A DNA stretch of 64,000 nt, taken from NCBI GenBank assembly GCA_947480015.1, contig CANKBS010000017.1, forward strand, positions 1 to 64,000, read 5' to 3'. The position numbers and the translations under genes were made by a program. The stretch comes from Sphingobacteriaceae bacterium. GTDB lineage: Bacteria; Bacteroidota; Bacteroidia; B-17B0; Aurantibacillaceae. Under the pieces are notes generated by a model. That model was not told the DNA's origin. It ran no database searches and saw only the letters and a program-made list of their open reading frames with translations. The first letter of the stretch is position 1, and every line of letters starts with the position of its first letter. Shown in pieces: positions 1 to 64,000 of the stretch.

Positions 1-106
1 GCACTGTTTGGAATTTTAAATTATACTTCGACCCTAATGCACGGTAGCTGATTCTTGTTGTTAGCTTTTCTGCAATAATACTCTCTTTTAAGCTTTCTGT
101 TATCAT
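1..106 (-). CDS. Insertion-sequence transposase OrfA, N-terminus only (runs off the window)
   Basis: Reading the minus strand from the ATG at 106-104 gives 35 codons that stay open to the window edge. The peptide contains SYRALGSKYNLKFQTV, which has the look of the helix-turn-helix of an IS3-type OrfA (typical form: T/SYRELGxKYGIxxRTVxxWV). A terminal-repeat-like sequence lies just upstream at 124-148, in the right place for the left end of such an element. Only the start of the gene is present, so the family call rests on a short peptide; another HTH transposase family is possible. Confidence 0.5.
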   Translation of the reverse strand, partial: MITESLKESIIAEKLTTRISYRALGSKYNLKFQTV

Positions 107-123
107 TTTAGTTGACTTTTCAG

Positions 124-148
124 TGTCAACCTATTTTAGGACGAGACA
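124..148. repeat. Probable terminal inverted repeat of the insertion sequence
   Basis: The segment begins TGTC and ends GACA, contains GTTGACA on the minus strand, and lies directly outside the orfA start. IS3-type elements end in TG...CA, so 148 is the likely outer boundary, with 149 onward being chromosomal. The opposite end and the target duplication are outside the window, so this cannot be confirmed here. Confidence 0.4.
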
Positions 149-239
149 CGGTTCGGTGCACAAGCGAATGTCGTAGACTAATACATGAATCGATTTAACT
201 TTATTTTTTTGCATTTTTTCTGATTTGTCTTTATAAGTG

Positions 240-261
240 AATGAACATTCATTTAACTTTG
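240..261 (+). promoter_or_regulatory. Palindromic operator abutting a -7 promoter box of the tetR operon
   Basis: AATGAA (240-245) and TTCATT (248-253) form a perfect inverted repeat around a 2-nt centre, the usual size for a TetR-family half-site pair. TAACTTTG follows at 254-261 and matches the Bacteroidota -7 consensus TAnnTTTG. A start of transcription about 7 nt later would fall just before the ATG at 271. A bound repressor would cover the promoter, so autorepression is the natural inference. No convincing -33 element was seen at the ideal distance. Confidence 0.55.
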
Positions 262-270
262 CCATCAGAA

Positions 271-858
271 ATGAGAATCCGCGACGAGCATAAAGAAGAA
301 GCCATCCGAGAAAAAGCCTACGAGATTATCGTAAAAAAAGGTTTTGAGGGTTTGAGCATGCAAAAGCTGGCCAAGGCTGCGGGCGTATCGCCGGCTACCA
401 TTTATATTTATTATAAAAACCGCGAAGATCTTTTACACAGTTTATTTAATCATGCTCAAAAAGAATTTGCATTTTTCGCTTTAAGAAATTTTGACCCCAG
501 TGTTTCATTGGAAGAGGGCTTATGGCTGCAATGGAAAAATCGTTTGGCTTTTATTTCTGACAATCCAATTATTTATCAGTTCTTCGAACTGTTTCGAAAT
601 TCTCCGCTTATCAATCATAAAAATGTGAGCATGAAAGAATTTAAAGAAAACATGGTTCTTTTTGTTAAGAATGCGATTCAACGAGGTGAACTAGCCCGCA
701 TGGAGCCTGAGATCTTCTGGTCCATTGCCTATGGGTCTTTTTATTCGCTAGTAAAATTTCACCTGCAGGAAAAGAAAATGATGACTGAAAATTTTAAAAT
801 AACCGATGCTAAAATGAAACAAACCCTTCACATGGTAGTGAAGGCGCTTAAACCTTAA
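271..858 (+). CDS. TetR/AcrR family transcriptional regulator
   Basis: 195 residues from the ATG at 271. Residues 29-50 form the TetR helix-turn-helix (LSMQKLAKAAGVSPATIYIY, then YKNREDLL); the rest is the helical ligand-binding part. An in-frame ATG at 241 would add ten residues, but it lies inside the palindromic operator and upstream of the -7 box, so 271 is preferred. It is followed after 4 nt by a small HMA-fold gene and then an MFS exporter, a common arrangement for a drug- or metabolite-responsive repressor controlling its own efflux pump. The ligand is unknown. Confidence 0.85.
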   Translation: MRIRDEHKEEAIREKAYEIIVKKGFEGLSMQKLAKAAGVSPATIYIYYKNREDLLHSLFNHAQKEFAFFALRNFDPSVSLEEGLWLQWKNRLAFISDNPIIYQFFELFRNSPLINHKNVSMKEFKENMVLFVKNAIQRGELARMEPEIFWSIAYGSFYSLVKFHLQEKKMMTENFKITDAKMKQTLHMVVKALKP

Positions 859-862
859 TAAT

Positions 863-1099
863 ATGGAAATGATCATGGAAAATTATAGCCACATTCTCAT
901 TTTTAAAACCAATATAAAAACAGCGGACGATAAATTCCGGATCAGCGAAATGCTAAGCTATACAGCAGGTATTAACGACTGGAGTGTGGATTGTGATGAC
1001 ATTGATTGCGTTATGCGCATTGTATCCTATACCTTAAACAGCGCTCAGATCATAGAACTAATTAATAAAATGGGCTACCAATGCCAGGAATTGGAATAG
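863..1099 (+). CDS. Small HMA-like (ferredoxin-fold) protein lacking the metal-binding CxxC
   Basis: 78 residues. The pattern ILIFKTNI, then INDWSVDCDDIDCVMRI, then IIELINKMGY resembles heavy-metal-associated domains, in which KTNI is normally followed by CGGC. Here that position reads TADD (residues 20-23), so the usual copper/zinc ligands are absent. Two cysteines occur elsewhere (DCDDIDC). It is tightly packed between tetR and the MFS gene, and the long reading of the transporter overlaps it. It could be a partner or regulator of the exporter. The fold assignment is by pattern only. Confidence 0.6.
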   Translation: MEMIMENYSHILIFKTNIKTADDKFRISEMLSYTAGINDWSVDCDDIDCVMRIVSYTLNSAQIIELINKMGYQCQELE

Positions 1100-1104
1100 A
1101 ACGA

Positions 1105-2421
1105 ATGAACGAAACACCGAAAGATTCTAAACCGGAAATGACCGGAACCATCGCCAAGTCGCAACCTACTGCTAGTGGACCCATAAAACTCGAGGCCATA
1201 GAGTTTACTGCTTATCAAAAATTCATGATTGGTTTACTGGCCTTATTACAGTTTACCATTGTGCTTGATTTTATGATATTATCGCCACTAGGCGATATTT
1301 TAATGAAGTCGATGGAAATGAGTACCACACAATTTGGATCTGTGGTTTCGGCCTATGCTATCAGCGCCTGCATTTCGGGCTTTCTGGCGGCAGGGTTCGC
1401 CGATAAGTTTGACCGCAAAAAATTACTTTTATTTTTTTATGTGGGTTTTATTATCGGTACTTTTTTCTGCGCCTTGGCTTACAATTACGAAACACTGTTT
1501 ATTGCCCGCATAGTAACCGGTATTTTTGGTGGTGTGATTGGTTCAATATCCATGGCCATCATAACCGATGTGTTTAGTTTACAACAACGCGGCAAGGTGA
1601 TGGGCTATGTGCAAATGGCTTTTGCCGGGTCTCAGATTTTGGGTATACCCATTGGTTTATTATTAGCCAATGCATTTAATTGGCATGCCACTTTTTACAT
1701 GGTAGTTGTTTTGGCTATCCTCATCGGCATTGCCATTGTTTTTGAATTAAAACCACTTACCGAACATTTGAAATTACAAAGTGATAAAAACGCTTTACAA
1801 CATTTATGGCATACCATCAAAAAGAAAGATTACCGCATTGGATTCATAGCCACGGCTATGTTATCGATGGGTGGATTCATGCTCATGCCTTTTACAACGG
1901 CCTTTCTGGTGAACAATGTAAACATCGCGCAATCGCAAATACCACTTATCTTTTTCTTTACAGGCATTTCAACTATCATCATCATGCCACTAGTTGGTAA
2001 ATTGGCCGATCGTTTCGATAAGTTTAAACTCTTCACCATTGGTTCGTTAATAGCTTGTGTGATGATCGTCATTTATACAAATCTTAGTCCGGTGCCTATT
2101 TGGATGGTAATCATCATTAATATGGTCTTGTTTATGGGAATTATGAGTCGCATGGTGCCTGCAACGGCTCTAAACTCTGCCGTACCAGAAATGTACGACC
2201 GGGGAGCTTATATGAGTGTGAATTCATCTTTACAACAAATGGCCGGTGGTTTAGCGGCTATTTTTGCCGGTATGGTAGTTGTGCAACAAACAAAAACCAG
2301 TCCCATTGAGCATTTTGATACACTTGGTTATGTGATGGTAGGCTTAATACTTTGGTGTGTTTACCTGGTAAGTCGCGTGAGTAAATTGGTAAAAGCAAAA
2401 CGCAAAATGGAAACGGTTTAA
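1105..2421 (+). CDS. MFS transporter, DHA1-type drug/metabolite exporter
   Basis: 438 residues from the ATG at 1105; an upstream in-frame ATG at 1081 would overlap the previous gene by 19 nt and is less likely. After a hydrophilic N-terminus of about 35 residues there are roughly twelve hydrophobic segments. The signature region after helix 2 reads ADKFDRKKLLLF (G/A-D-x-x-D/x-R-K-x form), and ADRFDKFKLF repeats the motif in the second half, as expected for MFS duplication. Probably in one operon with the TetR and HMA-like genes, exporting the ligand sensed by TetR. Substrate unknown. Confidence 0.85.
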   Translation: MNETPKDSKPEMTGTIAKSQPTASGPIKLEAIEFTAYQKFMIGLLALLQFTIVLDFMILSPLGDILMKSMEMSTTQFGSVVSAYAISACISGFLAAGFADKFDRKKLLLFFYVGFIIGTFFCALAYNYETLFIARIVTGIFGGVIGSISMAIITDVFSLQQRGKVMGYVQMAFAGSQILGIPIGLLLANAFNWHATFYMVVVLAILIGIAIVFELKPLTEHLKLQSDKNALQHLWHTIKKKDYRIGFIATAMLSMGGFMLMPFTTAFLVNNVNIAQSQIPLIFFFTGISTIIIMPLVGKLADRFDKFKLFTIGSLIACVMIVIYTNLSPVPIWMVIIINMVLFMGIMSRMVPATALNSAVPEMYDRGAYMSVNSSLQQMAGGLAAIFAGMVVVQQTKTSPIEHFDTLGYVMVGLILWCVYLVSRVSKLVKAKRKMETV

Positions 2422-2452
2422 GCCCTTATTATTTTTTTAGAAATTTTAAGTA

Positions 2453-3856
2453 TTAAAGGTCTTTTACCGCCTTATTTTTTAAGGTACTGATTAGTTCCAC
2501 AAAGCGCATGAGGTCATTGCCGTTGCTGGCTATACCAACCGAAACCCTTATGGCGCCACGCATTTTACCGAGGTAGGCTACAATGTCATGGTAATCGCCT
2601 TTATCGCGACTCACAAAATAGTTTGCCAGTTCTTCGGTGGTCACGCAGTTATTTATTTCGTCAATACCCGGATTACAGAAGCATCCCGAACGTATGGAGA
2701 TTTTTTTAGCATTGGCCATGGCTTCTATTTTCTCAAATGGAAAAAGTTTCCCCTCGGGATCAAAAAAGTTCATGATAAGTGTGCCGCCATGGTGTTTAAA
2801 ATTATCGGGACCAAAAATCTTCACAATGTATTTACCAGTATCATGTTTTAGTTTTTTTAATTCGATAGAGAGGTTTTCAATTAAGGAGAGCACACGTTTG
2901 GAGATCCTTTCCATGCCAATAGATTCAATATAATCCAATCCAATCGTAACCGCCGGAATTCCAAGATAATTTAAGGTGCCATCTTCAAAGCGTTCGCTGC
3001 CATATACCAAAAATTTATTTGGACTAACCACCGATACCATAGTAACCGTGCCGCCGGCAAACCAGGGTTTTACCAGTTTATCGAAACTTGATTTTTTTAC
3101 CAACAAACAACCAATGCCGGTTGGGTAACCAAAAATTTTGTAAAATGAAATGGAAACAAAATCGGGTTTAATAACAGACAGATCTAATTTAGAACTCGGC
3201 ACATAAGCCGCCGCATCCAATAACACATCAAAACCTTTTTTCTGCGCTTTTTCTATCCAAGCCAAATCATGCTTTACGCCCGACACGTTGGATTGTGCCG
3301 GATAAGCAAATAAATTATTAGCCTTCGGATCAGCCTCTGAAAGGACTTTTTCAAGCAAGTCGGCTTTTATTTCTAGGTCTTCATATTGAACTGGAATGTA
3401 GGTGGTTTTGCCGTTTTTAGCAGTACAATATTCGCGGATGCCGTTAACCGAATTATGATTATCGGCTAAGATTACAAAACTACTTTTTTCATTAAATGGA
3501 AACGATTCACCAACAATTTTTAAAGCACCCGACGCATTGGAGGTAAAAATACAGTGATAGTCAGTCGCATTAAAAAAACTCAGAATTTTTTTTCTGGCAT
3601 CTTCCACTAAAATGGTTGACAGATGAGAAGTGGGGTTGGTGCTGTGTGGATTGCCGTAAACATTGTCGCGTAGCAAGGCTTGGTGTTTTTGAATCTGACT
3701 TTGCGTGTACAAATTCCCACCGGTATAATCTAAATAAGCATGCCCTTCTTTATCCAATCTGCTGTATTCAGCATTTCTGAGCTTTGTAAAAAACGTATCG
3801 TCTTCAAGTGTTAATTGATGACTCTCAGTTTTTTTTGACTTGAATAGTGACAGCAT
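2453..3856 (-). CDS. Class V PLP-dependent aminotransferase, molybdenum-cofactor-sulfurase/cysteine-desulfurase type
   Basis: 467 residues. The class V fold is marked by YLDYTGGNLY near 41-50, the cofactor-stacking region HNS near 134, DAAAYVP (Asp214) that pairs with the pyridine nitrogen, and SISFYKIFGYPTG, with the Schiff-base lysine at 240. RSGCFCNPG near the C-terminus resembles the desulfurase active-site loop. The FYKIFGYPTG sequence and overall layout match the N-terminal domain of eukaryotic Moco sulfurase (ABA3/MOCOS) better than NifS/IscS, but the MOSC domain is missing. Substrate not established. It stands alone, convergent with the MFS gene. Confidence 0.8.
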   Translation of the reverse strand: MLSLFKSKKTESHQLTLEDDTFFTKLRNAEYSRLDKEGHAYLDYTGGNLYTQSQIQKHQALLRDNVYGNPHSTNPTSHLSTILVEDARKKILSFFNATDYHCIFTSNASGALKIVGESFPFNEKSSFVILADNHNSVNGIREYCTAKNGKTTYIPVQYEDLEIKADLLEKVLSEADPKANNLFAYPAQSNVSGVKHDLAWIEKAQKKGFDVLLDAAAYVPSSKLDLSVIKPDFVSISFYKIFGYPTGIGCLLVKKSSFDKLVKPWFAGGTVTMVSVVSPNKFLVYGSERFEDGTLNYLGIPAVTIGLDYIESIGMERISKRVLSLIENLSIELKKLKHDTGKYIVKIFGPDNFKHHGGTLIMNFFDPEGKLFPFEKIEAMANAKKISIRSGCFCNPGIDEINNCVTTEELANYFVSRDKGDYHDIVAYLGKMRGAIRVSVGIASNGNDLMRFVELISTLKNKAVKDL

Positions 3857-3982
3857 GTAGTATGATTTTAGATTCCCCTTATTTTAAGAATTATTCTTAT
3901 TCAAATAAAGTTAAATATTCTGTGGCTTGCAAACGCGATTAAAACAAAATTTAAATATTCGTGGAATTGTGTTTTTAAACGA

Positions 3983-5137
3983 TTATAGATTGAAAGCCAT
4001 AGAAAGTGTAAAGAAGTAATTTCTGCTTGTTTTCATCGTATATTTTTGAAAAATCTGATCTTTGCTGCCAAGGGCCCTGCCTTCAAAGCGAAGGCTCATT
4101 TGCTTATTAAGGAGGTAATCAAAATTCATCGAGAGTCCGCCGGTTTGAAAACCATTGAGCCCGCCTTCCTTAATAATAACATTGTTTAAATCGCGGTAGT
4201 ATTCGGCTCGGAAAGCTAACTGAAAATGATTATTTACACGATAACGGGTTATAATAATGGGAGCAAGCACTTTTGCGTAGTTCTTACTTCCTTTACTTAA
4301 TTGCTGAAAACCAAAGTCCACACCGGTGGTTATTCCGAAATGTTTTCTGAATTGTATGATGGCGTAGATGTTATTGTAATAACGCCAAAGATTTACATTG
4401 TCGGGCAAATCGTTGCCAATAAAAGTGCTCCAGTTAATGCTGATGGTTTGTTTTGGACTAAAAGTAATTTGCGTGCCAAAGGAAGGACTGTGGTTATTGG
4501 GGTTTTTTTTATTTTTTTGCCAACCATTCAGATACATCAAAGCCAGGTATAATTTCTCGCTTTTAGTAGTATAGCCTAATTTAATTCCCGATTCAAAATA
4601 CGGAGTATTATCAGCCTGTAAACTTCGGGTTAATGCCCAGCAATCCTTGGCCATAGCACTTTCAAAACCTATGTGTGAAGGCATAATACCGGCATCGAGC
4701 CAGAGTTTTTGTTTTTTTAATAGTTTAATCCCTGCATTACATTCAAAAATTGCTTTAAACAAACCATCTTCAGTGTTCATGTTGTATTGGGCATAAGTGC
4801 CGCTCATGAGCGCGAAATTGGCTCTGAAATGTTCGGCGTGATAACTCAGTTTTACAAACCCAAGATTTAAATTTATTGATCGATCTCGGTTGAAATTATA
4901 GAAGTAGGATTTACGGTCTTGGTTATCGTGCCCTCCAAGATCGAAACTGCTGTACATTTCAAAATAAGTCGTGGCGCTAAGGTTATTGGTTTCTGTATTG
5001 TTTTGTGCGCATAATTTATGGCTCATCAACACAACCATTAGTGTAATGATGGAAGAGTGGCGTGCGGATTGAAAGTAAATAGCTGTTTTGGCTTGCAATG
5101 TGACTTTCAGTTTTGTTGGCCTGATTTTTTTATTCAT
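3983..5137 (-). CDS. Outer-membrane beta-barrel porin, OmpL-like (beta-barrel porin-2 type)
   Basis: 384 residues. The first about 45 residues are a long export signal (hydrophobic IITLMVVLM, then CAQ). The body alternates short amphipathic strands rich in aromatic residues (for example YFEMYSSFDLGG, FRANFALMSGTYAQY, KLYLALMYLNGWQ) and ends in a strand with terminal FTLSMAFNL, as outer-membrane barrels do. This pattern matches the Bacteroidota OmpL-like porin family. A -7 box at 5151-5158 supports the chosen start. The pore specificity cannot be read from the sequence. Confidence 0.75.
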   Translation of the reverse strand: MNKKIRPTKLKVTLQAKTAIYFQSARHSSIITLMVVLMSHKLCAQNNTETNNLSATTYFEMYSSFDLGGHDNQDRKSYFYNFNRDRSINLNLGFVKLSYHAEHFRANFALMSGTYAQYNMNTEDGLFKAIFECNAGIKLLKKQKLWLDAGIMPSHIGFESAMAKDCWALTRSLQADNTPYFESGIKLGYTTKSEKLYLALMYLNGWQKNKKNPNNHSPSFGTQITFSPKQTISINWSTFIGNDLPDNVNLWRYYNNIYAIIQFRKHFGITTGVDFGFQQLSKGSKNYAKVLAPIIITRYRVNNHFQLAFRAEYYRDLNNVIIKEGGLNGFQTGGLSMNFDYLLNKQMSLRFEGRALGSKDQIFQKYTMKTSRNYFFTLSMAFNL

Positions 5138-5150
5138 AAATACAAGAAAA

Positions 5151-5158
5151 CAAAGCTA
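5151..5158 (-). promoter_or_regulatory. -7 promoter box of the porin gene
   Basis: On the minus strand the sequence reads TAGCTTTG, a full match to TAnnTTTG. It lies 14 nt upstream of the porin ATG at 5137, so the leader would be very short. Confidence 0.5.
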
Positions 5159-5309
5159 AGTGTTTTTACAGGCATAAACTAGGCCCGAAGCAGGTTAAGT
5201 GCAAAAATAAACTGAATCTTACATCTGAAACAGGTAGGGCGTTTAGGTAAATAAATACAACAATTCCTGAATGACCTTTGTATCAGGATAGTTTAAACAT
5301 CCTCATACA

Positions 5310-5741
5310 ATGAAAACTTTAATCATATATTTTTTTTTGACAACTCTAATCGGATTTGGATTTGCGCAAGAAACACCTCGTAAAGCATCTGTTGTTTCTC
5401 CCTGCACACTTATATACTCTTACGAGGAAGATGCGCTAGTTTATAAGGATAATGCGATTATACCTTTAAAAGCGATATTGATTGAAAGCTTACCGTATTC
5501 GGGTAAACTTACCATACCAATTTATCTTAGTCCGAATATGAAAGGAACCTATGTTTTTAAAAAACATCCGGCATTAGCAATTCCGGAATATTATACGGCT
5601 GTGATAGAAGATACATTTACCGGTGAACATTATGACCTTAAAGCAAGCGATTCTTGTGTTTTTGAAACCAGTAAAAAAATGGAAGAACGCTTTGTTTTGA
5701 AGATGGATTATCAAAAGTGTAAGCTCACCGCAATGCGTTAA
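5310..5741 (+). CDS. Small secreted protein, single beta-sandwich-like domain
   Basis: 143 residues with a signal peptide (hydrophobic to about residue 18, FGFAQ). The mature part contains IPEYYTAVIEDTFTG, then HYDLKASDSCVFET and ERFVLKM. This Y-x-L/I-x-D-x-x-TG-x-x-x-DL...Y/F-x-F...RFxL pattern resembles the beta-rich segment often found just before the sorting domain of T9SS cell-surface proteins, here as a free-standing protein with no sorting domain. A weak paralogue follows directly. No function can be assigned. Confidence 0.6.
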   Translation: MKTLIIYFFLTTLIGFGFAQETPRKASVVSPCTLIYSYEEDALVYKDNAIIPLKAILIESLPYSGKLTIPIYLSPNMKGTYVFKKHPALAIPEYYTAVIEDTFTGEHYDLKASDSCVFETSKKMEERFVLKMDYQKCKLTAMR

Positions 5742-5765
5742 AAATTAATGACAAAAAATAAAATC

Positions 5766-6191
5766 ATGAAAACTATCATCGCCTGTTGTTTAGTTCTGTT
5801 TTTGCATAATATAAGTTGGGCACAAAACAATTCTTCCAACACTTCAAAAAGCACCGACTTCGATTTGAATGTTGGTTTGGTTATAACCCGCAATTCAACG
5901 GAATCCGGGCATGTTATAAATATTGTCTGTTTGCCGCATAATTTGGAATACTCCGTAGTTTTAAAAATAGAACTTAATCCAAAGGAGGTTTATACTTTCG
6001 TGAAATCAAACGATTTGTTTATTCCTGAAGGATATGCTGTTTATATTAAAGATGAAGGTACCGGCAATGTGTTTGATCTAGATTCAACTGAGCGTCACAG
6101 TTTCGTCACCAATCGGCACATAACCAAATATTTTTTATTAGAATGTCGTAAAATTGATCAGGTTGAAAATCTGTTTGTAAAAGCCAACTAA
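5766..6191 (+). CDS. Small secreted protein, paralogue of the preceding gene
   Basis: 141 residues from the ATG at 5766, which places the signal peptide (IIACCLVLFLHNISWAQ) at the N-terminus; an ATG at 5748 would add six polar residues. The mature region carries IPEGYAVYIKDEGTG, then FDLDSTERHSFVT and KYFLLEC, aligning with the corresponding parts of the upstream protein. The two genes are about 25 nt apart and are probably co-transcribed. They look like diverged duplicates of one small exported domain. Role unknown. Confidence 0.6.
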   Translation: MKTIIACCLVLFLHNISWAQNNSSNTSKSTDFDLNVGLVITRNSTESGHVINIVCLPHNLEYSVVLKIELNPKEVYTFVKSNDLFIPEGYAVYIKDEGTGNVFDLDSTERHSFVTNRHITKYFLLECRKIDQVENLFVKAN

Positions 6192-6193
6192 AG

Positions 6194-7042
6194 TTATTTG
6201 TCGTCTGCTTTTTCGAAAGAAGCGATGGTGGCGCCGGGCGACATAACAAATGGAATCTGGTTCCAATCATCGTACTTGGCAACTAATTCCGTTTTTTTTG
6301 AAGGATCGGAGGCAGCTGTTTTCATATCGTTAAAGTAAGTTTTAAAATTATCAATAAGTTCAATGCCGCCAATTCTGCCGTGTCCCGGCACAATGGTTTG
6401 AATATCAAAAGCAGTGGGCAGCCAATCCAGCGTTTCCTGATAAGCCGGTGCATTGGCAACACCAATCATTACCGGCGCCTGTTTGTTTAAAACTACATCG
6501 CCACCAAATAATAATTTACGTTTATGTAAATACACAAATACATCGCTTTGTGTATGCACATTTTTGTTGAGGTTTAAAATAGTCAGCGTGTCATCTCCTA
6601 TCCTAATATCCATGCGGTCTTTTATCCATTCCGTTGGTAAATTTTTTTCTCCGACTTCTTTTCTCCAAAGTTCTTTACCAAAATTTGCTCCGGCAAGAAT
6701 AGAAGCTCCTTTATATAATTCATTGCCTTTAACATGGTCGGGGTGAATGTGTGTATTAATAACCAGAATGGGTTTAGAACCCGCAATTTTCATCACCTCC
6801 GTATGCAATTCCTCGGCTGCAGCATCCATCTTCGTGTCAATTACCACCACCAAACTATCCGAATTGAGTATACCTGAATTACCGCCACCACCGGTAATGA
6901 GAGTTAAATCCTTATCAAATTGCACCACTTCGGTTTCCTTCATCTTTTTCATAAAAGGATAGAGGTATTTAAAAAATAAAATGCCGCCAATGATGGCAAT
7001 TATTAAAACCATAATACCGAACCATTTGACTATTTTTTTCAT
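6194..7042 (-). CDS. Membrane-anchored metallo-beta-lactamase-fold hydrolase
   Basis: 282 residues. Residues 7-24 are a hydrophobic anchor or uncleaved signal. The MBL metal site is complete by inspection: THIHPDH (His98, His100, Asp102, His103), His163 in NVHTQSD, Asp182 in GGD, and His221 in PGHG. The family includes lactamases, glyoxalase II-like and sulfatase-like hydrolases; the loop lengths here do not point to one substrate. Convergent with the small secreted protein gene, only 2 nt apart. Confidence 0.8.
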   Translation of the reverse strand: MKKIVKWFGIMVLIIAIIGGILFFKYLYPFMKKMKETEVVQFDKDLTLITGGGGNSGILNSDSLVVVIDTKMDAAAEELHTEVMKIAGSKPILVINTHIHPDHVKGNELYKGASILAGANFGKELWRKEVGEKNLPTEWIKDRMDIRIGDDTLTILNLNKNVHTQSDVFVYLHKRKLLFGGDVVLNKQAPVMIGVANAPAYQETLDWLPTAFDIQTIVPGHGRIGGIELIDNFKTYFNDMKTAASDPSKKTELVAKYDDWNQIPFVMSPGATIASFEKADDK

Positions 7043-7163
7043 GTTATTGTTTTTTATAAGAATCTATTTTTAGAAATAACACATGCGGGGACCAATTGTT
7101 TTAAAAAATCCGTTTTGCGCGTAAAATAAAGCGAATCCTTTACGTTCTTTGTTACTTTTTTTC

Positions 7164-7880
7164 TTATTGTTTGATCGAAAATTTCACAAACATAGAAGCC
7201 TGAATTTTTATCTTTTTGAATTCAATTTCATTTTCTGATTTGGCTTTTGTTTCATCAACGCTTAATTCTTCCAACATGGCTTGGGCTTTGTACATCACAT
7301 TCGCCGTCCTCGGATCAGCATAACAGCCCTCTCTTTCCTGCACAATAAGAGCCTTGTCGGTTTGCTCGTTAATGGCCTTTAGCAAATAGTCAGCTTTGGT
7401 TTTGGCAGCTTTAATGGCCTGAATACGGATTTCTTTTTTAAGACTGTCAATTTTTGAGTGATTAACCTTGGTGATAAAAGCATCGGTTATTTCCAGTTTA
7501 TCCAATTGCTGAAAAACTTGCCCGACTTTTGTAGCATTGGTTACTTTAAGCAGGTAATCTTTTTTGGTCAACACATCTTTTGTTTTCCATTTTACTTTTA
7601 CGTGATCGGCATTAGCATCAGCTAGAAATAAATTTTTCATATCCAGTTCTATTTCGATCAGGGCAAATTTCAGTTTTTCTTCCCGCATGTCAATGGTTTG
7701 TTTTTCCTTTCCAACATAACGCTCACGAATAACAATACTGATGTATATCTCATCGGGAACAACTTCTGTTTCTGCTGTTCCTGTAACTTCAATATAAGGT
7801 TTTTCGGCACTTTGGTTATTAACCTGTGCAATGGCAAGCTCCGCCATTAAAAACGAAAGGAATAAAAGTGATTTTTTCAT
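7164..7880 (-). CDS. SIMPL-domain (DUF541) secreted protein
   Basis: 238 residues from the ATG at 7880, which gives a normal signal peptide (KKSLLFLSFLMAELAIAQ). A GTG at 7904 also opens the frame but overlaps the upstream gene by 14 nt and puts polar residues before the signal. PYIEVTGTAETEVVPDEIYI is the typical opening of SIMPL/BP26-type proteins, followed by the long alpha/beta repeat region (LLKVTNATKVGQVFQQLD, KAAKTKADYLLKAI). Family members form periplasmic or outer-membrane oligomers linked to stress tolerance. Probably transcribed with the frameshifted gene upstream. Confidence 0.8.
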   Translation of the reverse strand: MKKSLLFLSFLMAELAIAQVNNQSAEKPYIEVTGTAETEVVPDEIYISIVIRERYVGKEKQTIDMREEKLKFALIEIELDMKNLFLADANADHVKVKWKTKDVLTKKDYLLKVTNATKVGQVFQQLDKLEITDAFITKVNHSKIDSLKKEIRIQAIKAAKTKADYLLKAINEQTDKALIVQEREGCYADPRTANVMYKAQAMLEELSVDETKAKSENEIEFKKIKIQASMFVKFSIKQ

Positions 7881-7890
7881 TTTAAATAAA

Positions 7891-8847
7891 TTATTTTTCT
7901 TCACAATACAAATACATACTGGCCATTGCCGAATGTCGTTCGGCTTGCGTTTTATGATAGACGCTTATTAATTTGTAGATATGGTTGCTGTAGAATAAAA
8001 TGCCCTCATCAATTGATTTAACTGGAATCACTTCCAGACCTACCTTCCCTTTTGAGCCAATCATTTCTGCTTTATAGATACTTAATCCAGTAGTATTATC
8101 AATAAGTTCGAGTGATTTACAAAAGGGATGCACATGCACTGAAAAAAAGTGTACCAAGGTAGTTGTACTGAGGTTCAACATGCGCGTTACGTCGGTACAC
8201 GTTGTTTCAAGACTGTCTGAAAGAACCCAGTGTCCGGTAAATTCTCTACTATAATTATCGCGAAAAGGATATCCGTCTTTCATTTCTACACCGGTATTAC
8301 TGCAACACAACTTTAACAAATCATTGGAAGTTATCAGGGTGTCGGTTTTTCCAGTTGGTTTTTCATCAAAGGCACCACGCGGACCGGCTACTTGTTTACA
8401 TTCAAAAACACTTTGTTGGTACAAGGCGCGCATGCTTTCAGCGATTTCACAATTACGCTTGTAGTAAATGGTAACTTTCTGTTTAACCTTCACATTTACA
8501 GGAAGTTGATTGTGATTAAGTACCTGAAAGTCTACACGCAATCGCTGATTCGACATAAGTGGAATGCCATAATGCTCCGGTAAATGTATTTCGGTTTGGC
8601 CTTCGGTTAAGGTAAACAAACGCTTATCGGTACCAAGGGTTTTGAGTTTCCAAGGCAATATGTTGTTATGGCCAATGTTTAAATTGTTATGACACATAAA
8701 ATCATAAGTCAAACGCGTATTCTTGTCATCAAATAACTCCACTTTATAACCGGTAATCCATAGGAGCTCAGGTAAAAAGGCAGAACTTATAATTTTGGTA
8801 AGATGATCATTTATAAAAACTTCCTTAGCCGTCATGGGCCCTTCCAT
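7891..8847 (-). CDS. Unassigned extracytoplasmic protein; 3' part of a gene interrupted by a frameshift
   Basis: 318 residues if started at the ATG at 8847, but that ATG is internal: the same frame stays open upstream and reads SIESPYLLIDTIFRS directly into MEGPMTAKEV, and a second frame supplies a membrane anchor (see 8848-9089). The body contains FMCHNNLNIGHNNILPW, FTLTEGQTEIHLPEHYGIP and HVHPFC, i.e. several conserved-looking His/Cys positions. It faintly recalls plant Nod19/ascorbate-dependent monooxygenase-like domains with metal-binding histidines, but I cannot assign a family with confidence. Located just upstream of the SIMPL gene. Confidence 0.55.
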   Translation of the reverse strand: MEGPMTAKEVFINDHLTKIISSAFLPELLWITGYKVELFDDKNTRLTYDFMCHNNLNIGHNNILPWKLKTLGTDKRLFTLTEGQTEIHLPEHYGIPLMSNQRLRVDFQVLNHNQLPVNVKVKQKVTIYYKRNCEIAESMRALYQQSVFECKQVAGPRGAFDEKPTGKTDTLITSNDLLKLCCSNTGVEMKDGYPFRDNYSREFTGHWVLSDSLETTCTDVTRMLNLSTTTLVHFFSVHVHPFCKSLELIDNTTGLSIYKAEMIGSKGKVGLEVIPVKSIDEGILFYSNHIYKLISVYHKTQAERHSAMASMYLYCEEK

Positions 8848-9089
8848 TGATCGGAAAATGGTATCAATTAAAAGATAGGGGGATTCGATACTGCGACGGT
8901 ATTCCTTTGCCTGCTTACTTTCAGTTTTATCTACTTTTAAATTTAAATACCAGTCGCTAAAAGAAAGGCTTTACGACTCTCCGGCATTTTGTACACATAA
9001 AGTTTAAAGAATAGGAGTCCGGCTGCTATGACAATAATTGCGGTGACAATAAAAAGTTTCCAAAGGATATGGCGTTTTATTTTTGGCAC
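8848..9089 (-). pseudogene. Out-of-frame 5' segment of the preceding gene (start codon, membrane anchor, frameshift)
   Basis: A GTG at 9089 opens a frame reading VPKIKRHILWKLFIVTA and a further hydrophobic stretch to about 9000, then YKMPESRKAF. This frame ends at a TAA near 8945. The frame that continues into 7891-8847 is open from about 8968 (LSFSDWYLNLKVDKTESKQ). Joining them needs one missing base within roughly 8951-8975, a run of short T and A tracts. A -7 box sits at 9111-9118, upstream of the GTG, supporting 9089 as the true start. No canonical slippery heptamer is present. Confidence 0.6.
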
Positions 9090-9110
9090 AAATCTTTTTT
9101 ATTTATCTAG

Positions 9111-9118
9111 CAAAGATA
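9111..9118 (-). promoter_or_regulatory. -7 promoter box for the frameshifted gene and SIMPL gene
   Basis: Minus-strand TATCTTTG matches TAnnTTTG exactly and lies 22 nt upstream of the GTG at 9089. Confidence 0.5.
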
Positions 9119-9243
9119 AGCCTTTAACAAGCATAAAAAACAGGTAGATTACATCCTTTTAGGCTTTTGTTAAAGGAAATGGATTTTAGACACGGGCACA
9201 GGACTTTGAATGAAGCGTATCAGCGTGCATTAATACACGCGCA

Positions 9244-10395
9244 CTACTCTCCACTCCCCAATATCAGCTTGCCTTTCAGCGCGTATTCACGAGTATATAT
9301 GGTGTAAAAATAAATCCCGGGTATATGTCCGATTAAATTTATTTGTTCGCTTGGCTTTGAGCAGCAGATTCTAAATAGTTCAGTGCCGTTCAGGTTTGTA
9401 AGTGTGATTAAATCACCTGTATTCAGATTGTTAAAATGAATAATGCCGCTACTAGGGTTAGGGTAGGGCAGTGCTTTGGCTTCGTTTTTGACGTCGTTTA
9501 AACCTACTGTATTCACTTGTGTTACATGAGCAAATTCAATGCCGCTTAACTGGTTTAAGTTTTTAATAGTGTCCTGCACTTTACCGTTTTGTGCGCTGAG
9601 GTTTAAAATATTTTGACTTGTTTTTGTAAAATAGCGGTGATTTTGTTTATCAAAACTGGTTTCGCCTTGTGTCATACCTATGGCGCCAAATAATGTATCT
9701 AGGGCGTTAAAGGATTTCGTGCTCACGGCAATACTGGCCGATAACTCAAAGCCGAGTTTATAATACGTGCCAACTAATTTGTCGGAAGCAGGATCATACT
9801 CCATTCCCCTAAACCCAAACTGGGGATTAATCGTGTCAATGAGAAAACCGTTAGAATCTACAACCATAATGCCCCGGTTATTTATTGCAAAATACCTTCT
9901 TAATACTTGGTCAAAGGTCGATTCCCCGCTTCGAATTCCCAGCACTTTTGGCAAGGTGTCAACGCTGGTAAATACTTTTGTGTTTATTTTTAGGCGAGCA
10001 AAAATTTCCACATTGCCCGAGGTATAAGAGCCAACCAAACTATTAATACGAGAATCAAATTCAATGCCATGCAAATCCTGAGCGGGTTTAAGGGTGTCTA
10101 AAACAAGTCCACTCAACACATCAATCATTAATATACCCACACTGCTTTTAATAAAATAGTGTCCGCTTGCATCGTCATAGGTCGATTCGCCCGACTGTAT
10201 GGTAAAACTGCCGTTAAGCAATGAAACTGGTGTAAAGTACTTGGCAGTAATGTCGTAAGAACCAAAACTAGCCTGGTTGTTCTTCCAGCAAAGTCCGTAA
10301 ATTTTATCGGCAGGTTGCGCCCTGTAACGGATACCTAAAAAAACAAGGGCACTGAGAACGAGCAACAGTTTATAAGTCATTTTGGGTTGAAACAT
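9244..10395 (-). CDS. T9SS type A cargo protein with beta-propeller-like repeats
   Basis: 383 residues. Signal peptide within the first about 28 residues; a second ATG at 10380 is also possible. The central part has three similar units around QSGESTYDDASGHYFIKSS, RSGESTFDQVLRRYFAINN and TQGETSFDKQNHRYFTKTS, each followed by a GIEFD/GMEYD-type segment, suggesting propeller blades. The last about 75 residues are the T9SS type A sorting domain: PYPNPSSGIIHFNNL, LTNLNGTELF, GIYFYTIYT, ending in KGKLIL. It should be exported across the outer membrane by the type IX system. Ligand or activity unknown. Confidence 0.75.
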   Translation of the reverse strand: MFQPKMTYKLLLVLSALVFLGIRYRAQPADKIYGLCWKNNQASFGSYDITAKYFTPVSLLNGSFTIQSGESTYDDASGHYFIKSSVGILMIDVLSGLVLDTLKPAQDLHGIEFDSRINSLVGSYTSGNVEIFARLKINTKVFTSVDTLPKVLGIRSGESTFDQVLRRYFAINNRGIMVVDSNGFLIDTINPQFGFRGMEYDPASDKLVGTYYKLGFELSASIAVSTKSFNALDTLFGAIGMTQGETSFDKQNHRYFTKTSQNILNLSAQNGKVQDTIKNLNQLSGIEFAHVTQVNTVGLNDVKNEAKALPYPNPSSGIIHFNNLNTGDLITLTNLNGTELFRICCSKPSEQINLIGHIPGIYFYTIYTREYALKGKLILGSGE

Positions 10396-10409
10396 AATAG
10401 GAGTTTTGA

Positions 10410-11567
10410 TTAACGAAGGATTAATTTACCCTCCTGTTTGCTGTGTTTATCGTTGCTTACCCGGTAAAAATAAATGCCCTTAGCTCTGCCATCCAATTCT
10501 ACATTTACAGTGGTTTCTTTGGCTTCCGCACTATAAACGGGTTTTCCATTAATATCAAATACTTCAATGACTTCACCGCGTTCTAAATTACTGAACGTAA
10601 ATTTGCCAAAACTGGGATTCGGAAAAATATCAATACCCGTACGTGCACCACTAATGCTGTTGATGCCGGCTGTTTCAGGACCTTTGGTGCGGAAATTCCA
10701 GATTGGCGAATAGGTTCTATTGCCACCATTGGTGACCTTAATGCGCCAAAAGTATTTGGTATTGGATTTTAATTGATTTAAATTGTATAATAAATTGCTG
10801 GCATCTACCGAGCGGATAGTGTCATTCACAAACAAGGAATCGGTACTCACGTCTAAATGGTAAAAAAGTGCACCTGGAACGGCATTCCATTTTAATTGTA
10901 ACACCGTTAAGGTGTCAACATTGTCGGTACCCTTAGTCGGTGTAATTAATACGGGTGCCGGTAAAATGCTGTCGTTCGAGCCGAGATAGGTTACAAACAT
11001 TTCTATTTTTTGAGCAGGCATGCTGGCATACGGACTTGCCATGCAGGGAGCGCCCACAATGGTATCAACACAGCCCATGCCTGAAATAACACGACCATAG
11101 GCAGAATACAAGCCGTTTAAATTGGAGGCAGCTGCCACACAAATAAAAAACTGAGACGTGGCACTGTTAATATTTTGAGAGCGGGCAGCAGATAAAATTC
11201 CTCGGGTATGTTTTAGAAATCCAAATTCGGCATTTACGGTCGGTTGTCCGGCCTGACCGAAACCCCAGGTTGAAATGGCGCCATGACGCGAATTAGGATC
11301 GCCACCCTGAATCACAAAGCCCGGTACCACACGATGAAAGGCCGTGGTGTCGTAAAACTGAACACTTACTAAACTATCAAAATTACGCACATGATGCGGC
11401 GCAATATCCGGAAAAAGTTCGATCTTAATTTTACCTAACACATTTCCGCCACGTTTGGTAAGGATCTGAAACTGCGGTTTGCCGGTGTAAGTGTAACTGG
11501 TTTGGGCAAGTAATCCGCCAAAAAAACACAGACTTAAAAATAAACTAAGACGTAAAGATTTATTCAT
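10410..11567 (-). CDS. Secreted cyclophilin-type peptidyl-prolyl isomerase with fibronectin-like and T9SS domains
   Basis: 385 residues: signal peptide 1-21; cyclophilin domain about 32-195 with FHRVVPGFVIQGGDP at 77-91 (catalytic Arg79) and SQFFI; a fibronectin III-like segment about 205-300 (TVLQLKWNAVPGALFYHLDV, NTKYFWRIKV); and a C-terminal type A sorting domain (IDIFPNPSFGKFTFSNL ... GIYFYRV ... KLIL). The enzyme catalyses proline cis-trans isomerisation and would act at the cell surface or outside. It is followed after 14 nt by another T9SS cargo gene, likely in the same operon. Confidence 0.85.
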   Translation of the reverse strand: MNKSLRLSLFLSLCFFGGLLAQTSYTYTGKPQFQILTKRGGNVLGKIKIELFPDIAPHHVRNFDSLVSVQFYDTTAFHRVVPGFVIQGGDPNSRHGAISTWGFGQAGQPTVNAEFGFLKHTRGILSAARSQNINSATSQFFICVAAASNLNGLYSAYGRVISGMGCVDTIVGAPCMASPYASMPAQKIEMFVTYLGSNDSILPAPVLITPTKGTDNVDTLTVLQLKWNAVPGALFYHLDVSTDSLFVNDTIRSVDASNLLYNLNQLKSNTKYFWRIKVTNGGNRTYSPIWNFRTKGPETAGINSISGARTGIDIFPNPSFGKFTFSNLERGEVIEVFDINGKPVYSAEAKETTVNVELDGRAKGIYFYRVSNDKHSKQEGKLILR

Positions 11568-11624
11568 TGTGATGGATTTAAAAATTCAATAAACTGAAAA
11601 AAGTTCAGAATTATATTCTTAAAT

Positions 11625-11632
11625 CAAATATA
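11625..11632 (-). promoter_or_regulatory. -7 promoter box of the cyclophilin operon
   Basis: Minus-strand TATATTTG matches TAnnTTTG, 58 nt upstream of the ATG at 11567. The leader between them contains a small inverted repeat (CTGAA/TTCAG). Confidence 0.45.
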
Positions 11633-11673
11633 TCTATTTTTTCTGATGATTGGAAGAATTGTGGAGGGAAATA

Positions 11674-11712
11674 AAAAAACACAAGCAAGAATAGCTTGGA
11701 GCTTGTTTGTGG
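11674..11712 (-). terminator. Rho-independent-like terminator after the DinB-like gene
   Basis: On the minus strand, arms built on CAAGC and GCTTG with flanking complementary bases form a hairpin that is followed directly by seven T residues. It lies 15 nt past the DinB-like stop codon. Confidence 0.6.
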
Positions 11713-11726
11713 TTTATGTGATTTTT

Positions 11727-12227
11727 TTACAAGGTTAATTCGGCTATTACAGTCCAGGCTTCTTTGGTGCTGAGTTCAGCGCGCCCATTCATTTTTAAAT
11801 ACATAAACAACTGCATGCGGTAAGCAGCTAACCATTTGATGGGAGCATTAATAATAGCAATACCTAGAATCATTTTTTCTTTGGAAGGCAATTCCACTTC
11901 CATTTTATTCATATCTTCTTCCGAAATCATATTCATATACATCAACATATCTTCCATTTGCTGATCCAACCGTTCTTTAAAATTCTCGCGGGTCAGGGTT
12001 TTACGGTGTTCGCGAATTTTTACCCACTCTTCGGGGGTTAAATCGTTTTTAATAAACCAACGTAACATGGTGGCACCAATGCCCGACAGGTATTGCATCA
12101 ATTCAAGCGTACTGCGCATTTTTTCAGAGGGACGAAAATCAAGATCGCGTTCTTCAATAAATGGCGCCAGTTGTTTGAGTAAAAATATTTCGCGTTGTAA
12201 ATTTTGTAATAAAGCTTGTTTGTACAT
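11727..12227 (-). CDS. DinB-superfamily-like helical protein
   Basis: 166 residues, almost entirely helical. DFRPSEKMRSTLELMQYLSG near 30-49 and the C-terminal RMQLFMYLKMNGRAELSTKEAW resemble DinB/YfiT-type four-helix-bundle proteins, where similar positions hold the motif before a metal-binding His. The classical three-histidine metal site is not obvious here, so the fold call is moderate and enzymatic activity is doubtful. It has its own terminator downstream. Confidence 0.6.
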   Translation of the reverse strand: MYKQALLQNLQREIFLLKQLAPFIEERDLDFRPSEKMRSTLELMQYLSGIGATMLRWFIKNDLTPEEWVKIREHRKTLTRENFKERLDQQMEDMLMYMNMISEEDMNKMEVELPSKEKMILGIAIINAPIKWLAAYRMQLFMYLKMNGRAELSTKEAWTVIAELTL

Positions 12228-12323
12228 AATATGTGGTATTGAGATTAAAAATTAAAGATCTAAAATTAAGGACTAAAAATGAGGACAAGTGATAAAAAAT
12301 GAAAAAGAACGGCGTAAAAAGTT

Positions 12324-12734
12324 TTAAATTTCTTCTGTTTTTTTCTTTTCACCCAAGGCCAGTCGAATACAAAAAAGCGCCAATACAATGGTAACCGGGG
12401 CAAAAGAACGTTCAATAACATTAATGGAGTATACATTGGCGAAGGTGTTTAACGTAAAAATAAGTGCCATAAACCAAAGTAATATTTTTAGGAGCGAGTC
12501 ACTTAACCGTATTTTTAAAATCCCACTTTCGATTAAGAGTATGGATAATAAAAACAGGGTGGTGATGGTTGAAAAACCTTCGTAACGCATCATTTTTAAT
12601 GGCTCAGAGAGTTTTCCTCCCCAAACCATGTCGTAAGGAATTATGCCCGAAAGAACGAACACATGAAAGGTGAATACCAAGCTAAGGAGCATGATTGCGC
12701 CTCTGCGTGCAAAGGAAATACTAATGAATTTCAT
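12324..12734 (-). CDS. Four-helix membrane protein of unknown function
   Basis: 136 residues from the ATG at 12734. A GTG/ATG further upstream (12767) would overlap the methyltransferase gene by 28 nt. Four hydrophobic segments are visible: about 9-27, 47-65, 74-92 and 99-115, with a short polar C-terminal tail (GEKKKTEEI). It follows the methyltransferase gene by 5 nt, so the two are co-transcribed. I do not recognise the family. Confidence 0.6.
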   Translation of the reverse strand: MKFISISFARRGAIMLLSLVFTFHVFVLSGIIPYDMVWGGKLSEPLKMMRYEGFSTITTLFLLSILLIESGILKIRLSDSLLKILLWFMALIFTLNTFANVYSINVIERSFAPVTIVLALFCIRLALGEKKKTEEI

Positions 12735-12739
12735 AATTT

Positions 12740-13642
12740 CTAGCCCTCTTTTTTTACACTTCCCCAAACACCCAGAGGAAGCTTAATGCCGCTTTTGGCG
12801 GTTAAATACAGTTCTCCTATACTTAGGTCGGATTTGTTTTTTTGTGCAAATGGTTTTAATAAATTCTCAGGCACTAAAGCCGAAAAGCCCAATGAATAAG
12901 CATTTAAGATCAATAAATGTTCTTTCGGATCAAGAAGCTGTAATACCGAATCCATCATTTCACCAATATTGTCTTCCAGTTTCCATTTCTCACCGTTTGG
13001 TCCGTGCCCAAAGGCAGGCGGATCTAAAATAATGCCCTGGTAAAAATTACCGCGACGCATTTCTTTTTTTACAAACTTCAAGGCATCATCCACCAACCAA
13101 CGGATATTATCTAAATGCGATTTTTGCATGTTTTCGTTGGCCCAAGTAACCACTTGTTTGATACTGTCAACATGTGTCACCTCTGCTCCTGCTGCACGGG
13201 CAGCAATGGATGCACCGCCGGTATAAGCAAAAAGATTTAAAAATTTGGCTTTGGGTTTATGTTTTAAAAACGTGTAAATCTTATCCCAATTAACAGCCTG
13301 CTCGGGAAAAATTCCCACATGCTTGAAGGATGTTAACCCCAAACGAAAAACTAAATCACTGCCTGCAACAGTCTGCTTACTGCCAACTTCCTTTAGTTTA
13401 TACGTAATCTCCCACTGATCGGGCATTTGTTTAAATTTTTTCCAATCACCGCTGCTCGACGAACGGGGCATAAATTTTACATGCGCCATTTTTTCCCAGT
13501 CCTTTTCTGTATACACTTTTGGCCAAACAGCTTGAGGCTCGGGACGAATGGTGACGTAAGTACCAAAACGTTCGAGTTTTTCAAAATTGCCGCAATCGAG
13601 TAATTCGTAATCGGTAAAATTGCTAGGACTGAGTAATTCCAT
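12740..13642 (-). CDS. Class I SAM-dependent methyltransferase, RlmI/RlmK-like (COG1092 type)
   Basis: 300 residues. SAM-binding motif I is FLNLFAYTGGAS at 134-145, followed by the acidic VTHVDS motif II and the NPPY-like motif as LDPPAFGHGP at 206-215. The layout is that of 23S rRNA cytosine methyltransferases, but the N-terminal PUA domain of RlmI is absent and the enzyme is correspondingly short. The rRNA target is therefore an inference from family. A promoter box at 13727-13734 precedes it. Confidence 0.8.
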   Translation of the reverse strand: MELLSPSNFTDYELLDCGNFEKLERFGTYVTIRPEPQAVWPKVYTEKDWEKMAHVKFMPRSSSSGDWKKFKQMPDQWEITYKLKEVGSKQTVAGSDLVFRLGLTSFKHVGIFPEQAVNWDKIYTFLKHKPKAKFLNLFAYTGGASIAARAAGAEVTHVDSIKQVVTWANENMQKSHLDNIRWLVDDALKFVKKEMRRGNFYQGIILDPPAFGHGPNGEKWKLEDNIGEMMDSVLQLLDPKEHLLILNAYSLGFSALVPENLLKPFAQKNKSDLSIGELYLTAKSGIKLPLGVWGSVKKEG

Positions 13643-13726
13643 AAATAAAAATTAAATGTTCCCCGACTTCATATAAAGGCTAGGTGTAGAGGAAAGGCCT
13701 TTTTCCCGAACGGAGAATAATTCGAG

Positions 13727-13734
13727 CAAAGGTA
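13727..13734 (-). promoter_or_regulatory. -7 promoter box of the methyltransferase operon
   Basis: Minus-strand TACCTTTG matches TAnnTTTG; a TTTTG lies 23 nt upstream, close to the expected -33 distance. The 5' leader to 13642 would be about 75 nt and contains an AAAGGCCTTT palindrome near 13693-13702. Confidence 0.5.
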
Positions 13735-13836
13735 CATAAAGGTTTAAAGAATTAATACAAAATGGTTAACAAATAAACGTTGGTTAATTGGCAAAGAGGA
13801 TTATTTAAAATATATTCGGTAAAATTTAAAAGCTTT

Positions 13837-15270
13837 ATGCATACTAACCGTTCGGCCTTTGTTACCTTAATTTCTGTTTTCTTTTTTTGGGGATTTGTTG
13901 CAGCCAGCAACGATATCCTCATTCCGGTATTTAAAGAGAAATTGCATTTAGAGCAATGGCAAAGTCAACTTATTTCAGTGGCCTTTTATGTGGCTTATAC
14001 CGTGGGTTCAGTCATTTATATAATACTTTCTAAAATTTATGGTGGCGATATCTTAAATAAAATTGGCTACAAGAACGGAATTTCGCTTGGACTCTGTTTA
14101 TCGGCGTTAGGCACCTTGTTGTTTTATCCTGCTGCTGAGCTGGTTTCTTTTAATTTAATGATCACCGGACTTTTTATTGTGGCACTGGGATTTTCACTGC
14201 AACAAACTGCCGCTAATCCATTAGCCATTGTTATGGGTAATCCCGAATCAGCTTCCCAACGCTTAAGTATGGCCGGCGGCATTAATAATGTGGGCACAAC
14301 CATTGGACCGCTGGTAGTAAGTTATGCTATTTTCGGTAATGTAGGTTCAGGACTAAAACTCGACAGTATTGAATCGGTGAAATTCCCCTATTTAATTTTA
14401 GGCGCCGCATTTTTAATAGTAGCACTCATTTTTAAATTCTCATCTCTGCCAAATCAAATACATCACAACGACACAAAACCTTCTAAAGATGGACAAGAAG
14501 CTCGTTCAGGCTCGCTTAAATACCCACAATTGGTTTTAGGAATGATTGCCATTTTTTTATACGTGGGCGTGGAAGTATCAACGGCTTCCAACTTGCCGGA
14601 ATACATGCGTCAATATATTAATATTGCAACCGGTGATGCCGCCCCCTATATTTCTTTGTTCTGGGCTAGTTTAATGATTGGTCGCTGGACTTCTTCAGCC
14701 GGAGCGTTCGAAACATCCATGGGTATTAAAAAATTGCTTCGTTTTATCATGCCTTATCTGGCTTTTTCGGTTTTTTTATTGGTGAATGCCATTGCAAAAA
14801 GTGATCTCAGTGTTTTTTACCCGTATGCATTTGTGATCCTTATACTCATCGTTGCCGACTTTTTAAGCAAAGGAAATCCGGCCCGTCAATTGGTAATTTT
14901 TTCAAGCTGTGGAATTGCGGCACTTGCACTGGGCATGAGTACTACAGGACTTGTGAGCGTTTATGCATTTATCAGCGTGGGTTTATTTTGTTCCACCCTT
15001 TGGCCTTGCATTTTTACTTTAGCCATCAGTGGTTTGGGAAAATACACCAACCAGGGTTCGAGTTATTTAATTATGATGATTATGGGTGGCGGTTTGGTAA
15101 GTTGGCTGCAAGGTTGGTTAGCTGGCTCTGATCATTTAGGCATTAAAGCCAGTTACATCGTTGGTGTTTTTTGTTTTGCCTATCTGGCCTTTTATGGTTG
15201 GAAAGCAGCCGGAATATTACGTAAACAAGGCATTCAATTAGGAGAAACTTCAGAAACAAGTTCACATTAA
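13837..15270 (+). CDS. MFS sugar transporter, FucP (FHS) family
   Basis: 477 residues from the ATG at 13837; a TTG at 13780 extends the frame but gives a polar leader with no family match. About twelve hydrophobic segments. FFFWGFVAASNDILIPVFK at the N-terminus is the FucP-family opening, and ALGFSLQQTAANPLAIVMG is the conserved helix-4/5 region. Members carry fucose, N-acetylglucosamine or other hexoses with protons. The gene stands at the head of a glycan-degradation operon with glycosylasparaginase and alpha-mannosidase, so GlcNAc or mannose released from N-glycans are the likely substrates (inference). Confidence 0.8.
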   Translation: MHTNRSAFVTLISVFFFWGFVAASNDILIPVFKEKLHLEQWQSQLISVAFYVAYTVGSVIYIILSKIYGGDILNKIGYKNGISLGLCLSALGTLLFYPAAELVSFNLMITGLFIVALGFSLQQTAANPLAIVMGNPESASQRLSMAGGINNVGTTIGPLVVSYAIFGNVGSGLKLDSIESVKFPYLILGAAFLIVALIFKFSSLPNQIHHNDTKPSKDGQEARSGSLKYPQLVLGMIAIFLYVGVEVSTASNLPEYMRQYINIATGDAAPYISLFWASLMIGRWTSSAGAFETSMGIKKLLRFIMPYLAFSVFLLVNAIAKSDLSVFYPYAFVILILIVADFLSKGNPARQLVIFSSCGIAALALGMSTTGLVSVYAFISVGLFCSTLWPCIFTLAISGLGKYTNQGSSYLIMMIMGGGLVSWLQGWLAGSDHLGIKASYIVGVFCFAYLAFYGWKAAGILRKQGIQLGETSETSSH

Positions 15271-15281
15271 AAAAACACACC

Positions 15282-16268
15282 ATGACATCACGCAGAAAAT
15301 TTTTAAAACTCTCGGCACTAACCGCTTCAGTGTTTGCTGTAAATAAAACAAAAGCTTTAAACCTTGCCGAAATGGCCGCACCGGCAGTGAAACCCATCGT
15401 TTTATCTACCTGGCGTTTTGGTATTGAAGCCAATGCCGAAGCTTGGAAAATTTTAAACACGAACGGTCGTGCCCTTGACGCCGTTGAAGCCGGTGTAAAA
15501 GTTCCTGAAGGTGATCCAAAGGAACGCAGTGTGGGATTAGGCGGACGTCCTGATCGTGATGGTCGTGTAACCCTCGATGCCTGTATTATGGATGAATTTA
15601 GCAACATTGGTTCGGTTGCTGCTTTGGAACACATTGTACATCCCATTTCGGTGGCACGTGCCGTAATGGAAAAAACACCACACGTCATGCTAGTAGGTGA
15701 TGGGGCCTTGCAGTTCGCACTTTCTCAAGGATTCAAAAAAGAAAAATTATTAACGGCCGAATCGGAAGCCGAATGGAAAGAATGGTTGAAAAAAGCCGAT
15801 TATAAACCTCAGGCCAATATCGAAAATCACGATACCATTGGTATGATAGCTATGGATGGTGCCGGAAATTTATCGGGTGCTTGTACAACCAGTGGCATGG
15901 CCTTTAAAATGCATGGCCGAGTTGGCGATTCTCCAATTATTGGTGCAGGCTTATATGTCGATAATGAAGTAGGCGCTGCTACTGCCACCGGACAAGGGGA
16001 AGAAGTGATTCGCATTGCAGGTTGTCATACCGTGGTGGAATTAATGCGTCAGGGTATGAAACCTGAAGATGCCTGTAAAGAAGCGGTAACCCGAGTGATC
16101 GTCAGCATGAAAAGAAGAGGCAAATCTTTTACTGATTTACAGGTTGGTTTTATTGCGCTTAATAAAAGAGGGGAATACGGCGCCTATTGTTTACAAAAAG
16201 GATTTAATTACGCGGTGTACTCGGTCTTAGAGGATAATCATTTGGTTGATGCACCAAGTTTACGTTAA
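15282..16268 (+). CDS. N4-(beta-N-acetylglucosaminyl)-L-asparaginase (glycosylasparaginase), Ntn hydrolase
   Basis: 328 residues. A twin-arginine-like leader (TSRRKFLKLSALTASVFA) implies export. The autocleavage site is HDTIGM with the nucleophilic threonine at 185, generating alpha and beta chains; WRFGIEAN near 44-51 and GRVGDSPIIGAGLYVDNE after the threonine are the family's substrate-binding regions. The enzyme hydrolyses the GlcNAc-Asn link left after deglycosylation of N-glycoproteins. It overlaps cutC by one base and sits with a sugar transporter and a GH92 mannosidase, which fits glycoprotein scavenging. Confidence 0.9.
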   Translation: MTSRRKFLKLSALTASVFAVNKTKALNLAEMAAPAVKPIVLSTWRFGIEANAEAWKILNTNGRALDAVEAGVKVPEGDPKERSVGLGGRPDRDGRVTLDACIMDEFSNIGSVAALEHIVHPISVARAVMEKTPHVMLVGDGALQFALSQGFKKEKLLTAESEAEWKEWLKKADYKPQANIENHDTIGMIAMDGAGNLSGACTTSGMAFKMHGRVGDSPIIGAGLYVDNEVGAATATGQGEEVIRIAGCHTVVELMRQGMKPEDACKEAVTRVIVSMKRRGKSFTDLQVGFIALNKRGEYGAYCLQKGFNYAVYSVLEDNHLVDAPSLR

Positions 16269-16957
16269 TGCCAGTAAACAGAATTCTTGAAATAGCTTGT
16301 TTTAATGTGGAATCGGCCATCCTAGCTCAGCATGCAGGTGCTGATAGAATTGAGTTTTGCGAAAATTATAAATTAGGAGGCATCACTCCTTTGCAACAAA
16401 ACATTGCAGAACTTCGTAAAAAAATACACATTCCTCTGTTTGTGATGATCCGACCAAGGGCTGGTGATTATATTTATTCTGCTTTTGAAATTGAAAAAAT
16501 CAAACAAAGTATTTTCTTTTGTAAAGAACAGCACATCGATGGCCTGGTATTTGGAGCTTTAACCGCAGAGAATAAAATCGACATAAAGCTCTGTGAACAG
16601 GTCATTCAATGGGCAGCACCGCTTCCCATCACCTTTCATCGCGCCATTGATGAATGCCCTAATTTCGATGAAGCCATAGCGCATCTAATTAAACTTGGAT
16701 TTAAAAGTGTTCTTAGTTCCGGTGGTTCTGCCTCTGCACGGCAAGGCCTAAAACAATTGCAGCACCTGCAGCAAAAATTTGGAGATCACATCAATATCAT
16801 TGCTGGTGGAGGCATTCGCTCAACCAACTTAAATCAATTATTCAAAAGCCGCTGTGTCAATTACCATTCAGCCGCCATAACCTCAAACACTGAACTACCC
16901 GATACAAACGAAATTAAAACCATGAAAGACCTGTTGACAAATCAATCTTTCTTCTAA
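16268..16957 (+). CDS. cutC: CutC family TIM-barrel protein
   Basis: 229 residues. The family pattern is clear: EIACFNVESAILAQHAGADR at the N-terminus, RIEFCENYKLGGITP, VMIRPRAGDYIYS, TFHRAIDEC, and LSSGGSASARQG. CutC was named for copper tolerance, but its biochemical role is unsettled, and in Bacteroidota it is commonly found among glycoside-hydrolase genes, as here. The start codon overlaps the glycosylasparaginase stop (TAATG), indicating translational coupling and a role in the same pathway. Confidence 0.85.
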   Translation: MPVNRILEIACFNVESAILAQHAGADRIEFCENYKLGGITPLQQNIAELRKKIHIPLFVMIRPRAGDYIYSAFEIEKIKQSIFFCKEQHIDGLVFGALTAENKIDIKLCEQVIQWAAPLPITFHRAIDECPNFDEAIAHLIKLGFKSVLSSGGSASARQGLKQLQHLQQKFGDHINIIAGGGIRSTNLNQLFKSRCVNYHSAAITSNTELPDTNEIKTMKDLLTNQSFF

Positions 16958-17002
16958 AATTATTTCTTTGTACTTTCAAAAATAAATCAAAGCCTCATTT
17001 TA

Positions 17003-19933
17003 ATGAAAGCACTTTCAACCTTTAGTCTCCTTCTTTTTTTACTCGTCTCAACCTTAACAAAAGCACAAACAAATTACGCTGCTCTGGTTAATCCTTTTAT
17101 CGGAACAGGTGGTCACGGACATACCTTTCCGGGACCGGTTATGCCTTTTGGTATGGTGCAGTTAAGTCCCGATACCCGCGTAGATGGCAGTTGGGATGGT
17201 TGTTCGGGATATCATGTTAGTGATAATTTTATGTTTGGTTTTTCACACACACATCTAAGCGGCACCGGTTGCAGCGATTATGGCGACATCCTCTTAATGC
17301 CCATGCTCGGAAAACCATCCATGGATAACAAAATTTACGGGTCAAAATTTAATCATAAAAGCGAAAAAGCCTCTGCCGGTTTTTATGAGGTTTTATTAGA
17401 CGACGATAAAATAAAAGCTGAACTCACCGTGAGTCCGCGCCTTGGCATTCACCGCTATAACTTTCCAAAATCAACGGAGGCTAATGTAATTCTTGACCTG
17501 TTGCACCGCGACAAAACACTTAACTGCGAAGTAATTATTGTGGATAGCATGACGGTTTGTGGTTTCCGACTCAGCGAAGCCTGGGCCCGTGAACAATATG
17601 TGTTTTATGTGATCAGATTTTCAAAACCTTTTCTTCGTTACGAATTAGCCAACAAAGGTGTTTTTAAGGGAAAATCCCTTGCCTCAACAGAGCGATCAGA
17701 AGGGGCTTATTTTGCATTTAATACCATCGACGGACTTCCATTAACTGTTAAAGTTGCGCTTTCATCTACCAGCATCGACGGGGCTTTCAGAAACATGAAA
17801 GCCGAAGGTTCTCCCGATAATTTTGACGATTATAAAAAAGGCGCCGAAAAAACCTGGAACGCGCAATTGCAAAAAATAGAAATTACCGATCCTGATAAAG
17901 ACAAACTCACCACCTTTTACACCGCGCTTTATCACTGCTGTATCCATCCTTCTTTAAATATGGATGTGGATCATCAGTACAGGGGTCGCGACAATCTGGT
18001 GCATAAAGCAGATGGCTTCACTAATTATTCGGTGTTTTCTTTGTGGGACACCTACCGAGCACTTCATCCACTTTTAAGTATTCTTGAACCGAAACGTACG
18101 TCCGATTTTATGAATACCTTTTTAGTGCAATATGAACAAAGTGGACGATTACCGGTTTGGGAACTTTCGGGCAACGAAACCGATTGTATGATCGGATTTC
18201 ATTCGGTGCCCGTTATTGCCGATGCTATGCTGAAAGGAATTAAAGGCATTAACGAAGATAAAATATTTGCCGCCGTAAAAGCAGCTTCCACCTACACGCG
18301 ATTTAGTATTCCTACTTTTAATAGAAATAATTACTTGCAGGTCGACGATGAAAGTGAAAGTGTGAGTAAATCGTTAGAATATGCCTATGACAATTGGTGT
18401 ATCGCCCGATTGGCACAGCATCTCAATAAAAATAATGAAATAGTCGAATACCTCAAACGCGCCCAATCCTATAAAAATTTATTCGATTACCAAAGCGGTT
18501 GCATGCGTCCCCGTAAAAATGGTAATTGGTTAAGTCCTTTTTATCCCTCCGAAATCAACAACCATTTTACCGAAGGTAATAGCTGGCAATACTCTTTTGC
18601 TGTGCCTCAGGATATCAGTGGCTTGATCCAATTACACGGTGGCAAAGATAAATTCGAAAAAAAACTGGATGAATTGTTTACCACCAGCGAAAAAACACGT
18701 GGCCGCGAACAGGCCGATGTGACCGGTTTAATCGGCCAATACGCTCATGGCAACGAACCCAGTCATCACATGGCTTATTTATACAGCTATGTTGGTAAAC
18801 CACAAAAAACAATTCAACGTGTCCGCCAGATCTGTAACAATTTTTATAAAAACAGTCCCGATGGTTTAATAGGTAATGAAGATTGCGGACAAATGAGCGC
18901 CTGGTATGTATTTAGTGCACTGGGCTTTTACCCGGTTTGTCCGGCTTCTAATGAATATGTTTGGGCTGATCCACTCTTTAATAAAGCCATTATTCATTTA
19001 GATAACGGAACTTCACTTAGCATTAATTCAAATCGTTCGGGGGCCGAGGCAGTAGCCGGGATCACCATTAATGGTAAGACTACATTACGTTCTGCTCTTG
19101 ATCATAAAACAATTTTAGCTGGTGGGAAAATCGATTTTATTTATACCAATCCTGCTAACACGGCTAATAAATACGGACAAACAGAAATGCCTTCCTCACT
19201 TATTAATACTTATCCAATTGTTCCTGCAGCGCTTATTCATTCAGCCTCTCAGGTGTTTAAAGATAAAATGGATATAAGTATTGAAATCATCAACCAAGCG
19301 CTTGCCGATTGTTATTATACCGTAAACGGCACCGAACCAAGTCGCCGTTCTATGCCATACGCCAAACCCTTTGTAATAGATTCTAATTGCACGGTAAAGG
19401 TAAAACTTTATGCAGGCAGCGATAGTAGCTCAATTATAGTGGCGCATTTTTATAAAATCAAATACAATTACGATATTCAGATTCTGTCTACCCCAAATGC
19501 GCAGTATGCGGCAGAAGGAGCACAGACCTTAATAGACGGGATAAAGGGCGATGTTAACTGGCGTAAAGGAAATTGGTTAGGTTATCAGGGACAGGATTTT
19601 GACTGTGTGATTGATTTGAAAGAAGTGAAAGAAATTAGCAGCATGAGTCTGGGTTGCCTTCAGGACAGCCGCTCCTGGATCCTTTTACCTAGTCGTGTGA
19701 ATTTTTATACTTCTGAAGATGGTAAAACTTTTAATTTAATTGATGGTGTGGATTCAAAACTGGAAGCACAAAATGATGACGTGCAAATTCAACGATTCGA
19801 AAAACAATTTTCGAAAAAGATCACGACCCGTTATTTAAAAGTAATTGCTAAAAACTATGGTAAATTGCCCGACTGGCATCAGGGTAAGGGTGGAGAAGCT
19901 TTTATTTTTGTGGATGAGTTGGAACTGAAATAG
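17003..19933 (+). CDS. GH92 family alpha-mannosidase with C-terminal carbohydrate-binding domains
   Basis: 976 residues with a signal peptide (1-21). GH92 signatures: GTGGHGHTFPGPVMPFGMVQ at 34-53, SGNETDCMIGFHSVP near 388, GNEPSHHMAYLYSYVG near 583, and GNEDCGQMSAWYVFSALGFY. The C-terminus adds a chitobiase C-like segment (CYYTVNGTEP, about 755-815) and a discoidin/F5-8C-like domain (about 840-975). GH92 enzymes are calcium-dependent exo-mannosidases acting on N-glycans. It closes the operon with the glycosylasparaginase and FucP-like transporter, supporting a glycoprotein-glycan diet. Confidence 0.9.
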   Translation: MKALSTFSLLLFLLVSTLTKAQTNYAALVNPFIGTGGHGHTFPGPVMPFGMVQLSPDTRVDGSWDGCSGYHVSDNFMFGFSHTHLSGTGCSDYGDILLMPMLGKPSMDNKIYGSKFNHKSEKASAGFYEVLLDDDKIKAELTVSPRLGIHRYNFPKSTEANVILDLLHRDKTLNCEVIIVDSMTVCGFRLSEAWAREQYVFYVIRFSKPFLRYELANKGVFKGKSLASTERSEGAYFAFNTIDGLPLTVKVALSSTSIDGAFRNMKAEGSPDNFDDYKKGAEKTWNAQLQKIEITDPDKDKLTTFYTALYHCCIHPSLNMDVDHQYRGRDNLVHKADGFTNYSVFSLWDTYRALHPLLSILEPKRTSDFMNTFLVQYEQSGRLPVWELSGNETDCMIGFHSVPVIADAMLKGIKGINEDKIFAAVKAASTYTRFSIPTFNRNNYLQVDDESESVSKSLEYAYDNWCIARLAQHLNKNNEIVEYLKRAQSYKNLFDYQSGCMRPRKNGNWLSPFYPSEINNHFTEGNSWQYSFAVPQDISGLIQLHGGKDKFEKKLDELFTTSEKTRGREQADVTGLIGQYAHGNEPSHHMAYLYSYVGKPQKTIQRVRQICNNFYKNSPDGLIGNEDCGQMSAWYVFSALGFYPVCPASNEYVWADPLFNKAIIHLDNGTSLSINSNRSGAEAVAGITINGKTTLRSALDHKTILAGGKIDFIYTNPANTANKYGQTEMPSSLINTYPIVPAALIHSASQVFKDKMDISIEIINQALADCYYTVNGTEPSRRSMPYAKPFVIDSNCTVKVKLYAGSDSSSIIVAHFYKIKYNYDIQILSTPNAQYAAEGAQTLIDGIKGDVNWRKGNWLGYQGQDFDCVIDLKEVKEISSMSLGCLQDSRSWILLPSRVNFYTSEDGKTFNLIDGVDSKLEAQNDDVQIQRFEKQFSKKITTRYLKVIAKNYGKLPDWHQGKGGEAFIFVDELELK

Positions 19934-19945
19934 AAATTTTGTTTT

Positions 19946-20428
19946 TTATTTGCTTTTTTTTCTCAATTCTTCAATTCGGATGAGTTGATCAAGATCATTA
20001 ATATCCTTTGCTCTGCCGGCAATCATCTTATTTTGTTTGAGGTGGTTTAAGTGTATAAATGGAATTAAAAAATCATCAAGTTCAATTTCAGTTTTCATTT
20101 CCCATGCCTCAGTCCATTTTACACCAACAATCTTGGTCAAAAAATCAATCACAAAAGGAGGTTTATTACCAATATGAAAAGCCATTGGAAGGGAAAAATC
20201 ACTTTGATTAATTAATTCTATGTCCTCTTCCAAAATCTCTAATGCTTTCAGTGAATTTACAAGTTTAATTTTATTTTCATTGGTAGGCTGAAGCCAAACA
20301 TCTAAATCGCCTGTAGGTCTTGAATAACCGTAAAAATTAACTGCTACTCCACCAACCAATAAGAAATTTACTTTATGTTTTAATAACACTTTAAGTAAAG
20401 CCAAGTGTTCATCATGGAATATATTCAT
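19946..20428 (-). CDS. Nucleotidyltransferase-fold protein (MNT/AbiEii-like)
   Basis: 160 residues. NFLLVGGVAVNFYGYSRPTG followed by DLDVWL at about 21-46 is the GG...DxD core of the nucleotidyltransferase superfamily, with the two metal-binding aspartates in DLDVW. DINDLDQL near the end is also typical of this group. Such proteins are often half of toxin-antitoxin or abortive-infection pairs. Its start overlaps the stop of an 88-residue gene by 17 nt, so the two form a coupled pair. Confidence 0.75.
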   Translation of the reverse strand: MNIFHDEHLALLKVLLKHKVNFLLVGGVAVNFYGYSRPTGDLDVWLQPTNENKIKLVNSLKALEILEEDIELINQSDFSLPMAFHIGNKPPFVIDFLTKIVGVKWTEAWEMKTEIELDDFLIPFIHLNHLKQNKMIAGRAKDINDLDQLIRIEELRKKSK

Positions 20429-20678
20429 ACGAAGAAAAAATTAAAGGCGCGTTTTTAAAAACCAACTTCTCAGCATTTACATTTTTATAGGCGTATTTAT
20501 TTAATTCAAGTAACATACGTAATAGTTCTTTCGGCTTTTTATCCAAATTTGCAATAAGAAGTATATCGCCTTGTGTTTCAAGCGTGCTGAATTGTATGCC
20601 AGTATTTCTGTATACAGCCAGTGAATCAGCTAGTTGAGAAGACTGAATGCTTTTTTTTATGTATTTTTTTTTAGCCAT
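20412..20678 (-). CDS. 88-residue protein coupled to the nucleotidyltransferase gene
   Basis: A basic N-terminus (AKKKYIKKSIQ) is followed by a possible helical region with LLRMLLELNKYAYKNVNAEKLVF. No family recognised. It overlaps the downstream nucleotidyltransferase gene by 17 nt, so the pair is translated together. By position it could be the partner of a toxin-antitoxin-like unit, but nothing in its sequence proves that. Confidence 0.5.
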   Translation of the reverse strand: MAKKKYIKKSIQSSQLADSLAVYRNTGIQFSTLETQGDILLIANLDKKPKELLRMLLELNKYAYKNVNAEKLVFKNAPLIFSSYEYIP

Positions 20679-20833
20679 TTTTTACCAATAAAGGGGGTCT
20701 TTAAATTAGCTTATTAAAGGTAAGATTTCAATTTGTTTATAAATGATTTGTTTTACTAAAATACGTTATTTTTTAATTTTATTTATTGTTTGAATCATAA
20801 TAATCTTTGGTTTTAACATCCATAAAATAGGCT

Positions 20834-20841
20834 TATCTTTG
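20834..20841 (+). promoter_or_regulatory. -7 promoter box of ispG
   Basis: TATCTTTG matches TAnnTTTG exactly, 16 nt before the ispG ATG; TTTG at 20806-20809 is a possible -33 element with a slightly long 24-nt spacer. Confidence 0.55.
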
Positions 20842-20857
20842 GGCTTCTAAAATAACC

Positions 20858-22813
20858 ATGAATTTTTCAAACAAATACTGTAATTCACTAACTCAGTACT
20901 CACGTTTTTTAACCCGCGAAGTGAGTATTGGCGATCTTAAAATGGGCGCACTAAATCCTATCAGGGTGCAAAGTATGACCACCACCGACACCATGGATAC
21001 CAAGGCCACGGTAGAGCAAAGCATTCGCATGATAGAAGCGGGTTGTGAATTGGTGCGTATTACAGCGCCAAGTATGAATGAAGCAAAAAATTTAGAATTT
21101 ATAAAAAAGGAATTAGTAGCTCGGGGTTTTAATACACCCATTTGTGCCGACATTCATTTCACGCCCAATGCAGCCGAGTTTGCAGCGCGTGTTATTGAAA
21201 AAGTGCGAGTAAACCCGGGGAATTATGCCGATAAGAAAAAATTTGAAACCATCGACTATACCGATCTGGCCTACGAATCAGAACTCGAACGCATCAGAAA
21301 CCGTTTTACGCCACTTGTAAAAATATGTAAAGAATATGGCACCGCCATGCGCATTGGCACCAATCACGGTTCATTAAGCGATCGCATTTTGAGTCGCTAT
21401 GGTGATACCCCTTTGGGTATGGTTGAAAGCGCTCTGGAGTTTTTACGCATTTGTGAGGATCATGATTTTTATAACATTGTTATTTCCATGAAGGCCTCTA
21501 ACACGCAGGTAATGGTGGAGGCTTACCGATTACTTGTAGCAAAAATGATGGAAACCGACCGCAATTATCCTTTGCATCTGGGTGTTACAGAAGCCGGCGA
21601 TGGAGAAGACGGAAGAATTAAATCGGCCGTTGGCATTGGTACTTTGTTGGAAGATGGCTTGGGCGATACCATTCGTGTATCGCTTACCGAAGAACCTGAA
21701 TTCGAAATTCCCGTGGCGAAATTATTGGCTGAGCGTTATTCAAAGCGGGCAGGGCATAAAGCCATAAAAGAAATTGATTTTGAATTACCTTATAACCCCT
21801 TTGAACATAACCGCAACCCTACCCGGGAAGTGATCAATATCGGGAATCAGAATGTGCCCCGTGTGATTGCTGATTACAGCATGAAAGCCGAAGTGAGTGC
21901 CGCCAGTTTATTTGGCGTAGGTTATATTTACTCAGTACCACTCGATAAATGGAACTTAAGCGACATGGCGGTTGATTATTTGTTTTTGGGTGACAATGCC
22001 ATAAGTTTTGAAGTGCCTGGAACCCTCGGACTGATCTACAATTCAGAGAGTTGGTTAAAAAACAAAGAAAAGAAAAATGCCTTCCCTTTGTTTTGTGCCG
22101 ATGACTATTTTAAAGTGAAAGAACGCTCAACCACTTTAAATTTTGTGGCAGTAACTAGTAATGTATTGACCGATGAATTTATAGCAAAAATTAAAAATGA
22201 AACTTCAGTTTGTTTGGTGTTAGATTCGTTCAATACGCATACCATGCCCGAACTGCGCCGTATGGCGATTGATCTGAAAAAAGTATCTTGCCAATTGCCT
22301 TTTATTATAAAATGTAATTACATTAATTTAAAGGAAGAAGAATTTCAACTCTATAGCAGTACCGACATAGGTGCTTTGCTTCTGGATGGTTTTGGGGATG
22401 GTATCTGGATCAAAGAAAAATATTGTGTGAGCACTCAGATGTGTAATTCGACAGCCTTTGGTATTCTTCAGGCATCACGCACCCGCATCAGTAAAACCGA
22501 ATACATATCTTGCCCGAGTTGCGGACGAACCTTATTCGATCTGCAGGAAACTACACAAAAAATCCGTGAACGGACTTCTCATTTAAAAGGAATAAAAATA
22601 GGCATCATGGGCTGTATTGTAAACGGTCCGGGCGAAATGGCCGATGCTGATTACGGTTACGTGGGTAGTGGTCCCGGAAAAATAAGTTTATACAAAGGTA
22701 AAGAAGTGGTGAAAAAAAATGTCACCAGCGAAACAGCCGTTGATGAACTTATTAATTTAATCCGTGAGCACGGCGATTGGGTGGAGAAGAAGGAAGTGGA
22801 AGCACATAATTAA
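20858..22813 (+). CDS. ispG: (E)-4-hydroxy-3-methylbut-2-enyl-diphosphate synthase, long three-domain form
   Basis: 651 residues, much longer than the proteobacterial enzyme because of the insert domain between TIM barrel and Fe-S domain seen in Bacteroidota, Chlamydia and plants. Barrel: NPIRVQSMTTTDTMD, ADIHFTPNAAE, EKVRVNPGNY. Fe-S domain: Cys552 and Cys555 in CPSCGR, Cys586 in GCIVNGPGE with the catalytic Glu. It reduces MEcPP to HMBPP, the penultimate step of the MEP isoprenoid pathway. Monocistronic with its own promoter at 20834-20841. Confidence 0.95.
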   Translation: MNFSNKYCNSLTQYSRFLTREVSIGDLKMGALNPIRVQSMTTTDTMDTKATVEQSIRMIEAGCELVRITAPSMNEAKNLEFIKKELVARGFNTPICADIHFTPNAAEFAARVIEKVRVNPGNYADKKKFETIDYTDLAYESELERIRNRFTPLVKICKEYGTAMRIGTNHGSLSDRILSRYGDTPLGMVESALEFLRICEDHDFYNIVISMKASNTQVMVEAYRLLVAKMMETDRNYPLHLGVTEAGDGEDGRIKSAVGIGTLLEDGLGDTIRVSLTEEPEFEIPVAKLLAERYSKRAGHKAIKEIDFELPYNPFEHNRNPTREVINIGNQNVPRVIADYSMKAEVSAASLFGVGYIYSVPLDKWNLSDMAVDYLFLGDNAISFEVPGTLGLIYNSESWLKNKEKKNAFPLFCADDYFKVKERSTTLNFVAVTSNVLTDEFIAKIKNETSVCLVLDSFNTHTMPELRRMAIDLKKVSCQLPFIIKCNYINLKEEEFQLYSSTDIGALLLDGFGDGIWIKEKYCVSTQMCNSTAFGILQASRTRISKTEYISCPSCGRTLFDLQETTQKIRERTSHLKGIKIGIMGCIVNGPGEMADADYGYVGSGPGKISLYKGKEVVKKNVTSETAVDELINLIREHGDWVEKKEVEAHN

Positions 22814-22899
22814 TCTTTCACCAAATAGCCGATTTTTTTTCTCTTCACTGGTTTTTTCTCTATTAACTCATCTAGGTGTTTAAAAACCACTCACTATTT
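22810..22899 (-). pseudogene. Out-of-frame C-terminal remnant of the ORF6N-domain gene
   Basis: Downstream of the ORF6N stop codon, another minus-strand frame reads KHLDELIEKKPVKRKKIGYL and stops at 22810-22812. ORF6N proteins normally end in a similar LDELIEKK...IGY sequence. Between the two, a third frame supplies NHSKNSEWF. Two single-base indels, in the run of nine T at about 22909-22917 and the T/A tract near 22885-22892 (plus-strand view), would restore a continuous protein. The tail overlaps the end of ispG. Confidence 0.55.
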
Positions 22900-23340
22900 T
22901 TACTGTGATTTTTTTTTCTTTTTGATCGATTCTATTTCCAATTTTAATTCAGTATTGTCTGAAAGAATGCTTCTTATTTTTGTAAAAAGCCTTATTATTT
23001 GAATATTCACGGAAATAGCTCTTTTGCTATTCAATACACTTGAAAGCATTGCCACGCCTTGTTCTGTAAAGGCTAATGGCAAATATTTTGAATGTTCTCC
23101 TCTCTTTAAAGACGCAATTTGCGTCCTTAAAGAATCATTCTCGGTTTTTGTTAATTCAAACATAAAATCAGTCGGAAAGCGATCAGGATTTCTTTTAACG
23201 GCCTCTTTCAGACGCTTTGTTTCTACCTGATATAATTTCGCCAGATCCCTGTCCAACATCACTTTTTGGTTTCGGATAAAATAAATTTTGTTCGCGATGA
23301 GTTCATCCGATACTAATTCAAAACTTTGTCTACTTGTCAT
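22900..23340 (-). CDS. ORF6N-domain DNA-binding protein (C-terminus lost by frameshift)
   Basis: 146 residues. The ORF6N/KilA-N-like domain covers about 15-100: KIYFIRNQKVMLDRDLAKLY, ETKRLKEAVKRNPDRFP, DFMFELT, and LPLAFTEQGVAMLSSVL. Such domains occur in phage regulators and in chromosomal genes of Bacteroidota. The protein stops abruptly after IKKKKKSQ, and the missing tail is visible in other frames (22810-22899). The ATG is preceded by AGGAGG, an unusually strong ribosome-binding site for this genome. Both points suggest recent acquisition. Confidence 0.8.
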   Translation of the reverse strand: MTSRQSFELVSDELIANKIYFIRNQKVMLDRDLAKLYQVETKRLKEAVKRNPDRFPTDFMFELTKTENDSLRTQIASLKRGEHSKYLPLAFTEQGVAMLSSVLNSKRAISVNIQIIRLFTKIRSILSDNTELKLEIESIKKKKKSQ

Positions 23341-23344
23341 GTTT

Positions 23345-23353
23345 CCTCCTTTT
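23345..23353 (-). promoter_or_regulatory. Strong Shine-Dalgarno for the ORF6N gene
   Basis: Minus-strand AAAAGGAGG lies 4 nt from the ATG at 23340. Most genes in the window lack such a site. Confidence 0.6.
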
Positions 23354-23408
23354 GGATAATTAAAATTAAATACAATCAGAGTTTAATAGTGCTACGTTTT
23401 GTAGAAAT

Positions 23409-23440
23409 AAAAAAACCCTTCTCATTTCTGAAAAGGGCTT
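23409..23440 (-). terminator. Intrinsic terminator of fumC
   Basis: On the minus strand CCCTTTTC pairs with GAGAAGGG across a 6-nt loop, and a run of seven T follows. It lies about 25 nt beyond the fumC stop. Confidence 0.75.
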
Positions 23441-23464
23441 CTTTGTTTAGTTAATTTCTGAAAC

Positions 23465-24862
23465 TTATTTCAAACTTCCAATCATATCCTCCGGTTTTAC
23501 CCATTGGTCAAATTGTTCGTTGGTTACATAACCTAATTCAATGGCGGCTTCACGTAAGGTTTTATTTCCTTTGTGAGCAGTCTTGGCAATTTTAGCGGCT
23601 TTTTCATAACCAATGTGGGTATTTAAAGCGGTCACTAACATCAACGAATTTTCTAAATGTTGTTTTAACATCGGTAAATTTGGTTCAATGCCATCGGCAC
23701 ATTTTTCAGTAAAACTCACACAAGCATCGCCAAGTAAACGAGCCGATTGTAAAACATTATAAGCAATAACCGGTTTAAATACATTTAATTCAAAATGCCC
23801 CATCGAACCGCCAATACTCACCGCCACATCATTCCCCATTACTTGTGCGCAAACCATCGTCATTGCTTCAGGTTGTGTAGGATTTACTTTACCCGGCATA
23901 ATAGACGAGCCCGGTTCATTATCAGGAATAATAATTTCACCTATTCCACAACGTGGTCCCGATGACAACATACGCACATCATTTGCTATTTTCATTAAAG
24001 CTACTGCTGTACGTTTTAATGCACCGCTTAATTCAACCATGGCATCATGTGCAGCCAAAGCTTCAAATTTATTGGGAGCAGTAACAAAAGGTAACTTGGT
24101 TAATTCTGCTATTTTTTTAGCTACCAACACATCGTATCCTTTTGGTGTGTTTAATCCTGTACCTACCGCTGTTCCACCTAAAGCAAGTTCTTTTACAGCA
24201 CCTAAAGCATTGTTCAAAGCACGAATGCTCATATCAATTTGCTGCACGTATCCGCTAAATTCTTGTCCTAATGACAATGGTGTGGCATCCATAAAATGGG
24301 TACGTCCCGTTTTAATAATGCCTTTCCACGATTCGGCTTTTTTGTTTAAAGAGTCTCTTAATTTCTGCAGACCAGGAATAGTAATTTCAGCCACCTGTTT
24401 GTATGCCGCAATGTGCATGGCAGTCGGGTAGGTATCATTACTCGATTGTGATTTGTTCACATCATCGTTTGGATGTAATATTTTTTTCTCGTCATTTAAA
24501 TTGCCGCCATTCATTACATGAGCACGGTAAGCAATTACCTCATTGGCGTTCATATTACTTTGTGTGCCAGAACCCGTTTGCCAAATCACTAAAGGAAATT
24601 GCGCGTCAAGTTTGCCTTCAATTATTTCATCACAAACCTTGCTAATAAGGTCACACTTTTCTTTACTTAACACCCCTAATTCATTATTTGCTAAAGCGGC
24701 TGCTTTTTTTAAATAACCAAAGGCATAAATAATTTCCTTTGGCATGCTGGCCTCAGGACCAATTTTAAAATTGTTGCGGCTGCGTTCGGTTTGAGCACCC
24801 CAATACACATGGGCAGGTACCTTTACCTCACCCATGGTGTCTGTTTCTATTCTGAATTCCAT
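23465..24862 (-). CDS. fumC: Class II fumarate hydratase
   Basis: 465 residues from the ATG at 24862 ([16 protein letters not shown]). An upstream in-frame codon at 24925 would run through the promoter box and is rejected. Signatures: [37 protein letters not shown], and the fumarase/aspartase signature [16 protein letters not shown] that carries the catalytic serine loop. It interconverts fumarate and malate in the TCA cycle. Single gene with promoter at 24883-24890 and a terminator at 23409-23440. Confidence 0.95.
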
Positions 24863-24882
24863 AAAAATAAAATTTTGTGCCA

Positions 24883-24890
24883 CAAAAGTA
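24883..24890 (-). promoter_or_regulatory. -7 promoter box of fumC
   Basis: Minus-strand TACTTTTG matches TAnnTTTG, 20 nt upstream of the fumC ATG. Confidence 0.5.
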
Positions 24891-24951
24891 GCGTTTTTTG
24901 AGCAGTTGGGTTTATAAAAAACCAATAATTTGAAATGATAAGAATCAGAAT

Positions 24952-25698
24952 TTACTTTTCTGCAGCGAGGTGAAAATCCTCATCCGGATTTTCAACAAAC
25001 ATGTCGATGCTTTGTAATAGCACATCCCCTGCGTCGAGCCATAAATAACGGCTTCTGGCCAAATCCTTTATGGCTACATTTTGAAGATTGTAGCGTGAAC
25101 GTTTCAGTTCTGGTTCGCTTCCCTTTACAGTGCATTTATTTTGGAGAAATTTACAGGCGTCAAACTCATATAATTTAGCCACTTCAATTAACTGAATAAG
25201 TTTTTCGGCATAGTCGGGCGAAGTGGCGTAACCCGCTTGTTTTAAACCAATACACCAGCTTTTATAATCAGTAACATTTAAATTAAATAAGTGCGCGTAG
25301 CGCGCCCTTGATCTTAAAAACAAACTGTGATCGGTATAGGAATCTTCAATCCGATCGTATTTCCTAAAACATTCATTTAAGGTGTCATCGTTTTTAACAA
25401 TGGTGTCGCCGCCCCATTCAACATGGCATTTAATACCAAAATGATTGTTTGATTTTTGTGCCAGTGCACTGGTACCACTGCCACTTTCATAAATAGCCTG
25501 GGCTAAAATAACACTAGCCGGAATTTTAAATTCAATCATTTGTTCAATTGCCCGCTCTGCATAATTATCGATGTACAGAAAAACTTTATATAGCGGAGGC
25601 TGGGCTTGGGCTCTGCTTAAAAACAAAAAAAGAACGAAACATTGTAACGTAAGTTGACGCGTAAGAAAAGTGGTTATTGAATTTAAGGCATTAATCAT
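24952..25698 (-). CDS. Glucosaminidase-domain peptidoglycan hydrolase (FlgJ/LytG-like)
   Basis: 248 residues. Signal peptide about 1-32 ([14 protein letters not shown]). The glucosaminidase domain, about 50-175, has [17 protein letters not shown] with the catalytic glutamate at 71, [26 protein letters not shown], and [17 protein letters not shown]. It should cleave the N-acetylglucosaminyl-beta-1,4-MurNAc bond of peptidoglycan in the periplasm. No LysM follows; the last about 65 residues are unassigned. A -7 box lies at 25708-25715. Confidence 0.85.
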
Positions 25699-25707
25699 CT
25701 ACATTTA

Positions 25708-25715
25708 CAAAAATA
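25708..25715 (-). promoter_or_regulatory. -7 promoter box of the glucosaminidase gene
   Basis: Minus-strand TATTTTTG matches TAnnTTTG and lies 10 nt from the ATG at 25698, implying a very short leader. Confidence 0.4.
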
Positions 25716-25775
25716 TAGGACCGATGCCTGCATAACGGCACTACAATTATATGATATCAACAAAGTGTTTTTAAT

Positions 25776-27884
25776 ATGAATAAATTTAGCTGCCTTATGG
25801 CCCTGAGCATTTTTACTGCAAATCATCTTTCTTCACAAAAGCCCTTAGTTTATCCACTTGCCAAAAAGGATACCGTTGCAGATACTTATTTTGGAACAAA
25901 AGTGGCCGACCCTTATCGCTGGCTCGAAGATGACCGAAGCGAGGCCACCGAAGCCTGGGTTAAGGCTCAGAATATTTGTACCGAAAACTATTTGAAAGAA
26001 AGTAAATCACGTTTGGTCATAAAAGAACGTCTAACCGAACTTTGGAATTACAACAAACAATCGGCCCCTTTTAAAAAAGGGAATTCGTTTTTCTGTTATA
26101 AAAACAATGGACTTCAAAACCAAAGTGTGCTTTATAGGTTGTCGTCCTTAACGGATGCCGGAGACATATTGTTAGATCCAAATACACTCTCACAAGATGG
26201 TACCGTTTCATTAAGTGGCACCTCCATTTCTAAAGATGGGAAAACACTGGCCTATGGCATTTCAAAAGCAGGATCCGATTGGGTAGAAATCCATTTTAAA
26301 GATATAGCCACAAAAAAAGATTTACCCGATGTAATCAAATGGGTGAAATTTAGTGGTATGGCCTGGCGCGGAAACGGCATTTATTACAGCCGTTACGCCG
26401 AACAGAGCGGAAGCGGACGCTCTCAAAAAAATCAATTTCACAAAGTTTATTTTCATCAGCTGGGTTTAACACAACAAGAAGATGTTTTGATTTATGAGGA
26501 CAAAGATCATCCCGATTATAATTTTGGGGCCTTTCTAACAGAAAACGAAAATTACCTATTTTTAAGTATCAGTGAGTCAACCAGCGGCGAAATGTTATAT
26601 GTGAAAGATCTTGCTAACGAAAAAGCAGGTTTTAAAATGATTTCGGGTGAATTTGATTTTGATTATTCTATTATTGATGAGGTAGACAAAACCTTTTACA
26701 TGCTCACCAATCGTAATGCTCCTAAATACAAACTCGTTTCCTTTACTCTCGATGCTACGGATCCGGATAGTTGGAAAACCATTATTCCCGAAAACACCAA
26801 TTTGTTAGAAAGTGCCAGACTCTGCAATCATAAATTAGTGGCCAATTACTTGGAAGAGGTTTCGTCACATGTTTATTATTATGACCTTAAAGGGAATAAA
26901 GAAGGAGAGGTTAAATTGCCCGGCATTTGCCGCTTAAATGCGTTTAACAGCGATAAATCCGATAACTTTGCCACATACAGCCTCATAAGCTTTACCTCTC
27001 CCGAGCGCTCTTATTATCTCGATGCGATTACATGGGAAAGCCAGCTTATTTTTAAGCCCGATTGTAAATTCGACTCTGAAAACTACCTCACCGAACAGGT
27101 TTATTATCCCAGCAAGGATGGTACTAAAATTCCCATGTTTATAACCCATAAAAAAGGATTGGTGATGAATGCCCAAACACCATGTTTTGTATACGGATAT
27201 GGTGGATTTAATATTTCCATTGCTCCCGAGTTTCGAATTGACCGCACTGTTTTTCTGGAAGCAGGGGGAATTTATTGTGTATCAAATTTGAGGGGTGGAG
27301 GCGAGTTTGGTGAAGACTGGCACAAGGCTGGCACCAAATGCAATAAACAACATGTGTTTGATGATTTTATAGCGGCATGTGATTTTTTGGTGGCTAAAAA
27401 ATACACCTCGTATAACAAAATTGCCATTCATGGTCGAAGTAACGGAGGCTTGCTCATTGGCGCCGTTATGACCCAACGACCTGATATTTGTAAGGTAGCA
27501 CTACCAACTGTTGGGGTGTTGGATATGCTGCGTTTTCATTTATTTACCATAGGTCGGGCTTGGACAGTGGATTATGGTTGCAGTGATAATAAACCGGAGT
27601 TTGATTGTTTGTACCGATATTCTCCTTTACACCATATAAAACCTGTGGATTATCCGGCAACCATGATACTTACAGGCGATCATGACGATCGCGTAGTGCC
27701 GGCCCATTCCTTTAAATTTGCCGCCACCCTGCAAGAAAAAAACAAAAGCGACCAACCCATGTTGATACGAATAGATGTCAACGCAGGCCACGGAGCCGGA
27801 AAACCAACAAGCAAACAAATCGCCGAATTTGCCGATATGTGGGGCTTCGTGTTCGATAATCTATCTTTGATTCCGATTAAATAA
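25776..27884 (+). CDS. Prolyl oligopeptidase, S9A family
   Basis: 702 residues with a signal-like N-terminus. The N-terminal propeller begins DPYRWLEDDRSEATEAWVKA. The catalytic domain carries GGGEFGEDWHKAGTK, the nucleophile Ser555 in IHGRSNGGLLIGA, the acid in GDHDDRVVP (634-642), and His672 in NAGHGAGKP. The enzyme cleaves short peptides after proline, probably in the periplasm. Divergent from the glucosaminidase gene. Confidence 0.93.
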   Translation: MNKFSCLMALSIFTANHLSSQKPLVYPLAKKDTVADTYFGTKVADPYRWLEDDRSEATEAWVKAQNICTENYLKESKSRLVIKERLTELWNYNKQSAPFKKGNSFFCYKNNGLQNQSVLYRLSSLTDAGDILLDPNTLSQDGTVSLSGTSISKDGKTLAYGISKAGSDWVEIHFKDIATKKDLPDVIKWVKFSGMAWRGNGIYYSRYAEQSGSGRSQKNQFHKVYFHQLGLTQQEDVLIYEDKDHPDYNFGAFLTENENYLFLSISESTSGEMLYVKDLANEKAGFKMISGEFDFDYSIIDEVDKTFYMLTNRNAPKYKLVSFTLDATDPDSWKTIIPENTNLLESARLCNHKLVANYLEEVSSHVYYYDLKGNKEGEVKLPGICRLNAFNSDKSDNFATYSLISFTSPERSYYLDAITWESQLIFKPDCKFDSENYLTEQVYYPSKDGTKIPMFITHKKGLVMNAQTPCFVYGYGGFNISIAPEFRIDRTVFLEAGGIYCVSNLRGGGEFGEDWHKAGTKCNKQHVFDDFIAACDFLVAKKYTSYNKIAIHGRSNGGLLIGAVMTQRPDICKVALPTVGVLDMLRFHLFTIGRAWTVDYGCSDNKPEFDCLYRYSPLHHIKPVDYPATMILTGDHDDRVVPAHSFKFAATLQEKNKSDQPMLIRIDVNAGHGAGKPTSKQIAEFADMWGFVFDNLSLIPIK

Positions 27885-28126
27885 TTGATTTAATGACTGA
27901 TGTTTTCAGCCACCCTTGGGCTATTAAACTGAAATTAAAACTCAGGTCTTCTGCCAAATTAATTTAGCTAATTAAAACCCTAAAACAGGGCTGCTTGGTT
28001 TACTCAACCTATAAATGTGGTGAGACACTCAAATGAACTAGTGAAGGCGGCTAAGGAATGAGTGAAAAAATTTGTTTTCTTTTATAATAACTTTATTTTT
28101 ATAGTATACAATTAGAAGATAGTATC

Positions 28127-31100
28127 ATGAAAAAATTAGGAATTTTAATGTTTTTTGCACTGGGCTTAAATGGATCATTTAATGCGCAAACCGCTCAAGC
28201 GAATTCAGGCTCACTGGCCGGGCAAAAACAAACAGATGTTAACCAGTCTGTTGCAAAAACAAAATTCATAGCTAACCAGGATTATTTATCCGCTAGTTCA
28301 AACAAAGACTATAAGAATTTCTATGGAGATTCGCTGAAAGGTTTTGACGAAATGCGTCTAAAAACCGATTTATTAGCCAAAGGCTTATATGGTCAGGAAA
28401 TTATGGGTCATATTGAAAACCAAAAACGTATCTTTATTAAGCAAAAATATCACATTGGGGTTCAACCAACTTACCTTCCGGCTGATATTCAGTTAAATAC
28501 GATTAATTTCGGTACTCCTAAAGGTAAAGTTATTGGTACTGGTAATACCATTAATACCGCACCTTGTATAAATGAAGACTTTGAATTATGTTTACCAGGT
28601 GTTTATTCAACTTCGTTATCAGTAGCCGGTTGGACATTATCCAGCCGTACTCAGGACGGTAACTGTACTTCTCCTTCGTGGAACCCCGGAGCGGCAGAAT
28701 TTTCAATTATTGCTACGCCGGTTATTGGTTATCCAACCATTGGTACCATTCCTCACTCGCCTTTAGGTGGTACTAAAATTGCTTGGTTAAATAATAATGT
28801 TAATAATAATTCGGTAACACGTATCGTTCAAACTTTCCCTGTAACTAATGCTAACACCCTGTTTCAGTTCGCTTATGGCGGTTACTGGCAAGATGGTGGT
28901 GGCGGTCACGGTTGTTGCGATCAACCTGCCGTGCAAGTAAGGATGAGAGATTGTTTAGGTGCACCATTAGCTTGTTCAAATTTAAGTTTGGCTCCGGGTG
29001 CCGGTTGCCAAAGTGCTAATACAACGTTCACAGTTGTAAGTGGTATTGCTTCTTGGACAAACTGGCAAGTAAAATACATCGATTTAACGCCATTTATTGG
29101 CACTTGTGTAACTTTTGAAATTTACACAACTGATTGTGCTTTTGGAGGTCACTACGGAACAACCTTTTTTGACGCCCGTTGTGGTGGTCAGTTAGTTGGT
29201 CTTGGTTTAGGTGGTCCTGGTGGAAGTATCGCCGGTCCGGTTAGTTTCTGTGCAGGGGCTAACGTAGCTTCAGTTGCTGCTCCATTAGGTTATTCAACTT
29301 ACCAATGGTATGCTCCAGGAGGGATTCCAATTTCCGCTCCACAAGGTACTATGTCTACTTTAACGGTTACAAACCCAGTTCCTTTTAGTGTTTATACTGT
29401 AGATTTAACTGCAGCTTCAGGTTGTCAATTTGTGGCTACGAATACCATTGTATTTTCGCAAGTAAATATTGCGGGTATTGGTTCTTCATCTACTTGTGCT
29501 GGCGGGGCCAGTGGTTCTGGTACGGTGCAGGGTAATGGTAGTGGCAGTGGGTATAATTATACCTGGCTCAACTCCAGTAGTTTAACGGTCGGCACGGCCT
29601 CCGTCGTCAATAATTTGGCGCCGGGTATCTATAGTGTCGTCTTAACCGGTTTTGGTGCGGCGGGCTGTGGGTCCGCGGTGGCAACTATTACCGTCGTCAC
29701 AGGTCCTCCGGGTATTATTTCCTTATTAAAGCCATTCTGTTCTACAGAAGCATATTTGGGAACCTCGGGCGGCACAAATTATCATTGGTATCATAACACA
29801 ACGGCCATATTAGCTCCTCTAGGCACAGCTCCTGGTTATACGGTAACCGCTCCTGTTAACTTAGATATTTACTGGCTTTCTTATTTATCAGCTCAGGGCT
29901 GTCAAGATTCGATAAGGTTTCAATTATTAACCTCTCCTCCAGGTTTAATTATGGTTACACCACCTAATTTTATTTGTCCGGGTGGTAATAATGGTCAGGC
30001 CGTTATTAACATGTCCCCCGCACCTAGTGCGCCTCCGGGAGCTAATTCCTATTTGGTATTTTCTACCGGTCTAACGCCAGCATATAACTCTTCCTTATAT
30101 CCTACTGCTTCAAACGTTTACACGGCAACAGGTTTACAGGCCGGAAGTTATAGTGTGGTTGCGTTTGACGGGTCTTGTAAATACAATACAACCTTCAACA
30201 TAGCGCCTTATATATTCAACTATTCGGTGAGTCCTACTTCACCTACTTTATGTCCGAATAATGCCGTAGCCGCCGCTATTACTTTTCCAACACCGGTAGG
30301 TTTTGGTGAATATACTTATTCATGGACACCTTCAACCTTCTTGGCCGGTAACACCCAGCAGTCTACCATTATTCAGCCTTATACGCCTATTGGGACACAA
30401 ACCACTATTATTTACAATATTGTTGTAACGCCTACATTGGTTAATTGTCCAATTGCTAAAACCCTCACCATTACAGCAGTTAATCCACCAACGCCAACCA
30501 TTACACCAATTCCTAATTTGTGTGATATTAGTTCACAGTATCTTATTAATGTGAGTCCTTTAGGCGGCACTTTCCTCAGTGGTATTACTGGTACAGCTAA
30601 CCCAATATCTTTAAACAGTGGTTTGTTCTCACCTACGCTAGTCCCAATTGGCGTGGTGAAAACCTTCACTTATTCAATTGCAGTAAACACCTGTGTTGCT
30701 ACTAATACGTCTACCTATATTGTATCTAAGTTTAATACCGCGGCACTGACCTCTTCGGTGCCTGCACATTGTGTAACCAATGGGGCATTTAACTTAATGA
30801 ATATCGTTCAAAGTACGGTAACCGGTGTTTGGAGTTCAAGCCAACTTCCCGGATCGGTGGTGAGTAATAACTTTATACCAAGTAATACCAACAATTCCTT
30901 CCCTGCAAATGTGACGCAAATGAATATTCAGATGAATTACAACACCACCTCCACCCCAATACAAGGTGTCTGTGATCACAGTGCTTCCATTTCAGTGGCC
31001 ATAACCAAAACCATTACGCCTCTTATTTCTACGGTTCCTGAGTTTTGCACCAATGCTGCTTTTATTAACATGACGGTTACACCATCCGGTGGAACTTGGT

Positions 31101-33229
31101 ATAATAACAGTGCAATTAGTGCAGCCGGCGTTATTAATCCTACTATTATGGTTAATACTCCATCCAGTGTAACGCATTACTCCATTCAAATAGGGCCCTG
31201 CGTAAATACAAATACTTCAAACATTTACGCTTCAACATTTAATCCGGCTGGCTTTACAGGAGCTATTAATAATCTTTGTTATAACAGTCAACCGTTTAAT
31301 TTGATGAGTGTTGCTCAAGGAACTACTTATGGTAGCTGGACTTTGCCGGCGCCGTACTCGGGTGCCATCTCTCAAAATTCCTTGAGTCCATTAAGTTTGA
31401 TTACTGGTGTATACACCTTAACCTATCACCGTTCATCTTTCCCTAATCTCACCTTATGTGAGGATACAAGAACCATTACGGTTTCTGTTATGAATCCACC
31501 AGCACCGGTAATTACCACTTTTGGACCAATATGTAGTATTGATGCCATAAAGCAACTGAGTGTAACGCCTAATTCAGGCGCTTGGACTAGTTCACCTTAC
31601 TTGACTACTAGTGGTGTTTTCACTCCTTCTGCTTGTGCAGTTGGTAATAACGTAATACAATATGTGATTGGTAGTTCAACGTGTAACAGGTCTCAAACTA
31701 AGTTTATCAACGTTGAAGGTTTTATACCTGCTACAATCTTAAGTAAAATCTCCGATCAGTGTAATACCGGATCAGCAGTTAACTTATCACCATTTACCTT
31801 AAGTAATTTAGGTGTCTGGAGTGGAAGCGGTATTTCTGGTACAAGTTTTAACCCTGGCTTAACTGGTGCTGGTACCGTTGTGTTAATCCACAAAACAGCG
31901 TCTTCACCAAGTGGTTTATGTCCCGATCAGGCTACCATTGCCGTAAATGTTTACTCATTGGCAGTTCCTATATTAACAAAGGTAAATCCGGTTTGTAACT
32001 CATCAGCCCCATTCCAATTTACAGTAAGTCCTGTTGGTGGGTTATTTGGTGGAGCTAATTCGAATGTGGTTTCTCAAGGAGGTAAGTTTGAACCATCGGC
32101 TGCCTTTATTGGTAATAATATTATTAATTACAGCATTACTTCCGGCCCTTGTGTTGCCTATGCTCAATTAATCGTGTCTGTTGAAAAATTTGTTTCTGCT
32201 GATTTCGCGAAGGAAGTTCCTAAATTCTGTAAAACAGATGCTGCCATAAATTTAAATAGTTTTGTGCAAAATCCTAATGGCGACTGGGCTGGTTTGGGTG
32301 TTACGCCAAATACAGGTATGTTCACACCTGGTATTGCCAACATCGGTAATGTAAATACAGTTACCTATACCACCCACTCTATGCCTACAGCTACACTTTG
32401 TCCTGATACCAGTATCGTGAGAATAGATGTACGTGAAACACCAACGGTTGTTGCCGTGAGTTCAAAATCTGAAGGTTGTGCGCCACACGAAGTGTCATTC
32501 AATACCCCAAGTTATAATGAAGGTAAAGGGGTGTGGGATTTCGGTGATGGATCAGAGCTGGTAACAAGCTTAGTGAGTAATTATGTATATACCAAACCGG
32601 GTGTTTATCATGTAACCTTTAACTATGCCAATGATGCAGGTTGTAGCGCTAAAACAACTATTTCGTATCCTATAAAAGTTTATGATGTGCCAAAAGCTGA
32701 TTTCATCTTACCGGATGAGGTGTTTATTTCAAATCCAGAAATCCAAATCTCTAATAACACCACTGTTTTAGGAAATAATACTTATGAGTGGAAAATCGCA
32801 GGTGTTACGAGTACAAACAAAGATGTGAATCCTAGATTTGAATTACCGAAAATTGGTAAATACCCTATCACACTTACCGCAACGTCTTACCACGGCTGTA
32901 AAGATGAAATAACAAAAACGCTTGAAATAAAAAATGATTTCAATATCTTCATTCCAACTTCATTCTCTCCAAACTTTGATGGATTAAATGATTATTTTGC
33001 TCCTGTATTCTCTGAATACGGTTTAGATATGAAGAGCTTTGAAATGGAAATCTTCGATCGTTGGGGTCACTCTTTATACCGCACTAAAGATCCTAACAAA
33101 GGATGGGATGGTTCGGCACTTAATAAAGGAGAGCCACTTAAAGAAGAAGTTTACATCTTCCGTATCAAGTACAAAGACATGGATGGAAATGCTTACAACA
33201 AGATGGGTCACGTTTCTTTAGTGAAATAA
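28127..33229 (+). CDS. Giant T9SS type B cell-surface protein with tandem modules and PKD domain
   Basis: 1700 residues. Signal peptide 1-20; a jelly-roll-like segment about 140-365 rich in paired cysteines (GGHGCCDQPAVQVRMRDCLG); Ig-like segments 370-785; four tandem modules of about 160 residues at about 787-1438; a PKD domain about 1438-1525 (GVWDFGDGS, GVYHVTFNYANDAGC); and the gliding-motility-type C-terminal domain from 1605 (FIPTSFSPNFDGLNDYF, FDRWGHSLY, GWDGS, VYIFRIKYKD). Likely an adhesin or surface-layer protein exported by type IX secretion. Well-isolated, with a strong terminator after it. A GC-rich patch occurs at 29521-29700. Confidence 0.88.
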   Translation: MKKLGILMFFALGLNGSFNAQTAQANSGSLAGQKQTDVNQSVAKTKFIANQDYLSASSNKDYKNFYGDSLKGFDEMRLKTDLLAKGLYGQEIMGHIENQKRIFIKQKYHIGVQPTYLPADIQLNTINFGTPKGKVIGTGNTINTAPCINEDFELCLPGVYSTSLSVAGWTLSSRTQDGNCTSPSWNPGAAEFSIIATPVIGYPTIGTIPHSPLGGTKIAWLNNNVNNNSVTRIVQTFPVTNANTLFQFAYGGYWQDGGGGHGCCDQPAVQVRMRDCLGAPLACSNLSLAPGAGCQSANTTFTVVSGIASWTNWQVKYIDLTPFIGTCVTFEIYTTDCAFGGHYGTTFFDARCGGQLVGLGLGGPGGSIAGPVSFCAGANVASVAAPLGYSTYQWYAPGGIPISAPQGTMSTLTVTNPVPFSVYTVDLTAASGCQFVATNTIVFSQVNIAGIGSSSTCAGGASGSGTVQGNGSGSGYNYTWLNSSSLTVGTASVVNNLAPGIYSVVLTGFGAAGCGSAVATITVVTGPPGIISLLKPFCSTEAYLGTSGGTNYHWYHNTTAILAPLGTAPGYTVTAPVNLDIYWLSYLSAQGCQDSIRFQLLTSPPGLIMVTPPNFICPGGNNGQAVINMSPAPSAPPGANSYLVFSTGLTPAYNSSLYPTASNVYTATGLQAGSYSVVAFDGSCKYNTTFNIAPYIFNYSVSPTSPTLCPNNAVAAAITFPTPVGFGEYTYSWTPSTFLAGNTQQSTIIQPYTPIGTQTTIIYNIVVTPTLVNCPIAKTLTITAVNPPTPTITPIPNLCDISSQYLINVSPLGGTFLSGITGTANPISLNSGLFSPTLVPIGVVKTFTYSIAVNTCVATNTSTYIVSKFNTAALTSSVPAHCVTNGAFNLMNIVQSTVTGVWSSSQLPGSVVSNNFIPSNTNNSFPANVTQMNIQMNYNTTSTPIQGVCDHSASISVAITKTITPLISTVPEFCTNAAFINMTVTPSGGTWYNNSAISAAGVINPTIMVNTPSSVTHYSIQIGPCVNTNTSNIYASTFNPAGFTGAINNLCYNSQPFNLMSVAQGTTYGSWTLPAPYSGAISQNSLSPLSLITGVYTLTYHRSSFPNLTLCEDTRTITVSVMNPPAPVITTFGPICSIDAIKQLSVTPNSGAWTSSPYLTTSGVFTPSACAVGNNVIQYVIGSSTCNRSQTKFINVEGFIPATILSKISDQCNTGSAVNLSPFTLSNLGVWSGSGISGTSFNPGLTGAGTVVLIHKTASSPSGLCPDQATIAVNVYSLAVPILTKVNPVCNSSAPFQFTVSPVGGLFGGANSNVVSQGGKFEPSAAFIGNNIINYSITSGPCVAYAQLIVSVEKFVSADFAKEVPKFCKTDAAINLNSFVQNPNGDWAGLGVTPNTGMFTPGIANIGNVNTVTYTTHSMPTATLCPDTSIVRIDVRETPTVVAVSSKSEGCAPHEVSFNTPSYNEGKGVWDFGDGSELVTSLVSNYVYTKPGVYHVTFNYANDAGCSAKTTISYPIKVYDVPKADFILPDEVFISNPEIQISNNTTVLGNNTYEWKIAGVTSTNKDVNPRFELPKIGKYPITLTATSYHGCKDEITKTLEIKNDFNIFIPTSFSPNFDGLNDYFAPVFSEYGLDMKSFEMEIFDRWGHSLYRTKDPNKGWDGSALNKGEPLKEEVYIFRIKYKDMDGNAYNKMGHVSLVK
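30486..32440 (+). repeat. Four tandem ~160-residue modules inside the giant T9SS protein
   Basis: Each module opens with P-x-I-x-x-x-x-P/G-x-C, continues with VSPLGGTF / VTPSGGTW / VTPNSGAW / VSPVGGLF, a 'GVF-P' element and a short cysteine segment before a second half with FNLMNIVQ / FNLMSVAQ / VNLSPFTL / INLNSFVQ. Approximate starts are 30486, 31010, 31496 and 31970. The copies are well diverged at DNA level, so the duplication is old. Confidence 0.7.
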
Positions 33230-33259
33230 GACCTCATAAAAGCTCAATTACAATCTGAA

Positions 33260-33290
33260 CCTCCGAAAAGAAATTTTCGGGGGTTTTTTT
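33260..33290 (+). terminator. Intrinsic terminator of the giant T9SS gene
   Basis: CCTCCGAAAA (33260-33269) pairs with TTTTCGGGGG (33274-33283), with one U-G pair, and seven T follow. It lies 30 nt after the stop codon. Confidence 0.85.
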
Positions 33291-33375
33291 GTTTTCACGC
33301 AGAGCTTAATCCAAATGTTATTGTTAAAAACATTAAACAAGCCTCAAAACCTGCCTTTCTATTAATAGTAATTTT

Positions 33376-36312
33376 ATGAGGATGAACAAAATTGGTTTAG
33401 GTTTTTTAGTGGTACTCGTATTTGCAGCTTTTTCTTTCGTTAAACGACCTAAAACGATTAAGGAGCCTGATTTTATTGGCATTCAAAATAAATGGGTCGA
33501 TTCGGTTTTCGCTTCCCTAAGTGCACAACAACGCTTAGCGCAATTATTCATGGTGGCAGCTTATAGCAACCGAGATCTTAAACATGTAAAAGAAATTAAA
33601 GAACTCATTTCGCACTATAATATTGGGGGTTTAATTTGGATGCAAGGTGGTCCGGTGCGACAAGGTAAGTTGGCAAATTATTTTCAATCGATTGCCAAAA
33701 CGCCTTTGTTGTATAGTATAGATGCCGAATGGGGACTGGCTATGCGTTTAGACAGTACCGTGCGCTATCCTAAACAAATGACCTTAGGCGCCATTCAAAA
33801 CGATTCACTCATTTATCAATTGGGCAAACAAATTGCCATCGAATGCAAACGCTTAGGCCTTCATGTAAATTTTGCGCCGGTGGCCGATATAAATAATAAT
33901 CCTTCTAATCCGGTAATTGGTATGCGGAGTTTTGGAGAAAATAAATTTAAGGTGGCTAAAAAAGCTTGCATGTATATGCAAGGCATGCAAGATCAACATG
34001 TGATGGCTAACGGCAAACACTTTCCGGGTCATGGTGATACAGATAGTGATTCACATAAAACCCTGCCCTTTATAGGTCATTCGAAAGAACGACTCGATAC
34101 CCTTGAGTTGTATCCCTTTCAATATTTATTCGATCGTGGATTAGCCAGCATTATGGTGGCACATCTAAATATCCCCAGTTTAGATACAAGTCGTACTTTA
34201 CCAAGTACCTTATCACCAAAAGTGGTAACCGATTTATTGAAAACAAAAATGGGTTTCAAGGGATTAGTATTTACCGATGCTTTAAACATGAAAGGTGTTT
34301 CTAAAAATTACGAAGCAGGCATCATCGATTTAAAGGCGCTGCTGGCGGGAAATGATGTATTATTGTTTAGTGGTGCTGTTCCCAAAGCGATTACTGAAAT
34401 CACAAAAGCCATCAAAGAAGGAAAAATCACTCAGGAAGAAATAGATAGTCGCTGCAAAAAAATACTAAAAGCAAAATACTGGGCCGGGTTAAATACAAAA
34501 CAGGAAATTGTTACCCGAAATTTACACAAAGAATTGAATACCAATCATAGCGACGAGCTGAATGACAAGCTCGCAGAAGCTTCTATGACTTTATTAAAAA
34601 ATGAGCGTAATTTTTTGCCATTAAAGGGTACCGATAGTTTAAAGATTGTTGAATTGTCATTAGGGGTTGAAGAACCCAATGCCTTAGGCAATACACTCCG
34701 CGATTACACCTATGTTGAACACCTGGGCTTAACACACGATGCCAAACCTGCAGCGATTGCCAAGGTATTTGAAAGTATCGCTACAGCAAACATTGTTATA
34801 CTTCAACTTAACAAAGCCACCTTGAAAGCTGAAAACAATTACGGTGTAGGTAATCAAACGCTGAGGTTAATGGATACCATTGCTCGATTAAAACCTACTG
34901 TATTAGTGATGTTAACCAACCCATATTTACTCAATAAATTAATTTCAGTTTCCAATTACAAAGCCATTTTATTGGGCTACGAATACCTTCCGTCCTTGCT
35001 AAGAGCCTCGGCTAATGCACTTGTTGGCGTGGCCAGGGTTGATGGCAAGTTACCGGTGAGTACCACGTATTTTAAAAGTGAAAGCGGTTTAGTGCTTGAA
35101 CCGGTGTTTCTGCCAACTAAAACCACCATGAAAGAAAGTTTCATAAATAAAAAATTCGGAGCCGTGGATAGTTTAGCACTTTATGGCATCGCTCAGAAAG
35201 CCTATCCGGGCTGTCAGATCGCAGCGTTAAAGGATGGCAAGGTCATTTATCAAAAATCGTTTGGGTCCTATACCTACAGCAATGACTCAAAAAAAGTAGA
35301 TAATGGAACGCTCTATGATTTAGCTAGTCTCACTAAAATCGCATCAAGTTCATTGGCCCTTATGAAATTGGAATCGGAAGGTTTGTTTGATTACAAGCGT
35401 ACCTTAGGGAGTTATCTGTCATACTTACAGGGAAGCAACAAAGAAGGCCTAGTTATAGAAAATGTATTAACGCATCAAGCGGGATTACAAGCCTGGATCC
35501 CATTTTATTTAAAAACCCTCCAAAAAAACGGCGATTACAAACCCGGTATTTATGCGCGTAAAAAAACAGAGGAATATCCGGTTCAAGTGGCTAAAGATTT
35601 ATATACCACTAAAGCTTTTCACGACACGATTTATCAGCGAATCGTAAATTCTAAGATTGAAAACCCTGGAAAATATTTATACAGCGACTTGGGTTATTAT
35701 TTTGTGCTACAAATTATTGAAGAACAAACACACAAAAAAATGAATGAATACGTTCAGGATTTGTATAGTAAGGTAGGTATTGGATTAACATTTTTACCTT
35801 TAAATTACTTTTCTAAAACACAAATAGCACCTACCGAAAATGACGAAAAGTTTCGTAAACAAGTTATTCAGGGTTATGTGCATGACCCTGGTGCGGCCTT
35901 ATTAGGAGGTGTTTCAGGGCATGCCGGTTTATTTGGAAACGCACTCGACATGGCAAAACTCATGCAATTATATTTAAATAAGGGGGAATTAAATGGTATT
36001 AGGCTAATAGATAGTAATGTGGTGAACGAATTTACACGTTGTCGGTTCTGTCCCGATAACCGCAGAGGCTTATGCTTCGAGAAACCGGAGCCCGATCCCA
36101 AAAAAGACAATCCGGTTGTTTCCGATTGCAGTGCCGAAAGTTTTGGCCACAGCGGATTTACCGGTACCTTTGCCTGGGCCGACCCGAAAAATAATTTGGT
36201 AGTTGTTTTTTTAAGTAATAGGGTTTACCCTAGTATTGAAGAAAATAAATTAACTAAACTTGGTATCCGCGGTAAAGTTCACAAAGCTTTTTACGAAGCT
36301 CTAAAAAATTAA
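33376..36312 (+). CDS. GH3 beta-N-acetylglucosaminidase (NagZ-like) fused to a class C beta-lactamase-fold domain
   Basis: 978 residues. N-terminal hydrophobic anchor about 5-20. GH3 domain about 35-370: KHFPGHGDTDSDSH at 214-227 (the NagZ His/Asp loop) and the nucleophile Asp301 in FTDALNM. A further GH3 C-terminal-like segment runs to about 600. The serine-hydrolase domain from about 605 has SLTK at 651-654 and YSDLGYYF, as in class C beta-lactamase/esterase-fold enzymes. A cysteine-rich loop (RCRFCPDNRRGLCF, near 886-900) is unusual. The two activities suggest peptidoglycan-fragment recycling. It heads an envelope operon. Confidence 0.88.
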   Translation: MRMNKIGLGFLVVLVFAAFSFVKRPKTIKEPDFIGIQNKWVDSVFASLSAQQRLAQLFMVAAYSNRDLKHVKEIKELISHYNIGGLIWMQGGPVRQGKLANYFQSIAKTPLLYSIDAEWGLAMRLDSTVRYPKQMTLGAIQNDSLIYQLGKQIAIECKRLGLHVNFAPVADINNNPSNPVIGMRSFGENKFKVAKKACMYMQGMQDQHVMANGKHFPGHGDTDSDSHKTLPFIGHSKERLDTLELYPFQYLFDRGLASIMVAHLNIPSLDTSRTLPSTLSPKVVTDLLKTKMGFKGLVFTDALNMKGVSKNYEAGIIDLKALLAGNDVLLFSGAVPKAITEITKAIKEGKITQEEIDSRCKKILKAKYWAGLNTKQEIVTRNLHKELNTNHSDELNDKLAEASMTLLKNERNFLPLKGTDSLKIVELSLGVEEPNALGNTLRDYTYVEHLGLTHDAKPAAIAKVFESIATANIVILQLNKATLKAENNYGVGNQTLRLMDTIARLKPTVLVMLTNPYLLNKLISVSNYKAILLGYEYLPSLLRASANALVGVARVDGKLPVSTTYFKSESGLVLEPVFLPTKTTMKESFINKKFGAVDSLALYGIAQKAYPGCQIAALKDGKVIYQKSFGSYTYSNDSKKVDNGTLYDLASLTKIASSSLALMKLESEGLFDYKRTLGSYLSYLQGSNKEGLVIENVLTHQAGLQAWIPFYLKTLQKNGDYKPGIYARKKTEEYPVQVAKDLYTTKAFHDTIYQRIVNSKIENPGKYLYSDLGYYFVLQIIEEQTHKKMNEYVQDLYSKVGIGLTFLPLNYFSKTQIAPTENDEKFRKQVIQGYVHDPGAALLGGVSGHAGLFGNALDMAKLMQLYLNKGELNGIRLIDSNVVNEFTRCRFCPDNRRGLCFEKPEPDPKKDNPVVSDCSAESFGHSGFTGTFAWADPKNNLVVVFLSNRVYPSIEENKLTKLGIRGKVHKAFYEALKN

Positions 36313-36316
36313 AAAT

Positions 36317-37540
36317 TTGAAACTTTTAATTCTTACACAATATTTCCCACCTGAAGTAGGTGCTCCTCAAAACCGCTTGTTTGAGTTGGCAATTCGTTTG
36401 CAAAAGTCAGGTGTCGACATTACAGTGCTTACGGCCATGCCTAATTACCCCCAAATGGAAATTTATGAGGCCTATAAAAATAAAAAATATGTGTATGGAG
36501 AAATGGAAGGACTCAAAATACACCGCTCGTCCATATACGTTTCAAAAAGTAAAGCCATCGTAAATCGTTTAAGGAATTATTTTTCATTCGTCATATCCAG
36601 TGCTCGTATTGGTAATAAGCAGTTGGGTGATTTTGATTTTTTACTATGTGAATCGCCTCCTTTGTTTTTGGGCTATACAGCCATGTTTTTGGCCAAAAGA
36701 AAAAAAGCAAAATTAATTTTTAATGTGAGCGATCTATGGCCCGAAAGTGCAGAAAAATTGGGTGTTGTAACTAATGCCCAATTATTAAAACTGGCGTATA
36801 ATTTAGAAGCTAAATTGTACAAACGTTCGGTTTTGGTCACCGGACAAACACAAGGTATTTGTTCAAATATTAATCAACGCTTCCCCGAAGTAAAAACTTA
36901 CTGGCTGCCGAATGGGGTAGATTTGAATTATTACAATCCGGAAAAAATTGCAGCAACCAATTGGCGACAACTTAATGATTTTACCGATAACGATTTTATT
37001 TTTTTATATGCCGGCATTATTGGTATTGCTCAGGGATTAGAAATCATACTTCATGCGGCAAAAAATGTTGAAGCGCAATCACAGGTAAAGTTTGTATTAA
37101 TGGGCAGTGGTCCTGAAAAGCCACGACTCATAACTTTAAAAGAAGAGTTAGGTTTAACTAACCTTATTTTTTTGGAACCAGTTTCGAAAAAAGAGATGCC
37201 GGGGATCCTAAAAAACTGTAATGCTGGTATTATTCCTTTACGTAAACTCGATTTGTTTTTGGGCGCCATTCCATCAAAATTATTTGAAAATCTGGCCATG
37301 CAGGTACCAGTGCTTTTGGGAGTGGATGGGGAAGCCAGAGAACTCTTTATAACGAAAGGTAAAACCGGTATTTATTTCGAGCCCGAAAATGTTGATGCGC
37401 TCACAGATGCCATTACTGAACTCATTCAAAACCCGTCATTGGCCATTGAATTAGGCGCGAATGGACGAAAATTTGTGTATGACTATTTTAACCGTGAAAT
37501 CATTGCCAAACAGTTTTATGATCGTTTACTGAAGCTTTAG
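36317..37540 (+). CDS. Glycosyltransferase family 4, WcaI/WbuB-like
   Basis: 407 residues. The start is a TTG at 36317, 4 nt after the previous stop; it places LLILTQYFPPEVGAPQNRLF, the usual family opening, at the exact N-terminus. GT-B signatures: NVSDLWPESAEKLGV, WLPNGVDLNYYNP, YAGIIGIAQGLEIIL, GSGPEKPRL, and IPSKLFENLAMQVPVL in the donor-binding half. Such enzymes transfer a nucleotide-sugar-derived residue onto a lipid-linked or surface glycan. The O-antigen-ligase-like gene follows. Confidence 0.85.
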   Translation: MKLLILTQYFPPEVGAPQNRLFELAIRLQKSGVDITVLTAMPNYPQMEIYEAYKNKKYVYGEMEGLKIHRSSIYVSKSKAIVNRLRNYFSFVISSARIGNKQLGDFDFLLCESPPLFLGYTAMFLAKRKKAKLIFNVSDLWPESAEKLGVVTNAQLLKLAYNLEAKLYKRSVLVTGQTQGICSNINQRFPEVKTYWLPNGVDLNYYNPEKIAATNWRQLNDFTDNDFIFLYAGIIGIAQGLEIILHAAKNVEAQSQVKFVLMGSGPEKPRLITLKEELGLTNLIFLEPVSKKEMPGILKNCNAGIIPLRKLDLFLGAIPSKLFENLAMQVPVLLGVDGEARELFITKGKTGIYFEPENVDALTDAITELIQNPSLAIELGANGRKFVYDYFNREIIAKQFYDRLLKL

Positions 37541-37606
37541 TTATTTTATATTATACCATTCAATTGCTCTGGAATAAATCTTATATTCGCTCTAACTGAA
37601 AGAAAA

Positions 37607-38833
37607 ATGGAAATGTCGTTAAAACAAAAATTATTTTATTTCTTTCCTGTACTTTTTTGTTTTTGTTTGCCGTTCGGATCCCTGACTCTATCTGTAATCA
37701 TTGCCTTTTGGACCATTGCTTCCTTTTTTAATCTTGATAAAACACAATTAAAAAACGGCTTCCTGAATAAAAATGCCTGGTTACTACTTTTGTTTTACCT
37801 GAGCACTATTTTGAGCGCCATTTTTTCTAAAAATAAAACCGAAGCATTTTCAGCCATGGAAGTGAAAATGAGTTTTTTCTTTTTTCCGTATTTAATGTTT
37901 TGTTTTAAATGGCCAATCGATATTCTCAGGCGTTGTGTGATATCTTTCGTGTCGGGTTGTTTTTTCGCTTGTCTTTACCTTATTGGCCGTGCCTTTGTGT
38001 TTTCGATGAATGGCCAGCCGGAGTATTTTTTTTATACACTTTTTTCAGATTTGATACATGCGTCTTATTTTGCGATGTATCTAATTTTGGCCATCGTTTT
38101 TGTGGTTATGTTTTATCACGATTGGTTTAAAAGTCAAAGAAGTGTCATCTATAGTTCTTATTTTTTTGTTTCCGTATTTGTAACAAGTATATTTTTATGT
38201 TCTTCTAAATTAGGCTTGATCAGCTTTTTTATCACCATGCCCATTCTGGTTGCTTATCGGTGGCGACATCTTCTCACTACCACACGTAGTATCCTCCTTC
38301 TGGTGGCATTAGTCATGGTGGTTTTCATTTCAGCCAAGGTATTTCCCGGTACATTTGCGCGTATGAATTCACTTTCCAATGTATCACTAGGGAATCTTGA
38401 TAAAACATCGTCTGAAAGCACCACGGTGAGGGTGTTAATATGGGAACAATCAGTCAACATCATACGTTCTAATTTTATACTCGGAACCGGAGTAGGGGAC
38501 GCCAACGACACATTATATGAGTCGTATCGTGAGAATGGCTTAACAGGCGCTTATACCCACCATTTTAATGCACATAACCAGTTTTTTCAAAGTTTTATAG
38601 GATTGGGAATTATTGGTTTTTTGCTGCTTCTGATGTTAACGATTGGACAAGTCATAAAGGGCCTGGTAAAAAGAAACTTTTTATTATTTCTTTTCTCTTT
38701 AATCATTGTTTTGAACTTTTTCGTTGAAAGCATGCTACAGACTTCTGCCGGCGTTTTGTTTTTTGCCTTCTTTTATTGTTTTTTTAATTTAATCAGCGAG
38801 ACAGAACTCAGAGGTCAACCAGCACAGGAATAA
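37607..38833 (+). CDS. O-antigen ligase/polymerase family membrane protein
   Basis: 408 residues, about ten to twelve hydrophobic segments with a long loop at about 255-325. The Wzy_C-like segment carries SESTTVRVLIWEQSVNIIRSN and FILGTGVGDAND, then HHFNAHNQFFQSFIGLG, the loop where ligases keep an essential Arg and His. It would join or polymerise glycan on undecaprenyl or lipid A carriers. It lies between a GT4 gene and an M23 peptidase gene. Confidence 0.85.
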   Translation: MEMSLKQKLFYFFPVLFCFCLPFGSLTLSVIIAFWTIASFFNLDKTQLKNGFLNKNAWLLLLFYLSTILSAIFSKNKTEAFSAMEVKMSFFFFPYLMFCFKWPIDILRRCVISFVSGCFFACLYLIGRAFVFSMNGQPEYFFYTLFSDLIHASYFAMYLILAIVFVVMFYHDWFKSQRSVIYSSYFFVSVFVTSIFLCSSKLGLISFFITMPILVAYRWRHLLTTTRSILLLVALVMVVFISAKVFPGTFARMNSLSNVSLGNLDKTSSESTTVRVLIWEQSVNIIRSNFILGTGVGDANDTLYESYRENGLTGAYTHHFNAHNQFFQSFIGLGIIGFLLLLMLTIGQVIKGLVKRNFLLFLFSLIIVLNFFVESMLQTSAGVLFFAFFYCFFNLISETELRGQPAQE

Positions 38834-38843
38834 CACTTCTGAC

Positions 38844-40547
38844 ATGTTTTTATTTATGCAAAACAGATTAGTTAGTTACTCACATAGTGTTGTAATTGCA
38901 GTAAAGGCTTTTTGTTTGCTTTTATTAAGTTCTCAATGCTTTGCACAAAATTATCACAATTATATCTGGCCCATCGATTCGCCTTTTTCGGTGACGGGTA
39001 ATTATGGTGAACTCCGACCCAATCATTTTCATGCCGGTATTGATTTTTCAACCCATGGTGTAATTAATTTACCCATTTATGCCGTGGAAGAGGGCTATGT
39101 GTCGCGCATTAGAGTGAGTACGACGGGTTACGGTAAATCAATTTACATCACACATCCCGATGGTAAAGTGAGCTTATACGCGCATTTAAATGTATTCAGT
39201 TTAAAGATTGCTAGCATCGCAAAAAAACAACAATACAACATTCAGAATTACGAATTTGATTTACTGCTGAAACCAAAAACTGTGTTTGTGATAAAAAACG
39301 AAATCATCGCTTTATCAGGCAATACAGGCAGTTCAACGGGGCCACATCTGCATTTCGAGATTCGCGATGAACTCAGTGAAACCCCACTCAATCCTTTTTT
39401 GTTTTATAAACTAACAGATAATAGCCCCCCTGAACTTTGGCATTTGGGTTTTTATGACCTGTCTGACACCTGCGACCCGAGATGGATGAACGGCGTTAAG
39501 GTTACACGCAATCACAACGATAGTTTGGTTTTAGCGGATGATCATTTGGTTCTCGAATATTCCATTGTTGGACTTTCATTTGCTGGTTTCGATCGTTTAT
39601 TTCCACTTGGAAATCCAAATAATATTTATTCGGCCGAACTGTATCTTGATGATCAACTTATTTATTCCCATACTTTGGATCACATTGATTTTGCCGATGG
39701 GCGCTATTGTAACGAATTTAGCGAAGCGATTGGGAAACATAAATATCAGAAATGTTTTTTGCCGGAGATGACGCCACCCGAAATGTATCATAATTGTATA
39801 AATAAAGGGCGACTCATATTAAATGATTCCGTTTATAAAAAACTTCGTTTAAAAGTGCAGGACGAGTTTGGTAACAGTTCATCACTGCAATGCTATGTGA
39901 AAGCACGCAAAATAAATGGATACAGAGGTTCCGCGATCAAAAGTGATTTATTTGTGAAGTCTCACGAGAATTTTGATTTGGCAAAAGATAATGTACAAAT
40001 ACACATACCTGCTAATACCTTATATTATTCAACCCCCATTATTATCGAGAATACCATTGCCAGCAGTGGCAAATTAATTATTTTGCCCCGAGAAGCCAAC
40101 CTGCGCTCGCCTTATACATTGGGATTGGCGGTGCCTGAAAGATACAGAGCGCATGCAGAACAACTGGTTTTAAGGAGCGGTAAAAGTGTGTTTACTCCGG
40201 TGCTTAGAAATGATTCACTCTTTTATTCCTTAAAGAATTTCGATTGGTATCATCTTGAACTCGACACCCTGCCTCCACAAATAAAAACTGAGTATTCTTC
40301 CCGTAAATTAAAGGAGGTCTGGAAAATGGATTCCTTTTCCTTTCATATTACCGATCATTTAAGCGGCGTAGGAAGATACAATGTGTGGCTCAATAATATC
40401 TGGGTACTTGCAGAGTATGATACAAAAACCGATTTACTGACTTATTACTTCGACGAGGAAACGCCCATTGGTTTGTTACAGTATAGAGTGGAAGTGATTG
40501 ACAGGGTTGGCAATAAAAAGTACTTCGATTATTTATTAAAAAAGTAA
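38844..40547 (+). CDS. M23 family metallopeptidase (LytM domain)
   Basis: 567 residues. Signal peptide to about residue 35 (LLLLSSQCFAQ). The LytM domain is N-terminal: HFHAGIDFSTHG (His63, Asp67) and STGPHLHFEIRD (His168, His170) supply the zinc ligands and catalytic His. The remaining about 380 residues form beta-rich domains of unknown role. Probably a peptidoglycan endopeptidase or a murein-hydrolase activator. Last gene of the envelope operon; its stop is one base from the convergent wbqC stop. Confidence 0.88.
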   Translation: MFLFMQNRLVSYSHSVVIAVKAFCLLLLSSQCFAQNYHNYIWPIDSPFSVTGNYGELRPNHFHAGIDFSTHGVINLPIYAVEEGYVSRIRVSTTGYGKSIYITHPDGKVSLYAHLNVFSLKIASIAKKQQYNIQNYEFDLLLKPKTVFVIKNEIIALSGNTGSSTGPHLHFEIRDELSETPLNPFLFYKLTDNSPPELWHLGFYDLSDTCDPRWMNGVKVTRNHNDSLVLADDHLVLEYSIVGLSFAGFDRLFPLGNPNNIYSAELYLDDQLIYSHTLDHIDFADGRYCNEFSEAIGKHKYQKCFLPEMTPPEMYHNCINKGRLILNDSVYKKLRLKVQDEFGNSSSLQCYVKARKINGYRGSAIKSDLFVKSHENFDLAKDNVQIHIPANTLYYSTPIIIENTIASSGKLIILPREANLRSPYTLGLAVPERYRAHAEQLVLRSGKSVFTPVLRNDSLFYSLKNFDWYHLELDTLPPQIKTEYSSRKLKEVWKMDSFSFHITDHLSGVGRYNVWLNNIWVLAEYDTKTDLLTYYFDEETPIGLLQYRVEVIDRVGNKKYFDYLLKK

Positions 40548-41171
40548 TTATTTTTTTAAATAAGGAATCGATTCTAAACCCCGGTTAAAGATCAAATCAA
40601 GAATACTAAGATTCGGAATAAAATTAAATTTAGCTTCAAAGGTCTGGTAATAGTTTTTTTGAAGCTTATCCGACACCTCCGTATCATTTTTGAAACTTAG
40701 TTTCGGATGAATCAATTCTCTCAGATCACTAAAATTTTCCGGTGTTTTTTGATAGGAATTGGTAAACGTGATTTCTTTTTTGAGTTTTAAAATTTTTAAA
40801 ACGCATTGGATCTGTTCTAATTCGTAATGCACTAACAGTTCGTATTTATTGGTGTAAAATTTGCCGATCTCCGATTCAAAATAGTCGAAGTAAGGCGAAT
40901 TGCTGTAAGCGCTTTCAATGGCCCGCCAGTGTTTTTGTGGCCAGTTTTCGGCATAACTTATTTGAATGTCTTTGCTTAGTTCTTTGGCAGCCTGTTTTAC
41001 AACAGGAATCGACAGGTCAAGCACGCCATTCGCAGTTAAAATTTGAGTGCGATTTCTGAAACTTTGTTTTTGATAATTTTCATACTGCTCAATTTGTACC
41101 GATTCGGAATTAAGCAAGTAATAGAAAAAATGTAAATTAGGCCAGTATGCCGTGCTTAAAAGTACTTTCAT
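40548..41171 (-). CDS. WbqC family protein
   Basis: 207 residues. LLSTAYWPNLHFFYYLLNSE at the start, the ENYQKQSFRNRTQILTANG region, and LDLSIPV match WbqC-like proteins, with ENWPQKHWRAIESAYSNSPY as the second conserved block. The family is found in polysaccharide loci and has no fixed biochemical role. Its start overlaps the end of the signal-peptidase-like gene by 4 nt. Confidence 0.85.
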   Translation of the reverse strand: MKVLLSTAYWPNLHFFYYLLNSESVQIEQYENYQKQSFRNRTQILTANGVLDLSIPVVKQAAKELSKDIQISYAENWPQKHWRAIESAYSNSPYFDYFESEIGKFYTNKYELLVHYELEQIQCVLKILKLKKEITFTNSYQKTPENFSDLRELIHPKLSFKNDTEVSDKLQKNYYQTFEAKFNFIPNLSILDLIFNRGLESIPYLKK

Positions 41172-42010
41172 TTGGCATGCTTTAATACGGCAATTACTTT
41201 CCCTTTAATTTTATCTTCCGGTAAAAAACCCCATACCCGTGAGTCGTTAGCATTATCACGGTTATCGGCCAATACAAAATAATAGTTTTTCTTTACAAGG
41301 TAGGTGCTAGTGAGCGAACCGTTAATGAAAATACTGTCGTGTTTTACGTCCAGATTATTTTTTTCATATTCCTTAATTAACATGCTGTAGATAGCTAAAT
41401 TAATGGTATCAAGTTGAAGGGTATCGTTTTTTTTAGGGAGATACATTTTACCATACTGATCTAAATTCCAGGCATAACATTTGGAGCCCGGAAAACAGAG
41501 CTGATCAAAATTATTCACTTTTTCTTTTTTTAATTCAACTGATTTAATCAGCGAATCTTTTTTTAAAGCCTCGGCTTCTACATTGGTTAAAGAAAAACTA
41601 TAGTCAAACTCATCGGAGATTTCGCCGCCTTCGGTAATATGATATCTGAGTTTAAATAAACTGTCGAGTTTAACTTTATGTGTTTTTACAAAATAGTTAT
41701 GCTTGATGCTTTGAGGAGGATGTAAACCAAATCCATTTAAAAACACTTGTTTGTCTTGTAATTGCACCGAGTCGCCGGGTAAGCCGTAAATACGTTGAAC
41801 CAGATAAGTTTTTATGCCAGAACTATCGGGTACCGGAAATTCAAAACACACAACGTCTTCGGTATGGTAGGCATTAAATGCTTTTTTTACCAACACCGCG
41901 TCACCCAAACTGTAAGTGGCTTCCATGTCGTGACTGTTAATACGCATCACATCTAAAACAAGTAATTTAATCAGTATAAAAAGGGCCAGGGCAGTTACTG
42001 CACTAAACAA
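41168..42010 (-). CDS. Signal peptidase I paralogue lacking the catalytic dyad
   Basis: About 280 residues. The SPase I boxes are recognisable but altered. In box B, INSHDMEATY replaces IPSGSMxPTL, putting Asp28 in place of the nucleophilic Ser. In box D, LVQRIYGLPGD has Gln72 where the general-base Lys should be. In box E, ADNRDNANDSR replaces GDNRxNSxDSR. The frame is intact. The start is uncertain: a TTG at 42010 is the only ordinary start, but the frame reads INHILNYLRSTNW upstream into the end of the active peptidase gene with only AUA/AUC candidates. It is immediately downstream of that gene. Confidence 0.75.
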   Translation of the reverse strand: MFSAVTALALFILIKLLVLDVMRINSHDMEATYSLGDAVLVKKAFNAYHTEDVVCFEFPVPDSSGIKTYLVQRIYGLPGDSVQLQDKQVFLNGFGLHPPQSIKHNYFVKTHKVKLDSLFKLRYHITEGGEISDEFDYSFSLTNVEAEALKKDSLIKSVELKKEKVNNFDQLCFPGSKCYAWNLDQYGKMYLPKKNDTLQLDTINLAIYSMLIKEYEKNNLDVKHDSIFINGSLTSTYLVKKNYYFVLADNRDNANDSRVWGFLPEDKIKGKVIAVLKHAK

Positions 42011-42045
42011 CCAATTGGTGCTTCTTAGGTAATTAAGTATGTGGT

Positions 42046-43911
42046 TTATTTTGCCGATGCTTTTTCTAATTTCAATTTACGGCGATGGTTCCATTTGTTG
42101 AAACCCCAAATGCCTAAAATGACAGCTAGGAAAGGAGTTTTAACCGAGTGAAGTGTTCCGTCTTCCACATAACAGAGAAAACGACCCCAACGGAATTTAC
42201 CTTCTTGTGCGTTTTTAAATAAAGAGCCTAAAACAGATTTTCCACTCACCGGATTGTTTTCAGAATACTTCATACTAAACCAAACAAAAAAGGGCGAACC
42301 AACAATGTGATCATACGGAACTAATCCCCAACTTCTGCTATCGGCACTGTTGTGACGGTTATCACCCATCATAAAATAATAATCCTGTTTAAAGGTATAG
42401 CTGCTAATTGGTTTACCATCATATAAAACTTGTGCACCTTGTTTTGAAATTTGATGAATGCCATTGTCATAGGTGTTTAGTACTTTTTCATACAAACAAA
42501 TGTTGTGTGTATCAAGAGGGATGGTCATGCCGGCCTTTGGTAACAAAAGCGGGCCAAAATTATCGTTGTTCCATGCATAAGCAGGATTATGCGGGAAATT
42601 TTTTGAATCGTATGAATTGGCCATATCCACGCGTTTAAACACGTGATAAACGTTTGGATCGTTTTTTACTTTTTCGGCGGTGGCTTCGGTCATATTTAAG
42701 CAATAAACCGTGGTATCTGAGGTATTAAAGGTGGTTTTGAAAAGTTTTACATCCACATTTTTTAAAGGGTAATAACCTTGATTAGCCCCGGTGATCGGTT
42801 CCAAAAAGATCATTTGTTTCCCATCAGAACTTCCGGCAGAGGCTCTCAGAGCTTCAGTAACGTAGATATCCAGATTATCCAGATAATCAATGGAAATAAA
42901 ATTAGATTTGGCTTTTACAAAATAATGGTGCTGTGCCATTTTAGGCATGGTTTGTTTCACATCATTGATAAAAATTTCACCGTTTACAATTTTTAATTTA
43001 TCACCGGCAATGGCCACACAGCGTTTCACATAGTGATCGCGTTTATCTATGGGCCTGCCAACTATTTCGCCAAACTGCGCTTTATTGGTGTTCACATAAT
43101 TCCAAACCTTTTCGTAAATGGCATTTTTATTGACATTCGGATCTTTTGATTCGGCGATTTCACTTTCGGCAATGTCGCGTACAATTTGATAATAACTCGA
43201 GTTTTGATGTTTGAGCGCCACCGTATCACCATCAGGGTAATTAAAAACAACAATCTGATTATTTTTTACTTTGCCGAAACCCGGCAATCTGAAATAAGGT
43301 AATTTGATCCACTCCAAATATGATTTTCTACTTTCGCTGAAAGGAAGGGTGTGATGTGCAAATGGAAAAGAAAGCGGTGTTTGCGGGATCTTAGGACCAT
43401 AAGCGAATTTATTCACAAATAAAAAGTCACCAACCATCAATGATTTTTCGAGTGAAGAAGTTGGAATCGTGAAGGCCTCAATAAAATAACCCCGAATGAT
43501 AGAAGCTGCAATAACCGCAAAGATGATAGGATCGATCCAGTTTTTAATCAGTTTACTGGGTTCTATTTTAAATTTACTTAAGCCAACAAATTTAGCGGTA
43601 TCATCAAACCCCAACTTAACAAAAAAGAGGTAAGGTAAAACAGATGCGAACAGAAGATCTTGATTGCTTGGTTTATTAAAAGCACGGGCCACATTAAAAC
43701 CATAAACGCCATACATTAAAATGTTTACACCCGGTACAATCATGATTAAGCACCACCACCAAGGCTTTTCGAGTATTTTGGCCAGAACATAAAAGTTATA
43801 AACCGGGATCCAAGCCTTCCAGCTTTCGGTTCCAGCTTTTGTAAATAATTTACTGAGTCCGAAAAAAGAAGCCAGTACTAAGAGTAAAAAAATATAATTT
43901 CCCATAAACAT
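42046..43911 (-). CDS. lepB: Signal peptidase I with N-terminal DUF5684-like membrane domain
   Basis: 621 residues, about twice the usual size. Residues 1-105 form a membrane domain with SWKAWIPVYNFYVLAKILEK and PWWW, typical of DUF5684. SPase I follows: TIPTSSLEKSLMVGD with Ser153 as nucleophile, DHYVKRCVAIAGD with Lys296 as general base, and MGDNRHNSADSRSWG as box E. Long insertions separate boxes B-D and D-E, as usual in Bacteroidota. It removes signal peptides from Sec-exported proteins, here including many T9SS cargoes. Followed by its inactive paralogue. Confidence 0.9.
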   Translation of the reverse strand: MFMGNYIFLLLVLASFFGLSKLFTKAGTESWKAWIPVYNFYVLAKILEKPWWWCLIMIVPGVNILMYGVYGFNVARAFNKPSNQDLLFASVLPYLFFVKLGFDDTAKFVGLSKFKIEPSKLIKNWIDPIIFAVIAASIIRGYFIEAFTIPTSSLEKSLMVGDFLFVNKFAYGPKIPQTPLSFPFAHHTLPFSESRKSYLEWIKLPYFRLPGFGKVKNNQIVVFNYPDGDTVALKHQNSSYYQIVRDIAESEIAESKDPNVNKNAIYEKVWNYVNTNKAQFGEIVGRPIDKRDHYVKRCVAIAGDKLKIVNGEIFINDVKQTMPKMAQHHYFVKAKSNFISIDYLDNLDIYVTEALRASAGSSDGKQMIFLEPITGANQGYYPLKNVDVKLFKTTFNTSDTTVYCLNMTEATAEKVKNDPNVYHVFKRVDMANSYDSKNFPHNPAYAWNNDNFGPLLLPKAGMTIPLDTHNICLYEKVLNTYDNGIHQISKQGAQVLYDGKPISSYTFKQDYYFMMGDNRHNSADSRSWGLVPYDHIVGSPFFVWFSMKYSENNPVSGKSVLGSLFKNAQEGKFRWGRFLCYVEDGTLHSVKTPFLAVILGIWGFNKWNHRRKLKLEKASAK

Positions 43912-44029
43912 CGAGTGTGAAGATATGTAATTTAAATAAATCGTAAACGCTTCAAGGTAAAAAGGAATTGTGTAAGCCTTGTTAATAATTGTTAGTCGTT
44001 GATTTGCGGCGCTTATCCTTGCTTTGAAC

Positions 44030-44055
44030 CACCCTTCGGCAGGCTCAGGGCAAGC
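44030..44055 (+). repeat. REP-like element, copy 1
   Basis: CCCTTCGGCAGGCTCAGGG is an imperfect palindrome around GGCTCAGGG. The reverse complement of the copy at 44191-44215 aligns closely with it. CCTTCG...CTCAGGGT elements of this kind are familiar in Bacteroidota intergenic DNA (recalled, not checked). Confidence 0.55.
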
Positions 44056-44190
44056 ATCTGAGCATATAAAAGCACATAATATGACATGTGAGTTTTTTCA
44101 AACTGTTTTGATCTTTAACCCCTTTGAACCATTTTAAACTCCTTTGAACCCTTGAACCTTTGAACCCTTGAACCTTTGAACCATTTACAC

Positions 44191-44215
44191 GTCACCCTGA
44201 GCCAGTCGAAGGGTG
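44191..44215 (-). repeat. REP-like element, copy 2 (inverted)
   Basis: CACCCTGAGCCAGTCGAAGG is the inverted counterpart of the element at 44030-44055; the pair brackets the first block of TTGAAC repeats and could form a long stem. Confidence 0.55.
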
Positions 44216-44360
44216 AACTCCTTTGAACCTTTGAACTCTTGAACCTTTGAACCATTTGAACTTTTGAACCATCCTGAACTCCTTTGAACCTTTGAACTCT
44301 TTTGAACCCTTTTAAACGCTTCTTTAAACAATTTTCCCTATATTTACTCTCGAAAATTAA

Positions 44361-44379
44361 ACCTGCGTTGTTTGCAGGT
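44361..44379 (+). other. Small hairpin in the thrS leader
   Basis: ACCTGC (44361-44366) pairs with GCAGGT (44374-44379) across a 7-nt loop, ending 12 nt before the thrS ATG. It might affect translation or act in regulation, but no tRNA-like or T-box sequence is apparent. Confidence 0.3.
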
Positions 44380-44391
44380 CTGCTATAAAAT

Positions 44392-46341
44392 ATGATAAAA
44401 ATTACGTTACCCGATGGTTCTGTTCGTGAGTATGAAAAAGGAACGTCATCACTGCAAATCGCTCAAAGCATTAGCGAAGGCTTAGCAAGAAATGTTCTAG
44501 CCGCAAAAGTCAATAACGAAGTGTGGGACGCCGGAAGGCCCATAAACGCTGACTCTTCAATTAACCTCTTAACGTGGAACGATACCCTTGGCAAAGAAAC
44601 CATGTGGCACTCCTCTGCGCATTTAATGGCCGAAGCTCTTGAAGCTTTGTATCCGGGAGTGAAATTCTGGGTTGGACCACCATTAGAAAACGGATTTTAT
44701 TACGATGTTGATTTAAATGGTCAAGTGCTCACCCCGGCCGATTTTGAAAAGATCGAGCAAAAAATGCTGGAATTAGCCCGACAAAATAATACCTATATCC
44801 GTAAAGAGATTTCAAAAGCTGACGCCATCACTTATTTTAAAGATAAGGATGATGTGTATAAATTAGATCTCTTAGAACGCCTTGAAGATGGCACTATCAC
44901 GCTTTACACACAGGGTAATTTTACTGATCTCTGTCGTGGTCCGCATATACCAAATACCGGATTTATTAAAGCTGCAAAAATTTTAAACATTGCCGGTGCT
45001 TATTGGAAAGGCGATGAAAAAAATAAAATGCTTACCCGTATTTATGGCATTACTTTTCCTAAAGACAAGGAATTAAAAGAATACCTGGTGATGTTGGAGG
45101 AAGCGAAAAAACGCGACCACCGTAAGCTTGGCAAGGAATTGGAATTATTCACCTTCTCCGAAAAAGTTGGTTTGGGTTTACCCTTATGGTTACCAAAAGG
45201 TGCCATGTTGCGCGAACGTTTAATTCAGTTTATGCAAAAAGCACAAACCAAAGCAGGTTACCTGCCAGTGGTTACACCGCACATTGCATTGAAAGATCTT
45301 TATGTGTGTTCGGGACATTACGAAAAATACGGATCCGATTCTTTTCAACCCATTAAAACACCGCATGAAGGCGAAGAGTTTTTCCTTAAACCGATGAACT
45401 GTCCGCATCACTGCGAAATTTATAAATCTTCACCAAAATCTTACAAAGATTTACCGGTGCGTTATGCGGAGTTTGGCACTGTTTACCGTTACGAGCAAAA
45501 AGGTGAATTGCACGGTTTAACCCGTGTGCGTGGCTTTACACAGGATGATGCGCACTTATTTGTACGTCCCGATCAGGTGAAAGAAGAATTTTGCAAAGTG
45601 ATTGATTTGGTGATGTATGTTTTTAATGCCTTGGATTTTAAAGATTATACGGCGCAAATTTCGTTACGTGATCCTGAAAATAAAGAAAAATACATTGGCA
45701 GCGATGAGAACTGGAAACTGGCCGAGCAAGCTATTATTGAGTCGTCAGCTGAAAAGGGATTGCGCACGGTAGTAGAATTGGGTGAAGCGGCTTTTTATGG
45801 CCCTAAACTCGATTTTATGGTGAAAGATGCCTTAGGCCGTAAGTGGCAACTAGGTACCATTCAGGTGGATTACAATTTACCTGAACGTTTTGAGTTGGAA
45901 TACACCGGTAGCGATAACCTCAAACACCGTCCGGTTATGATTCACCGTGCACCATTTGGAAGTTTAGAGCGTTTTATAGCAGTATTAATCGAGCATTGTG
46001 CCGGTAATTTCCCGCTTTGGTTAACGCCCGATCAAATTGCCATCTTACCTATTTCTGAAAAATATAACGATTACGCTCAAAATGTATTAAATTTATTGAG
46101 TAATTTTGATGTGCGCGGATTTGTGGATGATAGAAACGAGAAGATTGGTAAAAAGATTCGCGATAATGAGATCAAAAAAATTCCGTTCATGTTGGTAGTG
46201 GGAGAGAAAGAAGAAGCCGAGCAAACAGTTGCCGTTAGAGCACACGGAAAAGGTGATATAGGCTCATTTGCCATTGCCGATTTTGCAGCCTATTTAAACG
46301 AATTGATCTTAAGTGATTTTAAACAAAAAGAAGCAAATTAA
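44392..46341 (+). CDS. thrS: Threonyl-tRNA synthetase
   Basis: 649 residues. TGS domain 1-65; editing domain with [11 protein letters not shown] (HxxxH) near 73; class II core with motif 2 [20 protein letters not shown], the zinc-binding region [14 protein letters not shown], and motif 3 [13 protein letters not shown]; anticodon-binding domain at the C-terminus ([30 protein letters not shown]). Charges tRNA-Thr and edits Ser-tRNA-Thr. Upstream of infC, the usual bacterial order. Confidence 0.97.
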
Positions 46342-46410
46342 ATGATAGCATAAGTTACTGTTAACCCAATCTATCAAAGCATAAAACAAACAAAAGTATA
46401 ATTAAAAAGC

Positions 46411-46423
46411 GGAGGCTACCATC
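46411..46423 (+). promoter_or_regulatory. Shine-Dalgarno and AUC start codon of infC
   Basis: GGAGG at 46411-46415 is followed after 5 nt (CTACC) by ATC at 46421. The frame is closed upstream by TAA at 46403-46405 and no ATG exists before 46481, so AUC is the best-placed start. Non-standard starts (AUU/AUC/AUA) on infC let IF-3 discriminate against its own mRNA. Confidence 0.8.
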
Positions 46424-47041
46424 AACCAAAAGAAACCAAACATCGCACCAACAACTACTTCAGGTGGTGATCAAAAACCAGTGTTTAAACAACCGAGAGG
46501 TTTAAAAGCCGGATTCAAACGTCCGGGCGTTAAAGAAGAATTACATCGCATTAACAACCGCATCACCGCTCAAAAAGTGCGTGTGGTAGGCGACGATATC
46601 GAAGCCGGTGTTTACCCCATTGCCAGAGCTATTGAAATGGCCCGTGAACAAGGATTAGATCTGGTTGAGATCGCTCCTAACGTTGATCCGCCGGTTTGTA
46701 AAATAGTTGATTATGGTAAATTTCTTTACGAACAAAAAAAGAAAGCCAAAGAAATAAAAGCAAAAGCTGCTAAAATTGTTATTAAAGATATTCGTTTTGG
46801 TCCACATACCGATGACCACGATTTTAATTTCAAAAAGAATCATGCTATTAAATTCCTGCAAGAAGGCTGTAAAGTAAAAGCTTACGTGTTTTTTAGAGGT
46901 CGAGAAATAGTTTTTAAAGTACAAGGTGAAATTTTATTACTTCGTTTTGCCAATGAATTGGAAGAGTGGGGTAAAGCCGAACAATTGCCAACCTTAGAAG
47001 GTAAAAAAATGCTCATGCTTATTGGACCAAGAAAAAAATAA
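46421..47041 (+). CDS. infC: Translation initiation factor IF-3
   Basis: 206 residues counted from AUC at 46421 (reading [21 protein letters not shown] before VFKQPRG). A GTG at 46481 would give 186 residues but has no ribosome-binding site, whereas the AUC does. N domain: [48 protein letters not shown] domain: [30 protein letters not shown]-3 binds the 30S subunit and checks the start codon. Follows thrS; the usual rpmI and rplT do not follow, and a terminator comes at once. Confidence 0.93.
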
Positions 47042-47062
47042 GCGGTATATAAATACTAAAAC

Positions 47063-47093
47063 AAAAAAAATCAGGAATTCCTGATTTTTTTTT
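47063..47093 (+). terminator. Intrinsic terminator after infC
   Basis: AATCAGG and CCTGATT form a perfect stem (AATCAGGAATTCCTGATT) followed by a run of T, about 25 nt past the infC stop. Its poly-A upstream side makes it potentially bidirectional. Confidence 0.8.
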
Positions 47094-47360
47094 GCTTTAT
47101 TTTCTTTGTTTGAATTCTTTTGGATCAATCGTGAAAAACATGCAGTAGAAATTAAAATTCCGTGCAATAAAATTCTTCGATGATAATTTCGAATTCTGCG
47201 CCAAGACCGCTGAGGCAGCTTATTAAGCAGTGAGCACTTAATTTTATTTGGAAATCTTACACTTAAATATGACAATCAAGTACTTAACATGTATTCTTTT
47301 TTTTTAAAATAAACGGAAAATTGGATGAACCTAAATTAAACTAAGCGCCATGGGATGTAT

Positions 47361-47564
47361 GGCAGCAAGCCTGTGGCATGATGAGCCAGCTTGTGCGACA
47401 GCTTTAGTTCTTTTTTGCCGCTTGTCTCTTCGGCGGTAGGACATCAAGGCTGTGGCTTGATGAGCCAGCTAGAGCGTTGAACCGCAATGCGGAACCCGAT
47501 TGCTATCGGGTCGGAGCAGCCCGGTCCCAATCAGGCTTCCGGAAAAAGAAAGAGCCTGATTGGG
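47361..47564. repeat. GC-rich structured intergenic repeat element
   Basis: Two imperfect direct copies of about 35 nt lie at 47361-47395 and 47440-47474 (shared core CTGTGGC-TGATGAGCCAGCT, one base varying). Then come three hairpins: CCGCAATGCGG (47482-47492), CCCGATTGCTATCGGG (47495-47510), and a perfect 12-bp stem CCCAATCAGGCT/AGCCTGATTGGG (47526-47537 with 47553-47564). The stretch is markedly richer in G+C than its surroundings. The GGGCG-stem-CGGGCTG layout on the minus strand recalls intergenic repeats of other Bacteroidota (from memory). The rest of 47094-47592 holds no gene. Confidence 0.55.
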
Positions 47565-47592
47565 AGGCGCCCAAAAATTACCGACTAATACC

Positions 47593-49686
47593 TTACTTCA
47601 AATCGTTGATCACATTGCTAGCCTCGTAGATATAAATATCCTTAGCAATGTTCTTCGCCCAACGGTTCTCGCGACCCAAGCGGGTGGTGTCGTTGGATGC
47701 TTTTAATTTATCTTCTTCTAAAATGCTCGCATCAAAACCTTTAATCTCTTTTCTCAGATCTTCGTATTTTTTGTTCTGATCGCGCCATTCTTTTTGTTCG
47801 GCACGGAAACTTTCGAGTTTTAAATTATATTTTGTGTCGTCTTTCTTCACTTTTATTTCCGACGACTGTTGTTCAATTAAACCAAAAGCTGCGCTGCTCT
47901 TCACCCTTTTCTGACTGTTTTTAACCACGATAGGATAGTTGATATTGGTAAACTCGGTATAAGATGCTTTACCAATCTCATCCCAAGGCATTGGATTATC
48001 TAACTGTTTTTCGCCAATATCTATTAAAGCGTAAGGATCCGGTAACATCACATCCGGTGTCACCCCTTTTAACTGTGTGGCTCCACCATTGATGCGGTAA
48101 AATTTTTGTTGGGTGATTTTTACTTCACCAATGGGTTTAATAGTGTCAAATTGTGGCAATAAATAATTATCCAGATTTACAAAGGATTGCACAGTGCCTT
48201 TACCAAAACTTGGGGTGCCAATGATAACAGCTCTTTTATAATCCTGCATGGCAGCGGCTAAAATTTCGCTGGCAGAAGCACTGCTGTGATTTATTAAAAT
48301 GGTTAATGGACCATCCCACAATACATCCGAATTTCTATCTTCCATAACATTAAGTGCGGTATTGTTTTTACCTTTTACTTGAACAACAGGGCCTTTTGGA
48401 AAAAACAAACCGGCCATTTCAACCACTTCTTGCAGCGACCCGCCACCATTGTCGCGCAAGTCAATAACGAGTCCTTTTATTTTTTGTTTTTTCAATTTTT
48501 CAATTTCTTTGCGCATGTCGTTTGAACAGTGATGTGCGCCGTTACGTGTAAAATCGGTATAGAAAGAAGGCAAATAAATATAACCGATTTTGTTTTTGTT
48601 ATCGAGTAAGGCACTTTTCGCAAAGGTTTCTTCAATCTCAATCACATCGCGAACAATGGGAATGACCTTTAAACTGTTATCGCTTTTCTTCACCGTTAAA
48701 CGCACTTCGGTGCCTTTTTTTCCTTTAATCAGCTCAATGGCATCTTCCATGTCCATATTCGCAATGTCAACCGCTTCACCGGCTCCCTGAGCTACTTTTA
48801 AAATATCATCTCCGGCTTTTAATTCGCCTTGTTTGTAACTCGGACTTCCCACAATAATTTCGCTCACTTTTAAAACACCGTCTTTTTGTTGTAAGCGGGC
48901 ACCAATGCCTTCAAACTGGCCGCTCATGCTCTGATCGAATTTCTTTTTTTCTCTTGGCGCGAAATATTGGGTATGCGGATCGTATACACCGGTAACTGCA
49001 TTGGCAAATTCCGAAAAACGATCGCGTGGGGTGATCTTTTTTAAACGTTTAAACCAATCATCTTGTGCTTTTAAAGTTTTGCGACGGGCATCTACTTCCA
49101 ACGAATCATAGGACTTAATTTTTACAGCCGTGTCTTTCTTCTCAATACCTTTTTCTTGTCTGGTAAGTGATTCATCCAAACGCGACAATACAAAATACTT
49201 CAGCATTTTCCGCCATTCATTTTTTAGGTCAGCCTCTGTTTTGGCAAATTCCATTTTTTTTGAATCGGTCTCGTATTGCTCGTCAACACTGTAATCCATG
49301 GGTTTTGATAATAACTCCTTACTCCAGTTTTCTTTATCCTTAATGCGTTTATTAATGATTTGTTGTGTGTTATTATAGAAGTCATGACGCTGGGTTGCAA
49401 TCTGATCGTCAATATCCGTTTTGTATTTACTTAAAGCATCCATGTCCTCTTGCAATAAGAACTTCTTATTAAAATCGGTGTTTAAATAAAGATTAAAAAT
49501 CTTTTCACTAAAGGCATCATCCAATTTTTCGGGCGAATAATGTAATTGATTGATGGTATCGAAGAGCAAGCCAAAGATGACATCGTTACGGTCAAAAACG
49601 TATTTGTAAATTCCAAAGGAAGATAAAAGAATGACACTTAAAACGATGCTTGTGCGCTTAGTGAGTTTCGAGAAGAATGCTTGCAT
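47593..49686 (-). CDS. Carboxy-terminal processing peptidase (Tsp/Prc, S41A family)
   Basis: 697 residues. Signal anchor about 10-30; N-terminal helical domain; PDZ domain about 258-345 (GSPSYKQGELKAGDDILKVA); S41 protease core with VIDLRDNGGGSLQEVVEMAG, nucleophile Ser471 in SSASASEI, and the general base Lys496 in FGKGTVQ; then a long C-terminal extension like E. coli Prc. It degrades misfolded or tagged periplasmic proteins and processes C-termini. Single gene with a -7 box at 49712-49719. Confidence 0.93.
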   Translation of the reverse strand: MQAFFSKLTKRTSIVLSVILLSSFGIYKYVFDRNDVIFGLLFDTINQLHYSPEKLDDAFSEKIFNLYLNTDFNKKFLLQEDMDALSKYKTDIDDQIATQRHDFYNNTQQIINKRIKDKENWSKELLSKPMDYSVDEQYETDSKKMEFAKTEADLKNEWRKMLKYFVLSRLDESLTRQEKGIEKKDTAVKIKSYDSLEVDARRKTLKAQDDWFKRLKKITPRDRFSEFANAVTGVYDPHTQYFAPREKKKFDQSMSGQFEGIGARLQQKDGVLKVSEIIVGSPSYKQGELKAGDDILKVAQGAGEAVDIANMDMEDAIELIKGKKGTEVRLTVKKSDNSLKVIPIVRDVIEIEETFAKSALLDNKNKIGYIYLPSFYTDFTRNGAHHCSNDMRKEIEKLKKQKIKGLVIDLRDNGGGSLQEVVEMAGLFFPKGPVVQVKGKNNTALNVMEDRNSDVLWDGPLTILINHSSASASEILAAAMQDYKRAVIIGTPSFGKGTVQSFVNLDNYLLPQFDTIKPIGEVKITQQKFYRINGGATQLKGVTPDVMLPDPYALIDIGEKQLDNPMPWDEIGKASYTEFTNINYPIVVKNSQKRVKSSAAFGLIEQQSSEIKVKKDDTKYNLKLESFRAEQKEWRDQNKKYEDLRKEIKGFDASILEEDKLKASNDTTRLGRENRWAKNIAKDIYIYEASNVINDLK

Positions 49687-49711
49687 ATATTGATTTAATT
49701 TTTGCTATCCA

Positions 49712-49719
49712 CAAATTTA
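49712..49719 (-). promoter_or_regulatory. -7 promoter box of the Tsp-type protease gene
   Basis: Minus-strand TAAATTTG matches TAnnTTTG, 25 nt upstream of the ATG at 49686. Confidence 0.45.
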
Positions 49720-49845
49720 TATTTTTAATTAGCAATTATCGGGCCGCCCATCATTTATTTTTCCCTGCTGACTTAAAACTTGTTTAAATATTGTTAAAAG
49801 CAATGCCCGCAAGAAAGCTATATTTAGGGCTTTAGAAACCAACTT

Positions 49846-50895
49846 ATGATCGATTTTTCGCGCGCACAACTCACACATTTTACCATACACTTTGTTGGAA
49901 ACAAGGGCTTAGGAGAAGAATTAACCTATGGCGAAAAAACCATAGAGTTTAAAGATGACTTTGTAAAAGAAACCATTCTGCGTTATTTTTTAGCACCCTT
50001 CAAAACCGATATTTATCATCAATTTAAAGGAAAGGTAGATGTGTCGTTAGCCAGCGTGGCCAATGCCTGCGAAGATTTGTTTACTTCGCGTAAAGATTTT
50101 ATAAAACTATCTAAAGAGGTAGCCGAACATTTATACAACCAATCCATGCATCCCAAAATAAATGGTGGTGAATTTTTTGTTTGTTATTTTAAAGATGCCA
50201 TGGTTGACGGTGAATTTACGGATGCTGTAGGGTTTTTCAAAACCGAAAATAAGGAAACCTTTTTAAAGGTTTATCAGCATGTAGATGAGTTTGATGTGGA
50301 TTGCGATAATGGTATCAACATTAATAAACTCGATAAAGGTTGTTTGGTTTATAATACCGATAAAAAAAACGGTTATAAAATGAGCATCATCGACACGAAT
50401 AACCGCGTAGCTGAATGCGCTTTGTATTGGGAAGAAGATTTCTTGAATGCTAAAATTAAGGCAAACGGTTATTACCATACCAAAAATTTTATTGATACTT
50501 CGCGGGGTTTTTGTGAGGAAATTTTAACCGAAGCCAACAATGTAAATAAACAAGATCAGATGATGATGCTGAATAAAAGCACGTCTTATTTTAAAGAAAA
50601 AGATAAATTCAATATTAAAGATTTTGAAAAGGAAGTGTTGGTTGAACCCGGTGTTATTGAAGCCTTTCACGACTACCGAAACGATTTCAATAAACGCATG
50701 GATCTTACCGCTATTGATGAGTTTGATGTGTCGAACACCGCAGTGAAGAAAAATCAAAAGTACATGAAAACCGTTGTTAAACTCGATAAGAATTTCCACA
50801 TTTACATTCACTCAAAACACGATTATGTGGAGCGTGGATATGATGATGAGAAAAACTTGAAGTATTACAAATTATTTTACGTAAACGAAGAATAA
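49846..50895 (+). CDS. Nucleoid-associated protein, NdpA/YejK (NA37) family
   Basis: 349 residues. IHFVGNKGLGEELTYGEKTI near the start, GEFFVCYFKDAMVDG, and VGFFKTENKETFLKV match the NA37 family, which includes E. coli YejK. Acidic/basic mix with no membrane segment. YejK binds nucleoid DNA and interacts with topoisomerase IV; a similar role is inferred. A TATATTTA sequence about 20 nt upstream is a near match to the -7 box. Confidence 0.85.
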   Translation: MIDFSRAQLTHFTIHFVGNKGLGEELTYGEKTIEFKDDFVKETILRYFLAPFKTDIYHQFKGKVDVSLASVANACEDLFTSRKDFIKLSKEVAEHLYNQSMHPKINGGEFFVCYFKDAMVDGEFTDAVGFFKTENKETFLKVYQHVDEFDVDCDNGININKLDKGCLVYNTDKKNGYKMSIIDTNNRVAECALYWEEDFLNAKIKANGYYHTKNFIDTSRGFCEEILTEANNVNKQDQMMMLNKSTSYFKEKDKFNIKDFEKEVLVEPGVIEAFHDYRNDFNKRMDLTAIDEFDVSNTAVKKNQKYMKTVVKLDKNFHIYIHSKHDYVERGYDDEKNLKYYKLFYVNEE

Positions 50896-51044
50896 TCCGA
50901 CTTCTCCATTTTATGATAGGTTTTTGTAAAAAACTGGACTTTTTTCAAAAAAAAGCTTACTTTCATCTTGCTTTTGTTTGTTAAATGCTACTAACTTGCT
51001 ATAGTTTGCCTCTGCGTTTTATTTAAAATTTTAAAATTAAACCA

Positions 51045-51386
51045 ATGCCAGTAAAAGACGATAATTGGGACGAGCTTTATTTCTTTGCTAAAACTTTGGC
51101 TGATCGCGATTTGAGCTTCAACGAAATTGAAGAACAGCTCGGTAAAAAAACCAGTGAACAAGACGTAGTTAGTGAAATAATGGCACAAATTAAACGGGTG
51201 CGTTATGCTGCCAAACGCAATTCAGGCCTCATTAAAATTGGTATTGGGGCCTTTCTGTTATTTCTCGGTTTTTTTATAACCTGTATTAATTTTCATTCCG
51301 AACGATCGTTTACTGTATTTATGTACAGCTTTACCAGCATTGGCTTATGCGTGTTATTTTTCGGACTTTACGAAGTTATTGGTTGA
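51045..51386 (+). CDS. Small protein with cytoplasmic helical domain and two membrane helices
   Basis: 113 residues. The first 65 are helical and charged (FAKTLADRDLSFNEIEEQLG), then two hydrophobic segments (about 68-86 and 94-111) form a hairpin in the membrane. No family recognised. It sits between the NdpA-like gene and paaA, about 90 nt from paaA, and is probably not part of the phenylacetate operon. Confidence 0.5.
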   Translation: MPVKDDNWDELYFFAKTLADRDLSFNEIEEQLGKKTSEQDVVSEIMAQIKRVRYAAKRNSGLIKIGIGAFLLFLGFFITCINFHSERSFTVFMYSFTSIGLCVLFFGLYEVIG

Positions 51387-51476
51387 TTTTTTTCTTGATT
51401 ATTATCAGTATCTAATAGTGACGCAGGTCATATCATCTTGATTGTGCTAAAAGTAATTTTAAACAAAATTACCTAT

Positions 51477-52421
51477 ATGCATAACGAACATTCCGATTCA
51501 AATTTTCAGTCACGCATTGACAAAGGCGAACACATTGAGGCACGCGATTACATGCCCGAAAACTACCGCAAACACCTTATTCGCCAAATGTCGCAACATG
51601 CGCATTCAGAGGTAATAGGCATGCAACCCGAAGGTAATTGGATTACCCGCGCCCCGAGTTTACGTTCAAAACAAATTTTACTGGCTAAAATTCAGGATGA
51701 AGGCGGACACGGCTTGTATTTATATTCTGCTGCCGAAACCCTTGGTATTTCTCGTCAGGAGCTTATTCAATCATTACATTCGGGAAAAGCCAAATACTCA
51801 AATATTTTTAATTACCCGGCTCTTAACTGGGCCGATATTGGCGCCATTGGCTGGTTAGTAGATGGTGCCGCCATTGTGAATCAGGTTTCACTGCAACGTA
51901 CCTCTTACGGCCCCTATAGCCGCGCCATGGTGCGCATTTGTAAAGAAGAAAGTTTCCATCAACGTCAGGGTTACGAAATTATGGCCAAAATGATGAAGGG
52001 TACAAAAGATCAGCAAGCCATGGCACAAGATGCTATGAACCGCTGGTGGTGGCCTTCTCTCATGATGTTTGGCCCACACGATACCGATTCGCCACGCAGC
52101 AGCGATGCCGTGAAATGGCGCATTAAACGCGAAACCAACGATGAACTCCGTCAAAAATTTATTGATAAAACCATTCCTCAAGCCGAATTAATTGGTTTAA
52201 AAGTGCCGGACGATAAAATTAAGTTGGATGAAAAAACAGGTCACTATAAAATTGGCGAAATAAATTGGGAAGAATTCCAACGTGTGGTAGCCGGTCATGG
52301 TCCGTGTAACAAACAACGCCTCGATCATCACAAATTATATTTTAACCAGGGTGCCTGGGTGCGCGAAGCAGCCGAGGCTTACAAACAAAAACACCTTAAA
52401 CAAGAAATGCAAACCATTTAA
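51477..52421 (+). CDS. paaA: 1,2-phenylacetyl-CoA epoxidase, catalytic subunit A
   Basis: 314 residues from the ATG at 51477; a TTG at 51438 adds a hydrophobic leader that does not belong to this soluble enzyme. Ferritin-like diiron residues are visible in [21 protein letters not shown] (ExxxH) and [15 protein letters not shown] (ExxxH). With PaaC it hydroxylates/epoxidises the ring of phenylacetyl-CoA using O2 and electrons from PaaE. First gene of paaABCD, each separated by about 10 nt or overlapping. Confidence 0.95.
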
Positions 52422-52430
52422 TAAAACACT

Positions 52431-52721
52431 ATGAATTCAGATACACAGTTAGACCTTTGGGAAGTTTTTATACAAAGTAAATCCGGTCAACCATATATTC
52501 ATGCAGGTAGTATTCATGCTTCCGATATGAAAATGGCCATGCAAAATGCGCGTGATACTTATACCAGAAGAGGTGAGGGCACCAGCATTTGGGTGGTGCC
52601 ATCTAAATACATTGTGGCATCCAATCCCGATGATAATGCGATGTTATTCGACCCCTCCAACGATAAAATTTATCGTCACCCCACTTTTTATGTAATGCCT
52701 GAAGGCGCTAAAAATATTTAA
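52431..52721 (+). CDS. paaB: 1,2-phenylacetyl-CoA epoxidase, subunit B
   Basis: 96 residues. LWEVFIQSKSGQPYIHAGSI, HASDMKMAMQNARDTYTRRG and SIWVVPSKYI match PaaB, the small non-catalytic subunit that bridges PaaAC heterodimers. 9 nt after paaA and 9 nt before paaC. Confidence 0.93.
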   Translation: MNSDTQLDLWEVFIQSKSGQPYIHAGSIHASDMKMAMQNARDTYTRRGEGTSIWVVPSKYIVASNPDDNAMLFDPSNDKIYRHPTFYVMPEGAKNI

Positions 52722-52730
52722 TCCAACATC

Positions 52731-53489
52731 ATGACAACTAAAGAAGCTACATTTACATATACCTTGCGTTTAGGCGATGATGCCTTAATACTTGGCCATC
52801 GTTTATCGGAACTCTGCAGCAAAGCTCCCTTCATTGAAGAAGATCTTGCCCTTACCAATATCGCCTTAGATATGATTGGCAGAGCCCAGGCCATGCTTAG
52901 CCATGCTGCAGAACTGGAAGGCAAAGGAAAAACAGCCGACGATCTGGCTTACCGCCGTCCCGAAATAAATTATTACAATCACTTAATTACCGAACAACCA
53001 AACGGCGATTTTGCCCATACCATTGTCCGTCAATTATATCTTTCGGCTTTTGAATTTTTGTTTTACTGCGAACTCGAAAAAAGTAAAGACGAAACCTTAG
53101 CAGCCATTGCAAAAAAAGCCAGCAAAGAAGTGCAATACCACTGGCAACATGCTATGGATTGGACCATTCGTTTAGGTGACGGAACGGGAGAAAGTAAACG
53201 TAGAATGCAAATTGCATTATATGAATTATGGATGTACACCGGCGAATTGTTTGAAATGGATGCGGTTGATGAAACACTTATTAAAGCTGGTATTGCAGTT
53301 GATTTAACCTCCTTAAAAACACAGTGGTTGAATTTGATAAAAAACACAGTAACCGAGGCAACCTTGTTAATGCCCGACGATACTTATATGCAAAGCGGCA
53401 GCCGCAAAGGCATTCACAGTGAACACCTTGGACATATTTTAAGTGAACTCCAATACTTACAAAGGGCCTATCCCGATGCTATATGGTAA
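52731..53489 (+). CDS. paaC: 1,2-phenylacetyl-CoA epoxidase, structural subunit C
   Basis: 252 residues. Ferritin-like fold: LRLGDDALILGHRLSELCSK, EDLALTNIALDMIGRAQAML, and HLGHILSELQYLQRAYPDA. PaaC pairs with PaaA, but its diiron site is degenerate in the family. Overlaps paaD by 7 nt, so the pair is translationally coupled. Confidence 0.93.
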   Translation: MTTKEATFTYTLRLGDDALILGHRLSELCSKAPFIEEDLALTNIALDMIGRAQAMLSHAAELEGKGKTADDLAYRRPEINYYNHLITEQPNGDFAHTIVRQLYLSAFEFLFYCELEKSKDETLAAIAKKASKEVQYHWQHAMDWTIRLGDGTGESKRRMQIALYELWMYTGELFEMDAVDETLIKAGIAVDLTSLKTQWLNLIKNTVTEATLLMPDDTYMQSGSRKGIHSEHLGHILSELQYLQRAYPDAIW

Positions 53490-53974
53490 CCACTGAACAA
53501 CTAGCGTTAAATGTTTACAACCTGATCTCGGAAATCCCTGATCCCGAAATCCCTGTTATTACCATAAAGGACCTTGGTATTTTAAGGGATGTTGTATACA
53601 GCAACGGCGAGTTTGTGGTGAACATTACACCAACTTATATGGCTTGTCCGGCCATGGGTATGATCGAAGATCAGATCAAAGAAATTCTGGCAACCAATGG
53701 CATCCAACATGTGCGAGTGAATTTAACTTATACACCGGCATGGACCACCGATTGGTTAAGCAGTGAAGCCAAACAAAAATTAAAAAAATACGGCATTGCC
53801 CCACCAAGTCACAGTTCGTGTACCAAATTAGTTAACTCACCCGAAACGGTGGCTTGTCCGCAATGTAATTCTAAAGATACCGAACTCATCTCACGCTTTG
53901 GTTCTACAGCCTGTAAAGCTTTGTATAAGTGTAATAGCTGTAAAGAAAGTTTTGATCTGTTCAAATGCCATTAG
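53483..53974 (+). CDS. paaD: PaaD family Fe-S assembly-type protein of the phenylacetate operon
   Basis: 163 residues. An MIP18 (DUF59)-type domain: IPDPEIPVITIKDLGILRDV, NITPTYMACPAMGMIEDQI. The C-terminus carries four cysteines (CPQCN ... CNSC) plus a final Cys-His, forming a zinc-ribbon-like module. PaaD is thought to help build metal centres of the epoxidase system. It ends the paa cluster here; paaE, the reductase, is not present. Confidence 0.9.
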   Translation: MVTTEQLALNVYNLISEIPDPEIPVITIKDLGILRDVVYSNGEFVVNITPTYMACPAMGMIEDQIKEILATNGIQHVRVNLTYTPAWTTDWLSSEAKQKLKKYGIAPPSHSSCTKLVNSPETVACPQCNSKDTELISRFGSTACKALYKCNSCKESFDLFKCH

Positions 53975-54104
53975 GCAATTGCTTTCATACAAAATAAGTT
54001 TGCTCCGCAAGAACCACAGTAATTGATTTTTATCATAATTAATAAAGAAGAAAATCAGGCTCGTTTTTGAGATTTTTTTTCTTCTTTGTAAAAACTAAAA
54101 AAAT

Positions 54105-55280
54105 ATGCCAATTTATCAGAAACACGGTAATGTACCCGACAAGCGTCACGTTGTATTTCGTCAGCCAAACGGTGAATTATACCATGAAGAACTTTTTGGA
54201 ACAGAAGGCTTTTCAAGCACTTCCTCTTTAGTCTACCACCTTTATCCACCAACCATGGTGAAGGAAATTGGGAAAGCACATTGGGCCAGACCTGAAGTGG
54301 CCATTGAAGATAACTTAAAAGCCCTCAGTTTTATGGGTTATGATGTAGAACCTGAAAAGGATTACATGCAAAGTCGTAAAGTGTTTTTCTTTAACGACGA
54401 CATGCAAATTGGCATGGCCTGTCCTTTAGAATCGATGCAGGATTATTTCTTTAAAAATGCCGATTCGGATGAAATGCTTTTTATACAAAAAGGCAGCGGA
54501 CGTTGCAAAACCATGTATGGCACGGTTGATTTTGAATACGGCGATTATGTGATTATTCCTAGAGGCACGGTTTATAAACTCGAATTTGATACCACGGAAA
54601 ATAAAATTTTATTTGTTGAGTCGCACAGTCCTATTAGAACGCCAAATCGTTACCGCAATGATTTTGGCCAATTGCTCGAGCACTCACCATTTTGCGAACG
54701 CGATTTTAAATTGCCTTATAATTTTGAAACGCATAACGAACATGGCGATTTTAAAATTATGATCAAAAAACGCGGACTCATTTACCCTTATGTTTATGAA
54801 ACGCATCCATTTGATCTGATAGGTTGGGACGGGTATAACTATCCTTATGCTTTTTCAATTTTTAATTTCGAACCCATTACCGGTCGCATACACATGCCAC
54901 CGCCAATTCACCAACAGTTTGAAGGAAGAAATTTTGTGATCTGCTCATTTGTACCACGTATGTATGATTACCATCCAAACGCCATTCCTGCACCTTATCA
55001 TCACAGCAATATTGATGCCGATGAAATTCTCTATTATGTGGATGGTGATTTTATGAGTCGTAATAACATTAAGCACGGTCAGTTCACCTTACATCCGGCC
55101 GGCGTGCCTCATGGGCCACACCCGGGAGCCATTGAAAGAAGTATTGGTAAAAAAGAAACCAAAGAACTGGCTGTGATGATTGATCCGTTTAATCCTTTAA
55201 AAATAACTACAGAGGCCATGAAGTATGAAGTGAAAGATTATTACAAATCGTGGATGAGCACTCCGGTATTAAATAAATAG
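54105..55280 (+). CDS. hmgA: Homogentisate 1,2-dioxygenase
   Basis: 391 residues, the shorter bacterial form. Double cupin with metal-site candidates His300 (APYHHSNIDADEIL), Glu307 and His336 in PAGVPHGPHPG. Opens homogentisate to maleylacetoacetate with O2 and Fe(II), in tyrosine and phenylalanine breakdown. It is followed after 20 nt by hpd, which makes its substrate. maiA and fahA are not in the window. Confidence 0.93.
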   Translation: MPIYQKHGNVPDKRHVVFRQPNGELYHEELFGTEGFSSTSSLVYHLYPPTMVKEIGKAHWARPEVAIEDNLKALSFMGYDVEPEKDYMQSRKVFFFNDDMQIGMACPLESMQDYFFKNADSDEMLFIQKGSGRCKTMYGTVDFEYGDYVIIPRGTVYKLEFDTTENKILFVESHSPIRTPNRYRNDFGQLLEHSPFCERDFKLPYNFETHNEHGDFKIMIKKRGLIYPYVYETHPFDLIGWDGYNYPYAFSIFNFEPITGRIHMPPPIHQQFEGRNFVICSFVPRMYDYHPNAIPAPYHHSNIDADEILYYVDGDFMSRNNIKHGQFTLHPAGVPHGPHPGAIERSIGKKETKELAVMIDPFNPLKITTEAMKYEVKDYYKSWMSTPVLNK

Positions 55281-55300
55281 TAAATACAGTAAACATTAAA

Positions 55301-56458
55301 ATGGAAGCAAGAGATTTAACTACAGTAAAAAATTTCGACTACAGCGGCGAAAAAGTTTTTGAAAAAGCTCAGGATTTTTTACCTATTAATGGCACCGATT
55401 ACGTGGAGCTTTATGTGGGTAACGCCAAACAAGCTGCTCACTATTATAAAACTGCTTTGGGATTTCAGGAACTGGCTTATGCGGGACTGGAAACCGGAGT
55501 CAGAGATCGTGTGTCTTATGTTTTAGTTCAGGATAAAATCCGTTTAATTTTAACTTCTCCTTTTGATCCGGAGAGTGATATTTCGCATCACATTCGTAAA
55601 CATGGCGATGGTGTAAAAGTAATTGCCCTTTGGGTAGAAGATGCCCGCAAGGCTTTTGAAGAAACCACCAAACGCGGTGCCAAAGTTTATTTTGAACCAA
55701 CCGTAACTAAGGATGAATTCGGAGAAATAGTAAAAGCCGGTATTCATACTTATGGCGAAACAGTACACGTTTTTGTAGAACGTAAAAATTACAAAGGTGT
55801 TTTTATGCCGGGTTATGTAAAATTGGAAACCGAATACCAACCAAGCACAACCGGATTAAAATACATCGATCACATGGTAGGCAATGTTGAAATGGGTTCC
55901 ATGAACAAATGGGCTTCCTTTTATGCCGACGTAATGGGCTTTGCCAATTTAATCACTTTTGATGATACTGATATTTCAACCGAATACACCGCTTTAATGA
56001 GCAAAGTGATGACCAACGGTAACGGTCGAATTAAATTTCCTATTAACGAACCTGCTATTGGTAAAAAGAAATCACAGGTAGAAGAATACCTTGATTTTTA
56101 TTATGGTCCGGGTTGCCAGCACATTGCTGTAGCTACCGACGACATTGTATTCACCATTTCTGAAATGCGTAAACGTGGGGTTGAATTTTTATATGTGCCG
56201 GGTTCTTATTACGACACTGTAAAAAACCGCGTAGGTATTATTGAAGAAGATTTAGAAGTTTTAAAAAAATGGGGCATTATGGTGGATCGTGATGAAGACG
56301 GTTACTTGCTTCAGATCTTTACCAAACCGGTAGAAGATCGTCCTACTTTATTTTTCGAGATCATTCAACGTAAAGGCGCTAAATCATTTGGTAAAGGTAA
56401 TTTTCAGGCCCTGTTCGAATCGATTGAAGCAGAGCAGGCCAGAAGAGGAACTTTATAA
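55301..56458 (+). CDS. hpd: 4-hydroxyphenylpyruvate dioxygenase
   Basis: 385 residues, two vicinal-oxygen-chelate halves. Fe(II) ligands of the C-terminal half: His191 (YIDHMVGNV), His274 (CQHIAVATDDI) and Glu353 (LFFEIIQRKG). Converts 4-hydroxyphenylpyruvate to homogentisate with O2. Between hmgA and the 3-hydroxyanthranilate dioxygenase gene, in one run of plus-strand genes. Confidence 0.96.
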   Translation: MEARDLTTVKNFDYSGEKVFEKAQDFLPINGTDYVELYVGNAKQAAHYYKTALGFQELAYAGLETGVRDRVSYVLVQDKIRLILTSPFDPESDISHHIRKHGDGVKVIALWVEDARKAFEETTKRGAKVYFEPTVTKDEFGEIVKAGIHTYGETVHVFVERKNYKGVFMPGYVKLETEYQPSTTGLKYIDHMVGNVEMGSMNKWASFYADVMGFANLITFDDTDISTEYTALMSKVMTNGNGRIKFPINEPAIGKKKSQVEEYLDFYYGPGCQHIAVATDDIVFTISEMRKRGVEFLYVPGSYYDTVKNRVGIIEEDLEVLKKWGIMVDRDEDGYLLQIFTKPVEDRPTLFFEIIQRKGAKSFGKGNFQALFESIEAEQARRGTL

Positions 56459-56480
56459 TTTAAATTAAAAAATAAAAGGC

Positions 56481-57008
56481 ATGAACATAATCCCCCCATT
56501 TAATTTTAAAAAATGGATCGATGAAAACCGACACCTTTTAAAACCACCTGTGGGAAATCAGGTGGTTTATAAGGACAGTGACTTTATCATCATGGTAGTA
56601 GGCGGACCAAATGCCCGCAAAGAATTTCACTACAACGAAGGTGAAGAATTCTTTTATCAGCTGGAAGGCGATATGGTTTTGCCCATTCGCGAAAATGGCA
56701 AGATTCGTAACATCACCATTCGTGAAGGCGAAATATTTTTATTACCGGCCGGTGTTGAACATTCGCCACAGCGTTTTAAAGATACCGTTGGATTGGTAGT
56801 TGAAATGAAACGCAAATCAAATGAGATGGATGCCTGCAGCTGGTATTGCGAAAAATGCGATGAGCTTTTATATAAGGTAAGTTTTCATTGTGATGATATT
56901 GTGGATCAACTTCCAAAATTAATGCAATCGTATTACGACGATATTAGCTTACGCACCTGCAAACACTGTGGCACCGTAATGGAGCCACCAAAATTAAAAG
57001 GTGAATAA
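56481..57008 (+). CDS. nbaC: 3-hydroxyanthranilate 3,4-dioxygenase
   Basis: 175 residues. Cupin with Fe ligands His50, Glu56 and His94 (FHYNEGEEFFYQLEG ... LPAGVEHSPQRF). The C-terminus has a rubredoxin-like four-cysteine site (Cys123, Cys126 in WYCEKC; Cys160, Cys163 in CKHCG), as in the bacterial enzyme. It opens the ring of 3-hydroxyanthranilate in the tryptophan-kynurenine route. The step before it, kynureninase, is not in the window. Confidence 0.93.
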   Translation: MNIIPPFNFKKWIDENRHLLKPPVGNQVVYKDSDFIIMVVGGPNARKEFHYNEGEEFFYQLEGDMVLPIRENGKIRNITIREGEIFLLPAGVEHSPQRFKDTVGLVVEMKRKSNEMDACSWYCEKCDELLYKVSFHCDDIVDQLPKLMQSYYDDISLRTCKHCGTVMEPPKLKGE

Positions 57009-57064
57009 GCAACACAGTTCTTTTACAGACTGATCTTAAATTAATTATTTTCAATGTTATTGTT

Positions 57065-58420
57065 ATGAAACACGCTACAATTGTTGGTTCCGGACTGGTG
57101 GGCTCTTTATGGGCTATTTATTTATCAAAAGCAGGTTATAAAGTGAAGGTGCTAGAGCGCCGTCCCGATATGCGTAAAGCCCATATTTCAGCCGGAAAAT
57201 CCATTAACCTCGCTACCTCCTACAGAGGTTGGAAAGCTTTAGATGAAATGCAAGTGGGGGATGAGATCCGTAAAATAGCCATTCCCATGTTTGGACGCAC
57301 CATGCATGACATGCACGGCGATACCACCTATCAACCTTATGGTTTAAAAGATCAGGCAATTTTTTCGGTATCGCGCGGTGAAATTAATTGTAAGTTAATG
57401 GACATTGCCGAAGATCGTGGCAATGTGGAGTTTCAATTCAACGAAGAATGTATTGGAAGCGATTTGAAGGGTGGAACGGTTCAATTAAAAAATACAATTA
57501 CAGGAAAAATTACAGAAGTAAAATCGGATGTGGTGTTTGCAACCGACGGGGCCTTTTCGGCCGTTCGTTATCATGCCATGCAAAAAACCGATCGATTTAG
57601 TTATTCGCAAAATTATATTGAAGATGGTTACCGCGAAATTTTATTACCGGCAAATGCCGATGATAGTTTTAAACTCGCAAAAAACACCTTGCATATCTGG
57701 CCCCGCGGAAGGTTTATGCTCATTGCCCTGCCAAATTTTGACGGTTCATTTACCTGTACTTTATTTATGCCTTTTGAAGGACATAAATACTGCTTTAATA
57801 ATTTAACCACTAAAGCCAAAGTTGCTGCATTTTTTAAAGAGTTATTTCCCGATTTTTATAAAATGATGCCGCACATAACCGATCATTGGGAAGATCATCC
57901 ATTGTCGTCCTTAGCCATTATTCGTTGTTTCCCTTGGTCGAACGGTAAAACTGTTTTAATGGGTGATGCTGCACATGCTACGGTTCCTTTTTTCGGACAA
58001 GGTATGAATGCCGGATTTGAAGATTGTTCGGTGATGTATTCACTCATGAAAAAACATAATCACGATTGGGATAAAATATTTAAAGAATATGAAGTGATGC
58101 GTAAACCCAATGGTGATGCGGTTCAGGACTTGTCATTATTAAATTATGTAGTAATGCGTGATAAAGTGGCCGATCCGTATTATTTATTACAGCAAAAAGT
58201 GGAACGACGCATTGCCGAATTATATCCGGGTAAATATTTCCCAATGTACTCCATGGTTTCCTTTTCTGATATCGAATACCAGGTTGCCTTGAGTAAAGGA
58301 AAAGAGCAAGATGCTATTATTCAGGACCTCATTAAAGAACATAAAATTAACGACGAAACACCATTAACAAAAATAGATCGTTACATTCACAGTTTATTTA
58401 GCGATAAAACAAAAAACTAA
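57065..58420 (+). CDS. kmo: Kynurenine 3-monooxygenase
   Basis: 451 residues. FAD-binding GSGLVGSLWAIYLSKAG at 8-24, LERRPDMRK, and the second FAD motif GDAAHATVPFFGQGMNAGFE near 300-320. The C-terminus lacks the mitochondrial anchor of eukaryotic KMO. Hydroxylates kynurenine to 3-hydroxykynurenine using NADPH and O2. 4 nt upstream of the tryptophan dioxygenase gene. Confidence 0.94.
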   Translation: MKHATIVGSGLVGSLWAIYLSKAGYKVKVLERRPDMRKAHISAGKSINLATSYRGWKALDEMQVGDEIRKIAIPMFGRTMHDMHGDTTYQPYGLKDQAIFSVSRGEINCKLMDIAEDRGNVEFQFNEECIGSDLKGGTVQLKNTITGKITEVKSDVVFATDGAFSAVRYHAMQKTDRFSYSQNYIEDGYREILLPANADDSFKLAKNTLHIWPRGRFMLIALPNFDGSFTCTLFMPFEGHKYCFNNLTTKAKVAAFFKELFPDFYKMMPHITDHWEDHPLSSLAIIRCFPWSNGKTVLMGDAAHATVPFFGQGMNAGFEDCSVMYSLMKKHNHDWDKIFKEYEVMRKPNGDAVQDLSLLNYVVMRDKVADPYYLLQQKVERRIAELYPGKYFPMYSMVSFSDIEYQVALSKGKEQDAIIQDLIKEHKINDETPLTKIDRYIHSLFSDKTKN

Positions 58421-58424
58421 AAAC

Positions 58425-59339
58425 ATGAATAAAGCTCAGGAAGATTTAGTTAAGCGCATCAGCGAAAAATACAAAGCCATCGATCAGAATCCGGATGTGC
58501 ATTTGGAAGGATTAGTTTGGGCAAAACCCATCACTTATTGGGATTATATTTTGCCCGATGCACTTTTGAATTTGCAGGTACAACGCACCACACAGCCCGA
58601 TGAGATGGTGTTTATCATGTATCATCAAATCAACGAACTTTTGTTCAAAATGATTCTATGGGAAATTAATCAGGTAAGTGCAGCAACAGAAGTAAAGGCC
58701 GCCTTCTTCACCGAAAAATTACGTCGCATCTCCCGTTATTTTGACATGCTTTCTTCTTCTTTTGATATTATGGGCGAAGGCATGGAGAAAGAACAGTACA
58801 TGAAATTCAGAAATACACTAACACCGGCTTCCGGCTTTCAGAGTGCTCAATACCGTTTAATTGAATTTGCCTCTACCGAATTAATTAATTTAATTGATGC
58901 CCGTTTCCGGGCAAGCATCGATCGTAATACGCCTTACGAACATGCTTACGAGCATTTGTATTGGCAGGCTGCAGGCAAGGACCATGCCACCGGCAAAAAA
59001 AATACTTTAATTACATTATTTGAAAAGCGCTATAAAGCCGACTTCCTGCGAAAAATGGAAGACTACAATCAAACGAATCTTTATACCAAATTTAAATCAC
59101 TGCCTGCTGAGGTAAAAGCCGATCCCGAATTAATAAAAGCCATGCGTCATTACGATTACACGGTAAATGTTACTTGGGTAATGGCTCATTACGATGCCGC
59201 AGCAAAATACTTAGGCAATGCCGAAGCAACAGGTGGCAGCGATTGGCGCAAATACATGCATCCTAAATACCAGCGCCGTATCTTTTTTCCCGAAGTGTGG
59301 ACAAAAGAGGAATTGGAAAATTGGGGTAAGGATGTTTAG
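58425..59339 (+). CDS. kynA: Tryptophan 2,3-dioxygenase
   Basis: 304 residues. Signature blocks: MYHQINELLFKMILWE, RRISRYFDMLSSSFDIM, FRNTLTPASGFQSAQYR, and TGGSDWRKYMHPKYQRRIFF, which includes the haem-pocket loop. It oxidises tryptophan to N-formylkynurenine with haem and O2, the first committed step of the kynurenine pathway. The gene ends 4 nt inside the convergent PIN-domain gene. Kynurenine formamidase is missing nearby. Confidence 0.95.
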   Translation: MNKAQEDLVKRISEKYKAIDQNPDVHLEGLVWAKPITYWDYILPDALLNLQVQRTTQPDEMVFIMYHQINELLFKMILWEINQVSAATEVKAAFFTEKLRRISRYFDMLSSSFDIMGEGMEKEQYMKFRNTLTPASGFQSAQYRLIEFASTELINLIDARFRASIDRNTPYEHAYEHLYWQAAGKDHATGKKNTLITLFEKRYKADFLRKMEDYNQTNLYTKFKSLPAEVKADPELIKAMRHYDYTVNVTWVMAHYDAAAKYLGNAEATGGSDWRKYMHPKYQRRIFFPEVWTKEELENWGKDV

Positions 59340-59755
59340 GGATTAATTATCTTTACTATTTCATCAGGTGTCATTACCGGTATTTCGCAGTTGTGAAAGT
59401 CTTTTATATTTCTGGTAACAATACAATCCATCTTATCAATTGAATAAGCACATTGCATTTGTATAGCGTCTTCAAAATCTTTGTGTTTCGAATGCAATCC
59501 TTTTTTAAGCATTTCTGTTTCAATAGGGATAACATGGAGGTAATCTAGCAAGGTGGAGAGTACCGACCTGAGTGCTTTTTCGTCCATATATTTTTTTAGT
59601 AAATAATGGGATGTGGCAATGCTATGTGAAGAGGTGTACAACTTTACCTTATTCGATTCCGCTTTCGAAAAAAGATCAATAGCAAATTTACTGAAGGGTT
59701 CTCTGTCGGCTATCAGGTCAATGATAATGTTTGTATCAACAAATATTTTTTTCAT
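59336..59755 (-). CDS. PIN-domain toxin, VapC-like
   Basis: 139 residues. The acidic active-site set is present: Asp7 in IFVDTNIIIDL, Glu95/Asp96 in KHKDFEDAIQ, and Asp119 in VTRNIKDF. PIN toxins cleave tRNA or rRNA. It overlaps the antitoxin gene by 4 nt and the end of kynA by 4 nt (convergent). Confidence 0.85.
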   Translation of the reverse strand: MKKIFVDTNIIIDLIADREPFSKFAIDLFSKAESNKVKLYTSSHSIATSHYLLKKYMDEKALRSVLSTLLDYLHVIPIETEMLKKGLHSKHKDFEDAIQMQCAYSIDKMDCIVTRNIKDFHNCEIPVMTPDEIVKIINP

Positions 59756-59994
59756 AAATGTTTGTTTTCCAAATAGGAGCGTAATTCTTTCGCTTCGTCA
59801 AAATTCTTGGGAAGTTTTACCGCACCCACAATCTTTTTTAATTTAGGCGACACCGTTTCTTCTCCTTTTTCCTGAGTAATCGATTCGAGATAATTTTCGA
59901 TAATTTCTGATAGACTTCTACCGGTTTGTTTGGCGTATGATTTAGCCCTATCTATCACCGATTTTTCGACGCTGAGTGTAAGTTTCGTTGTCAT
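59752..59994 (-). CDS. Ribbon-helix-helix-type antitoxin (DUF6364-like)
   Basis: 80 residues. TKLTLSVEKSVIDRAKSYAK followed by SLSEIIENYLE is the beta-strand and two helices of an RHH DNA-binding domain; the C-terminal half (VGAVKLPKNFDEAKELRSYL) would clamp the PIN toxin. The start codon overlaps a palindromic operator, so the antitoxin probably represses its own promoter. Confidence 0.8.
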   Translation of the reverse strand: MTTKLTLSVEKSVIDRAKSYAKQTGRSLSEIIENYLESITQEKGEETVSPKLKKIVGAVKLPKNFDEAKELRSYLENKHL

Positions 59995-60024
59995 TATACG
60001 TATAATTTATTCAAAGATACGTAT
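59993..60024 (-). promoter_or_regulatory. Antitoxin operator pair and -7 promoter box
   Basis: A perfect 14-bp palindrome ATTATACGTATAAT spans 59993-60006, and ATACGTAT at 60017-60024 repeats its core. Their centres are 21 bp apart, two helical turns, so they face the same side of DNA. Minus-strand TATCTTTG at 60012-60019 (TAnnTTTG) lies between and overlaps the second site. Binding would block the promoter. Confidence 0.7.
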
Positions 60025-60085
60025 AAATAGAATATTTTGCAAATGCTTGGTTTCAGGTGGATTAAACGCTCTGAAAATTTTATTT

Positions 60086-60445
60086 TTATGCCTCCGCCTT
60101 TCGTTTCACAATCAGAATCAGATCTTTCTCAATGGGCAAATACCCGTACTCGTAACAAAAGGTATAAATATGATTGTTTTTGGTGGTGACCTGATGGGTA
60201 AAAAAAGTAAAATTAAAGCCTTTATCTATTAATTTTTGCTTAGGCAGCGTGGTCTTTTCTCCCTGTAAATTTTCTTCCAAAATGCGCCTGTTTTTTCTCA
60301 GCGAATTATTGATGTTTCTTACAAAATTATTGGTATCGCTGTTTTGTTTGTTGTTAAAGGCGTTGCGACACATATCGCTGCAGAATTTTTTGTCAATTCT
60401 TCCTTTAATCACATCTCCGCACTCTGGGCATGTACGTTTTTCCAT
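60086..60445 (-). CDS. Zinc-ribbon protein of unknown function, downstream of purK
   Basis: 119 residues. An N-terminal zinc-binding motif CPECGDVIKG then KKFCSDMCRNAF (CxxC...CxxxC) resembles the 'FCSxxCRxxF' type ribbon. The rest is charged and ends KDLILIVKRKAEA. It follows purK by 11 nt and is likely co-transcribed. Function unknown. Confidence 0.65.
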   Translation of the reverse strand: MEKRTCPECGDVIKGRIDKKFCSDMCRNAFNNKQNSDTNNFVRNINNSLRKNRRILEENLQGEKTTLPKQKLIDKGFNFTFFTHQVTTKNNHIYTFCYEYGYLPIEKDLILIVKRKAEA

Positions 60446-60456
60446 AGTTGTTTTTT

Positions 60457-61596
60457 CTAAGCTATCACCTTTAAAGTGTTTTTTACCAGTTTGGCTTTTT
60501 GTTTGGCCTTTAAAATATCTTCATCTACAATGGTTACATGTCCCATTTTACGAAAAGGTTTGGTTATGGCTTTTCCATATAAATGCACATACACACCACT
60601 GAATTTTAAAACATCTTCCAGGCCTTGATAAATTGCGGTTCCTTCATGACCAAAATCGCCAAGCAAATTTACCATCACACCGGCTCTCACAATGGAAGGA
60701 TCACCCAAAGGTAAATTTAAAATGGCTCTTAAATATTGTTCAAATTGTGAAGTCACATTGGCCTCAATGGTATGATGTCCGCTGTTATGCGGCCTTGGCG
60801 CCACTTCATTCACCAGCACTTTTCCGTCTTTGGTTAAAAATAATTCAACTGCTAACAGTCCAACAATTTCTAATTTCTCGGCAACCAGTGTTGCAATTTT
60901 AATGGCTTCCTTTTCAACACTTTTTTTAATATCAGCCGGTGAAAATAAAAATTCTACCAGGTTAGCTTCGGGATTAAATTCACATTCCACCACCGGAAAA
61001 CATTTTACCTCACCGCTTTCACTGCGGGCAACAATTACCGATAACTCCTTGTCAAAATCAACTAAACGCTCTAACACACTGGGTGCATCAAAGGCTTTAT
61101 CCAAATGGTGTGGACTTACTAATTTAGTCACTCCTTTTCCATCATAGCCACCACGACGTAATTTCTGAAAGAAAGGAAAATAGTCGGCGTACTTTGAAAT
61201 TTGTTTTTTGTTTTCTACCAGAAAAAAATCAGGACTCGGAATGTTATTCCGTTGGTAAAACATTTTCTGAGAACCTTTATCCTGGATCAATTCAATAATA
61301 TGAGGTTGCGGAAAAATTTTCTTGCCTTCTTTTTCAAGGGCTTTGAGCGCATCAATGTTTACGTTTTCAATTTCAATGGTGATCAGATCTTTGTCTTTTC
61401 CAAAATCATAAACGGTATCATAATCGTTTAAGCTGCCACAAGTAAATTTTTTTACCAGGTGTCGGCAAGGCGCATTTTTATCGGGATCGAGAATAGAAAT
61501 GTTCAAATTAAGATTAACCGCACTTTGTAAGATCATGCGTCCCAATTGTCCGCCGCCCAGAATGCCTATATGTAATTGTTGTATGGTAGTATGCAT
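60457..61596 (-). CDS. purK: N5-carboxyaminoimidazole ribonucleotide synthase
   Basis: 379 residues from the ATG at 61596; the upstream in-frame codon at 61614 falls inside the -7 box and cannot be the start. ATP-grasp enzyme: IGILGGGQLGRMI at the N-terminus, RRGGYDGKGV, VLVNEVAPRPHNSGHHTIEA. It makes N5-CAIR from AIR, ATP and bicarbonate in purine synthesis. Downstream lies a zinc-ribbon gene. purE is not in the window. Confidence 0.93.
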   Translation of the reverse strand: MHTTIQQLHIGILGGGQLGRMILQSAVNLNLNISILDPDKNAPCRHLVKKFTCGSLNDYDTVYDFGKDKDLITIEIENVNIDALKALEKEGKKIFPQPHIIELIQDKGSQKMFYQRNNIPSPDFFLVENKKQISKYADYFPFFQKLRRGGYDGKGVTKLVSPHHLDKAFDAPSVLERLVDFDKELSVIVARSESGEVKCFPVVECEFNPEANLVEFLFSPADIKKSVEKEAIKIATLVAEKLEIVGLLAVELFLTKDGKVLVNEVAPRPHNSGHHTIEANVTSQFEQYLRAILNLPLGDPSIVRAGVMVNLLGDFGHEGTAIYQGLEDVLKFSGVYVHLYGKAITKPFRKMGHVTIVDEDILKAKQKAKLVKNTLKVIA

Positions 61597-61611
61597 GTAA
61601 TATTTAAAGCG

Positions 61612-61619
61612 CAAAGATA
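61612..61619 (-). promoter_or_regulatory. -7 promoter box of purK
   Basis: Minus-strand TATCTTTG, 15 nt upstream of the purK ATG at 61596. It fixes the start codon. Confidence 0.6.
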
Positions 61620-61630
61620 ATTAAACAATG

Positions 61631-62182
61631 CTATTTCTTGAGGGCTATTTTTATTTCGGTCAATTCATTTTTTATTTCCCGCAAAAGCTCAGTGTTCAGG
61701 CTTTCAGATGTCTCATCTTTAACCGTTCCGCTGAATTGGTATTTTTCTTTCATTACCTTTTCGCGTTGGTTTAAGATATCCAGTTTAAAATTTTCAGCGT
61801 CATTAATGCCTAACATACTCATCATGTTATTGCTGTGTTGCCCGCCACCACCGGCTGTTTCAATGCGAATAAGGGTAAGGCCGAACCAGCGTAATACCGG
61901 ACCGCCATAAAAGGAAAGATCCTGAATATTCTCAAGCGGAATGGTTTTTTCGATGTGGAAAATAAGTCCCTTCGAAAAGCGAAGATTTTTAGTCGTTAAC
62001 TGGCATTCGAGGGTATGGAAGAATTTAGTAGAGATCCATTGTCCTAAACCCAACAACCAGAAGGGCAGGAGCAACCAGCCAATGATGCTTACAACCAGGT
62101 AAAATAAAACCACTAAAAAAATATAGGTTTTTACTTTCGGATTAAAGCTGGCCTTTTTTAATACACTTTCGTTTTCTAACAT
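61631..62182 (-). CDS. PH-domain (bPH2/DUF304) membrane protein
   Basis: 183 residues. One hydrophobic hairpin (YIFLVVLFYLVVSIIGWLLL and FWLLGLGQWI), then a bacterial PH domain: CQLTTKNLRFSKGLIFHIEK, TIPLENIQDLSFYGGPVL. The C-terminal tail is helical. Such proteins occur in envelope-stress and DUF304 systems with no defined activity. A TATCTTTA near match to the -7 box lies just upstream. Confidence 0.75.
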   Translation of the reverse strand: MLENESVLKKASFNPKVKTYIFLVVLFYLVVSIIGWLLLPFWLLGLGQWISTKFFHTLECQLTTKNLRFSKGLIFHIEKTIPLENIQDLSFYGGPVLRWFGLTLIRIETAGGGGQHSNNMMSMLGINDAENFKLDILNQREKVMKEKYQFSGTVKDETSESLNTELLREIKNELTEIKIALKK

Positions 62183-62286
62183 AAAATAAAGATACGATAA
62201 GCTTTATTATAATTTTAATCAGGGGTATTTAATTTTATATGCGTGAAAAACAAGGCGTTAACTGTTTTTTGATACGCAAGTCTCTT

Positions 62287-62321
62287 ATACATAAGAAAAT
62301 TATGTATCTTTGTCTTATGTA
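62287..62321 (+). promoter_or_regulatory. PadR operator and -7 promoter box
   Basis: ATACATAA (62287-62294) and TTATGTAT (62300-62307) form a perfect 8-bp inverted repeat around 5 nt. TATCTTTG at 62305-62312 matches TAnnTTTG and overlaps the second arm. A third half-site TTATGTA lies at 62315-62321. PadR proteins typically bind ATGT/ACAT palindromes, so autorepression is expected. Confidence 0.65.
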
Positions 62322-62336
62322 ATTAATTATAACACC

Positions 62337-62678
62337 ATGATCTACTCCACAGAACTATTAAAAGGAACCTTAAAAACCATTGTATTAAAATTGTTGTCCG
62401 ACAACAAACGCATGTATGGTTACGAGATCACACAAAAGGTAAAAGAATTAACGCTCGATAAAATTCAAATTACCGAAGGTGCGCTTTATCCCACTTTACA
62501 TGCCTTAGAAGACGATGGTTTGGTGACCACCGAATCGGAATTTATTGGCAAACGCGTGCGTAAATATTATGCGCTCAGCCCAAGCGGAAAAACCAAAACA
62601 AAAGAAAAGGTAAACGAACTGGCTGATTTTATGAGTACCATGAAATTTTTGTTGGACATTAAAACAAAAACGGCCTAA
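62337..62678 (+). CDS. PadR family transcriptional regulator
   Basis: 113 residues from the ATG at 62337; a TTG at 62310 lies inside the promoter. Winged helix: LKLLSDNKRMYGYEITQKV, EGALYPTLHALEDDGLV, and KYYALSPSGK. Family members repress until an effector binds. The next gene begins directly at the stop codon, as is usual for PadR and its paired HAAS-type membrane protein. Confidence 0.9.
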   Translation: MIYSTELLKGTLKTIVLKLLSDNKRMYGYEITQKVKELTLDKIQITEGALYPTLHALEDDGLVTTESEFIGKRVRKYYALSPSGKTKTKEKVNELADFMSTMKFLLDIKTKTA

Positions 62679-63866
62679 GTGTATACCCTCAGTCAAAAAC
62701 AAATAGATCATATTCTCAGCGACATTAGTGCACGTGGCGTTGAGATGGAGAGCCTGCAGCAAAACCTACTGGATCATATTTGTTGTATCATTGAACGGGA
62801 GCTAAAAGTAGACGAGGACTTTGAAAGCTTTTATTCAGAAACAATTAAAAACTTTTACAAACACGAGCTATGGGAAATAGAAGAAGAAACCATAGCACTT
62901 TTAACTTTTAAAAATTATTATACCATGAAAAAAACAATGTTAGTAAGCGGAGTATTCTCTGCCTTCACCATCACTTTTGGAATTATTTTCAAATTCATGC
63001 ACTGGCCGGGAGCGGCAGCCTTATTAATCATGGGCATCTTCACATCGAGTCTGCTTTTTCTGCCACTGCTCTTCGTATTAAAAGTGAAAGAAAAACAACA
63101 AACCCGCGATCGTTTGGTGATTGGTTTGGGTTCACTGGCCGGTATAGCCATTAGTATGGGCATTTTATTTAAACTTATGCATTGGCCCTATGCAAACATG
63201 TTGGTGTTTAGTGCAGTTATGCTTATGCTTTTTGTTTTTCTACCGGTTTTTTATTTTACCGGCATCCGAAATCCTGAAACAAAAGTGAACACCATGGTTA
63301 CCTCCGTGCTTCTCATCATTGGTTGTGGCTTATTTATGGCCCTGATCAGAACACCCAGAGCTACCCTGATAGCCAAAACATCGGATACGCAGGAGTTTTT
63401 AAGAACAGAAAAAATGATAGCCACCGAAAAGAGCATGCTGACGACCTTACAAAAAACAGACAGTCTTGTGCCAGTAATTAATAGCGGTGGACAAGAACTT
63501 GTTGCGCAATGTGAGTTATTAAAAATGTTTTTGATTGAACAGGAAAGCGGAAGAGCCGACGCCATGGCAGCATTGCAAAATAGAGAGGTCACTCTCGAAG
63601 ATCACTCCTTTTCGGAGCATCCTTTTGGTTCTGATTCGGTGAACATAAAAAAATACCAGAACATGGTTGAAAGTCTTAACAACTACAACACATCTTTGGC
63701 TTCACAAAAACTGGCCTTAACCAGCATCGATACCGAGAGTACTTTTGTGCAGTTTATTGCGGAGTTTAGTTACAATCAGGTAACTTTAAAAGGCATACTG
63801 AATCAACTGAGTCAAATTCAGATGCAGGTTTTGCAGAATGAAGAAGCTATTTTGATCCACAAATAA
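62679..63866 (+). CDS. Membrane protein with HAAS-like N-terminus and GldL-like membrane motifs, PadR partner
   Basis: 395 residues from a GTG at 62679, directly after the padR stop. Residues 1-70 (QIDHILSDISARGVEMESLQ ... LLDHICCIIE) resemble the HAAS domain that usually accompanies PadR. Four to six membrane helices follow, carrying two copies of FKFMHWPGA / FKLMHWPYA, which recall the KxMHWPGA motif of GldL and related proteins. The last about 165 residues are cytoplasmic or periplasmic coiled-coil-like (SLNNYNTSLASQKLAL). A signalling role is plausible; not proven. Confidence 0.6.
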   Translation: MYTLSQKQIDHILSDISARGVEMESLQQNLLDHICCIIERELKVDEDFESFYSETIKNFYKHELWEIEEETIALLTFKNYYTMKKTMLVSGVFSAFTITFGIIFKFMHWPGAAALLIMGIFTSSLLFLPLLFVLKVKEKQQTRDRLVIGLGSLAGIAISMGILFKLMHWPYANMLVFSAVMLMLFVFLPVFYFTGIRNPETKVNTMVTSVLLIIGCGLFMALIRTPRATLIAKTSDTQEFLRTEKMIATEKSMLTTLQKTDSLVPVINSGGQELVAQCELLKMFLIEQESGRADAMAALQNREVTLEDHSFSEHPFGSDSVNIKKYQNMVESLNNYNTSLASQKLALTSIDTESTFVQFIAEFSYNQVTLKGILNQLSQIQMQVLQNEEAILIHK

Positions 63867-63871
63867 AACAA

Positions 63872-63907
63872 GGGGCCCGGAGATGATATTTTTCATGCTT
63901 CGGGCCC
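63872..63907 (+). terminator. Strong hairpin after the PadR operon
   Basis: GGGCCCG pairs with CGGGCCC across an inner stem (ATGA/TCAT). The tail after it is only moderately T-rich (TAAATTTTAC), so termination is probable but not certain. Confidence 0.5.
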
Positions 63908-63929
63908 TAAATTTTACTTATTTTTGGGC

Positions 63930-64000
63930 ATGAAAAAAATTTACAGCTTAATTCTACTTGGCCTGATCAGCATACAGATCTCCGCACAAAAGTTTGAAGA
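63930..64000 (+). CDS. Start of a secreted protein (truncated by the window)
   Basis: The ATG at 63930 opens KKIYSLILLGLISIQISAQ, a standard signal peptide ending in SAQ, then KFEE. The gene runs off the right edge. Product unknown. Confidence 0.6.
   Translation, partial: MKKIYSLILLGLISIQISAQKFE

What the first reader, a model, noticed from the sequence alone, without database searches (positions are those of the whole stretch)
41168..42010. A signal peptidase I paralogue without catalytic Ser or Lys, next to the active enzyme
Box B reads INSHDMEATY (Asp at the nucleophile position), box D reads VQRIYGLPGD (Gln in place of the general-base Lys), and box E has lost its Ser. The neighbour at 42046-43911 keeps both residues. 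The inactive copy has an intact 280-codon frame, so it looks maintained. It may bind signal peptides or the active LepB and modulate processing in this T9SS-secreting organism. I know of no described role for such a pair.
Basis: partly seen in the sequence, partly recalled or inferred. Interest (0 to 1): 0.75.

Follow-up and report, generated by a model that had tools for sequence, protein, structure and literature searches.

The report
Conserved dead signal peptidase beside lepB
Next to its only working signal peptidase, this Bacteroidota lineage keeps a second copy that has lost both cutting residues, yet the same two replacements are preserved in nearly all of 43 relatives, so it is a maintained protein that presumably binds rather than cuts; comparable dead copies are known in Staphylococcus and Streptococcus.

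Summary
The gene at window 41168 to about 42058 (minus strand) is a signal peptidase I (S26) paralogue with Asp for the nucleophile Ser and Gln for the general-base Lys. It lies between the intact lepB and wbqC. It is not decaying: in 43 orthologues from three genera the Asp is kept in 42 and the Gln in 42, the dyad is never restored, all frames are open, and dN/dS is 0.035-0.046 in the least saturated pairs. It sits beside lepB in 34 of 35 testable congeners (one clean loss). AlphaFold gives a confident S26 fold (pLDDT 95.8) with hydrophobic cleft positions retained. Sister genera hold active copies in the same gene place, so catalysis was probably lost secondarily. Best reading: a membrane-anchored, non-cleaving binder of signal peptides/preproteins or accessory of LepB; that function is inferred, not shown. 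The kind is known (S. aureus SpsA beside SpsB; S. pyogenes SipA). New here are the lineage, the near-invariant Asp/Gln pair, and an unexpected start: many orthologues have no ATG/GTG/TTG before the membrane helix, and ATC or CTG occupies one aligned position overlapping the lepB end. infC in the same genus also appears to start at AUC/AUU.

The parts
41168..42058 (-). pseudo-signal-peptidase gene (dead S26 paralogue), from the inferred ATC start to the TGA stop; open frame extends to 42076
   Evidence: S26 by PF10502/TIGR02227 and by fold
42056..42058 (-). inferred non-AUG start codon ATC, overlapping the lepB 3' end (lepB stop TAA 42048-42046)
   Evidence: codon 15 before the conserved Trp is ATC in 15, CTG in 4, ATG in 1 of 32 orthologues
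42008..42010 (-).
41948..42013 (-). N-terminal membrane helix, from the conserved Trp (WLFSAVTALALFILIKLLVLDV)
   Evidence: sequence; helix 4-23 in the model
41912..41941 (-). box B, INSHDMEATY: Asp replaces the nucleophile Ser; Met91 equivalent retained
41771..41803 (-). box D, LVQRIYGLPGD: Gln replaces the general-base Lys; Arg146 equivalent retained
41225..41269 (-). box E, ADNRDNANDSRVWGF: Ser278 equivalent is Ala here (Ser in 7 of 43 orthologues)
42046..43911 (-). lepB, active-type signal peptidase I with intact Ser/Lys
40548..41171 (-). wbqC-like gene, ATG overlapping the pseudo-lepB stop (ATGA)
   Evidence: (PF08889)

Best explanation
It is a maintained pseudoenzyme of signal peptidase I, made from the middle gene of a lepB - pseudo-lepB - wbqC gene run. 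SHOWN (sequence): the Ser-Lys dyad is gone; Asp and Gln took their places and stay almost invariant; the gene is under purifying selection and stays beside lepB. PREDICTED with high confidence: one N-terminal membrane helix carrying an S26 domain, which by analogy with LepB lies in the periplasm. INFERRED: the protein sits in the inner membrane near LepB, uses the retained S26 cleft to hold a signal peptide, a preprotein segment or LepB itself without cutting it, and so assists, delays or directs processing of some envelope cargo. Its synthesis appears coupled to lepB translation and started from a near-cognate non-AUG codon, which would keep it below LepB in amount.
For: Asp 42/43 and Gln 42/43, within the 19 most conserved of 302 sites, while P87, S88 and S278 equivalents drift. 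No orthologue in genera g1, g25 or g157 has Ser/Lys. dN/dS 0.035-0.046 where dS is 0.65-1.33, near lepB's 0.017-0.044 in the same pairs. Hydrophobic side chains at the S1/S3-pocket equivalents: I86 42/43, M91 43/43, L95 43/43, V132 43/43, I144 40/43. AlphaFold pLDDT 95.8, pTM 0.90; best solved matches are E. coli LepB (Z 16.4), S. pyogenes SipA (Z 16.3) and S. aureus SpsB (Z 15.7). lepB - dead copy - wbqC order across g1, g25 and g157. S26 copies with intact Ser/Lys beside lepB in g156 and g159 and directly upstream of wbqC in g160 and g163. Precedent: SipA keeps the cleft, lacks the dyad and is required for pilus polymerisation.
Against: No partner, ligand or phenotype is known; retained hydrophobic positions may be structural only. 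One congener (G004) has lost the gene cleanly, lepB being followed by wbqC, so it is dispensable at least there. In SipA, pull-downs and peptide assays found no binding, and its Asp is neither conserved nor needed, so the analogy is imperfect. The start codon is inferred, not measured.
Confidence: 0.5

Rival explanations
1. A decaying duplicate of lepB that simply has not yet been lost.
For: Faster evolution than lepB (longer end branches in the tree); one clean loss, G004; weak or missing canonical start codon in many species.
Against: All 43 orthologues have intact frames; dN/dS 0.035-0.046; Asp/Gln nearly invariant across three genera.
Confidence: 0.03
2. A regulatory or structural subunit of LepB that acts by protein-protein contact and does not use its cleft.
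For: Near-constant adjacency to and overlap with lepB, which suggests matched synthesis.
Against: The cleft positions remain hydrophobic and residues around the former active site (M91, R146, D273, R275, D280, R282 equivalents) are invariant; adjacency to wbqC is just as tight.
Confidence: 0.2
3. A pathway-specific assembly factor, as SipA is for pili, tied to envelope glycan or surface-protein assembly through wbqC rather than to general signal-peptide processing.
For: The second S26 gene lies directly upstream of wbqC in g160 and g163 too, where lepB is not within the fetched region; second copies with lost or odd dyad upstream of wbqC also occur in distant Bacteroidota (L101, L103, L105).
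Against: The function of WbqC-like proteins is not established; no surface-polymer locus was sought or found here.
Confidence: 0.2
4. A protease that uses Asp/Gln or another residue for catalysis.
For: Near-invariance of both residues.
Against: No S26 enzyme is known to use Asp/Gln (general knowledge); in SipA the equivalent Asp can be mutated without effect and no peptidase activity was seen.
Confidence: 0.03
5. It is made mainly as a LepB-pseudo-LepB fusion by ribosomal frameshifting at the lepB stop, not as a separate protein.
For: Most congeners overlap in the -1 frame at the lepB stop, several with A AAA TAA, and many lack a canonical start.
Against: The frame relation is -1, +1 or the same among congeners; L239 and its close relatives L017-L025 differ in relation yet keep the same N-terminus; the slippery A AAA is not conserved (C AAA in several); L010 and L012 have the frame closed between lepB and the gene.
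Confidence: 0.06

Closest known systems
Staphylococcus aureus SpsA (with active SpsB)
   Same: Dispensable signal peptidase I homologue lacking two conserved catalytic residues in a genome with one essential active enzyme (PMC12445088). From memory: spsA directly precedes spsB and also has Asp for Ser.
   Different: Gram-positive; order dead-then-active rather than active-then-dead (from memory); no wbqC; substitution at Lys differs (Ser, from memory).
Streptococcus pyogenes SipA (pilus locus)
   Same: S26 fold, Asp at the Ser position, no Lys, no peptidase activity, retained peptide cleft (PMC4049620); structural match Z 16.3, 1.9 A over 129 residues.
   Different: Lies in a pilus locus, not beside lepB; Gly rather than Gln at Lys (one orthologue here, L036, is Asp/Gly); its Asp is not conserved and not needed, unlike the near-invariant pair here; lacks the large insert of the Bacteroidota proteins.
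Bacteroidota LepB second copies with intact dyad
   Same: Same family, same large insert, same gene place; found in g156, g159, g160, g163 and, as tandem copies, in other Bacteroidota records.
   Different: Those keep Ser/Lys; this copy has lost them.

Membership tests
Peptidase family S26 (signal peptidase I fold) | Profile match over curated cut-off | tested here: met
   PF10502 102.6 bits (cut-off 22.9), TIGR02227 108.5 bits (cut-off 47)
Peptidase family S26 (signal peptidase I fold) | SPase core fold after an N-terminal membrane helix | tested here: met
   pLDDT 95.8; Z 16.4 to E. coli LepB, 15.7 to SpsB
Active type I signal peptidase | Ser nucleophile and Lys general base | tested here: not met
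   Asp and Gln in the window; 42/43 and 42/43 in orthologues
SpsA-like inactive SPase beside an active one | Dead S26 copy adjacent to an intact lepB in the same genome | tested here: met
SpsA-like inactive SPase beside an active one | Orthology with staphylococcal SpsA | not tested
   No staphylococcal sequence was put in the tree; here it groups with Bacteroidota second copies, so a convergent loss is likely
SipA-like pilus assembly factor | Dead S26 with retained peptide cleft | tested here: met
   cleft positions hydrophobic in 40-43 of 43; fold match Z 16.3 to 4n31
SipA-like pilus assembly factor | Encoded in a sortase pilus locus | tested here: not met
   Immediate neighbours are lepB and wbqC
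SipA-like pilus assembly factor | Required for assembly of a surface polymer | not testable with these tools
   needs a deletion strain

The most novel reading that the evidence does not exclude
The gene is a dedicated, low-abundance non-cleaving partner of LepB whose dose is set by a non-AUG (AUC/CUG) start codon overlapping the lepB 3' end. IF3 would discriminate against that codon as it does at infC, so preprotein processing would be tied to the state of the translation machinery.
Probability: 0.15. Interest if true: 0.75.

Novelty: new variant of a known kind. Interest (0 to 1): 0.5.

Why it matters
Signal peptidase I is essential and an antibiotic target. A dead copy kept beside it for the depth of several genera, with two near-invariant replacement residues, says that the S26 fold has a useful role without cutting. 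It gives a natural comparison set: active copy in sister genera, dead copy here, clean loss in one species. Because the pattern recurs in staphylococci, streptococci and here, it makes the open question of what SpsA-type proteins do testable. The non-AUG start, if confirmed, adds a rare case of near-cognate initiation outside infC and pcnB.

Tried and rejected
Pseudogene or decay: rejected on dN/dS and conservation. Conserved programmed -1 frameshift to a fusion: unlikely, because the frame relation to lepB changes between close relatives while the N-terminus does not. AUA at codon -12 overlapping the lepB stop as start: less likely, since that column is CTA, CTT, TTA or TTT in many species; but positions -15, -12, -9, -8 and -5 show a hydrophobic, amphipathic-helix-like pattern, so Ile/Leu at -15 could be an ordinary residue. 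Single origin of the Asp/Gln state: the tree needs 2 changes because g162 (mostly intact Ser/Lys, long branches) joins g157; monophyly is not rejected (p-AU 0.356). Rfam elements in 40400-44500: none. Promoter and terminator scans: not above shuffled expectation. Literature on lepB paralogues in Bacteroidetes: no paper on dead copies found in the open-access library. The structure job was given only window and the search for related loci sequences, as that tool asks. Co-folding with LepB was not available.

Full report
OBSERVATION. The minus-strand frame at 41168-42010 encodes a protein that passes the signal peptidase I profiles (PF10502 102.6 bits; TIGR02227 108.5 bits). Box B is INSHDMEATY, box D LVQRIYGLPGD and box E ADNRDNANDSR; lepB next door has TIPTSSLEKSL, YVKRCVAIAGD and MMGDNRHNSADSR. 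So Asp stands at the nucleophile and Gln at the general base. These are the only two S26 genes found in this 3.77 Mb genome. The downstream gene is WbqC-like (PF08889), and its ATG overlaps the stop of the paralogue.

CONSERVATION. In the genus of the window, an orthologue lies directly beside lepB in 34 of the 35 genomes where the place can be seen; the exception, G004, has lepB followed directly by wbqC. Genomes with missing or broken loci (G005, G009, G028, G031, G328) were not counted. Two more genera of the family (g25, g157) also carry it, giving 43 sequences. The nucleophile position is Asp in 42 and Gln in one (L011); the general-base position is Gln in 42 and Gly in one (L036). Both sites rank within the 19 most conserved of 302. 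The box E Ser is Ala in 33 and Ser in 7, so its loss is not part of the fixed pattern. In pairs where dS is not saturated, dN/dS is 0.035-0.046 against 0.017-0.044 for lepB; more distant pairs are near or beyond saturation and were given no weight.

ORIGIN. Within the same family, genera g159 and g156 have a second S26 copy beside lepB with intact Ser/Lys, and g160 and g163 have an intact copy directly upstream of wbqC; g162 has a short copy beside lepB that mostly keeps Ser/Lys, one member with Ser to Ala. The Asp/Gln copies and the g162 copies form one clade apart from the other second copies (100/100). A single origin of Asp/Gln is neither shown nor rejected (p-AU 0.356). Other second or third copies with a lost or odd dyad, upstream of wbqC, occur in distant Bacteroidota (L101 Asn/Ser, L103 Arg/Ser, L105 box D Met), so loss of catalysis in this gene place looks recurrent. 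That last point rests on few sequences and on an alignment of divergent rows.

STRUCTURE. AlphaFold on a 38-sequence alignment gives pLDDT 95.8 and pTM 0.90: one N-terminal helix, then an S26 domain. The best solved matches by VIA-align are E. coli LepB (Z 16.4, 2.4 A over 148), S. pyogenes SipA (Z 16.3, 1.9 A over 129) and S. aureus SpsB (Z 15.7); Foldseek agrees on the family. Positions equivalent to I86, M91, L95, V132 and I144 of E. coli LepB, which line the S1/S3 pockets, are hydrophobic in 40-43 of 43 (pocket assignment and numbering from general knowledge). M91, R146, D273, N274, R275, D280, S281 and R282 equivalents are invariant. This fits a retained cleft without a catalytic dyad, as described for SipA.

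START CODON. The TTG at 42010 follows the conserved Trp at the head of the membrane helix. Across 34 congeners, 14 have no ATG, GTG or TTG between the upstream in-frame stop and the helix, and one more (L016) has one only inside the helix. Aligned on the Trp, the codon 15 positions before it is ATC in 15, CTG in 4 and ATG in 1 of 32. In L015 and L016 an in-frame stop lies only two codons upstream of that CTG, which excludes an earlier start in that frame. Outgroup genera mostly have an ordinary ATG near the lepB stop. Frameshifting is unlikely as a general mechanism because the frame relation to lepB varies. In the same window infC, listed from GTG 46481, has an in-frame ATC at 46421 behind GGAGG, and ATC or ATT behind GGAGG stands at this place in the congeners that could be read. 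So AUC initiation is very likely used in this genus. In E. coli infC and pcnB start at AUU, and IF3 discriminates against its own AUU start (PMC9410913). An AUC/CUG start for the paralogue is therefore the best reading but stays an inference; the hydrophobic pattern at -15, -12, -9, -8 and -5 allows Ile/Leu at -15 as ordinary residues.

FUNCTION. Shown: dead by sequence, maintained, linked to lepB and wbqC. Predicted: membrane-anchored S26 domain with a cleft. Inferred: it binds a signal peptide, preprotein or LepB and does not cut. I give about 0.5 to the cleft-using binder/accessory model, 0.2 to a cleft-independent LepB subunit and 0.2 to a pathway-specific assembly factor. The organism has at least 150 T9SS C-terminal-domain matches, but nothing links this gene to T9SS.

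COMPARISON. Dead signal peptidases are a known kind: SpsA in S. aureus (PMC12445088) and SipA in S. pyogenes (PMC4049620). The main difference from SipA is that its Asp is not conserved and can be mutated without effect, whereas the Asp/Gln pair here is nearly invariant over three genera. I found no paper on dead LepB copies in Bacteroidota in the library searched.

Noticed in passing
window 46411-46423 (+) and loci L249-L271: infC is listed from GTG 46481, but an in-frame ATC at 46421 behind GGAGG is very likely the true start; AUC/AUU behind GGAGG stands at this place in the congeners that could be read.
   Followed up: yes
window about 41530-41735 (-), model residues 108-174: Part of the large insert of the dead copy has a ferredoxin-like fold resembling subtilisin propeptides (Z about 6.5-7.9 over some 60 residues). 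It may be only a common arrangement.
   Followed up: no
L101:4633-5718, L103:3911-4960, L105:4713-5609, L117:511-1683, L088:3893-4948: Further tandem S26 copies with lost or odd dyad residues in distant Bacteroidota, three of them directly upstream of wbqC.
   Followed up: partly
L048:1538-2563 (third S26 paralogue in the same genus): A third S26 paralogue (L040-L049) keeps Ser/Lys in most species but has Ser for Lys in L048.
   Followed up: no
L039 (G004:C32): Clean loss of the dead copy: lepB is followed directly by wbqC.
   Followed up: yes
window 44050-44340 (-): Upstream of lepB the non-coding stretch is full of degenerate 'ggttcaaagg/agttcaaa' repeats.
   Followed up: no
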